From positions 1-40,883 of the forward strand of contig CAJVWI010000018.1 of NCBI GenBank assembly GCA_913009655.1: a stretch of 40,883 bases of DNA. The letters run 5' to 3'. Positions 1-40,883 of the stretch are shown here, piece after piece. How positions within the stretch are numbered: position 1 is the first letter of the stretch; each line of letters starts with the position of its first letter. A model generated the notes under the pieces. That model had not been told where the DNA came from. It saw only the letters and a program-made list of their open reading frames with translations, and made no database searches. The stretch is from an uncultured Cryomorphaceae bacterium (GTDB lineage Bacteria; Bacteroidota; Bacteroidia; Flavobacteriales; Schleiferiaceae). The translations under genes and the position numbers were made by a program.

Positions 1-581
1 CCTTCAGCAGCATCAACATCTTCGTCTAGTACAGCTTTACGCGACATTTTAATTGTTACGACAACTGCAGCATCTGCATTCAAAACTTCATATGGTTTCC
101 CTTCCTTAATATCAATTACACGAATTGCTTCACCAATTTTAAGTTCTGTAATATCATGCTCAATCAAAGAAGGAAGATCATCAATATTTCCTTTAATCTT
201 CAAGGTTCGAAGGATGGATTTTAAAGTTCCACCATTACGAATTCCTCGAGCATTACCTGTACAAGAAACTGGAACATTTAATGTAACAGGCTTTCCTGAA
301 ATCACTTCAATAAAGTCCATATGGGTTAAAACATCAGTTAGAACATCAAACTGCATATCTTGGATTACCGCAACATATGATTTTGAGTCTAATTCGATTT
401 TAGCAACACGCGCCTCAGAAGTATAAACTAATTCTCTAAAGGCTAAAACGGGGGCACTAAAATGAATAATTTCTTTCCCGCCATAGATTACGCATGGAGC
501 CTCTCCTGAGGCGCGTAAGGATTTTGCAGCTTTAGTACCAAGTTCAGTTCGAACTTTTCCTTTAATTGAGATAGATTGCAT
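1..581 (-). CDS. rplY: 50S ribosomal protein L25 / Ctc (partial)
   Basis: Encodes the N-terminal ~193 residues of a Ctc-type L25 protein, which binds 5S rRNA in the large ribosomal subunit. The translation starts MQSISIKGKVRTELGTKAAK and runs through the L25 beta-barrel (residues ~1-95) into the longer TL5/Ctc C-terminal domain (for example IGEAIRVIDIKEGKPYEV). The C-terminus lies beyond the left edge; the visible end is acidic, as is common for the tail of this family. The start ATG (579-581) lies 21 bp after the stop of prs on the same strand, so prs-rplY is probably one operon, an arrangement known in many bacteria. The family call is secure; the length of the missing tail is unknown. Confidence 0.93.
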   Translation of the reverse strand, partial: MQSISIKGKVRTELGTKAAKSLRASGEAPCVIYGGKEIIHFSAPVLAFRELVYTSEARVAKIELDSKSYVAVIQDMQFDVLTDVLTHMDFIEVISGKPVTLNVPVSCTGNARGIRNGGTLKSILRTLKIKGNIDDLPSLIEHDITELKIGEAIRVIDIKEGKPYEVLNADAAVVVTIKMSRKAVLDEDVDAAE

Positions 582-602
582 TGAGATATAGGATTTCAGA
601 GG

Positions 603-1535
603 TTACATTACGAAGTGTCCACTTATGGACTCATTTGAATTTACTTTTTGCATTACAGACGCAAAAAGACCCGCAACATCAAGCACACGAATTTTTGAAC
701 TCTGCTTAAGTTGTGGGATTGTATTTGTTATTACGAGTTCTTCAAGTTTTGAATTTTCAATTTTTTCTACAGCTTGCCCTGATAAGACGCCATGGGTACA
801 GTAGGCTCTTACAGTTTTGGCTCCTTGATCAATCAGCATTTCTGCTGCTTTGACAAGAGTTCCGCCAGTATCAACCATGTCATCTACAAGGATGACATGC
901 CGATTAGAAACGTCACCAATAACCGTCATTTTATCAATTTGATTAGCTTGTTTTCTTTGTTTGTAACAGATTACCACTTCTGCGCCGAGTTGATTGCCAT
1001 AACGGGTTGCTCTTTTGGAGCCGCCCATATCTGGCGATGCAATAGTCAAATCTAATAACTTCAACTTTTCAATGTCTGGGATAAATAAAGAGCTGGAATA
1101 TAGATGATCTACTGGGATTTCAAAAAAGCCCTGAATTTGATCAGCATGAAGGTCCATTGTCATTACTCTTGTCGCGCCTGCTGCTTCCAGTAGATTTGTA
1201 ACAAGCTTTGAAGTTATCGGGACTCGTGGCTGATCTTTCCTATCTTGCCGGGCATATCCAAAATATGGAATCACAGCTGTTATGTGTCGAGCAGATGCTC
1301 TCTTGGCCGCATCTATCATTTGAAGAAGTTCAAATAAATTATCTGAACTCGGCATCGTACTTTGGATCAAAAAAACTCGACTTCCTCGCACGGATTTAAT
1401 GAATGAAGGCAAAAACTCTCCATCAGAAAATTGCAAAATATTAACCTCACCTAATGGGATTCCATAGGAGGATGCGATCTGCGCTGCTAAGGCTTTAGTA
1501 GCTCTTCCTGCGAAAATTTTTGCTACGGGTTGCAT
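603..1535 (-). CDS. prs: Ribose-phosphate pyrophosphokinase (PRPP synthetase)
   Basis: Makes 5-phosphoribosyl-1-pyrophosphate from ribose 5-phosphate and ATP for purine, pyrimidine, NAD, His and Trp synthesis in the cytosol. At 310 residues it has the usual class I length. Visible signatures are the N-terminal KIFAGRATKALA segment, the flexible-loop region PYFGYARQDRK, MDLHADQIQGFF, and the PRPP-binding loop VILVDDMVDTGGTL near residues 213-226. The next gene downstream is L25 (21 bp gap). A TAnnTTTG -7 element lies about 20 bp upstream of the ATG at 1533-1535, so the leader is short. Nothing is missing or odd. Confidence 0.97.
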   Translation of the reverse strand: MQPVAKIFAGRATKALAAQIASSYGIPLGEVNILQFSDGEFLPSFIKSVRGSRVFLIQSTMPSSDNLFELLQMIDAAKRASARHITAVIPYFGYARQDRKDQPRVPITSKLVTNLLEAAGATRVMTMDLHADQIQGFFEIPVDHLYSSSLFIPDIEKLKLLDLTIASPDMGGSKRATRYGNQLGAEVVICYKQRKQANQIDKMTVIGDVSNRHVILVDDMVDTGGTLVKAAEMLIDQGAKTVRAYCTHGVLSGQAVEKIENSKLEELVITNTIPQLKQSSKIRVLDVAGLFASVMQKVNSNESISGHFVM

Positions 1536-1556
1536 GATTCGGAATTATTTGGGGTG

Positions 1557-1564
1557 CAAATGTA
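1557..1564 (-). promoter_or_regulatory. Bacteroidota -7 element for prs
   Basis: Read on the minus strand this is TACATTTG, an exact match to the Bacteroidota -7 consensus TAnnTTTG, about 20 bp upstream of the prs ATG. I do not see a clear -33 TTG at 19 bp. It lies next to the tRNA-Leu -7 box on the other strand, making this a compact divergent promoter region. Confidence 0.5.
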
Positions 1565-1577
1565 AACATTTTTATAG

Positions 1578-1585
1578 TATGTTTG
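1578..1585 (+). promoter_or_regulatory. Bacteroidota -7 element for tRNA-Leu
   Basis: TATGTTTG matches TAnnTTTG exactly and ends 10 bp before the first base of the tRNA, which fits initiation a few bases upstream of the mature 5' end. No TTG is seen at the ideal 19-bp spacing. The dCMP deaminase gene 50 bp after the tRNA could share this promoter. Confidence 0.5.
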
Positions 1586-1595
1586 CCTTCTAATA

Positions 1596-1676
1596 GCCCA
1601 GGTGGCGGAACTGGTAGACGCGCACGACTCAAACTCGTGTACCCTTGGTGTGCGGGTTCGATTCCCGCCCTGGGCA
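1596..1676 (+). tRNA. tRNA-Leu (anticodon CAA)
   Basis: This is a class II tRNA of 81 nt without an encoded CCA. The acceptor arm GCCCAGG (1596-1602) pairs with CCTGGGC (1669-1675), followed by discriminator A. The anticodon stem CACGA/TCGTG (1623-1627/1635-1639) encloses loop CTCAAAC, giving anticodon CAA at 1630-1632, which reads UUG. A long variable arm follows, then the T arm with GGTTCGATTCC. It lies between the divergent prs gene and the co-oriented dCMP deaminase gene. Confidence 0.97.
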
Positions 1677-1726
1677 CTTTTTAAGGGGCCAAATTAAGTG
1701 TTCAAGCTAAATTTACTGACGTTTTT

Positions 1727-2152
1727 ATGGATAAACAGGTAAAATATGACATAGCATATCTAAGGATGGCTTTAGAGTGGTCGAACCTATCCTATTGCAA
1801 CCGACGTAAAGTGGGAGCTCTAATTGTTAAGGATAGAATGATAATTTCAGATGGCTATAATGGCACTCCTTCAGGATTTGAGAATATTTGTGAGGATGAT
1901 GATGGGTTTACCAAATGGTATGTGCTGCATGCAGAGGCAAATGCTATTTTAAAAGTAGCGAATTCTACTCAAAGTTGTACTGGAGCAACGCTTTATCTTA
2001 CGATGTCACCTTGTTCAAATTGTAGCAAATTAATTCATCAAGCTGGAATCGCTAGAGTTGTTTATGCCTTAGAGTATAAAGATCTTTCTGGAATAGAATT
2101 TCTAAATAAAGCTGGAGTGGATACAGAACTAAGAATTATCGATAAAATTTAG
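1727..2152 (+). CDS. dCMP deaminase (cytidine/deoxycytidylate deaminase family)
   Basis: A 141-residue zinc deaminase expected to convert dCMP to dUMP, the precursor for thymidylate synthesis. The zinc site is visible as HAEANAI (His and the proton-shuttling Glu, about residues 68-74) and SPCSNC (about 93-98). The N-terminal segment NRRKVGALIVKD and GYNGTPSGFENICEDD are typical of ComEB-type dCMP deaminases, not of free cytidine deaminases. It starts 50 bp after tRNA-Leu and ends just before a strong terminator. Other deoxynucleotide genes (nrdBA, tdk) occur elsewhere in the window, but there is no operon link. Confidence 0.92.
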   Translation: MDKQVKYDIAYLRMALEWSNLSYCNRRKVGALIVKDRMIISDGYNGTPSGFENICEDDDGFTKWYVLHAEANAILKVANSTQSCTGATLYLTMSPCSNCSKLIHQAGIARVVYALEYKDLSGIEFLNKAGVDTELRIIDKI

Positions 2153-2160
2153 AATAGTAC

Positions 2161-2196
2161 AAAAAAGCCGTATCATTAATTGATACGGCTTTTTTT
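2161..2196. terminator. Bidirectional rho-independent terminator
   Basis: A perfect 9-bp stem, GCCGTATCA (2167-2175) with TGATACGGC (2181-2189), has loop TTAAT and is flanked by an A tract on the left and a T tract on the right. It sits between the convergent dCMP deaminase (+) and repeat lipoprotein (-) genes and would work on both strands. Confidence 0.93.
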
Positions 2197-2216
2197 AAGT
2201 TCTTTAAAGAGTCTTT

Positions 2217-2468
2217 TTATTCAGCTACCTCTTCAGTAGCTTCTTCAGTTGCCTCCATGGTAGCTTCTTCAGTTGCCTCTTCAGTTGCCTCTTCAGTAGC
2301 TTCTTCAGTTGTCTCCATGGTAGCTTCTTCAGCTACCTCTTCAGTTACCTCTTCAGTTACCTCTTCAGTTACCTCTTCAGTTACCTCCATAGTTGCTTCT
2401 TCAGCATTGTTGCATGCAACAAAGGCAACCATTGCCAATGCGCTTAAAAATAAACTTACTTTTTTCAT
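2217..2468 (-). CDS. Small lipoprotein with acidic tetrapeptide tandem repeats
   Basis: Predicted 83-residue secreted lipoprotein of unknown function. I chose the ATG at 2466-2468 because it gives a clean signal peptide, MKKVSLFLSALAMVAFVAC, with the lipobox cysteine at residue 19, and because a promoter lies 34 bp upstream; a longer open frame to 2543 would run through that promoter. After CNNA the whole mature part is 15 tetrapeptides of the form EEVT/EEAT, with M replacing the first E in three of them, so it is strongly acidic and without predicted fold. The repeat is also a 12-bp DNA tandem repeat. It lies 77 bp downstream of glycyl-tRNA synthetase but has its own promoter. I recognise no domain. 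Confidence 0.7.
   Translation of the reverse strand: MKKVSLFLSALAMVAFVACNNAEEATMEVTEEVTEEVTEEVTEEVAEEATMETTEEATEEATEEATEEATMEATEEATEEVAE
2223..2402 (-). repeat. 12-bp tandem repeat (15 units) inside the lipoprotein gene
   Basis: Fifteen imperfect 12-bp units (on the plus strand mostly TCTTCAGTTACC or TCTTCAGTAGCT variants) encode tetrapeptides EEVT, EEAT, MEVT, METT or MEAT. The unit is a multiple of three, so gain or loss of copies would change length without a frameshift. Neighbouring units differ at few positions; three CCAT variants give methionine. Confidence 0.93.
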
Positions 2469-2501
2469 AATTCTTTGATTTATATTGTTTAAGGCTCTGC
2501 T

Positions 2502-2531
2502 CAAAGGTATGAAAATATGAACTTTAGACAA
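2502..2531 (-). promoter_or_regulatory. Bacteroidota promoter for the repeat lipoprotein
   Basis: On the minus strand TTG (2531-2529) is followed after exactly 19 bp by TACCTTTG (2509-2502). This matches the -33/-7 consensus TTG-N19-TAnnTTTG. The expected transcript would start near 2496, about 28 nt before the ATG at 2468. This is one of the two best promoter matches in the window. Confidence 0.72.
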
Positions 2532-2544
2532 GTGACTTATCAAT

Positions 2545-4089
2545 TCAGATTTTTTTTAGAAGAGCCTCTATGGAAGTAATGCTTTTAATAATGTTTGATA
2601 GGTCCTTTATTTCTACTCGGTTTTGGTCCATGCTATCACGGTCTCTAAGAGTTACAGTATTATCAATTAATGTTTGATGGTCAATAGTTATGCAAATAGG
2701 AGTGCCAATAGCATCTTGTCGCCGATATCTTTTTCCAATGGCATCTTTTTCATCAAAGATTAGTTGAAAATCAAATTTTAATTGATTATAAATTTTCTTA
2801 GCACACTCGGGAAGTCCATCCTTTTTTAATAACGGTAATATCGCTGCTTGATTTGGAGCCAGTGCATGAGGAAGGCTCAGAACAGTTCTTGAAGATTGAT
2901 CTTTAAGAGTTTCTTCTTTTAGGCATTCCGATAAAACACTCAAGAACATTCGGTCTAAACCTATAGAAGTTTCTATCACATTAGGAGTAAAATTCTCATT
3001 TGAAACAGGGTCGAAGACTTGAAGTTTTTTCCCTGAGTGTTTAGAATGTTGTTTCAAATCAAAGTCAGTTCGACTATGAATGCCCTCTAATTCTTTGAAG
3101 CCAAATGGAAAGTTATATTCTATATCAGCAGCAGCATTAGCATAATGTGCCAGCTTTTCATGGTCATGATAACGATAGTTTTTTGGATTAAAGCCTAAAG
3201 ATTCATGCCAATTCATCCTAATTTTTTTCCAATGATCAAACCATGTCATTTCTGAGCCCGGCATAACGAAGAACTGCATTTCCATTTGTTCAAACTCTCT
3301 CATTCTGAAAATAAACTGTCTCGCTACTATTTCATTTCTAAATGCTTTCCCTATTTGAGCAATTCCAAATGGAATTTTCATTCGACTAGTTTTGAATACA
3401 TTGAGAAAATTGACAAAAATGCCTTGCGCTGTTTCCGGTCGGAGAAACAAATCATTAGCCCCTTCTGCAACAGAACCTATTTTAGTACCAAACATCAAAT
3501 TAAACTGACGAACTTCAGTCCAATTGGAAGATCCACTAACAGGACATTTAATTTTTTCATCAATGATAACTTGTCGCGCTTCAGAAAGATCATTGTTTGA
3601 AAGGGCTTTCGAGAACCTACTTAAAATCGCTTTTGCTTTTGTTTCATAGTCTAATACTCGCGTATTTGTTTTGCGGTACAATTCCGGATCGAAGGAATCT
3701 CCATAGCGTAGAGCTGCTTTTTTTATTTCTTTTTCTGCTTTTTGAAATAACTTTTCAGCATAATCTTCAATTAAAACATCTGCTCGATATCTTTTTTTCG
3801 AATCCTTATTATCAATTAATGGATCATTAAAGGCATCAATATGACCTGAGGCTTTCCAAACATCTGGATGCATGAAAATAGCAGAATCGATACCTACAAC
3901 GTTATCGTTCAATTGAACCATAGACCTCCACCAATAATTTTTAATATTATTTTTTAACAGTGCTCCATTTGGTCCATAATCATATACTGAGCTTAGGCCG
4001 TCATATATCTCGCTGCTTTGGAATACAAATCCATATTCTTTTGCATGAGAAATAACTTTTTTAAACAATTCTTCAGGGCCTTGAGACAT
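2545..4089 (-). CDS. glyS: Glycine--tRNA ligase (single-chain, alpha2 type)
   Basis: Class II aminoacyl-tRNA synthetase charging tRNA-Gly. It has 514 residues and is the single-chain form shared with archaea and eukaryotes, not the two-subunit alpha/beta form. Signatures are the N-terminal SHAKEYGFVFQSSEIYDGL, YDYGPNGALLKNNIKNYWW, motif 2 in AQIGKAFRNEIVARQFIFRM, LRPETAQGIFVNF, and motif 3 near ETSIGLDRMFLSVL. The C-terminal anticodon-binding domain starts around LPHALAPNQAAILPL (about residue 405). KCPVSGSSNWTEVRQFN keeps a single cysteine where some homologues bind zinc. A gap of 51 bp separates it from upstream marC. Confidence 0.96.
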   Translation of the reverse strand: MSQGPEELFKKVISHAKEYGFVFQSSEIYDGLSSVYDYGPNGALLKNNIKNYWWRSMVQLNDNVVGIDSAIFMHPDVWKASGHIDAFNDPLIDNKDSKKRYRADVLIEDYAEKLFQKAEKEIKKAALRYGDSFDPELYRKTNTRVLDYETKAKAILSRFSKALSNNDLSEARQVIIDEKIKCPVSGSSNWTEVRQFNLMFGTKIGSVAEGANDLFLRPETAQGIFVNFLNVFKTSRMKIPFGIAQIGKAFRNEIVARQFIFRMREFEQMEMQFFVMPGSEMTWFDHWKKIRMNWHESLGFNPKNYRYHDHEKLAHYANAAADIEYNFPFGFKELEGIHSRTDFDLKQHSKHSGKKLQVFDPVSNENFTPNVIETSIGLDRMFLSVLSECLKEETLKDQSSRTVLSLPHALAPNQAAILPLLKKDGLPECAKKIYNQLKFDFQLIFDEKDAIGKRYRRQDAIGTPICITIDHQTLIDNTVTLRDRDSMDQNRVEIKDLSNIIKSITSIEALLKKI

Positions 4090-4140
4090 TTGATTTATGT
4101 ATTGTTAATTAGTTCGAAAATATTGAAATATAAATTATTC

Positions 4141-4710
4141 TTATGCTATTAGAGAACCAATATTAGCAGTAAAAAGTCGAACAGAAATAGCCAAGAGGAT
4201 TATCCCGAAGATCTTTCGAATAATTGAAATTCCTCCTTTACCCAATATTCGCTCGATATGATGGGTGTTCTTCAAAACTAAATATACTAAAAGGGCATTG
4301 ATGATTATAGCAATTAAAATATTAATAGATGCATACTCACTCCGAATAGAGATTAATGTGGTAAGAGTTCCTGCTCCTGCAATCAAAGGAAAAGCAATTG
4401 GTACAATACTTGCCGATTCTGGTTCGACTTCTTTATATATCCGCACACCAAGAATCATTTCTAATGCCAGAAAAAATAAAATCAGTGCACCGGCGACAGC
4501 AAATGAAGCTACGTTGACTCCAAATAGAGCTAAAAGTTCTTCTCCAATGAACAAGAAAATTATCATAATTAAAGATGCCGCAATAGTCGCTTTCTCAGAC
4601 TGTATATGCCCAACTTTATCTCTAACAGCTATTATTATGGGGATACTACCAATTATATCAATAACCGCAAATAATACCATTGTTACCGAAACGATTTCAG
4701 AAATATTCAT
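4141..4710 (-). CDS. MarC family integral membrane protein
   Basis: A 189-residue inner-membrane protein of the MarC/UPF0056 family, whose function is unproven; the early link to multiple antibiotic resistance is not supported. About six hydrophobic helices are visible, beginning with VTMVLFAVIDIIGSIPIII and ending with IFGIILLAISVRLFTANIG. The motifs DIIGSIPI, ALILFFLALEMILG and PIAFPLIAGAGTLTTLI are typical of the family. It is divergent from the DUF3109 gene, and its promoter region overlaps that gene's start. It may be transcribed together with glyS downstream (51 bp gap). Confidence 0.9.
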   Translation of the reverse strand: MNISEIVSVTMVLFAVIDIIGSIPIIIAVRDKVGHIQSEKATIAASLIMIIFLFIGEELLALFGVNVASFAVAGALILFFLALEMILGVRIYKEVEPESASIVPIAFPLIAGAGTLTTLISIRSEYASINILIAIIINALLVYLVLKNTHHIERILGKGGISIIRKIFGIILLAISVRLFTANIGSLIA

Positions 4711-4742
4711 TTTAAAAAATATTCAACATTGATTTAGAGGGC

Positions 4743-4772
4743 CAAAGGTAGACCTTTACTTTATGTTTCAAA
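4743..4772 (-). promoter_or_regulatory. Bacteroidota promoter for marC
   Basis: Minus-strand TTTG (4772-4769), 18 bp, then TACCTTTG (4750-4743). The -33 box lies inside the first codons of the divergent DUF3109 gene. Transcription would begin near 4737, about 27 nt before the marC ATG. Confidence 0.6.
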
Positions 4773-5329
4773 TTGGAAAAACTGTTGTTTCAAACGTTGT
4801 CTTTGATCATGCTTTTTGTTGTGATTTATCTAAGTGCAAAGGGGCATGTTGCGTTGAAGGAGATTCTGGCGCTCCATTAATGCCAAGTGAGGTGAAAACT
4901 TTAAGAGATATTCAACCAAAGATCCGCCCATACTTAAGTCCAGAAGGTATTTCAGCTATTGAGTCTCAAGGCCATTTTGTTATTGATGATGATGAAGAAT
5001 ACACTACCCCTCTTGTCGCTAAAAAGGAGTGCGCTTATGTAGTATTTGACTCAGGAGTCGCAAAGTGCGGAATAGAAAAGGCATATGAAGCGGGAGCTAT
5101 AGATTGGCCAAAGCCGATATCATGCCATTTATATCCTATTAGAGTGACTAAATATTCGGATTTTGATGCGCTTAATGTTCATCATTGGAAGGTTTGTGAA
5201 CCGGCATGTAATTTAGGTCAAGAGTTAAAATTGCCGGTTTTTAGATTTTTAAAAAATGGCCTCGAACGCGCTTATGGAAAGGAGTGGGTGGATGAAGCAG
5301 AATTGCTTTACCAGAAAATTTCAGAGTAA
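4763..5329 (+). CDS. DUF3109 family cysteine-rich protein
   Basis: A 188-residue protein of the DUF3109 family, common in Bacteroidota, with no assigned biochemical role. It resembles the YkgJ group of putative metal-binding proteins. The visible cysteines are CCDLSKCKGACCVEGDSGAP near residues 20-39, then KKECAYV, AKCGIEKAYE, ISCHLYPIRV and VCEPACNLG. The spacing suggests a metal or iron-sulfur site, but this is inference. It has no signal peptide and is probably cytosolic. It is transcribed away from marC and is followed by a 303-bp gap before nrdB. Confidence 0.88.
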   Translation: MFQIGKTVVSNVVFDHAFCCDLSKCKGACCVEGDSGAPLMPSEVKTLRDIQPKIRPYLSPEGISAIESQGHFVIDDDEEYTTPLVAKKECAYVVFDSGVAKCGIEKAYEAGAIDWPKPISCHLYPIRVTKYSDFDALNVHHWKVCEPACNLGQELKLPVFRFLKNGLERAYGKEWVDEAELLYQKISE

Positions 5330-5632
5330 TTATACTAAAAGGGAATCAAGGTTATTAACAATTGATGTGGATTATTTTCGAGGAACTCGAATAAAATAAT
5401 TTGGTTAATTCAAACACCCAGGTTTTTCGGTGCTTTTTAATTATATCCAGAATCAAGAATGTTGAAAACTCCAACTTAATGTTCACATCTATCGCTTGCG
5501 AAAGCCATGATGCTTTCCAAGATTTGTAAAGCTCACCTGCAGTATGTTTTGTCGGCTTTGACCGTTTATGCTGCTAAAATGCACCCAGAGCACACTTAAA
5601 AACCTCGCCATTAGGCGATTAGATCAATAAAA
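5330..5632 (+). other. 303-bp gap before nrdB with hairpins, possible leader
   Basis: No coding frame of note is present. CTTGCGAAAGC (5495-5505) can pair with GCTTTCCAAG (5512-5521) in a 10-bp stem with one bulged base and loop CATGAT. A second hairpin, TCGCC-ATTA-GGCGA (5605-5618), ends 14 bp before the nrdB ATG. TATGTTTT near 5542-5549 resembles a -7 box with one mismatch. I see no NrdR-box palindrome and no B12 or other known riboswitch core. Confidence 0.4.
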
Positions 5633-6625
5633 ATGAGCAAATCAACTACCCAAAACGAACCAATTTTAAAAGAAAACCCAAACAGATTCGTGCTTTTCCC
5701 CATTGAACACAATGATATTTGGGATATTTATAAAAAAGCCGAAGCAAGTTTTTGGACGGCTGAAGAAATCGATTTGCATCAAGATGTTTCCGATTGGGAA
5801 AATAAGTTATCTGACAATGAAAGATATTTTGTAAAACACATATTGGCTTTTTTCGCAGCATCAGATGGAATTGTTAATGAAAATCTTGCTGAAAATTTTG
5901 TCAATGAAGTTCAATATACAGAGGCAAAGTTTTTTTATGGTTTTCAAATCATGATGGAAAACATTCATAGTGAAACATATTCTTTATTGATTGATACCTA
6001 TGTCAAAGATTCAAGTGAAAAAGCTAAATTATTTAATGCAATTGAAACTTTTGATGCAATTAAAAAGAAGGCTGATTGGGCTTTGAAATGGATCGATTCC
6101 CCTTCGTTTGCCGAAAGACTAATTGCATTTGCCGCTGTTGAAGGTATATTTTTTAGTGGAGCATTTTGTTCTATTTTTTGGATGAAAAAAAGAGGATTAC
6201 TCCCGGGATTAACATTTTCTAATGAATTAATTAGCAGAGACGAGGGAATGCATTGTGATTTTGCTGTTCATCTTCATAATGAACACCTTGTAAATAAAGT
6301 TCCAAAAGAAAGAATAATACAAATTATTACAGAGGCTTTAGATATCGAGAGGGAATTTATTACTGAATCTCTTCCAGTAGATTTAATTGGTATGAATAGC
6401 CGTCTTATGGAGCAGTATTTAGAGTTCGTTACCGACCGCTTACTAACGGAATTAAATTGTCCAAAGAGTTATAATTCGGAGAATCCATTTGACTTTATGG
6501 ATATGATTTCGTTGGAAGGAAAAACAAATTTCTTTGAAAAAAGAGTTTCAGATTATCGTAAGGCCGGAGTCGGAATGGAGGCAGAGACTAAGGAAGATTC
6601 TTTTTCATTTGATTCGGACTTCTAA
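5633..6625 (+). CDS. nrdB: Ribonucleoside-diphosphate reductase, beta subunit (class I)
   Basis: Radical-generating small subunit that forms deoxyribonucleotides together with NrdA. It has 330 residues and resembles eukaryotic R2 more than enterobacterial NrdB. Visible di-iron ligands and radical site are D78 ([13 protein letters not shown]), E109 and H112 ([11 protein letters not shown]), with the tyrosine Y116 that would carry the radical, then EGIFFSGAF and [15 protein letters not shown]. The C-terminus FSFDSDF corresponds to the peptide that docks into the alpha subunit. Twelve bases separate it from nrdA, so nrdBA is one operon. The upstream region carries potential hairpins. Confidence 0.97.
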
Positions 6626-6637
6626 AAAATAAATTTT

Positions 6638-9061
6638 ATGATGAATGTATTAAAGCGCGATGGCCGCAAAGAAGCTATAAAATTTGATAAGATTACAGCA
6701 AGGATTCAGAAACTTTGTTATGGTTTGAGTTCACACGTTGATGCTGTGGCTGTTGCAATGAGGGTCATCGAAGGATTATACGATGGGGTGAGCACAAGTG
6801 AACTGGATAGTTTATCCGCTGAAACATCGGCATCAATGACGGTTAGGCATCCAGACTATGCGAAGCTTGCAGCGAGGATTTCCGTTTCAAATTTGCACAA
6901 GAATACTAATAAGTCATTCACTGATACAATGCGTGAATTGCATCAGTTTGTGAGCCCGAAAACAGGGCAAAAGGCGCCTTTAATTGCTGATGACGTTATG
7001 GAAATTATAGAATCTAATGCCGAACTATTGGATTCTACACCTATTTATGATCGGGATTTTAGTTATGACTATTTTGGCTTCAAAACATTAGAGAGATCAT
7101 ATTTGCTTCGTACTAATGGGAAAATTGCTGAAAGGCCACAGCAAATGCTTTTGCGCGTGGCAATTGGAATCCATAAAGAAAAAATAGGAGATGCTATTGA
7201 GACATACAATGGAATGTCTAAAGGGCTGTATACTCATGCAACGCCAACACTTTTTAATTCCGGTACTCCGAAGCCTCAAATGTCTAGCTGTTTCTTACTT
7301 CAGATGCAGGATGATAGCATAGACGGTATTTATGATACATTAAAGCAGACCGCAAAGATTTCTCAAAGCGCTGGAGGAATAGGGCTTAGCATTCATAATA
7401 TAAGATCTACAGGATCATACATCCGCGGAACAAATGGAACGTCAAATGGTTTGATTCCTCTTTTACGTGTATTTAACGATACTGCTAGATATGTAGATCA
7501 GGGTGGAGGAAAGCGAAAAGGTTCATTTGCTATTTATCTGGAACCATGGCACGCCGATGTTTTTGACTTTCTGGATCTTAGAAAAAATACTGGAAAAGAA
7601 GAAAATAGAGCGCGTGACCTATTTTATGCTCTATGGATTCCCGACCTTTTCATGCAGCGAGTAGAAGAGGATGCAGATTGGACATTAATGGACCCTAATG
7701 AGTGTCCAGGATTATTTGATACATATGGAGCTGAATTTAATGATCTTTACGCTAAATATGAATCTGATAACAAAGGGCGTAAAACCATTGCTGCCCGCGA
7801 GCTTTGGACTAAAATATTAGAAGCTCAAATTGAGACAGGGACCCCTTATATATTGTATAAAGACGCCTGTAACTCAAAATCAAATCAAAAAAATCTAGGT
7901 GTTATTCGTTCTTCAAATCTCTGCACAGAGATCATAGAATACACTGCTCCAGATGAAGTTGCTGTTTGTAATTTAGCATCAATAGCATTACCCAAATATG
8001 TTAATGATGGTGCTTTTGATCATCAAATGCTTTACGATGTCACTTACAAGATTACAAAAAACTTAAACGAAGTAATTGATCAGAATTATTATCCAGTTCC
8101 CGAAGCACGGAATTCTAATATGCGTCATCGTCCTATTGGGATTGGCGTGCAAGGATTAGCAGATGCTTTTATTCATTTACGATTACCTTTTACTAGTCCT
8201 GAAGCCAAACAGCTCAATAAAGATATTTTTGAGACAATTTATTTCTCAGCGGTCACCGCTTCTTATGACCTAGCTAAGGTCGATGGAGCTTATGAAAGCT
8301 ACGAAGGTTCACCAATTTCAAAAGGGGAGTTTCAATATAATATGTGGGGCCTTAAAGATGAGGATTTAAGTGGCAGATGGGATTGGTCTGGGTTGCGAAA
8401 AAAAATTAAAAAGCATGGAGTTAGAAATTCCCTTCTTTTAGCACCTATGCCAACGGCATCCACTTCTCAAATTCTTGGAAATAACGAATGTTTTGAGCCT
8501 TACACTAGTAATCTTTATACTCGCCGAGTTCTTTCGGGAGAGTTTATTGTAGTTAATAAACACCTTCTTTTAGACCTTGTGAATTTAGGCATTTGGAATG
8601 AAGATGTCAAAAATGCTATCATGGCCAATAATGGATCAATTCAAAGCATAGATGGAATTCCAGAAAATATAAAGCTACTGTATAAGACAGTTTGGGAACT
8701 CTCTATGCGTGACATTATCGATATGTCTGCCGATAGAGGAGTATTCATAGATCAATCGCAATCTTTGAATCTTTTCGTTGAATCCCCCAATATGGGTAAG
8801 TTGACATCGATGCATTTTCATGCATGGAAAAAGGGTCTAAAAACAGGAATGTATTATTTAAGAACGAAAGCTGCATCTGCAGCGATTAAGTTTACTGTTA
8901 AGAAAAAAGAAGAAAAAGTTCCGAAGGAAGAGGTATTTTCTGAAATGCCAGTTAAAAAGATAGAAAAAACATCAAAAGAGCCTGTTGAAGAGTTTACTGA
9001 AGAAGAGATTTTAGCATGCTCAATTGATAATCCGGATGATTGTGAAGCTTGTGGATCTTAG
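6638..9061 (+). CDS. nrdA: Ribonucleoside-diphosphate reductase, alpha subunit (class I)
   Basis: Catalytic subunit reducing ribonucleoside diphosphates, 807 residues. The N-terminal ~90 residues form the ATP-cone ([19 protein letters not shown]), so dATP inhibition is expected. Active-site residues are C218 (SSCFLLQM), N427, C429 and E431 (SNLCTEII) and C444 (VAVCNLASI), equivalent to those of human R1. [10 protein letters not shown] holds the dityrosine of the radical path, and the C-terminal CEACGS holds the cysteine pair that is re-reduced by thioredoxin or glutaredoxin. The start is ATGATG; either codon could be used. Confidence 0.97.
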
Positions 9062-9120
9062 AATGGAGCCTTAATCACACTTTAGCTCATTTCTTTTAGG
9101 CAACTTAATGTACTAGTCTA

Positions 9121-9151
9121 TTGTTATTTAAGTAAAATATTCTTACTTTTA
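9121..9151 (+). promoter_or_regulatory. Possible promoter for the 9180-13052 gene run
   Basis: TTG (9121-9123), 20 bp, then TACTTTTA (9144-9151). This is close to, but not exactly, TTG-N19-TAnnTTTG (final G replaced by A). It would start transcription near 9157, before the small membrane protein gene at 9180. Confidence 0.3.
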
Positions 9152-9179
9152 AAGATACCTAAATACAAATGCTTGAAGT

Positions 9180-9359
9180 ATGGCACAACGTGACCCAAGA
9201 GAGCCTAATAGTTCGCAAGACCGCATGTCTATGCGTCAACGTAGAGCTCAAAAACGATTAGAAGACGCAGAACATGACTCACATTCCATGTCAACAACAA
9301 TTTTTGTTGTAATAATGATTCTTGGAATAATTGGGGCTGCGATCTATTTAACCTCATAG
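9180..9359 (+). CDS. Small single-pass membrane protein (59 aa)
   Basis: A 59-residue open frame from ATG 9180 to TAG 9357-9359. The N-terminal ~37 residues are polar and charged (MAQRDPREPNSSQDRMSMRQ, then RRAQKRLEDAEHDSH), followed by one hydrophobic helix, TIFVVIMILGIIGAAIYLTS, at the extreme C-terminus. The layout suggests a tail-anchored inner-membrane protein with its N-terminus in the cytosol. I recognise no family. It lies 41 bp before the TerB/J-domain gene and fills most of the gap after nrdA, which supports it being real, but a chance frame cannot be excluded. Confidence 0.6.
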   Translation: MAQRDPREPNSSQDRMSMRQRRAQKRLEDAEHDSHSMSTTIFVVIMILGIIGAAIYLTS

Positions 9360-9391
9360 GGAGGCTGTCTCGCATGTTTTCGTAGTGTACC

Positions 9392-9405
9392 TTCACTGCA
9401 GTGAA
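9392..9405. repeat. Perfect 14-bp palindrome across the GTG start
   Basis: TTCACTGCAGTGAA is a perfect palindrome centred at 9398/9399; the GTG start codon of the next gene (9401-9403) lies in its right half. It could be an operator, or a small structure limiting start-codon access, or chance. Confidence 0.45.
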
Positions 9406-10126
9406 AAGGTTTACGACAATTATTGGCGGAGGACTAGGTTGGGCCTTGGGCGGTCCAATTGGAGCCTTACTGGGTGCTGCCCTCGGTAATATATTTTCAG
9501 AAGAAATCGCCGAAATAAAAAAGTCATCAAAAAGATCCAAAAATTCTGAAACAGACTTTCATACCAGCTTGTTGGTTTTAGCATCGGTTGTAATTAAAGC
9601 TGATGGTAAAATTGATAGAAGAGAGCTTGATTTCGTTCGTAGGCAATTTGTAAAATGGTTTGGCATTAATAAAACCAATAATAGTTTTAAAGTATTTAAG
9701 GGTTTAGTTAAAACCGAACCTCATCTTGTTCAGATATGTGAACAGGTTAGAAGCAATATGCCATTGCAGGGAAGGATACAAATCATTAGTTTTTTATTTG
9801 ACTTGTCTTTTGCTGATGGAGCAATATCAATTAATGAGCATAAACAAATTTCCAGGATTTCAAGTTATTTAGGAATAAGTTCGCAAGAGTTTTATCAGAT
9901 TGAGTCGATTAAAGGAAAAAAAGTAAAAGATCCATATGATATTTTGGGTATTAAATCCACTAGCTCAGATCAAGAATTAAAAAAAATGTATCGGATATTA
10001 GTAAAAAGATATCATCCGGATTCTCTTCATGATATGGGTGATGAAGTTGTACTTGAGGCTCAAAACACATTCAGAAAAATCCAAGAAGCATATGAGCAAA
10101 TATGTAAACAACGAGAAATAAAATGA
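9401..10126 (+). CDS. TerB-like and J-domain protein (DjlA-like), GTG start
   Basis: A 241-residue co-chaperone-like protein. It has a glycine-rich hydrophobic N-terminus (IGGGLGWALGGPIGALLGAA, residues 8-27) that may insert in a membrane, a TerB-like helical domain (about 52-165, with VIKADGKIDRRELDFVRRQF and FADGAISINEH), and a C-terminal J domain (about 178-241) with the HPD motif at 205-207 that stimulates DnaK. This order matches DjlA-type proteins. The start must be GTG at 9401: an in-frame TAG lies 18 bp upstream and the next methionine is deep in the TerB domain. Its stop overlaps the polyprenyl synthase ATG by 4 bp (ATGA). Confidence 0.85.
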   Translation: MKRFTTIIGGGLGWALGGPIGALLGAALGNIFSEEIAEIKKSSKRSKNSETDFHTSLLVLASVVIKADGKIDRRELDFVRRQFVKWFGINKTNNSFKVFKGLVKTEPHLVQICEQVRSNMPLQGRIQIISFLFDLSFADGAISINEHKQISRISSYLGISSQEFYQIESIKGKKVKDPYDILGIKSTSSDQELKKMYRILVKRYHPDSLHDMGDEVVLEAQNTFRKIQEAYEQICKQREIK

Positions 10127-11088
10127 AGTTTCAATTGGCCATAAAACCTGAACTGGAAAAGTTTGATAAGATTTTCCCTAAGGCGTTCAGTAGTAATGTT
10201 GCTTTGTTAGATCTAATATTGAGATACGCAATTAAGCAGAAGGGTAAGCGCATTAGACCAGCATTGGTTTTTCTCATAGCTAAGGCTATTGCTGGAGAGG
10301 TGAATGAGCGAACTTATCGCGGTGCGACGTTAGTAGAACTAATGCATACAGCAACTTTAGTCCACGACGATGTTGTTGATGAGTCATTAGTTCGTCGAAG
10401 TAAGTTTTCGATAAACGCTCTTTGGAAAAATAAAATTGCTGTTCTGATCGGTGATTACATGCTATCCCGGGTACTATTATTAGCCGTAGATCATAGGGAT
10501 TATGACTTACTAGGTCATATTAGCCAATCAGTTCGAGAAATGTCGGAGGGGGAGCTATTACAAATAGAAAAGGCAAGAAAATTAGATATTGATGAAAAAA
10601 TTTATAAAGAAATTATTTCAAAAAAAACTGCTTCATTAATATCTACCTGCTGTATAATTGGTGCCAGCTCAGTAGGGGCAGGTAAAGATCAATTAGAATC
10701 TGCAAAAAAGTTGGGATTTAACTTGGGAATGGCATTTCAGATTAAAGATGACCTTTTAGATTATCAAAACTATGGAGAAAGTGGAAAGCCTTCAGGAATA
10801 GATGTAAAAGAGCAAAAGATGACGTTGCCATTAATTTTTGCCTTAAGTACGGCATCAATTGGAGACAAAAGAAAAATGATGCGGATAGTAAAAAATAAGA
10901 AAGATGACCCTGAAAGTATTTCATGGTTAATGGACAAAGTTTTAGAATTAGGTGGAATGGATTACTCTCAAAAAGCAATGGATAAATATGAAGATCAGGC
11001 TATATTTTATGTGAAAAAATTCCCAGAATCAGAAAGCAAAAAAGCGTTACTTCAACTGGTTAAATTTGTAGTAAGAAGGAATCTCTAG
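10123..11088 (+). CDS. Polyprenyl diphosphate synthase (trans-isoprenyl family)
   Basis: A 321-residue all-trans prenyl chain elongating enzyme condensing isopentenyl diphosphate onto an allylic diphosphate. The first aspartate-rich motif DDVVD is at residues 82-86 with the following RRSKFSIN arginines, and the second is DDLLD at 209-213. GKRIRPALVF near residue 41 is the usual substrate-binding stretch. The product is probably the side chain of menaquinone, but chain length cannot be read with confidence from the sequence. It overlaps the TerB/J-domain gene by 4 bp and lies 35 bp before dnaG. Confidence 0.92.
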   Translation: MKFQLAIKPELEKFDKIFPKAFSSNVALLDLILRYAIKQKGKRIRPALVFLIAKAIAGEVNERTYRGATLVELMHTATLVHDDVVDESLVRRSKFSINALWKNKIAVLIGDYMLSRVLLLAVDHRDYDLLGHISQSVREMSEGELLQIEKARKLDIDEKIYKEIISKKTASLISTCCIIGASSVGAGKDQLESAKKLGFNLGMAFQIKDDLLDYQNYGESGKPSGIDVKEQKMTLPLIFALSTASIGDKRKMMRIVKNKKDDPESISWLMDKVLELGGMDYSQKAMDKYEDQAIFYVKKFPESESKKALLQLVKFVVRRNL

Positions 11089-11123
11089 CTATTCTATAAT
11101 TTCAAAATTAGTACCTTTCGTTT

Positions 11124-13052
11124 ATGGGTAGAATAACTGTATCATGTATTGAGAAAATTCACGATGCCACTCGGGTTGAAGAGGTGGTGGGAGAATTTGT
11201 GCAGCTAAAAAAAAGCGGATCTACTTTTAGAGGATTGAGCCCTTTCTCAAATGAAAAAACACCTTCATTTTATGTGGTCCCCTCAAAGCAGATTTTTAAA
11301 GATTTCTCTTCTGGCAAAGGTGGCTCAGCTGTTACTTTTTTAATGGAACATGAGCAAATGACCTATCCAGATGCTCTTAGATGGATCGCAAAGAAATATC
11401 ATATTGAAATTGAAGAAGAAGCAAATTCTGAGGAGGAAGATGAAAATAGAAATATTCGTGAGAGTTTATTAGCAGTAAACTCATTTGCTTTGAAAATATT
11501 TAGTCAATGGCTCTGGGAAGACGACCTTGGAAGGTCAATTGGTTTAGCCTATTACCGGGAAAGAGGTTTTACCGATGAGACTATCAAGAAATTTGAACTT
11601 GGATTTCATCTTGAGGGTAGATCAAATTTTTTTGATATCGCAATAGATGCTGGATATCAACCAGAAGTAATTGAGCAAACAGGTCTAACAATCCGTCGTG
11701 AAGACGGTGCATATATTGATAGATTTTGGGGTAGGGTTATGTTTCCTATTCACAGCATGAGTGGAAGAGTAATTGGCTTTGGTGGAAGAACATTAAAGAC
11801 TAAATCTAAAACCGCAAAATATTTAAACAGTCCTGAATCCCAGGTATATTATAAGAGCAAAGTTTTATACGGTCTTTTCCAAGCAAAAAAGATGATTGTC
11901 CGAAATGATCAATGCTATTTGGTTGAAGGTTATACAGATGTTATTTCTCTTTCTCAACAAGGTATTGAGAATGTAGTGTCTACCTCCGGAACAGCTTTAA
12001 CTATTGACCAGATACGCTTATTAAAGCGACTAACGAAAAATGTCACTCTTCTTTATGATGGCGACGCAGCAGGAGTAAGGGCCTCTTTTAGAGGCATAGA
12101 CCTTTTACTTGAGGAGGGTATGTTAGTGAGAGTAGTTCCTCTTCCAGAAGGTCAAGACCCTGATACTCTTGCAAAATCAATGGAATCTCAAGGATTACTT
12201 GATTATTTAAAAACTGAGGAACAAGATTTCATCCAGTTTAAATTGGAGTCATTAATTCAGGTTGTTGCAGACGACCCTATTCAGCGGGCAGAAATGGTCA
12301 GAGATATCATTCAGAGCATTTCCAAGATCCCTGATGCAATTCTGAGGGAAGTTTACGTAAAGGATTCTGCAAAAAGACTAGAAATTGAAGAAAAAAGTCT
12401 TTTTTTAGAGTTAAATCGCATAATAGACTCAGGGAGTAGAAAAAGCCAAAAGCAACGTCAGGACACATTTCGAAACGATTCGATGGTATTAGAAAAAAAG
12501 GTGGTTCCAGATGCACGACCTCCTTCTGCAGAAAACACTTTAATGCAGATATTATTGCTTAATGGAATTGACGAAGTTAAAATTGAAATTCCAGATGATG
12601 AGCCATTTATCGGCAGAGCTGGGGAATTTATTTTAAATGAATTGAATTTTGATCAGCTCGAGTTTATATTTCCCACATATAAAATCATTTATGATGATTT
12701 AAAGATAGCATTTGATAAGGATGGAAATTTACTTGACGCTAATTATTTTATACGTTCTAATGACATGCAAGTTGCTGCCATTGTCGCTGAATTGTTAGTA
12801 GACAAATATGTTCTTGCTGATTGGGGAAAAAAAAATATCCATATACCGAAAAGGGAAGATAAACTTTCAAATCATGTACTCGAATCTGTCTTTAGGTTTA
12901 AGGAAATAAAATTGAGAGAAATGATATCAGAGAAGCAGTCAATATTGGACAAAACAACAAATGAAAAAGAAAGATTAATTCAGTTGAAAGGCTTTAATGA
13001 TTTAATTGCGATAAGGAATAGCCTTTTTAAAAAGCTGAACCGAATTTTGTAA
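11124..13052 (+). CDS. dnaG: DNA primase lacking zinc-finger ligands
   Basis: Synthesises RNA primers at replication forks; 642 residues. The N-terminal domain is homologous to the CHC2 zinc finger, but the four ligand positions are S39, S42, D60 and S63 (GLSPFSNEKTPSF and KDFSSGKGG), so it cannot bind zinc in the usual way. The central catalytic core is intact, with TOPRIM motifs VEGYTDVISL and LLYDGDAAGVRA. The C-terminal third, which would contact the replicative helicase, is less conserved. From memory, zinc-free DnaG occurs in other Flavobacteriia. It is the last gene of a rightward run, and TACCTTTC just upstream may give it its own promoter. Confidence 0.95.
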   Translation: MGRITVSCIEKIHDATRVEEVVGEFVQLKKSGSTFRGLSPFSNEKTPSFYVVPSKQIFKDFSSGKGGSAVTFLMEHEQMTYPDALRWIAKKYHIEIEEEANSEEEDENRNIRESLLAVNSFALKIFSQWLWEDDLGRSIGLAYYRERGFTDETIKKFELGFHLEGRSNFFDIAIDAGYQPEVIEQTGLTIRREDGAYIDRFWGRVMFPIHSMSGRVIGFGGRTLKTKSKTAKYLNSPESQVYYKSKVLYGLFQAKKMIVRNDQCYLVEGYTDVISLSQQGIENVVSTSGTALTIDQIRLLKRLTKNVTLLYDGDAAGVRASFRGIDLLLEEGMLVRVVPLPEGQDPDTLAKSMESQGLLDYLKTEEQDFIQFKLESLIQVVADDPIQRAEMVRDIIQSISKIPDAILREVYVKDSAKRLEIEEKSLFLELNRIIDSGSRKSQKQRQDTFRNDSMVLEKKVVPDARPPSAENTLMQILLLNGIDEVKIEIPDDEPFIGRAGEFILNELNFDQLEFIFPTYKIIYDDLKIAFDKDGNLLDANYFIRSNDMQVAAIVAELLVDKYVLADWGKKNIHIPKREDKLSNHVLESVFRFKEIKLREMISEKQSILDKTTNEKERLIQLKGFNDLIAIRNSLFKKLNRIL

Positions 13053-13100
13053 ATCTAAAGATTGGATTATATTTTTCTATTGGTTTAAATTGACTTAATG

Positions 13101-13259
13101 CTAATTTATACTTAAATCTTTGTCACTCATTTTGTGGTAAGATATACAGGATATAGAAGAATTTATAAGCATTACACCATCAACTTGATAGGTTTTTCCG
13201 TTCTCTATTGGTAATCTAGCCGCAAATGATTTCTGTATGGACTTCTTAAAAGGGATAAG
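13101..13259 (-). pseudogene. Possible gene remnant downstream of the M1 peptidase
   Basis: The 217-bp gap between convergent dnaG and the M1 peptidase holds a 52-codon minus-strand frame without a usable start; only a 23-residue piece begins with ATG. The translation includes AARLPIENGKTYQVDGVML and ends with a stop at 13101-13103. It looks more protein-like than random AT-rich sequence, but I recognise no family. It may be a decayed gene end or chance. Confidence 0.2.
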
Positions 13260-13269
13260 TTATAGTAGC

Positions 13270-15144
13270 TTATTTAAGCAGATTATCTAATGTTTCTTGA
13301 GCTACTGAGTGATATCCCTTTCTTGCTTTGAAATAAATTTGTTTGGCAAAATCCTCTCTACCAGAATTAATCAATGCTCGATATATTGGAGTAAGAAACT
13401 TTCTTCGCCCCACTTTAATAAGGAATTCTTCAACTTTTTTATCAAAATATTGATTCTGATAATTTCGTGGGATTGCAATTACGAACCAAGCTGATAGTAT
13501 TTCAGAATTTTTAGCATTTGTGAAGTTAAATTGATTATCTAATTTGATGAGCCCTGTTTGGGTAATTTCATTTTCACCTAAAATATTTAAGAAATGCAGC
13601 CATTCATGCGTGCTCCATTTAGAGCTATTAAAAGTATATTCTGGGTTAATCAGAATATTTTCAATGGCACTTTCAACAGCTAAAAATCTTTTTGGATTTG
13701 CTTTGGGGCAATTATCAGGTAATCCAGTGCCGAATATCCAGTTTTCTAGATCAGCAATTTCCCATTGCTTTTCGCTTAATAAATTTTTCTTTAAATACTC
13801 AACAAACTTTAATGTTGTGATTGATTTGAATTTATATGCTTTAAAGTAGTCTTTTAAAAACATATCAAATGCTTCACGCCCGACTATATTCTCAATGACT
13901 AATAATAAATGAAAGCCTTTATCATAAGCAATTGTTGTTACTCCGTCGTCTGGATTCCTCCCAACCAAATCGATGGCTAATTTTGTGTCATTAGGCTTGA
14001 AGTTCATGAATTCTTGGATTTCGGAATTCAAATCTGTATAAGAGAGTTTGCGTAGCATATCAGAATATCCTTTTCCATATACGGACTCCATAATCCTATT
14101 TTCAAAATATACAGTAAACCCCTCATTCAGCCAGAAGTCATTCCATGTAGCATTAGTAACTAAATTTCCGCTCCAAGAATGCGCCAATTCATGGGCAATT
14201 AAAGAAACTAAAGATCGATCACCTGCTATCACGGTTGGAGTTAAAAACGTTAGCCTAGGATTTTCCATTCCACCAAAAGGAAAAGACGCGGGAAGTACAA
14301 GTAAGTCATATCTCTCCCATTGATAGGGACCATAAAGTTTCTCTGCTGCTAAGATCATTTTTTCCGTCTCGGCAAATTCCCATGCTGCTGATTCCAATAT
14401 TGAAGGTTCAGAGTATACAGCAGTTCTGGGTCCGGTGGCTCGAAAAGCAATATCTCCTATCGCCAGCGCCATGAGATAGCTCGGTATGGGTTCCTTCATT
14501 TCAAATTTATAACTACCGTCATCTGATAATTCAGTAGGGTTGGAAGCGCTCATTAATGCCATCATTCCCTTTGGAGCTCGAATTCTAGCCTTGTATGTGA
14601 ATCGTATTCCTGGACTGTCTTGCAATGGTATCCATGTTCTAGCCAATATTGCTTGACTTTGAGTAAATAAAAAGGGTTTGGTTTTTCCATTAGTTTGCTC
14701 TGGAGTTAACCATTGTAAAGCTTTTGCATTTGGACTTGTTTCATATGAAATGATTATCGTATAATTTCCAGTTATCTTTTTTTGAGGAAAAATCAAGAGT
14801 TCTGTTCCTAAGATTGGATCTCTTTCTCCTAAAATAAAATCAAGAGGTGCAATATTTTGAGAATCTAATCCCTCGATTTTTTTTATAATTAAATCATATG
14901 TATCAAGGCGAAGGGTATCAGCATTTAAACATTTAAAACTTATAGTAGCACTTCCCGAAAGAATATTTTTATTAAAATTGGCCTCCAGATCAAGATCTAA
15001 ATGATTTACTACTGCCTTTTCGGGGTCGGCAAATGAGTGTGGATCTTTTGTAAACATATTTGTATTTGAAGATTCAATTGGATTGTTCTGACAGCTTGTA
15101 TTAAAAACGATAAAGGTGCTGACCAATAATAAGTATTTCTTCAT
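13270..15144 (-). CDS. M1 family metallopeptidase, lipoprotein
   Basis: A 624-residue zinc aminopeptidase of the M1 family, close to the leukotriene A4 hydrolase/aminopeptidase B branch. The N-terminus MKKYLLLVSTFIVFNTSC ends in a lipobox cysteine (C18), so the enzyme is probably anchored in an envelope membrane. It shows the beta-sandwich domain (about 40-230), the exopeptidase motif GGMEN (291-295), the zinc site HELAH (318-322) with the third ligand E341, and a C-terminal helical domain like that of LTA4 hydrolase. It is the last gene of a leftward group, 8 bp after DUF502. Likely role: peptide trimming in the periplasm or at the cell surface. Confidence 0.93.
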   Translation of the reverse strand: MKKYLLLVSTFIVFNTSCQNNPIESSNTNMFTKDPHSFADPEKAVVNHLDLDLEANFNKNILSGSATISFKCLNADTLRLDTYDLIIKKIEGLDSQNIAPLDFILGERDPILGTELLIFPQKKITGNYTIIISYETSPNAKALQWLTPEQTNGKTKPFLFTQSQAILARTWIPLQDSPGIRFTYKARIRAPKGMMALMSASNPTELSDDGSYKFEMKEPIPSYLMALAIGDIAFRATGPRTAVYSEPSILESAAWEFAETEKMILAAEKLYGPYQWERYDLLVLPASFPFGGMENPRLTFLTPTVIAGDRSLVSLIAHELAHSWSGNLVTNATWNDFWLNEGFTVYFENRIMESVYGKGYSDMLRKLSYTDLNSEIQEFMNFKPNDTKLAIDLVGRNPDDGVTTIAYDKGFHLLLVIENIVGREAFDMFLKDYFKAYKFKSITTLKFVEYLKKNLLSEKQWEIADLENWIFGTGLPDNCPKANPKRFLAVESAIENILINPEYTFNSSKWSTHEWLHFLNILGENEITQTGLIKLDNQFNFTNAKNSEILSAWFVIAIPRNYQNQYFDKKVEEFLIKVGRRKFLTPIYRALINSGREDFAKQIYFKARKGYHSVAQETLDNLLK

Positions 15145-15152
15145 AATATAAT

Positions 15153-15704
15153 TTATTTTCCTCCCGTCACCCCTCCAGCGATAATGTACTTCATTATTTC
15201 AGTTGAACTTGCATCTAACGGTTCAACATAATTTTTAGGGACAACGAATAATTGCCCCGAAATAGCTAATGAATGAGGGACATAAACGGTAATGAGAGCA
15301 TCATTTAAATTTCCAAGATCTTTAAGGCCTTTATCAGTGATGAAGCCAACCCTTCGAACTTCTTCTTTTAATGAAAGTCTTAAAAGAACGGGTTGCTGGA
15401 AACCTTTCTTTTTGCCGGTTAGGGATTTCATAACATCACTTACTGATGAATATATAATCTTCACAAGTGGCATATTTTTCAACATTTTATCTAAGAACTT
15501 TACAAATCGAAATTTTAATGTAAATCCGCCAATAAAACCGATAAAAGTAATTCCTACAATTAATGTTAAAAGCCCTAAGCCCGGAATATTCGAAGGGATT
15601 AAATCATCTAAATAACTTAATACGGCCCACAGAAAATAAAAAGTGATTGCCAAGGGACTTGTGTAGAGTAACCCTTGTATAAAATAGTATAGTAAACGTT
15701 TCAT
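15153..15704 (-). CDS. DUF502 family membrane protein
   Basis: A 183-residue protein of the DUF502 family, function unknown. Two membrane helices occupy the N-terminal ~65 residues (YFIQGLLYTSPLAITFYFLW and GLGLLTLIVGITFIGFIGGF). A soluble domain follows with family motifs such as PLVKIIYSSVSDVMKSL and VTVYVPHSLAISGQLFVVP (here starting ITVYVP). It lies between the alkyltransferase-like gene (71 bp upstream) and the M1 peptidase (8 bp downstream), with which it is probably cotranscribed. Confidence 0.88.
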   Translation of the reverse strand: MKRLLYYFIQGLLYTSPLAITFYFLWAVLSYLDDLIPSNIPGLGLLTLIVGITFIGFIGGFTLKFRFVKFLDKMLKNMPLVKIIYSSVSDVMKSLTGKKKGFQQPVLLRLSLKEEVRRVGFITDKGLKDLGNLNDALITVYVPHSLAISGQLFVVPKNYVEPLDASSTEIMKYIIAGGVTGGK

Positions 15705-15775
15705 ATTATTTTAGTGTATATACTTTTATTGAAAACTACAAACGAAGTTATAACTCAATTGCCTCAGTAAATCAC

Positions 15776-16117
15776 CTAATTCAATTCAGAGAGTTCAGAT
15801 GTCGGCTCCCAAAAATGTTTTTGGAAATTTTGAATTTTATTATTTACCACTATTATTCCTTCCTGGGTTAAAAGGTATTCCATCTCGTTAATGCTCTTAA
15901 AATGATGTTTCCCTGTAAGGACACCAACTCTATTAACAACTCGATGCGCTGGAATATCTGTAATGTTATGACTCCTATTCATTGCAAATCCAATTATTCG
16001 GGCTGAACCTTTTGAGCCTAATGCCTGGGCAATTGCACCATAAGATGTAACTCGACCAAATGGAATTTTTTTAACTATTTGATAAATATCAGAATAAAAA
16101 TTTGTTGGTAATGACAT
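15776..16117 (-). CDS. Alkyltransferase-like protein (MGMT family without catalytic Cys)
   Basis: A 113-residue protein consisting of only the DNA-binding domain of O6-alkylguanine-DNA alkyltransferases. The helix-turn-helix part is GRVTSYGAIAQAL, and the active-site loop reads PAHRV at residues 56-60, where true MGMT enzymes have PCHRV. Alanine 57 replaces the alkyl-accepting cysteine, so it cannot perform direct repair. In characterised alkyltransferase-like (ATL) proteins the same fold binds O6-alkylguanine and directs the lesion to nucleotide excision repair; that role is inferred here. It lies 5 bp after trmB in the leftward operon. Confidence 0.88.
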   Translation of the reverse strand: MSLPTNFYSDIYQIVKKIPFGRVTSYGAIAQALGSKGSARIIGFAMNRSHNITDIPAHRVVNRVGVLTGKHHFKSINEMEYLLTQEGIIVVNNKIQNFQKHFWEPTSELSELN

Positions 16118-16122
16118 ATTTT

Positions 16123-16803
16123 TTAGTCAGGAAATGAGAATTTTAAATAGTTGATTGGTTTACCGCTATTAATCCAAATTTTCTCGTAAAATGTTTTTAC
16201 AGCAAATGCATTATGTTCGGGTTTGTCCGATAATTGATTATAGATGTCATGGTAAGATTCATGAATTTCTAATTCATGAACTTTGATTATCCCATGCAAG
16301 TAACCGTGAAGAAATTCGCTATCTGATTTCAAATGAATCACGCCTCCAGGCTTAAGTAGAGTATGATAAACAGATAAAAAGTCTGGACTTACCATTCGAT
16401 GTTTAGCTCTTTGAAATTTTATTTGTGGATCTGGAAATGTTATCCAAATCTCATCGATTTCTCCTGGACTAAAACAGTGTTTTATCCATTCAATCCGAGT
16501 TCTCAAAAATCCAACGTTATCCATTTCTTCCGAAATAACTTTTTTGGCGCCATACCAAATGCGCGCTCCTTTAATATCAACGCCAATAAAATTTTGATTT
16601 CTATTTCGGGATCCTAGCTCAGTGGAATATTCTCCTCTGCCACAACCTAGTTCAACGATAATTGGGTTTTTATTTTTAAAAAAATCTGAATTCCATTTAC
16701 CACGTAATGAAATCCCTTTCAGGACATCATCTTTAGTTGGTTGAACAACTCGACTCAATTTATCGAGTTCTTTAAATCGTGCAAGCTTATTTTTTCCTCC
16801 CAT
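16123..16803 (-). CDS. trmB: tRNA (guanine-N7)-methyltransferase
   Basis: S-adenosylmethionine-dependent enzyme methylating G46 in the tRNA variable loop; 226 residues, normal for the family. The SAM-binding motif is VELGCGRGEYSTEL, followed by FIGVDIKGARIW, and the family signature around the catalytic aspartate is WITFPDPQIKFQRAKHRM. The start ATG (16801-16803) directly abuts the recJ stop (16804-16806), and the next gene starts 5 bp downstream, so it is inside a tight operon. Confidence 0.95.
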   Translation of the reverse strand: MGGKNKLARFKELDKLSRVVQPTKDDVLKGISLRGKWNSDFFKNKNPIIVELGCGRGEYSTELGSRNRNQNFIGVDIKGARIWYGAKKVISEEMDNVGFLRTRIEWIKHCFSPGEIDEIWITFPDPQIKFQRAKHRMVSPDFLSVYHTLLKPGGVIHLKSDSEFLHGYLHGIIKVHELEIHESYHDIYNQLSDKPEHNAFAVKTFYEKIWINSGKPINYLKFSFPD

Positions 16804-18504
16804 TCATAGAGTATTTTGAATATCAATGATTCGAGCTTGTAATTGTCGCTCACCTCTAAAGTAATTCCATTCTAATACTACAGCTGCATTAACTAGCTTA
16901 TTTTTTGGACGAAATGATCCCCAACCAAACCCGATGGCTGGAATCTGTTTCTGTGATTCAGGGTTCGTTAAAAGAGTCCTTAAATGCTTGTTGGAAGACA
17001 TATATGAAGTCTTTTCCATCGTGACTTCAAAAAGTCCCCAAACGGGAGACTCATTACCCATCCCAAATGGAGCTAGTTTGTCTAGCAAAAGACAAAGATC
17101 TTTGCTTAAATCCTCTGGTTTGGCACTTGTATCAATTAATATTTCCGGAGCTCTTTTCTCTTGTTGCCAGTGTTTATTTACGGAAATATTGAATTCTTTT
17201 CTAAAAGAGTCAAGGTTATTTGCAGTCAAAGTAAGACCTGCCGCTGCATGATGTCCTCCAAATTGAAGTATATATTTTGATGAGCTTTCTATCGCCTCAT
17301 AAATATTTAACCCCGGCACTGATCTTGCGCTCCCAGAAATGATACCATCATTCTCAGTAAGTACAATAGTAGGTTTATGAAAAAGCTCAACCATGCGTTG
17401 AGCAACGATTCCCAAAACTCCTTTATGCCAATTGGAGCTATATAAAACTAATGCAATATCATTTTTATAAGTGAGTGCTAATTCTTTGGCAGCTGAACTT
17501 ATTATTTCTTCTGTTGATCGTCGTTCTAGATTATAATTTTCAATTTCTTTTCCTAACCTTTCTAGAAGTTCTGGGCTGTAAGTCGTTAGAAGGTCTACAG
17601 CGGAATGGCCATGATGCATTCGGCCTGCGGCATTAATTTTAGGGCCAATAGCAAAGACGACATCTTGAAGGGAAACTAAACCTTCTTTTTTTTTCCCTAA
17701 AAGAGCAGAAATGGAGGGCCTTGGATTATTATTCATCATTTGTAGGCCCTCTCTTACAATGAACCTATTAACTCCCGTCAGAGGAACCATATCCGCACCT
17801 ATGCTTATGGCAACCAGGTCCATTAATGAATCCAATTCAGTAAGTTCAATAAGCTCTATTTGATATGCAGCACGACAAAGCATATAACCAACTCCACAGC
17901 CCGAAAGTTCTTTAAACGGAAAGGGGCAATCATTTCGTTTGGGATTAATTACTGCAATTGCGTCAGGAAGAAATTCCCCTGGTGTATGGTGATCGGTAAT
18001 TATAACATCAAGATTTTTTCCTTTTGCATAATCTACTAAATCATTAGCTTTTATTCCGCAATCCAAAGTGATTAACAAGGAAGCTCCAGTTTCTAGAGCC
18101 GAATCAATTCCTTTCTTTGAAAGCCCGTATCCTTCTTTATATCGATCTGGGATATAAGTAACTACGTTCCAACCGCCTTTGGTAAGTGCCATACTCACTG
18201 TAGAGACTGCTGTAGTTCCATCAACATCATAATCTCCAAAGACAAAAATAGTTTCTTTATTTTTTCTAGCTAGTTGTAATCGCTTTGCCGCAATGGACAT
18301 ATCTGCCATTTGCATTGGGTCAATTGATTGAATAGAAACACCTGGTATCCAGTTATTTATATCTTCTATCGTATTTAAATTTCGTTGAACTAAGACCTCT
18401 GCCAAAGAGCTATATTTTTCGCCAATTAGAGATACCATTTTCTTGACTCGCACTGGATCTGCTTGAGGTTTTAGACGCCATTTTTTTTTAAGATTATTTG
18501 TCAT
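16804..18504 (-). CDS. recJ: Single-stranded-DNA-specific exonuclease RecJ
   Basis: A 5'-to-3' ssDNA exonuclease of the DHH superfamily acting in recombination and base excision repair; 566 residues. Metal-binding motifs are visible as DYDVDG (91-96), LDCGIK (148-153) and DHH (171-173), with the DHHA1 motif GGHHAAAGLTL near residue 420. A C-terminal OB-like domain follows. Its start overlaps the end of the DAHP synthase/chorismate mutase gene by 4 bp and it abuts trmB, so all three are translated from one transcript. Confidence 0.96.
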   Translation of the reverse strand: MTNNLKKKWRLKPQADPVRVKKMVSLIGEKYSSLAEVLVQRNLNTIEDINNWIPGVSIQSIDPMQMADMSIAAKRLQLARKNKETIFVFGDYDVDGTTAVSTVSMALTKGGWNVVTYIPDRYKEGYGLSKKGIDSALETGASLLITLDCGIKANDLVDYAKGKNLDVIITDHHTPGEFLPDAIAVINPKRNDCPFPFKELSGCGVGYMLCRAAYQIELIELTELDSLMDLVAISIGADMVPLTGVNRFIVREGLQMMNNNPRPSISALLGKKKEGLVSLQDVVFAIGPKINAAGRMHHGHSAVDLLTTYSPELLERLGKEIENYNLERRSTEEIISSAAKELALTYKNDIALVLYSSNWHKGVLGIVAQRMVELFHKPTIVLTENDGIISGSARSVPGLNIYEAIESSSKYILQFGGHHAAAGLTLTANNLDSFRKEFNISVNKHWQQEKRAPEILIDTSAKPEDLSKDLCLLLDKLAPFGMGNESPVWGLFEVTMEKTSYMSSNKHLRTLLTNPESQKQIPAIGFGWGSFRPKNKLVNAAVVLEWNYFRGERQLQARIIDIQNTL

Positions 18505-19607
18505 TCTTCGCCACGTAAACCCTGATAAATTCCAGTTTGATGCTCAACGGAATACTTATGAATTATTTGGAATAAGTCATTTATGAAATCTTCATTTAAG
18601 CCCAAATCTCTTGCCTGATCTCCCCTTTGCTTGAGCAAATCAAACCACCGTTCCATTTGAAATATTCCAGCTTTATTATCTGCTTTGATATGCCCAAGTT
18701 CATCAACTATATTCATTCTTTTCTCTAATAATTCAACAACTTGTGAATCAAGATTATCAAGTATTTTTCTTTGTTTTGAAATAATATTTTGCAACTCTAA
18801 AGGAGTGACATATTTAGATTTTGTAACTAATCCTTGCAATAATGAATCAAGTTGTTCGGGTGTTAATTGCTGATCTGCGTCACTCAGGGCTTGCTTGGGG
18901 TTAGGGTGAACTTCAATCATTAGTCCGTCCATCTGTATGTCCATAGCTACTTGGGCAATCTGTTCAACTAATGCACTATTTCCGGCTATATGGCTTGGAT
19001 CACAAATTATTGGAATATTAGGAGCTAATCTCCTAAGGTCAAAGCTAAGTTCCCATTTTGGGTCGTTTCGGTATGGCGCTGAATTACTGGCATAAAAGCC
19101 TCTATGAACAGCGGCAAGATTTTTTATTCCACTTTTATCAAACCTTTCAAATGCTCCAATCCATAATCCCAAGTCTGAATGTATAGGATTCTTTACCAGC
19201 AAAGGTATGTCAGTCCCTTTCAGAGCTTCAGCTATTTCTTGAACGTAAAAAGGATTTACCGTAGTTCGAGCACCAATCCATAAGGCGTCTGCTGAGGCTG
19301 CTAAAGCATGTTCAACATGGCTGGTATTTGCAACTTCAATTACGAAAGGGAGACCGATTTCGTCACGCATGTTTTGAAGCCATTCCAATGCACGATGGCC
19401 AATTCCTTCAAACTGTCCCGGTCTGGTTCTTGGTTTCCAAATCCCTGATCTAAAAATATCAACTTTCCCATTGGCTTTTAGTTTTTTTGCAGTATCAAAA
19501 ACCTGTTGTTCGGATTCTGCAGAGCAAGGCCCGGCAATTATGAGGGGTTTTGAATTTGAGATATCCCAAGATCCCCATTTATGAATATTTTCAATGTCTG
19601 AATACAT
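18501..19607 (-). CDS. Bifunctional DAHP synthase / chorismate mutase
   Basis: A fused enzyme of the shikimate pathway, 368 residues. Residues ~15-255 are the DAHP synthase domain of the KDOPS-like type (PLIIAGPCSAESEQQVFDTA, GIWKPRTRPGQFEG, CDPSHIAGNSALVEQIA), condensing phosphoenolpyruvate with erythrose 4-phosphate. Residues ~270-360 are an AroQ-type all-helical chorismate mutase (RKILDNLDSQVVELLEKRMN and ADNKAGIFQMERW). In such fusions the mutase domain can confer feedback control by prephenate or chorismate; that is known for the family, not shown here. A -7 box lies immediately upstream, so this gene probably heads the leftward operon. Confidence 0.94.
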   Translation of the reverse strand: MYSDIENIHKWGSWDISNSKPLIIAGPCSAESEQQVFDTAKKLKANGKVDIFRSGIWKPRTRPGQFEGIGHRALEWLQNMRDEIGLPFVIEVANTSHVEHALAASADALWIGARTTVNPFYVQEIAEALKGTDIPLLVKNPIHSDLGLWIGAFERFDKSGIKNLAAVHRGFYASNSAPYRNDPKWELSFDLRRLAPNIPIICDPSHIAGNSALVEQIAQVAMDIQMDGLMIEVHPNPKQALSDADQQLTPEQLDSLLQGLVTKSKYVTPLELQNIISKQRKILDNLDSQVVELLEKRMNIVDELGHIKADNKAGIFQMERWFDLLKQRGDQARDLGLNEDFINDLFQIIHKYSVEHQTGIYQGLRGEE

Positions 19608-19614
19608 ATAGCTG

Positions 19615-19622
19615 CAAAGTTA
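19615..19622 (-). promoter_or_regulatory. Bacteroidota -7 element heading the aro-recJ operon
   Basis: Minus-strand TAACTTTG (19622-19615) is an exact TAnnTTTG match ending 7 bp before the ATG at 19605-19607, so the message would have almost no leader. No TTG is found at 19 bp. Confidence 0.45.
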
Positions 19623-19642
19623 TCCACGTTGGGATCATTAAT

Positions 19643-20326
19643 TTAGGTCTTTTCATTTTTCCCGGAAAGAATAATAACAATTTCTCCTCGTGCTTCATTT
19701 TTGGAAAAATAAATGAACATTTCACCAATCGTTCCACGGTGATATGTTTCATGTAGTTTACTTATCTCCCGAGCAATGCAGATATGTCGACCATCTCCCA
19801 ATAGGCTTTGCATCTCTTTAAGGCACCTTAATAAGCGATGTGGAGATTCATAGAAAACAATAGTTCGTTTTTCATTTAGCCATTCATTTATTCGTGATTT
19901 ACGCCCTTTTTTTAACGGTAAAAATCCTTCAAAAATAAATCTATCGCTTGGGAATCCGCTTGCTACTAGCCCTGGAATTAAAGCAGTAGGACCTGGTAAG
20001 GCCTCAACTGTGATGTCAGATTTTATGCACTCTCGAACGAGTAGAAACCCTGGATCACTAATTCCAGGAGTTCCTGCATCACAAACAAGAACCGTATTAC
20101 TATCATTTATTTGAATTTCTTTAACCACTCGATCTACTTTTGAGTGTTCGTTATGCATGTGAAATGCAGCTAATTGAGCTTTAATGCCCAATAAATTAAA
20201 AAGCTTCCCGGTTGTTCTTGTATCTTCAGCCAAAACAATTCTTGCTTTAATTATACAGTCTTTTGCGCGATCCGTGATATCGCTCAGATTTCCTATTGGA
20301 GTTGGTACAAGTATCAGTTTTCCCAT
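19643..20326 (-). CDS. rsmI: 16S rRNA (cytidine(1402)-2'-O)-methyltransferase
   Basis: Methylates the 2'-OH of C1402 in the decoding centre of 16S rRNA, using SAM; tetrapyrrole-methylase fold. Motifs are LVPTPIGNLSDIT, LAEDTRTTGKLFNLLG, VCDAGTPGISDPG and EALPGPTALIPGLVASGFP. I start it at MGKLILVPTPIGNL because the family begins there; an upstream ATG at 20342-20344 (adding MPDLNR) would overlap the preceding gene by 17 bp and is possible. It lies just after the hypothetical protein gene and about 36 bp before the DAHP synthase gene. Confidence 0.94.
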   Translation of the reverse strand: MGKLILVPTPIGNLSDITDRAKDCIIKARIVLAEDTRTTGKLFNLLGIKAQLAAFHMHNEHSKVDRVVKEIQINDSNTVLVCDAGTPGISDPGFLLVRECIKSDITVEALPGPTALIPGLVASGFPSDRFIFEGFLPLKKGRKSRINEWLNEKRTIVFYESPHRLLRCLKEMQSLLGDGRHICIAREISKLHETYHRGTIGEMFIYFSKNEARGEIVIILSGKNEKT

Positions 20327-20327
20327 T

Positions 20328-20861
20328 CTATTCAAATCGGGCATAGATAAATTCTAAAAACCTATCCACAGTTTCTTCTTTCCCTTCCCAATTATAATCG
20401 GGTCGAATAGTATCTCTTATAAATAGTTCGCATTCTTCTTTCGATTCCATAGTTGCAAGAGAAGAAATAACCATCTCAAAATCATGGTTAGAGCCGCCAA
20501 ATAGAACATTAACATAAGCCATGCGATCATTTAAGCCGACTCTCAATTCAGCGTATTTATTGTTTAAAGATTTATTAGTTGATTCATGTTTGTAACTATT
20601 ATCCTGGTTTTGAATGATATTTAATGAAAAATCCGTGGAAACTTCTTTAAGATCAATTCGATTTTCGTGTGTTTTAGCTTGTTTTTTAATTGCTGCATCA
20701 ATTTTTTCTTTAGCATCAAATTTTATTTTTTCAATTGTTGCAGTTAAAACTCTCAAGTGAGCTAATTTAACAAGTTCATATAAGGCCATAATTTCTTTTT
20801 CCTCAGGAATTTCTTGATGAAGAGCTTTGCGCAGTGATTCTATAGATTCATTTAAAGACAT
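20328..20861 (-). CDS. Hypothetical protein, Bacteroidota-type, upstream of rsmI
   Basis: A 177-residue soluble, charged protein with no domain I can name. The first ~75 residues are helical and rich in E and K (KIKFDAKEKIDAAIKKQAKT). A low-complexity polar linker follows (NQDNSYKHESTNKSLNN). The C-terminal ~75 residues look conserved in style (LRVGLNDRMAYVNVLFGG, DYNWEGKEETVDRFLEFI). From memory, similar proteins are found beside rsmI or tdk in other Bacteroidota, but I could not check. It is divergent from tdk with 55 bp between the starts and nearly touches rsmI, so it is probably cotranscribed with rsmI. Confidence 0.8.
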   Translation of the reverse strand: MSLNESIESLRKALHQEIPEEKEIMALYELVKLAHLRVLTATIEKIKFDAKEKIDAAIKKQAKTHENRIDLKEVSTDFSLNIIQNQDNSYKHESTNKSLNNKYAELRVGLNDRMAYVNVLFGGSNHDFEMVISSLATMESKEECELFIRDTIRPDYNWEGKEETVDRFLEFIYARFE

Positions 20862-20887
20862 AAGCCAAGAATTTTAAGCCGTTGAAT

Positions 20888-20895
20888 TAGATTTG
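20888..20895 (+). promoter_or_regulatory. Bacteroidota -7 element for tdk
   Basis: TAGATTTG matches TAnnTTTG exactly. Transcription would start near 20901, which excludes a TTG codon at 20893 as the tdk start and supports the ATG at 20917. Confidence 0.5.
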
Positions 20896-20916
20896 TGCGG
20901 CACTGAAAATTACAAA

Positions 20917-21516
20917 ATGTTCCAAGAGTATACAGAAATACCCATTCAAAAATCTGGTTGGATTGAAGTTGTCACCGGCTCGATGTTTTCTGGTAAGACA
21001 GAAGAATTAATTAGAAGAATAAAACGGGCACAAATCGCAAAGCTGAAAGTGCAAATTTTTAAGCCAACTATTGATAATCGATATTCTGAAGATGAGATAG
21101 TTACCCACTCTAAGTCAGCAATTAAATGTCATACTGTAAATGATTCTGAAGAGCTTTATCGTCTCGCATTAGACTTTCAAGTCATCGGCGTAGATGAGGC
21201 CCAGTTTTTTGACATAGGTATAATCGAAACTTGCAATAAATTAGCAAACAATGGCACAAGAGTAATTGTAGCAGGTCTGGATATGGATTTCTCAGGAAAG
21301 CCATTTGGCCCAATGCCTCAATTAATGGCAATTGCTGAATTTGTAACTAAAGTTCATGCGATATGTGTGCAAACTGGAGAATTAGCACATTTTTCACACC
21401 GATTAGATTCTGATGATGATACAATCTATGTTGGCGGTCAAGCTGCATACGAACCTGTTTCTAGATCTATTTTTAAGCAAATACAGAAAACCCCGTCTAA
21501 TGACTCTTCTTTCTGA
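20917..21516 (+). CDS. tdk: Thymidine kinase (type II)
   Basis: Phosphorylates thymidine to dTMP in the salvage pathway; 199 residues from the chosen ATG. The P-loop is GSMFSGKT (21-28), the Walker B-like motif is DEAQFF (93-98), and the lasso region shows KVHAICVQTGELAHFSHR and YVGGQAAYEP. Type II kinases usually have four zinc cysteines (CxxC and CxxC); only C150 is left, the others being T153, S182 and I185, so zinc is probably absent. A TTG 24 bp upstream in frame would overlap the -7 box and is rejected. The stop lies inside the alr gene (17-bp overlap). Confidence 0.94.
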   Translation: MFQEYTEIPIQKSGWIEVVTGSMFSGKTEELIRRIKRAQIAKLKVQIFKPTIDNRYSEDEIVTHSKSAIKCHTVNDSEELYRLALDFQVIGVDEAQFFDIGIIETCNKLANNGTRVIVAGLDMDFSGKPFGPMPQLMAIAEFVTKVHAICVQTGELAHFSHRLDSDDDTIYVGGQAAYEPVSRSIFKQIQKTPSNDSSF

Positions 21517-22633
21517 AAGTAATAGCGAAACAATATTTTATTTGGATTTAGCAGCGGTCTTAGACAACCTTTCTACTTACAGGAGCATATTGCCAAAAGA
21601 ACATAAAATCATGGCGATGATAAAGGCTAATGCTTATGGTTTGGGGGCTATAATCGTAGCTAATTTGCTTGAAAAGAATAACATAAACTATTTTGGAGTT
21701 GCATATGCAAGTGAGGGGGAGGAATTGCGTTTGGCAGGAATTAAATCTCCAATAATGGTAATGAACCCTGGCGAAATGAGCTTTGATAAAATGTTAGCTC
21801 AGAATTTAGAACCTCAAATTTATAGTTGGGGATCTTTAGAAAAGTATATCAGTGTATTAGCGGATCACAGCAAATTCATCCCTAAGGGAAGAATTCACAT
21901 TAAAATTGACACTGGGATGAGCCGTTTGGGATTTAAAATCTCAGATGCCGATTTATTGATTAAGAAATTGAATCAATCACCAAGTATGACTGTAATATCG
22001 TTAATGAGTCATTTGGCATCTGCAGAATCGCCAAAAGAGGATTCTTTCACAAAAAAACAAGGAGAGATATTCAATTCTTTTTGTGATAAAATTGAAAAGG
22101 GTCTTGGCTATAATTGCACTCGTCATATTTCTAATACTTCAGCAACAGAGAGACACCCAAGCCTAAAAGGTGATATGGTCAGGCTTGGGATAGGGTTATT
22201 TGGATACAATCCAGTCATTGACTCGAAGCTAAATCTTTCACCCGTTGCGTATTTGCGCTCGAAAGTATCTCATGTTCATAAGATTAGTCGGGGGGATAGT
22301 GTTTCTTATGGTAGAGAATATATTGCCGATAAGGAAAGAGAAATAGCTACGATTCCAATTGGTTATGCGGATGGATTTCCAAAGGTTTTGAGTAATGGGG
22401 TTGGAAAAGTGTCATTTAACGGAAAACTGTTTCCTGTTGTTGGTCGAGTATGTATGGATATGACAATGATCGATATATCAAATTCTAATATAATAGTAGG
22501 GGACGAAGTTGAAATATTTGGTAAGGATATTTTATTGAAGGATTTTGCGCAGGATTGCGGCACTTCACCTTATGAGGCTTTAACTCGAATTTCTACAAGG
22601 ATAAAAAGAATCGAATCCAATTCTAAATCATGA
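21500..22633 (+). CDS. alr: Alanine racemase
   Basis: PLP enzyme converting L- to D-alanine for peptidoglycan, 377 residues from ATG 21500. The PLP lysine is K42 in MAMIKANAYGLGA; the C-terminal part has IGYADGFPKVLSNG and GRVCMDMTMIDIS, containing the conserved substrate-side Met/Asp region. It is a stand-alone racemase; in some Bacteroidota alr is fused to murF. I chose the start that places a normal N-terminus (SETIFYLDLAAVLDNL) after a few residues; a longer frame to 21413 would lie within tdk. It overlaps tdk by 17 bp and the next gene by 4 bp. Confidence 0.95.
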   Translation: MTLLSESNSETIFYLDLAAVLDNLSTYRSILPKEHKIMAMIKANAYGLGAIIVANLLEKNNINYFGVAYASEGEELRLAGIKSPIMVMNPGEMSFDKMLAQNLEPQIYSWGSLEKYISVLADHSKFIPKGRIHIKIDTGMSRLGFKISDADLLIKKLNQSPSMTVISLMSHLASAESPKEDSFTKKQGEIFNSFCDKIEKGLGYNCTRHISNTSATERHPSLKGDMVRLGIGLFGYNPVIDSKLNLSPVAYLRSKVSHVHKISRGDSVSYGREYIADKEREIATIPIGYADGFPKVLSNGVGKVSFNGKLFPVVGRVCMDMTMIDISNSNIIVGDEVEIFGKDILLKDFAQDCGTSPYEALTRISTRIKRIESNSKS

Positions 22634-23769
22634 AGTGGATCGATAAATATCGAGGCTTTGCGATTTCCATATGGATTATACTCTTACCTTTTTGGGATTT
22701 TGGGGCTGGGATTTTTTTAGGTATTTCTTTTTTAATAAGTTGTTTATCATTTCCCGGGTTCAGATCAGCATGGAGATATTCTTCACTCCCATGGCTTTTA
22801 TACGGCCTGGCAGTTTTTGGAAGTATTTGGACACTATCAATAGATATAAAATATCTATATCGGCTGCTACCTTTTGCACTGATTCCCATTGCAGTAAATG
22901 GTCATTGGAAGTTTATACGAACGGCTCTGCCAATTGGAGGAATAATTCTGTGTATTTATTTAATAACTGGTGCAGTTATATCTTTTGTGAAAACTGGAGA
23001 TTTATCTCTAATTTTTTACCGAGAGTTTACAGGGTCATTGCATCAGCATGTATACCTAATTTCTTATCTGGTACTAGGAATTATTTCGGTTTTTGATCTA
23101 CGTTTGAAATTAATATATAGAATTTTCTTTCTTATAATATGCATGATTACAATTGGTATAATGGGATCAAAAATAGGAATATTTGCGATGTTATTTTCGA
23201 GTATCCCACTACTAATAGGAAGAATTAAAGAGATTAATCCTAGATATTATTTCATTTTAGTACTAATCTTTGGAACATTTTTACTTTCTCAAAAATTCGC
23301 TGAGGGCAGAGATATGGGACATGTTTTCAAACCAATTTCTCCATTTTGGGCAACTGGATCTTTTGACACTAGAATAGTTCAGGGCCAAACGGCAATTCAA
23401 GTCTGGTCCAATAATAAATTGAGAGGGGTTGGGCCATTGAAGATTCAAGAGGAATTAATATCCGAATATGCTAGAATTGATTATCGTTTTGGTCTTAAAC
23501 GTGGACTAAATGTTCATAATCAGTTTTTGCAATATTTATCTACCTACGGCCTTTTAGGCCTATTATGGATAACTCTTGCTGTAATTATTGTGTATCGACA
23601 AAATTTCTTGAAGTCAAGTATGTGGATTCGCAAGAAAGGAATTGCCTGGATTCTTTTTTTTGGATGCTTATTCTTAACAGAAAGCTATCTGGAAAGATCA
23701 TTAGGAATTACAACGTGGGTTTTAGGCTGGCTTTGGGTAATTCAAGACTCAGAGAATTCTCTTTCCTGA
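22630..23769 (+). CDS. O-antigen ligase/polymerase family membrane protein
   Basis: A 379-residue polytopic membrane protein of the Wzy_C/O-antigen ligase superfamily. About ten hydrophobic helices are visible, with a large loop at about residues 235-300. The family hallmark, NVHNQFLQYLSTYGLLGLLW (about 296-315), lies after that loop. Members either polymerise polysaccharide repeat units or transfer them to lipid A core or proteins; which applies cannot be told. It overlaps alr by 4 bp (ATGA) and its 3' end overlaps the convergent rnpA gene by 28 bp. Confidence 0.82.
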   Translation: MKWIDKYRGFAISIWIILLPFWDFGAGIFLGISFLISCLSFPGFRSAWRYSSLPWLLYGLAVFGSIWTLSIDIKYLYRLLPFALIPIAVNGHWKFIRTALPIGGIILCIYLITGAVISFVKTGDLSLIFYREFTGSLHQHVYLISYLVLGIISVFDLRLKLIYRIFFLIICMITIGIMGSKIGIFAMLFSSIPLLIGRIKEINPRYYFILVLIFGTFLLSQKFAEGRDMGHVFKPISPFWATGSFDTRIVQGQTAIQVWSNNKLRGVGPLKIQEELISEYARIDYRFGLKRGLNVHNQFLQYLSTYGLLGLLWITLAVIIVYRQNFLKSSMWIRKKGIAWILFFGCLFLTESYLERSLGITTWVLGWLWVIQDSENSLS

Positions 23770-24125
23770 TCAATCCTATTTAGAGCATTCTTAATAATAG
23801 TCCTCAAAGAATCCAGTGATAGGATTTTTTCACTGGTGTATAAAAAAGCTATTTGCAAGCAGATTTTTCGTTTGCCAAAATCTTGGCGTTCTAATCTGTA
23901 TGCTTCGCGAAGTAACCGTTTTACCCGATTTCTATCTACAGCTTTTTTAAATCTCTTTTTTGGAGCGCCTACAAGTATTTGGACACCTCTTTCTAACTCT
24001 AATCCCGGGGCATGGTACAATATTTGGATAGGAGGGATATGAAAGCGCTTGGCTTTTTCAAAAAGATTTTGAATTTGCTTTCTTGATCTTAACCGTTCTT
24101 CTTTAGGAAAACGCGTATCAATCAT
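23742..24125 (-). CDS. rnpA: Ribonuclease P protein component
   Basis: A 127-residue basic protein that assists RNase P RNA in 5' maturation of tRNAs. Recognisable parts are FPKEERLRSRKQIQNLFEKA at the N-terminus and the RNR motif in VDRNRVKRLLREAYRL. It starts with a 4-bp overlap (ATGA) at the end of hemD, instead of following rpmH as in most bacteria. Its C-terminal coding end overlaps the O-antigen ligase gene on the opposite strand by 28 bp. Confidence 0.94.
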   Translation of the reverse strand: MIDTRFPKEERLRSRKQIQNLFEKAKRFHIPPIQILYHAPGLELERGVQILVGAPKKRFKKAVDRNRVKRLLREAYRLERQDFGKRKICLQIAFLYTSEKILSLDSLRTIIKNALNRIDQEREFSES

Positions 24126-24871
24126 TTAGTCTTATTAGATGCTTCAATATATGAGTCAAGAGCTTGAGTCATAGATGTAAATTTTGCAGTCGGAACAGCA
24201 ATATCAAGACGCAAATCATTTTCTTCAATAGCAGCTTTTGTGGTGCTGCCAAAACCAGCAATACATGTTTTTTCTTGCTTGAAGTCGGGAAAGTTTTTCA
24301 AAAGAGAGCGAATCCCTTCAGGGCTGAAAAATACTAGAATATCATATTTGACATCGCTTAGATGACTTAAATCGCTAATTACCGTCTGGTACATGGTTGC
24401 ACGGGTCCATGTTATATTATATTTTTCCAATAGATCAGGAATATCTGGATTTAAGATATCCGATGTGGGCAGCATGAAATGCTCGCCCCGCTGCTTCTTT
24501 AATATTGGCATTAAGTCTGCTAAGGAGCCTTTTCCTGGATAAATTTTTCTTTTCCGGTATGGGACAAATTTTTGAAGATAGAATGCAACTGCTTCCGAAG
24601 GACAAAAATATTTCCATTCAGGATTTATAGGAACCCTCATTTCCTCACACATTCGAAAGAAGTGATCAATTGCCACTCTACTTGTGAATATAAATGATTT
24701 GAAATCTGTAAGGGCGATTTTATCTTTCCTAAACTCTTTGCCAGGAACTCCTACAACTTCTATAAATGGCTGAAAGTCTATTTTGACTTTATGCTTTTCA
24801 GCAATAACTCCATAAGGGCTATTCGCAACTTGAGGTTCAGGTTGTGAAACTAAAATGTTTTTAACTTTCAT
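24122..24871 (-). CDS. hemD: Uroporphyrinogen-III synthase family protein
   Basis: A 249-residue protein with the two-domain HemD fold, expected to cyclise hydroxymethylbilane to uroporphyrinogen III for haem and other tetrapyrroles. Visible family features are ILVSQPEPQ at the N-terminus, FKSFIFTSRVAIDHFFRM, and the C-terminal VFFSPEGIRSLLKNF and CIAGFGSTTKAAIEENDLR. Sequence conservation in HemD is low, so the call rests on these patterns and on the Bacteroidota neighbourhood DUF4271-hemD-rnpA. No other haem gene is in the window. A TAnnTTTG sequence (24926-24919) in the end of the DUF4271 gene could be an internal promoter. Confidence 0.85.
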   Translation of the reverse strand: MKVKNILVSQPEPQVANSPYGVIAEKHKVKIDFQPFIEVVGVPGKEFRKDKIALTDFKSFIFTSRVAIDHFFRMCEEMRVPINPEWKYFCPSEAVAFYLQKFVPYRKRKIYPGKGSLADLMPILKKQRGEHFMLPTSDILNPDIPDLLEKYNITWTRATMYQTVISDLSHLSDVKYDILVFFSPEGIRSLLKNFPDFKQEKTCIAGFGSTTKAAIEENDLRLDIAVPTAKFTSMTQALDSYIEASNKTK

Positions 24872-24878
24872 GCGTTAG

Positions 24879-25544
24879 TTAAAATAATGTCCAAAAAATG
24901 GGGCTCATTTCTAACGCACAAAGGTATGAAAAGCCTAAGTACCAAGGAGTAGTGCTTTTCTTGATATAATTTACTCCTGAAATAATTATTCCAAAGAGGT
25001 ATAACATCATATAAATCAATGAAATAGTATTAAAAACCCTCCCCGAAAAAATTTGATCATTTTGTCCCCAAACTAATAACCAAATTAAAATAGGTAGCAT
25101 GATTAATACCGCAGAAATATATTTAAAGCGTATTCTCCAACATTCATGATGGAGATCTTGCAAATCCCAAATTTTCCCGCTGAGAAATTGAAAAGTATAC
25201 TGAATTAAGGCGGTTATAATTGGAATAGAAATATATATCCAAGAAGAATGAATATTTATTTTTGAAATTGATTCCGGAGTTTTAAACTCGCTAAAAAAAG
25301 TCAAATAACTCCCAATGGAGAAGGTGATAAAGGCGAGATTAATTAACCATAAATACTTTGGCTCCTTATGTAATTTTGTTATTGGCAGAAAATAATTTCT
25401 CCATAGTTTATTTTCAAAAGTGTTTTTTTTAAAATAAAAAGCTAAGAAAAAAGTTGATAAAATGGCAAGCCAAAAAATAAAATCATTGTCCTCAATTTTA
25501 CTGTTGCCAATAAAATTTTGGGGTAATATATTCTGAAGGAACAT
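24879..25544 (-). CDS. DUF4271 family membrane protein
   Basis: An integral membrane protein of about 221 residues with roughly six hydrophobic helices, matching the DUF4271 family of Bacteroidota, function unknown. Helices include DFIFWLAILSTFFLAFYF, ISAVLIMLPILIWLLVWG and FNTISLIYMMLYLFGIIISG. I place the start at ATG 25542-25544 (MFLQNILPQ), 11 bp after the receptor stop; a GTG at 25559 overlapping that stop by 4 bp is an alternative. It ends 7 bp before hemD. Its place between a TonB receptor and hemD suggests a membrane role linked to uptake or tetrapyrroles, but this is speculative. Confidence 0.82.
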   Translation of the reverse strand: MFLQNILPQNFIGNSKIEDNDFIFWLAILSTFFLAFYFKKNTFENKLWRNYFLPITKLHKEPKYLWLINLAFITFSIGSYLTFFSEFKTPESISKINIHSSWIYISIPIITALIQYTFQFLSGKIWDLQDLHHECWRIRFKYISAVLIMLPILIWLLVWGQNDQIFSGRVFNTISLIYMMLYLFGIIISGVNYIKKSTTPWYLGFSYLCALEMSPIFWTLF

Positions 25545-25555
25545 GCAGTTTAATC

Positions 25556-27514
25556 TCACCAGTGAAAGCGTAGTCCAAGCTTAATCCAACGCCCAGCTAA
25601 GGGAACGTTTCCTCTATCATAAATTTCTTCATCAAATAAATTTAATCCATCCAGATATAAAAATAACCCATCATTATCATATGATAGTCGAAGGTCTAGG
25701 GTTGTAAATGCTGGGTATTTTACTTCTTCTCCGGAAGAAGAAATGAAGCTTCCGGCTCGCTCTTGTCTTGTTCCAACAAGTCCAAGTTGAAAACCATTTA
25801 ATTTAGCACTATTCAATTCTGCCTGAAATCTATTTGCCAAATAATCTAAAGCATAAATTGACTGGCCATCTATGGAATCTGTTAGATGAGATGCTATTTG
25901 ACCGTTTAAAGAGTAAAATAATTTTTTGTTAAAATCACCTAAAACTCTAAATTCAGTCCCATAAATGGTAACTTGAGTCAAATTATCCGCTTGTAATAGT
26001 TCATCACTTCCAACAGTTCGGTATATCCAGTCAATCAGATTCTCACCATATCTATGGTAAGCGGTAATGAAAATTTTGGAAGGCAGAATACTTTTACTCT
26101 CATTAAATGATCGGGAAAAAGATAACTCACTATTCCAAGCATATTCGGGTTTTAAGTTTATGGAGCCTTGTGCACCTCCGAGAGTATAATATAAGTCTGT
26201 AAACGTAGGCAGCCTGAAGCTTCTATTTATACTTCCTTTAATTGAACCATAATCATTAAAAGAAATAGTATAATCGAGATTAGGAAGCCAATCGATGCCA
26301 TAGTTATCATTAGCATTAATGCGAACGCCGGTATTCAAATTAGCCAGATGAAATTGAGTATAAATCCCTCCATTATTTCGTAAATCTCCTTTTAAATAAG
26401 ATGCTCTTTGATCTGCCATTATTGGATTTGGTAAGTCCGTTCCTAAAATATTACTAATGATTTTATCTTGCCTAAAGTCGAGACCATATGTTAATGATCC
26501 TGCGACTTTTCCTAATTGAATGGATAAATCTTTTGATTTATAATCCAGGCCATATGTATGACTTTTATGATTATTATGCTCGCTATACCAACTTGGAGCC
26601 ATTAAAGAATCATTGGTATTAAAGAACCGACCGTCCCCCATATATTCATAGAATCCAGTCTCTTCGCGGAAAAGTTCAAAATGATCACTGTGCTGTCTAA
26701 TATATCCTTGAACTGTCCCCCAATTAGATTCTATTTTGGCATTTGCAGATAACGATTGTATTGCCTCAAATTGGTCTGGGAAATTAAATGAATAGAAATT
26801 AAAGGCTCCAAATTTTTTTGCAAGATATCCGCCATTGATGCTCAATTTACCTAGACCTTTAATTTGTCGTTCAGTCGATAAAAAAGCTTGATATTGGGCA
26901 AAGTCTCTATTTACGTATGCTCCATCAGCAGCTTTATAATCAAGATCTATCCGAGTGGAGAACCCTAATATTTTCCCTAAAGAAAGCCCTGCTGCAGCAT
27001 TTTGATAACCATATTGTCCTATTCCTGCAGAGGCATACCCTCCAGGGTCACTTCCATTTTTAGTGACAATATCTATTACTCCAGCAAACGCAAAGGGACC
27101 ATAGCGATAAGACCCTCCACTAGGCATGACGTGAATTGATTTAATAGCTCCGGAGGGCACTGGGAGATTCATATTGTGATGCCCAGTCTGAGGGTCGGAA
27201 TAAGGAACCCCATTTACTAATACTAGTACTTGATCAAAAGTTGAACCCCTTAAAGAAATATCCGATTGAACGTCATTTAAACTTCGGCTTCTTATTTCAA
27301 GACCAGGAAATGTTTCTAATATTTCACCAACATTTTGATATGGTGAATTTAAAATATCAATTTCAGTTTTCGAATAAACTAGATGACCTTTCTCTGATGA
27401 CAGTGTGGAGCCCAACACATCAATTGAATCTAAAAGGATTTCAAATTTTTCCGACTGACCAATAACTGAAACAAAAGGCAAGGAAAAGAAAAAAAAGGGT
27501 ATTAATTTTCGCAT
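25556..27514 (-). CDS. TonB-dependent outer membrane receptor (BtuB-like)
   Basis: A 652-residue outer-membrane beta-barrel with a signal peptide (MRKLIPFFFFSLPFVSVIGQ) and an N-terminal plug domain (about 45-155, with NVGEILETFPGLEIRSR, ISLRGSTFDQVLVLVNGVPY and VTKNGSDP). The barrel ends in the aromatic LGLRFHW. There is no carboxypeptidase-like N-terminal domain, so it is a BtuB/FecA-sized receptor. The ligand is unknown: cobalamin is possible by resemblance, but I see no B12 riboswitch upstream, only a terminator. It heads the receptor-DUF4271-hemD-rnpA group. Confidence 0.92.
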   Translation of the reverse strand: MRKLIPFFFFSLPFVSVIGQSEKFEILLDSIDVLGSTLSSEKGHLVYSKTEIDILNSPYQNVGEILETFPGLEIRSRSLNDVQSDISLRGSTFDQVLVLVNGVPYSDPQTGHHNMNLPVPSGAIKSIHVMPSGGSYRYGPFAFAGVIDIVTKNGSDPGGYASAGIGQYGYQNAAAGLSLGKILGFSTRIDLDYKAADGAYVNRDFAQYQAFLSTERQIKGLGKLSINGGYLAKKFGAFNFYSFNFPDQFEAIQSLSANAKIESNWGTVQGYIRQHSDHFELFREETGFYEYMGDGRFFNTNDSLMAPSWYSEHNNHKSHTYGLDYKSKDLSIQLGKVAGSLTYGLDFRQDKIISNILGTDLPNPIMADQRASYLKGDLRNNGGIYTQFHLANLNTGVRINANDNYGIDWLPNLDYTISFNDYGSIKGSINRSFRLPTFTDLYYTLGGAQGSINLKPEYAWNSELSFSRSFNESKSILPSKIFITAYHRYGENLIDWIYRTVGSDELLQADNLTQVTIYGTEFRVLGDFNKKLFYSLNGQIASHLTDSIDGQSIYALDYLANRFQAELNSAKLNGFQLGLVGTRQERAGSFISSSGEEVKYPAFTTLDLRLSYDNDGLFLYLDGLNLFDEEIYDRGNVPLAGRWIKLGLRFHW

Positions 27515-27527
27515 AATAATCTTGTAT

Positions 27528-27554
27528 AAAAAAACCCGGCCTAAAGAGCCGGGT
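27528..27554 (-). terminator. Rho-independent terminator after atpDC
   Basis: On the minus strand the stem ACCCGGC...GCCGGGT (27554-27548 with 27540-27534; loop TCTTTAG) is followed by a run of seven T residues (27534-27528). It lies 23 bp after the atpC stop and 14 bp before the TonB receptor ATG, so it separates atpDC from the receptor operon. Confidence 0.9.
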
Positions 27555-27576
27555 AAAAGTTATTAATTTTTTGAGT

Positions 27577-27816
27577 TCAAAGGGCTAAAACAGTAACTTT
27601 ATTATTGGATACCTCTACTACGCCTCCATCAATTTTAATATCTTGAATTCCATCATTAGAGTTGATTCTTATGGTTCCCTTGGTTAAGGATGCCATCAAA
27701 GGGGCATGGTCTTTCAATACCTGAAATAGTCCATCTTTCCCTGGGAATTGTATTGCTGTTGAAGAGCCCTCATAAAGAGTTTTCTCAGGCGTTAATATGT
27801 GTAATGAAAGGCTCAT
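27577..27816 (-). CDS. atpC: ATP synthase F1 epsilon subunit, short form
   Basis: A 79-residue protein corresponding only to the N-terminal beta-sandwich of the epsilon subunit (LHILTPEKTLYEGSSTAIQF, DGLFQVLKDHAPLMASL, GVVEVSNNKVTVLAL). Usual epsilon subunits have about 130-140 residues and a C-terminal helical hairpin that inhibits ATP hydrolysis; that hairpin is absent and the frame closes with a normal stop just before a terminator. Short epsilon subunits of this kind are common in Bacteroidota. It lies 3 bp after atpD. Confidence 0.93.
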   Translation of the reverse strand: MSLSLHILTPEKTLYEGSSTAIQFPGKDGLFQVLKDHAPLMASLTKGTIRINSNDGIQDIKIDGGVVEVSNNKVTVLAL

Positions 27817-27819
27817 ATT

Positions 27820-29340
<1,521 letters not shown>

Positions 29341-29354
29341 CTAAATTATGGGGG

Positions 29355-29362
29355 CAAAGCTA
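29355..29362 (-). promoter_or_regulatory. Bacteroidota -7 element for atpDC
   Basis: Minus-strand TAGCTTTG matches TAnnTTTG exactly and lies 36 bp upstream of the atpD start. There is no TTG at 19 bp, so the -33 part is weak. Confidence 0.5.
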
Positions 29363-29531
29363 CAAATCAAAAGTTGAATTTTTCTATTCTTTTTCGAACA
29401 AATTATATCAAGAATTGTCAGAGATAATCTATATATCAATTGATGCCTTTTTCAAAACTCAACTAACATTACTCTTTAGATAATTTTATTATTAATGCAG
29501 GAAAAATTATTTACTCAAACATCCTGTTAGA

Positions 29532-29539
29532 TATCTTTG
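29532..29539 (+). promoter_or_regulatory. Bacteroidota -7 element for ribF
   Basis: TATCTTTG matches TAnnTTTG exactly. It predicts transcription from about 29545, only ~14 nt before the TTG at 29559, which supports that unusual start codon. No clear -33 TTG is seen. Confidence 0.5.
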
Positions 29540-29558
29540 CGAAAACATACTTACATCC

Positions 29559-30503
29559 TTGAAGAGATATAATTCTATCCAAGAATTCCCAAGACAGCCA
29601 ATTGCGGTCGCCACAACCGGTACTTTTGATGGCGTCCATGCTGGCCATCAAAAGATTTTAAAGAGACTGGTTGCAATTGCAAAAGAATTCAGTGGCCAGT
29701 CAGTACTGATCTCTTTTGACCCTCATCCTCGAAGGTTAATTCATCCTGAATTCCCGATGGAACTTCTAACTACTGTAGAGGAACGAGCTGAGTTAATATC
29801 TGAATTAAAATTAGATTATTTAATTGTTCAGGGTTTTGATGATAAATTTTCTAAGATTGAATCAATAGATTTTGTTCGCAATCTTTTGGTTGAAAAAATA
29901 GGTGTAAAGTATTTAGTAATTGGCCACGATCATCGTTTTGGGCGAAATAGAGAGGGCTCATTTAAACATTTACAAGAATATGCTCCAGTTTATGGTTTTG
30001 AAATTGAAGAGATACCGGCTTTTGATTTAGAGGCTATACATGTATCCTCAACAGAAATAAGAAAAGCTATTCTTTCGGGTGATGTGAAAATGGCTTCTCG
30101 TGCTTTGACTCGCCCCCATTTTATCACCGGAAAGGTTATTCAAGGAAAAAAATTAGGTCGTCAATTAGGATTTCCAACTGCAAATGTCGGTGAAGTTCAC
30201 CCTGATAAAGTTTTTCCGGCTGAAGGTGTTTATTCAGTTCTTGTAGACATATTAGATGATCCAAAACTTATTCAAATTATGGGGGTCGCTAATTACGGGA
30301 AAAGACCTTCTATCGGAAATGAGAACCCTTTACTTGAAGTTCATTTAATTGAAAGTGGCCAGGACATTTATGATAGACCAATCCGTGTGCATTTTATAGA
30401 TCGAATTAGAGATGAAAAAAAATATAATTCAAAAGACGAATTAAGGGCTCAAATAAAAAAAGACGTTGAAGTCGCAAGGTCGCAACTTTTAGAGCTAGAA
30501 TAA
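29559..30503 (+). CDS. ribF: Bifunctional riboflavin kinase / FAD synthetase
   Basis: A 314-residue enzyme making FMN and FAD from riboflavin. The N-terminal FAD synthetase domain shows TGTFDGVHAGHQKIL and VIGHDHRFGRNREG; the C-terminal riboflavin kinase domain (about 185-310) shows GKKLGRQLGFPTANV and GVANYGKRPSIGNENPLLEVHL. The start is TTG: the frame has no ATG upstream, and initiation here gives the family-typical beginning MKRYNSIQEF. The -7 box 20 bp upstream agrees. It converges with the TonB receptor gene, leaving 17 bp between the stops. Confidence 0.94.
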   Translation: MKRYNSIQEFPRQPIAVATTGTFDGVHAGHQKILKRLVAIAKEFSGQSVLISFDPHPRRLIHPEFPMELLTTVEERAELISELKLDYLIVQGFDDKFSKIESIDFVRNLLVEKIGVKYLVIGHDHRFGRNREGSFKHLQEYAPVYGFEIEEIPAFDLEAIHVSSTEIRKAILSGDVKMASRALTRPHFITGKVIQGKKLGRQLGFPTANVGEVHPDKVFPAEGVYSVLVDILDDPKLIQIMGVANYGKRPSIGNENPLLEVHLIESGQDIYDRPIRVHFIDRIRDEKKYNSKDELRAQIKKDVEVARSQLLELE

Positions 30504-30520
30504 AGTATCCATACCCTTTT

Positions 30521-32869
30521 TTATTTGCCGTCTAGCTTGATACTGTAGGTTAGGAAGAAATTCCTTCCAGCCATGGGGAAAACAAAATTTTCGTCGGTTC
30601 GTGCTCCGCCAAATAGATACCCATATGTGTAGCCGTTAGGAGCGTAAGTTGCATCAAGCAAATTCATTACATCCAATCTGAAACTACCTAATTTAGAAGA
30701 TATAAGCCATTGAAAATCGATCGTTTGGTAAGGATTTAAGCTGCGGTTCTCATTTTCAGTATTATCCAGATATTGTCGACCAACGGATTTTGCGCGAAGC
30801 TGTAAATGGCCTTTTAAATCTTTATCGACTTTATAAGCCCATTGAATCATTCCATTTGAAATAAAGTCAGGAGACATTGCTATTTTACTATTATTGAAGG
30901 TTGTTTTTACTTCAGATCCGTCCATATAATCTATCAGAACTTCTTCGAATTCAGCAATTCTATTGTTGCTCAGAGTAGTATTAAATCCAACTATTAATTG
31001 ATCCGTTAATTTGCGCTCTCCCGCTAGCTCTAGACCTCTCCTGTAGCTTCTATTGACATTCATCCTTAAAGTTGCACCTACGTCATTTATTGCACCCGTT
31101 GGAACAAGCTGATTTAGGTACTCCATTAAATAAATATTCGCTTCAAAAAATCCATTTTTGCCTCGGGTTTGATAACCTACTTCAATATCAAGCACGCTTT
31201 CAGGCAACGCAGTATCTGAAATCCCATAATCTATAATGTCATTTCGAACAGGTTCGCGATTGGCAATTGCTGCCGACCAATATAGTCGACTATTTCCATT
31301 TATTTGGTAATCTAAACCTGCTTTTGGATTGAAAAAGAGATAACCATTTTCAAAATCAAGACCTGTTTGATCATCTCCAACTCCATTGATAATATAATTT
31401 ACAGACCGGAGCTGAAGATCTCCATAGGCCAACCAATTTTTTCCGAAAGGGATTTCCGCTTTAATATAACCAGTGTAATCAAATTTATCTCCAATGCTTT
31501 CATAGTATCGATAATCATTACCACTTTGGTAGATATAATTACTCACTCTATCTGTGGGCAAGTTAGCAGGTAAAACTCCAGGGAGTGGGTTTACCTGCAT
31601 CCAGGGAAGCGTGCCATAATGATCTCCCAAATACCGTTGTGAAAATCCACCCAAAACAAATTTGGCATCATTTATTTCTTTGACCAAAGAAGCGTGTGTC
31701 CCAATTAAAGAATTCGATAACCAACGTTGACGAACTAGGTCTGTACTTTGAATAGTACTATCGTTAATTACGGGATTTAACAGGCCATAATCTGGATATG
31801 ATTGATTCGTTTTAAATTGCTCGAAGTATCCTTTCCCGGCAACAAGGAAAGAATTAAAATTAAATCTCCAATTTTTTGGCAATCGGATTTTACCAATTAA
31901 ATGCGTGTGAGTCTGTTTATAGCGATCGATTTCATTGGGGTAACGATAGTAATTGTAAGTATTATTTCTTGAATCAATAAGATTCTGAGCATCTATTGAA
32001 TCTAAACCATTTCTGGAAATATAATTTTGTATTTGAGTAAAACTTCCAGGTCCCTCAGCATTGAATTTATCTTCAGGAATGCCATACCATGCCTGCTGCG
32101 TAAGTTCATTTCCACTAAAATGAACTAAACGAAAAATACTATTTTCTTTTTTATATTGTCCGCTTACTAGGTAGGAGTTTAGATTAACCGATGAGCGGTC
32201 TATAAACCCTTGGCTTTGTAAATGGGAGAGTCGACCCATAAATGTTAAAGGTTTAGTTTTTCCATTAGTTAGCCCTAATGCCCCAGAGTTAATTATGTAT
32301 GTTGCCCTTGCTCCTCCAAAAGAACCTCCTCCAAAAATGACTTTAGTGCTAGCTTTTTCTTCTGGGACTCCAACTTCCATTGAAATAGAACCTCCAAAAG
32401 CACCTGCGCCAACTGTAGAGGTTCCAACACCACGTTGAATTTGCAAAGATGAGATGGATGATGTTAGATCTGGAGTATTTACCCAAAAGACGCCATGTGA
32501 TTCCGGATCATTTATGGGCACACCGTTAATCGTGACATTTATTCTAGTTTGATCCATTCCTCGCATTCTAAGATAGGTGTAACCCATGCCTGTTCCAGCA
32601 TCAGAAGATTGTGTTATTGATGGTGTCCATTGAATCAAATATGGAATATCAAGTCCATTATTTAAATTTTCTAATGTATTCCCCCGTATTTCCATTGGTG
32701 AAGAGTTACTTGACAAATCAAGTACTGTCATCGGAGTTCTCTCGGATGCCCTCATTTCTAATAAGTTAACATCCGATAAAATGATTTTTTTCAATACTGT
32801 ATCAATTTCTTGCCCCTGGGAAATTGTCGCAATGGAAATGAAGAAAATGAAGAAAATGTTTTTTTTCAT
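30521..32869 (-). CDS. TonB-dependent receptor, TPP-riboswitch controlled (probable thiamine receptor)
   Basis: A 782-residue outer-membrane receptor. The signal peptide is MKKNIFFIFFISIATISQGQ; the plug domain (about 50-170) shows IPYLIQWTPSITQSSDAG, YLRMRGMDQTRINVTINGVP and GVGTSTVGAGAFGGSI; the barrel ends in AGRNFFLTYSIKLDGK. The upstream leader contains a TPP aptamer with its own promoter, so the receptor is expected to be repressed by thiamine pyrophosphate. The ligand is therefore probably thiamine, a thiamine phosphate or a precursor. It is the only gene after the riboswitch; no inner-membrane thiamine transporter gene accompanies it. Confidence 0.92.
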   Translation of the reverse strand: MKKNIFFIFFISIATISQGQEIDTVLKKIILSDVNLLEMRASERTPMTVLDLSSNSSPMEIRGNTLENLNNGLDIPYLIQWTPSITQSSDAGTGMGYTYLRMRGMDQTRINVTINGVPINDPESHGVFWVNTPDLTSSISSLQIQRGVGTSTVGAGAFGGSISMEVGVPEEKASTKVIFGGGSFGGARATYIINSGALGLTNGKTKPLTFMGRLSHLQSQGFIDRSSVNLNSYLVSGQYKKENSIFRLVHFSGNELTQQAWYGIPEDKFNAEGPGSFTQIQNYISRNGLDSIDAQNLIDSRNNTYNYYRYPNEIDRYKQTHTHLIGKIRLPKNWRFNFNSFLVAGKGYFEQFKTNQSYPDYGLLNPVINDSTIQSTDLVRQRWLSNSLIGTHASLVKEINDAKFVLGGFSQRYLGDHYGTLPWMQVNPLPGVLPANLPTDRVSNYIYQSGNDYRYYESIGDKFDYTGYIKAEIPFGKNWLAYGDLQLRSVNYIINGVGDDQTGLDFENGYLFFNPKAGLDYQINGNSRLYWSAAIANREPVRNDIIDYGISDTALPESVLDIEVGYQTRGKNGFFEANIYLMEYLNQLVPTGAINDVGATLRMNVNRSYRRGLELAGERKLTDQLIVGFNTTLSNNRIAEFEEVLIDYMDGSEVKTTFNNSKIAMSPDFISNGMIQWAYKVDKDLKGHLQLRAKSVGRQYLDNTENENRSLNPYQTIDFQWLISSKLGSFRLDVMNLLDATYAPNGYTYGYLFGGARTDENFVFPMAGRNFFLTYSIKLDGK

Positions 32870-32873
32870 GCTA

Positions 32874-32902
32874 CATCTGATTTAAAAAATGATACACAGA
32901 TG
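32874..32902 (-). promoter_or_regulatory. Inverted repeat before receptor start, possible expression platform
   Basis: On the minus strand CATCTG (32902-32897) can pair with CAGATG (32879-32874), the second copy ending 4 bp before the ATG. A further hairpin AGGAC/GTCCT (32933-32929 with 32920-32916) abuts the aptamer. No stem followed directly by a T tract is seen, so control of translation start is more likely than termination. This is inference. Confidence 0.35.
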
Positions 32903-32931
32903 GCGCTTTTGCGACAGGACTATTTTAAGTC

Positions 32932-33004
32932 CTCACTCCCTTAGCAGCATTATCTGCTCAGGTTCTTAGGGTATTAATCTCAGCCTTAAAAGGCACCCCT
33001 GTGT
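32932..33004 (-). promoter_or_regulatory. TPP riboswitch (THI element)
   Basis: The minus strand carries the core of the thiamine pyrophosphate aptamer in order: AGGGGTGCC, GGCTGAGA, ATACCC, AGAACCTGA, then ATGCTGC and AAGGGAG. Distances between the blocks are normal and an outer CAC/GTG pairing can close the element. It lies 62 bp before the ATG of the TonB receptor and begins about 20 bp after the stop of the PPTase-kinase fusion. Confidence 0.96.
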
Positions 33005-33014
33005 TTATTGAGAA

Positions 33015-33044
33015 CAAAGTTAGATCATAACATTTGATTTTCAA
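33015..33044 (-). promoter_or_regulatory. Bacteroidota promoter for the TPP riboswitch-receptor unit
   Basis: Minus-strand TTG (33044-33042), exactly 19 bp, then TAACTTTG (33022-33015). It overlaps the last codons of the fusion gene. Transcription would begin near 33009, a few bases before the aptamer, so the riboswitch can be expressed without the fusion gene. Confidence 0.75.
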
Positions 33045-34200
33045 TAGCAATTATTGCATTTTTCATGCGCGCTTCACCTTTGCCTTGAATATATTCAAAT
33101 GGAATATTCCTTGATCTTAAGGCTTGATCGTATAACTGGAAAATACGATTACGGTCAATGGGGTTTTCTCTTTGGGGGTCATGTACCCAAGGCAAATCTG
33201 GTCTACACAATAAATAAAGATGGGGTAAATTGTTTTTTAAAGAGATTTCAAAATCATCAACTTCTGCACTGAATTTATCAGTTGCCCATATAATTAATGT
33301 TAAAGCATCCGTATCAAAAAACACCAATGGGTCAGTGGTTTTTTTTTGAATTACCATTTGGGTATTATTGATACTTATTAGGTCAGTTAAATCATATTTA
33401 TCTTTTTTTAGCTCTAAATATTCACGTGCATATTCTGCTACGTGAGTTGCATTAAAGTGATCACTCAATAGTTTGGAAAGAGTTGTTTTACCGCAGGATT
33501 CTGGTCCAGTTAAAACAATTTTTAAAGTTTCCGGCTTTTCTACTGCCCAAACTAAAGCCTCTGTTGTTTTGTCTTCTTTTTTAATCAATCTCCAACCAAT
33601 ACTATATTTTCGACCATCAGTTATTGAAGCAATTCCTTTTCCATTTTCCGATTCGGCCACAAAATCCAGTATGATATCTTTTGATAGTGATAAACCTTTT
33701 TGTTTTGCCGCTTTATAAATTGATTCTTTTGCTCCCCAAGCAATTCTTCTTGCTAATTTGGGATTTTTAGATAGCTCAATTTTATCGATTTCTTTAATGG
33801 AAAGAAATTTTGCTGAAATATTCTCAAGTTGTATTCTTTCACTTTCCACATCAATACCTATTGGAAGGGTTGGGTGCCAGGCTGCAGCTGCAAAAATTTG
33901 ACTATGGCTTAGGCTAATTTCACCAGAATTAGATTTAAGTAGAGGGCGCTTACCCTCGTATGCGATATCTTTCGAAAGTTTATGATCAATTAGGCTTAAA
34001 GCCAGTCTTGCAGAAAGAAATTGATTTTTTTTCTTTTCACTTTTGAACTTCATTGATCTCTCAAGGTCTACTGGGGATAGGGATTTAACTTGATCAATTC
34101 TCTTTTCGTTTATCGGGATAAAAACGACATTCAAGCCAAAAAGTCCAAGTTTATTAACTTCGGCGGACATCATATGCTTAATTTTGTTTTCGATAATCAT
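33025..34200 (-). CDS. Fusion of 4'-phosphopantetheinyl transferase and NadR-like kinase
   Basis: A single 391-residue frame with two enzymes. Residues ~10-220 are an Sfp-type 4'-phosphopantetheinyl transferase: LSHS (97-100), GIDVES (115-120) with the metal-binding D117 and E119, and WGAKESIYK (155-163). These enzymes move phosphopantetheine from CoA to carrier proteins. Residues ~226-391 match the C-terminal kinase of NadR: P-loop TGPESCGKTT (231-240), EYAREYL (256-262), DTDAL (296-300) and CRPDLPWVHD. NadR kinases phosphorylate nicotinamide riboside; relatives near TPP riboswitches may phosphorylate thiamine. The start could be the ATG at 34200 or at 34173/34170. It is divergent from ahcY with at most 47 bp between. 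A sequencing frameshift joining two genes cannot be excluded, but the linker is short and both domains look complete. Confidence 0.85.
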   Translation of the reverse strand: MIIENKIKHMMSAEVNKLGLFGLNVVFIPINEKRIDQVKSLSPVDLERSMKFKSEKKKNQFLSARLALSLIDHKLSKDIAYEGKRPLLKSNSGEISLSHSQIFAAAAWHPTLPIGIDVESERIQLENISAKFLSIKEIDKIELSKNPKLARRIAWGAKESIYKAAKQKGLSLSKDIILDFVAESENGKGIASITDGRKYSIGWRLIKKEDKTTEALVWAVEKPETLKIVLTGPESCGKTTLSKLLSDHFNATHVAEYAREYLELKKDKYDLTDLISINNTQMVIQKKTTDPLVFFDTDALTLIIWATDKFSAEVDDFEISLKNNLPHLYLLCRPDLPWVHDPQRENPIDRNRIFQLYDQALRSRNIPFEYIQGKGEARMKNAIIAIENQML

Positions 34201-34217
34201 AATTCAAAGCAAAATTG

Positions 34218-35537
34218 ATGGAAAACTCACTAGAAAACAACTTCATTAAGAATAAAGTAAAAGATATTTCTTTGGCCCCTTGGGGACGAAGTGAGATACA
34301 CCTTGCGGAGGCGGAGATGCCAGGCCTCATGGCTTTAAGAGAAGAATATGGACAAAGCAAGCCTCTCAAGGGCGCTCGAATTGCGGGATGTCTTCACATG
34401 ACTATACAAACTGCCGTACTTATAGAAACATTAGTTGAATTAGGTGCTGAAGTAACCTGGTCCTCATGTAATATTTTTTCAACGCAAGATCATGCGGCAG
34501 CTGCTATAGCTGAATCTGGCGTGCAAGTCTATGCCTGGAAAGGGTTAAATGAAGAGGAGTTTGACTGGTGTATAGAACAAACATTATTTTTTGGAGAGGA
34601 TAGGAAGCCATTGAATATGATATTGGACGATGGTGGTGATCTAACAAATATGGTTTTAGATCGATATCCTCATTTAATAGAGGGTATTGGAGGGCTCTCT
34701 GAAGAAACGACCACAGGCGTTCATCGACTATTTGAGCGTATGATCAAGGGAACATTGCCAATGCCTGCAATCAATGTGAATGACTCTGTCACTAAGTCAA
34801 AGTTTGATAATAAATATGGTTGTCGCGAGTCTGCGGTAGACGCGATACGACGAGCCACAGATTTAATGATCGCTGGAAAAGTTGTTGTTTGTGCAGGTTA
34901 TGGAGATGTCGGAAAAGGTACCGCAGCATCTTTTCAGGCTTCAGGCGCCCGCGTCATTGTTTCTGAGGTTGACCCGATATGTGCACTCCAAGCCGTTATG
35001 GATGGATTTGAGGTTCGCAAAATCGATAATGTTATTAGCATGGCGAATATTGTCATCACTACCACTGGAAATAAAAACATCATTGTTGACCGGCACTTCT
35101 TGGCTTTAAGAGATAAGGCGATTGTCTGTAATATTGGCCATTTTGATAATGAAATTGATATGGCTTGGTTGAACTCTAATTATGGGGACTCGAAATTAGA
35201 AATAAAGCCTCAGGTTGATATGTATACAATTGGAGATAAAGAGATTATCGTTTTAGCGGAGGGTCGATTAGTCAATCTGGGATGCGCTACAGGGCATCCG
35301 AGTTTTGTAATGTCGAACTCGTTTACTAACCAGGTATTAGCTCAAATGGAATTATTTATGAATCCTGGAAAATATTCTAATGAAGTATTTACTTTGCCAA
35401 AACATTTGGATGAAAAAGTTGCTGAATTACACCTTTCATCTGTAGGAGCAGAACTAGACACCCTCTCTGAAGAGCAAGCAGATTATATTGGGGTAAAAGT
35501 TAAAGGACCTTTTAAGCCTGAAACTTATAGATATTAA
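34218..35537 (+). CDS. ahcY: Adenosylhomocysteinase
   Basis: NAD-dependent hydrolysis of S-adenosylhomocysteine to homocysteine and adenosine, relieving product inhibition of methyltransferases; 439 residues. Signatures include [36 protein letters not shown], the NAD loop [14 protein letters not shown] and GHFDNEIDM; the C-terminus [20 protein letters not shown] and terminal TYRY are typical. I start at ATG 34218; a TTG just before it is less likely. It converges on metK across a terminator. No SAH riboswitch fits in the short upstream gap. Confidence 0.97.
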
Positions 35538-35552
35538 TAAAATTTATAGACC

Positions 35553-35585
35553 AAAAAAGGGGAGCTTTAATTACTCCCCTTTTTT
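35553..35585. terminator. Bidirectional terminator between ahcY and metK
   Basis: AAAAAAGGGGAG (35553-35564) pairs with CTCCCCTTTTTT (35574-35585) around the 9-nt loop 35565-35573. The A and T tracts allow function on both strands for the convergent genes. Confidence 0.93.
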
Positions 35586-35599
35586 ATTCTTTTTAGTTT

Positions 35600-36883
35600 T
35601 TACTTGAAGTTAAAAACAGACTGTATTTCAGATACGGCATCTAGTTTTTCCCAGGTAAACAATTCCACTTCTTTTGTTATCACATCCATACCATTCTCGC
35701 TAGGCCGTTTGAATGTTTTTGTGACAACCTCATTTTTTCTCCCCATGTGCCCGTAGGCGGCAGTTTCAGAATAAATAGGCTCCCTCAGTCCGAACTTAGA
35801 TTCAATGGAAAATGGCCGTAAATCAAAGAGTGGTTTTAGTTTAGAGGAAATATCTCCATCACTTAGTATATCTCCATTATTTCCAATAACCGAAGCAGTC
35901 CCGTATGTATTGAGATAGAACCCGACAGGTTCAGCTACACCAATAGCGTAGGCTAATTGAACCAATACTTGCTTAGCAACTCCAGCAGCAACAATATTTT
36001 TTGCTACATATCTTGCCGCATAAGCGGCTGACCTATCGACTTTAGAAGGATCTTTCCCTGAAAAGGCACCACCTCCATGGGCTCCTTTCCCCCCGTAGGT
36101 ATCCACAATGATCTTCCTTCCAGTTAGCCCAGTGTCTCCATGTGGACCTCCAATAACAAATTTTCCAGTTGGATTAATTAAATAATTAATATTTTGAGTG
36201 AAAAGCTCTTGAATTTTTTGAGGCAATCTTTTTTTGACTAGAGGTATTAAATATTCCTGAATATCATTTGCAATTTTTTTCTGCATGTCCAATTCTGAAT
36301 CAAATTCATCATGTTGGGTTGATAAAACAATTGTATCAATTCCTTCAGGCTCGTGATGGTCATTATACCTTATTGTAACTTGACTTTTTGAGTCAGGTCG
36401 TAAGTAATTCATGAATTTTCCTTCATGCCTAATTTGTGCCAATTCTTGAAGTAAGATATGGCTAACCTCTAAAGCTAAAGGCATATAGTTAGATGTCTCA
36501 TCTGTTGCATACCCAAACATTATCCCTTGATCACCGGCACCTTGATCTTGCTCGCTTGTTTTATCTACCCCTTGATTTATATCTGGGGATTGCTCATGTA
36601 TAGCGCTCAGAACTCCACATGAATTCGCCTCAAACATATATTCACTCTTGGTATAACCGATTTTACGAATCACATCTCTTGCAATCTCTTGCGCATCTAA
36701 ATATGTTTTTGATTTCACTTCTCCTGCCAATATAACTTGACCAGTTGTTACCAATGTTTCGCATGCCACCTTGGATTTAGGGTCAAAAGCAATGAAATGA
36801 TCAACAAGTGCATCAGAGATTTGGTCTGCAATTTTATCCGGGTGCCCCTCGGAAACAGACTCAGAAGTGAATAAATAACTCAT
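35600..36883 (-). CDS. metK: S-adenosylmethionine synthetase
   Basis: Makes S-adenosylmethionine from methionine and ATP; 427 residues, slightly longer than the ~385 of E. coli, as in other Bacteroidota. Motifs are [16 protein letters not shown] at the N-terminus, the nonapeptide-like [32 protein letters not shown] and the P-loop-like [16 protein letters not shown]. It is convergent with ahcY and follows the PLP lyase gene on the same strand by 81 bp. That gap holds a TACATTTG -7 box right after the lyase stop but no SAM riboswitch. Confidence 0.97.
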
Positions 36884-36956
36884 AACATTGTTTTAAAAGA
36901 GATGAATAACTTTAAAAGTAGGTAAGAACCGTTGATGGGCGATAATTTTTCTAAAG

Positions 36957-36964
36957 CAAATGTA
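36957..36964 (-). promoter_or_regulatory. Bacteroidota -7 element for metK
   Basis: Minus-strand TACATTTG matches TAnnTTTG exactly, directly after the stop of the PLP lyase gene. It predicts a leader of about 70 nt before metK. There is no TTG at the ideal distance. Confidence 0.4.
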
Positions 36965-38212
36965 CTACAGACCCTCCATCGCTTGCCTTAAATCTTGAAT
37001 TAAGTCCTCAGGGTCTTCGATCCCAATGCTTAATCGTATCATGGAATCTGTCAATTTAAGAGATTTTTTTTCCTCATCAGGCATGTCAGCATGAGTCATA
37101 TGGAAAGGATGCTGAGCAAGGCTTTCATTACTTCCTAAACTTACAGCTAATTTGATTAGACTTAATTTGTTCAAAACATGAAATGCAGATTCTTCGCCAC
37201 CTTTTACGTCGAATGATATCATTGCTCCTGCAGATGTACTCTGACGTCTATGAATTGATACCTGCTTATCTCCTTGAGAATCCAATCCAGGAAAGTAAAC
37301 GCGAGTAACAAGATTATGATTTTGTAAAAATTTTACAACGGTTAGAGCATTATCGGCCTGTCTATTCATACGTATAGATAGTGTCTCTAAACTTCTGGTT
37401 AAAAGCCAGCATGTATTTGGTGAAGCCATATTCCCTAAGAATGTCCTCAATGATTTAATTGCTAAAAGTGATTCTTTATTCCCAGTAATTGCTCCAGCAA
37501 TCAAATCGGAGTGTCCAGAAAGAAATTTTGTTGCTGAATAGCATGACATATCTGCGCCCCAATCCATCGGCTTTTGCCATATAGGACCTAGGTATGTATT
37601 GTCTATTGCCATTTTAACTTCTGTCTTATGTGCTTTAATTAGGGCGATTTTCATTTCGCCCAAAAGCTTCATATCTATGACTGCATTGGTAGGATTCGCA
37701 GGAGTTTCTGCATATATAAGTTTAATCTCCGCCCCTCTTGGATCTGCACAAAGTTCTTCCGTTAATGATTTTAAATCAGTTTCTGCTGTGAAATGTTCAA
37801 CATGAACACCTATACTTTGCAGATAACTGTGAACAAAGTGATGTGTACCTCCATAAACTGGGTTAGAGATAAGTAAGCGATCCCCTGGTTTTAAAAATGT
37901 TAAAAAAACTGTAGAGATTGCTGACATGCCACTTTCAAATACGGCAGCGTCTTGAGCATCTTCCCACAAAGAAAGACGTTCTTCTAATATTTGCAAATTG
38001 GGGTTATTCAACCGACTATATATCAATCCTGGCTTTTCGTCTTTAGTGGCTTCAGTTTTTCCATACGCTAGGGCAAAAAAACGTTTTCCTGATTCAGCCG
38101 TAGGGAAAACAAATGTTGATGTTTGATAAATTGGACATTTAACAGCATTTTCACTCCATTCAGGCACATATCCATGTGTCATCATCAGCGATTCTGGCTT
38201 CATTTTTTTCAT
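36965..38212 (-). CDS. Cys/Met metabolism PLP-dependent enzyme (methionine gamma-lyase-like)
   Basis: A 415-residue fold-type I PLP enzyme of the cystathionine gamma-synthase/gamma-lyase family. The PLP lysine is in CYSATKFLSGHSDLIAGAI; other family marks are YSRLNNPNLQILEERL, FESGMSAISTVFLTFL, NPVYGGTHHF and the C-terminal SLIKLAVSLGSNESLAQHP. Exact activity (methionine gamma-lyase, cystathionine gamma-lyase or a synthase) cannot be decided from sequence alone. It lies 81 bp upstream of metK and near ahcY, so a role in methionine or homocysteine turnover fits. Confidence 0.88.
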   Translation of the reverse strand: MKKMKPESLMMTHGYVPEWSENAVKCPIYQTSTFVFPTAESGKRFFALAYGKTEATKDEKPGLIYSRLNNPNLQILEERLSLWEDAQDAAVFESGMSAISTVFLTFLKPGDRLLISNPVYGGTHHFVHSYLQSIGVHVEHFTAETDLKSLTEELCADPRGAEIKLIYAETPANPTNAVIDMKLLGEMKIALIKAHKTEVKMAIDNTYLGPIWQKPMDWGADMSCYSATKFLSGHSDLIAGAITGNKESLLAIKSLRTFLGNMASPNTCWLLTRSLETLSIRMNRQADNALTVVKFLQNHNLVTRVYFPGLDSQGDKQVSIHRRQSTSAGAMISFDVKGGEESAFHVLNKLSLIKLAVSLGSNESLAQHPFHMTHADMPDEEKKSLKLTDSMIRLSIGIEDPEDLIQDLRQAMEGL

Positions 38213-38346
38213 AGTTAAGATATTTCAAGGATTGTGCTGTGAATCTATTGCTAAAAGAACGAAAATCACTATTTCTTTTCTCAATTATCATGGGAATTTT
38301 TTCGAAAAATTATTTTTTATAATCCTCATGCCCTTATCTTGCATAC

Positions 38347-39435
38347 ATGACGTCTACAAATTTTAGAGCTCCTCGTTTTGCACCGAAAAAAGGTCAACCT
38401 TTTTATCAAGAATTAACCCACAGAGTAAATGCATATTTTCAAACTGAAGGATTATCAAAAAAAGGTAATGCTAGATTGTATATAAAGACTGCAATCCTTG
38501 TAATCGGCATGGTCTCTTCATATTTATCGATAATAATTTTTCAGCCATCGCTTTCTAGCGCTCTAGGACTTTGGGTTTTAATGGGAATTCTGATTAGTGG
38601 TATTGGTTTTAACACCATGCATGATGGGGCTCATGGAAGTTTTTCAAATCATAATTGGCTCAATGAAATGGCTGCTCATACTGTAAACTTTTTGGGCGCA
38701 AGCGTTTTAATGTGGAAGACAAAGCATAATACTGTTCATCATACATTTACGAATATTGAAGGTGTTGATGATGATATTGAGGCTGGGTCGTTATTGCGAA
38801 TGGCTCCTGGACAAAAACGACTAAAGATTCATAAGTTTCAGCATTTATACTTTAGCGCCTTGTATGCCTTGCTTTATATCTATTGGGTTTTATACACGGA
38901 CTATAAAAAATATTTTTCTAAAAAGATTGGCCAAGTTCCTTTAAAACCTCTGACTCGCTTTCAGCATATCTCCTTTTGGGCTTGGAAAGCCTTGCATCTA
39001 GGTTTGTTTGTTGGATTACCTATGTATTCTCTTGGGTTTGTTCATTGGTTGATAGGCTTTTTTATCATGTCAGCAGTTGCTGGTTTCGTACTTTCTATAG
39101 TATTCCAACTAGCTCATGTGGTTGACAAAACAGATTTTGTGAGCACATCAGAAGATCAAACTCTTGAGACTGATGACGAATGGGCTGTTCACCAAATGAA
39201 GACGACAGCTAATTTTGCAATGGGTAATAAGTTTTTGACTTGGTTTCTTGGAGGCTTAAATTATCAGGTAGAGCATCATTTATTCCCACGGATTTCTCAT
39301 GTTCACTATCCAGATATTTCTAAAATTGTAAAAGACACTTGTGAAGAATTTAACATTACTTACAATGAGTTCAAGACTTTTGCTAGTGCATATCGATCCC
39401 ATGTAAGTCACTTAAAGCAAATGGGGATCGCTTAA
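38347..39435 (+). CDS. Fatty acid desaturase (membrane, acyl-lipid/acyl-CoA type)
   Basis: A 362-residue di-iron membrane desaturase. The three histidine boxes are HDGAH (92-96), HNTVHH (127-132) and QVEHH (307-311); the Q in the third box is seen in front-end type (delta-5/6) desaturases. Hydrophobic helices surround them (AILVIGMVSSYLSIIIF, IGFFIMSAVAGFVLSIVF). There is no fused cytochrome b5 domain, so an external electron donor is needed. Substrate and position are not predictable. It starts 134 bp from the divergent PLP lyase gene and ends 11 bp from a convergent gene. Confidence 0.9.
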   Translation: MTSTNFRAPRFAPKKGQPFYQELTHRVNAYFQTEGLSKKGNARLYIKTAILVIGMVSSYLSIIIFQPSLSSALGLWVLMGILISGIGFNTMHDGAHGSFSNHNWLNEMAAHTVNFLGASVLMWKTKHNTVHHTFTNIEGVDDDIEAGSLLRMAPGQKRLKIHKFQHLYFSALYALLYIYWVLYTDYKKYFSKKIGQVPLKPLTRFQHISFWAWKALHLGLFVGLPMYSLGFVHWLIGFFIMSAVAGFVLSIVFQLAHVVDKTDFVSTSEDQTLETDDEWAVHQMKTTANFAMGNKFLTWFLGGLNYQVEHHLFPRISHVHYPDISKIVKDTCEEFNITYNEFKTFASAYRSHVSHLKQMGIA

Positions 39436-39446
39436 ATTTTAATTAT

Positions 39447-39878
39447 TTAGTTGGAAATATGCAGACTAGCTCCATCATAACCCACCCTGTAAGGAAGTAA
39501 TCCCCAGCGTACAGGATCATCTATAGCTTGGCCGTCAAACAATAAGAATTCTTGCTCATCGCAAGGACATTGGGCATATAAATTATCTTTTAAAACAAGC
39601 CTTCCACAATTCTCTTGCGTATGATTTGGGCAGCACAGATCATAAACGCCAAAGTCATTAGCATCACCAAAATTTGTTCGCCGATATATGGCGATACCTC
39701 TGTATCCCCATTCAGGGACAAAAATTGAACCTCCAACAAATTGTAAAGGGTATGCGCTAGGGGTGTTAAGGTACAGATTTTCATTTACTTGTGTGATTGG
39801 AACAGGGTGATTGTTACTCACGCCAGTACAGGAGATATTCACAGTTGCTAGCACAATAAGAAACAAGTATTTTTTCAT
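39447..39878 (-). CDS. Lipoprotein with degenerate Rieske-like domain
   Basis: A 143-residue predicted lipoprotein: MKKYLFLIVLATVNISC gives a lipobox with C17. The C-terminal half (about 65-143) resembles the Rieske [2Fe-2S] fold as found in small Bacteroidota lipoproteins: VYDLCCPNHTQENC, then YAQCPCDEQEFLLFDGQAID and a final LPYRVGYDGASLHISN. In a working Rieske site the second motif would be CPxH; here it is CPCDEQ, so the second-box histidine is absent. Metal binding is doubtful. It converges on the desaturase gene with 11 bp between; a redox link is only a guess. Confidence 0.7.
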   Translation of the reverse strand: MKKYLFLIVLATVNISCTGVSNNHPVPITQVNENLYLNTPSAYPLQFVGGSIFVPEWGYRGIAIYRRTNFGDANDFGVYDLCCPNHTQENCGRLVLKDNLYAQCPCDEQEFLLFDGQAIDDPVRWGLLPYRVGYDGASLHISN

Positions 39879-39986
39879 GATTGTTTTTTCAATATTAATG
39901 AAATAATAGTTAAAAGCTGAATGATAGTAATTATTAGTTATTTTCGTATCATCAATTTACCTAAATCATAACTAAACGGTCAACAC

Positions 39987-40883
39987 ATGCGAATTCGATT
40001 TGGAGCTTTTCTCATAGCTATAGCATTTGTCTTTAATGCCTCAGCCCAATCAAGACCAGGATCTCTTAGGGGTGTTGTAAAAGATAAGAAATCAGGAGCT
40101 GAGCAGTACCAGGCAGTAATTAAAGTTCTTTCTGGTGGATATGAAATAGCCAAGGGCCTTACGGATTTTGACGGGCGATACAATATAAACCCTATTACTC
40201 CAGGCACATACTCTATAACATGTGAGGCTTTTGGATATAATAAAATGACTTTTAATGGTGTAGAAATTGTTGGCGGTCGTCCTATTGTAATTGACTTTTC
40301 TTTGGAATCTTCTGACGTAGTCTTGGGTGAGGTAGATGTTGTAGCTGATTATGAAGCACCTCTTATTGAAAAGGGAAAAACTTCATTTACTATGGGTGCA
40401 GCAGCTATAAGAAATTTAGCATCGCGGGGTGTTAGTGGGGTTTTATCTCTCACATCAGGTGTTGTGCAAGATGAAGGTTCTGGTGCTAGTTATTTTAGGG
40501 GAGGTCGAAGTGATGCAAACGTTGTCTTTATTGATGGTGTAAAAGTTAGGGGAGATATAAATCTTCCAAGAGAGGCAATAGCCCAAACAGAGGTTATAAC
40601 AGGTGGCATCCCTGCGAATTATGGTGATGTTACTGGTGGCGTTATTTCAACAACAACAAGAGGACCGTCACCAAGATTTTTTGGAACCACAGAATATGTC
40701 ACATCGTCTTTATTTGATCCTTATGATTATAATCTTGGGGGATTAACAATTGGTGGCCCGTTATTATTTAATAAAGAAAAAAATGTTCCTTTAGTAGGTT
40801 ATTTGTTGTCTGCAGAATTTCAGCACAATGGAGACAGCCGACCATATGGAGTCCCTGTTTACGCCTTAAAAGACTCTGTTCTT
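39987..40883 (+). CDS. TonB-dependent receptor with CarboxypepD_reg-like domain (partial)
   Basis: The first 299 codons of a receptor cut by the right edge. A signal peptide (MRIRFGAFLIAIAFVFNASA) is followed by a carboxypeptidase-regulatory-like beta domain (about 24-112; GSLRGVVKDKKSGAEQYQAV, GLTDFDGRYNINPITPGTYS) and then a TonB plug domain (about 130-225; GVVQDEGSGASYFRGGRSDA, VVFIDGVKVRG, ANYGDVTGGVISTTT). The barrel has just begun at the edge. This layout is usual in large Bacteroidota receptors that may also mediate gliding or protein binding; no SusD partner can be seen. Ligand unknown. Confidence 0.93.
   Translation, partial: MRIRFGAFLIAIAFVFNASAQSRPGSLRGVVKDKKSGAEQYQAVIKVLSGGYEIAKGLTDFDGRYNINPITPGTYSITCEAFGYNKMTFNGVEIVGGRPIVIDFSLESSDVVLGEVDVVADYEAPLIEKGKTSFTMGAAAIRNLASRGVSGVLSLTSGVVQDEGSGASYFRGGRSDANVVFIDGVKVRGDINLPREAIAQTEVITGGIPANYGDVTGGVISTTTRGPSPRFFGTTEYVTSSLFDPYDYNLGGLTIGGPLLFNKEKNVPLVGYLLSAEFQHNGDSRPYGVPVYALKDSVL

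Follow-up and report, generated by a model that had tools for sequence, protein, structure and literature searches.

In E. coli, ThiK (YcfN) phosphorylates thiamine to thiamine monophosphate (ThMP), which ThiL then converts to TPP; PnuC is the classical importer of nicotinamide riboside (NR), and TPP closes the riboswitches of the TPP family. Thiamin regulons were reportedly the subject of a study by Rodionov in 2002. For Bacteroides, PMC5613172 reports thiamine transport by PnuT, in a pnuT-tnr3/OMthi system comprising a TPP riboswitch, a TonB-type outer-membrane transporter, an inner-membrane carrier of the PnuC type and an enzyme that phosphorylates thiamine. According to PMC7221760, kinases of the NadR type add a single phosphate, turning NR into NMN.

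Here we analysed a window (the whole stretch of DNA, 40,883 nucleotides) in which one open reading frame joins an Sfp-type phosphopantetheinyl transferase (PPTase) to a NadR-like kinase, beside a TPP riboswitch and a TonB-dependent receptor. The PPTase half has in common with Sfp (1qr0/4mrt) the ACPS domain, the SH / GID-E / W--KE motifs and a length of ~220 aa, but it bears a C-terminal kinase and, as the only PPTase found, presumably serves the fatty-acid acyl carrier protein (ACP). The kinase half shares with the kinase domain of NadR (9x6f, 8x7f, 1lw7, 6gye) the P-loop, the EY-RE and DTD/DTN motifs and the lid D--R positions; it differs in having no NMN adenylyltransferase domain, in sitting in a thiamine-uptake-like cluster, and at a position after the DTD motif, where most aligned kinases have Trp (16 of 18) and NadR has Phe/Tyr. 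The locus resembles the E. coli route in that ThMP would be passed to ThiL, and departs from it in the fold of the kinase. All four elements of the Bacteroides system have counterparts here, but a NadR-like kinase together with ThiL would replace Tnr3/TPK, and the cluster also includes genes for PPTase, PcrB and a YkoF-like protein.

Neither a PPTase-kinase fusion nor a thiamine role for a NadR-like kinase was found in the literature searched, mostly without subscription papers and including the accessible parts of PMC6593275, PMC8552899, PMC12442306, PMC2258182 and PMC6281302; the original prediction likewise knew of no described enzyme with this pairing. Both domains are of known kinds; their pairing and the thiamine role appear new within that literature. 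We favour, with a probability of roughly two in three, a bifunctional protein that arose by a single fusion and combines the single PPTase detected in the genome with a thiamine-phosphorylating kinase, the two activities being independent. The domain pairing is kept under selection and tied to a gene that should be essential, and the cluster, which is conserved in many Flavobacteriales families, predicts an enzyme phosphorylating salvaged vitamin B1 in relatives without thiamine pyrophosphokinase (TPK); the kinase is a candidate for this missing vitamin-B1 enzyme.

One reading frame encodes a PPTase joined to a NadR-like kinase

Below, G000 denotes the window's genome, g1 its genus, g12 a second genus with the fusion and g6 the sister genus. 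The features of the locus are listed in Table 1.

Table 1. Positions of the fused gene, its two halves and its neighbours in the window.
Feature	Positions	Strand	Basis
Fused PPTase-kinase ORF, 391 aa	33025-34200	-	Open frame from ATG to stop
Sfp-type PPTase half, aa 1-222	33535-34200	-	Pfam ACPS and profile matches
NadR-like kinase half, aa 223-391 and stop	33025-33534	-	Pfam AAA_28 and profile matches
TPP riboswitch aptamer, RF00059	32920-33010	-	56.3 bits against a gathering score of 54.3
TonB-dependent receptor, presumed thiamine receptor	30521-32869	-	Pfam Plug; first gene after the riboswitch
ahcY, divergent neighbour marking the ancestral locus	34215-35537	+	Pfam AdoHcyase

The frame contains all the motifs originally quoted for it (LSHS, GIDVES, WGAKESIYK, TGPESCGKTT, EYAREYL and DTD), and the Pfam search that had been proposed placed both domains over their cut-offs: ACPS (PF01648) spans aa 113-209 with 35.1 bits against 25 (E 1.5e-8), and AAA_28 (PF13521) spans aa 227-378 with 94.5 bits against 27 (E 1.1e-26). 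The frame encodes one genuine protein that joins both domains.

Profile searches matched the PPTase half to the Sfp structures (E 8e-12) and the kinase half to the four NadR structures named above (E 4.5e-25 to 9.1e-18). Among 16 aligned homologues of the PPTase half, H99, D117, W155, K158, E159 and K163 are invariant and E119 is nearly so; together with the ACPS match, these His, Asp/Glu and KE motif residues mark an Sfp-type PPTase. The kinase half, compared with 18 aligned homologues, has invariant G232, E234, K238, E256, R259 and D296 (Walker A at ~232-240) as well as invariant lid residues D341/R344, and by its Pfam score, Walker A, DTD and lid residues it belongs, by sequence, with AAA_28/NadR-type kinases. 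Membership in NadR itself was not supported: the NCBIfam model nadR_NMN_Atrans (TIGR01526), an equivalog of NMN adenylyltransferase plus kinase, scored 63.5 bits against a cut-off of 341.15 and matched through the kinase part only.

At the domain junction, 15 aligned sequences run from ..ALVWAVEKP to kinase strand 1, LKIVLTG, with only a few residues in between, the spacer reaching ~10 residues in g12. A structure prediction of the fused protein, made from a two-sequence alignment only, was too poor to be informative (mean pLDDT 39.2).

The fusion is shared by two genera and is under purifying selection

A search of related genomes for the same architecture recovered it in 19 g1 and two g12 genomes. 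Within g1, the locus was found in 19 of 22 genomes (the window's own included), with both domains in one frame in every case; 15 of these loci are complete, and four (G003, G007, G014, G015) are cut by a contig end yet span the junction. The three other g1 genomes (G004, G016, G019) yielded no PPTase and no ahcY, save a 26-aa ahcY fragment in G019, and these assemblies appear to lack the locus. The g12 fusions come from two of three genomes (G032, G046), G054 giving no match. A chance frame was rejected, as the same fused frame was present in 19/19 g1 loci found among the 22 genomes searched.

By change counting, dN/dS was 0.10-0.26 in 12/12 pairs for the PPTase half and 0.09-0.27 in 10/12 pairs for the kinase half, dS being saturated in the other two, and both halves are under purifying selection. 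We accordingly give almost no credence to an assembly or frameshift artefact, or to a dead kinase half: the draft genomes are in many contigs and four of the 19 g1 loci are cut by contig ends, which speaks for an artefact, but the same frame was seen in 21/21 loci from 21 assemblies, while a dead kinase is at odds with catalytic residues invariant in 18 aligned sequences and with the dN/dS of that half. Separate genes at this locus, named at the outset as an observation that would speak against the fusion, were encountered only outside the two fused genera.

Two other apparent fusions were rejected. A giant PPTase-kinase-AhcY ORF in G032 proved to be a long frame antisense to the fused gene, and in G043, G063 and G025, where long kinase frames (288-348 aa) suggested a PnuC-kinase fusion, pnuC lies in another, overlapping frame.

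A TPP riboswitch and a receptor gene follow the fused gene

The kinase end was originally placed ~20 bp before a TPP riboswitch and receptor; the arrangement held, and the distance was corrected to 14 bases from the stop codon. The riboswitch scores over the gathering threshold of the RF00059 covariance model and has the CUGAGA and ACCCU segments. A match occupies the same place in 18/22 g1 genomes, but only those of G000 and G011 exceed the gathering score. In 14 of the other 38 genomes, a riboswitch match lies at most ~1 kb from the locus kinase or from the fused frame containing it, and in the remainder it lies elsewhere or was not found; in G024, a match sits directly before another pnuC. 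The position of the riboswitch between kinase and receptor suggests that it regulates the receptor rather than the fused gene.

On the other side of the locus, the fused gene and ahcY start divergently ~15 bp apart (window 34198-34220), and the promoters of both must therefore lie partly within coding sequence. Elsewhere in the window, 2217-2543(-) holds a short, secreted-looking ORF with Glu/Thr-rich repeats (EEATEE/EEVTEE).

The fusion probably arose once, by loss of intervening genes

We read gene order in 69 + 17 loci. In 25 genomes outside g1, g6 and g12, ahcY adjoins a PPTase gene that shares its strand with a separate kinase gene, and PcrB (22 genomes), a YkoF-like gene (17) and PnuC (19) lie between PPTase and kinase; in 14 of the 25, a receptor match follows the kinase on its strand. 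Two arrangements named in the original prediction, ahcY next to a free-standing PPTase and a neighbourhood of PnuC, NadR-like kinase and receptor, were in this way recovered from other Flavobacteriales. Further genes also lie between PPTase and kinase in G038, G089, G104 and G131; in other loci the PPTase falls beyond the stretch or is inverted relative to the kinase (G031), and in G100 it was not found at the locus read.

Gene families were checked on representatives, and two PcrB and four PnuC proteins (one of them sucC-linked) all scored over the cut-off. The ~90-aa cluster gene was over the cut-off of a YkoF-related family in four of seven representatives and under it in three, with a Thiamine_BP (PF01910) match below cut-off in five of the seven. 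Genes of the PcrB type and ~90-aa YkoF-like genes recur in the unfused cluster, as at L036:7386-8144 and L036:7117-7386.

In the sister genus g6, the PPTase is fused to a GNAT acetyltransferase and the kinase is the next gene in 7/7 loci (confirmed by Pfam on four), examples being L033:5830-7005, L034:6293-7525, L035:1602-2810 and L170-L173. A GNAT-like gene was also seen next to PcrB in the PPTase-kinase cluster of G038 and G036.

The AhcY tree unites g1 and g12 with support of 99/99, g12 branching from within g1, and places g6 as their sister (97/95); the PPTase tree likewise joins g1 and g12 (SH-aLRT 99). In the tree of the short kinase half, g1 and g12 do not form one clade, four g1 rows including G000 standing apart on weak branches; in g12, the kinase half has diverged strongly (50-53 bits). 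Since g1 and g12 fall together in the AhcY tree, their fusions are most simply explained by one event. The fusion would thus probably have arisen once, in the g1/g12 ancestor, when the PcrB, YkoF-like and PnuC genes left the locus; the loss of genes in between, put forward from the window alone, fits both tree and gene order.

For pnuC, departure from the locus probably meant relocation rather than loss, since a pnuC was found beside a sucC-like gene in g1, g6 and g12. This placement holds in 9/9 loci (seven g1, one g6 and one g12; Pfam on one), among them L121:7539-8126(-), L126 and L127.

Gene content favours thiamine as the substrate of the kinase half

The search of gene content covered TPK, ThiE, ThiC and ThiL in 60 genomes, 37 of them of the family. 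Matches to AAA_28 were classed by hand as locus-type from their neighbours, their match to the window protein and, for the loci read, BLAST. Across the sample, TPK was present in five genomes, ThiC in seven, ThiE over cut-off in eight (G024 having a ThiE-like match of 103 bits, under cut-off) and ThiL over cut-off in 53. A locus-type kinase occurs in 48 of the 60, and 46 of these 48 have no ThiE over cut-off, no TPK and no ThiC, 41 of the 46 having ThiL over cut-off; G005 (95% complete) and G103 (97% complete) carry the kinase without ThiL over cut-off. In G000, which is 89.8% complete, the combination expected of a thiamine-kinase genome was found, namely ThiL (312.2 bits) with no match to ThiE, ThiC or TPK.

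The kinase is absent from 12 genomes, comprising eight outside the family, six of them with ThiE, and four of the family (G004, G016, G019, G036) in which a contig end truncates the locus (G036) or no locus was found. With these four left out and shared ancestry ignored, the pattern has a Fisher's p of 2e-5. The complementarity is imperfect, as G089 and G104, in which the kinase is fused to DUF4301, also have TPK, ThiC and ThiE. Because ThiL needs ThMP and ThiE is missing, phosphorylation of thiamine is the expected source of ThMP, and the most likely role of the kinase half is to convert imported thiamine to ThMP.

A different substrate has to be weighed, since the best solved relatives of the kinase half are NadR proteins with ribosylnicotinamide kinase domains, PnuC (PF04973), a family that Pfam names for NMN, is in the cluster, and the riboswitch, lying downstream, does not itself regulate the kinase. 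PnuC could then import NR for the kinase half to trap as NMN, and the proximity of the receptor would reflect gene order only. We consider this unlikely, though not negligibly so: the cluster repeatedly includes a TPP riboswitch, a TonB receptor and a YkoF-like gene, an NR kinase would leave ThiL without a visible source of substrate in the 46 of 48 genomes without ThiE over cut-off or TPK, and W305, after the DTD motif, is Trp in 16/18 aligned kinases but Phe/Tyr in the four NadR chains. Gene content thus favours thiamine over NR as the substrate.

Nor does the kinase half seem to replace TPK by making TPP directly, with ThiL incidental, which we regard as very unlikely. The search did miss TPK in all 37 family genomes, but 32 of the 37 have ThiL over cut-off, and a single phosphate is what NadR-type kinases move, as stated in PMC7221760.

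A second AAA_28 gene of the window's genome (G000:C11:14099-14584) was considered as the thiamine kinase and is not favoured, as BLAST puts it in another subgroup and genes like it are also present in G090 and G105, which have TPK. In G000 it adjoins genes for a RecQ-type helicase and a formyltransferase, with a similar setting, by eye, in G090; loci of this kind are L167:6064-6627(-) and L169:5458-6045(+).

For the favoured thiamine kinase, the following route can be proposed. The receptor and PnuC would import thiamine, as their families and the riboswitch suggest; the NadR-type kinase half would trap it as ThMP; ThiL, an equivalog match, would convert ThMP to TPP; and TPP would close the riboswitch that precedes the gene for the outer-membrane receptor.

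The PPTase half and its relation to the kinase

PF01648 was matched in 18/22 g1 genomes, always in the fused gene; the two matches in G007 are two contigs of one gene, and the G014 contig starts too late. No second PPTase was found by this PF01648 search of the 22 g1 genomes. Judged by its family, the PPTase half must activate ACP, so the fused gene should be essential. Acting separately from the kinase, this half would move phosphopantetheine from CoA to apo-ACP.

Almost no linker separates the two domains, the fusion is kept across two genera and the fused PPTase is the only one found, all of which might be expected if the halves were coupled, either by a kinase acting on a CoA- or ACP-related substrate or by the TPP/ATP state gating carrier-protein activation. 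One protein would then set both cofactor states in two genera. However, elsewhere the kinase is a gene of its own or joined to DUF4301, and the PPTase carries a GNAT domain; such varied partners suggest a chance joining of neighbours; we judge coupling improbable. We hold out similarly little expectation for the combined proposal that the NadR-like kinase is an unrecognised thiamine kinase of most Flavobacteriales and that its fusion to the PPTase couples TPP supply to ACP activation. Two independent activities on one chain are most likely.

The kinase-DUF4301 (PF14134) fusion was seen in G089, G131 and G104, from one other family, in a cluster with PnuC, at L128:6769-8886(+), L129:4539-6716(-) and L199 (Pfam on two, BLAST on the third), and offers a lead to the function of DUF4301.
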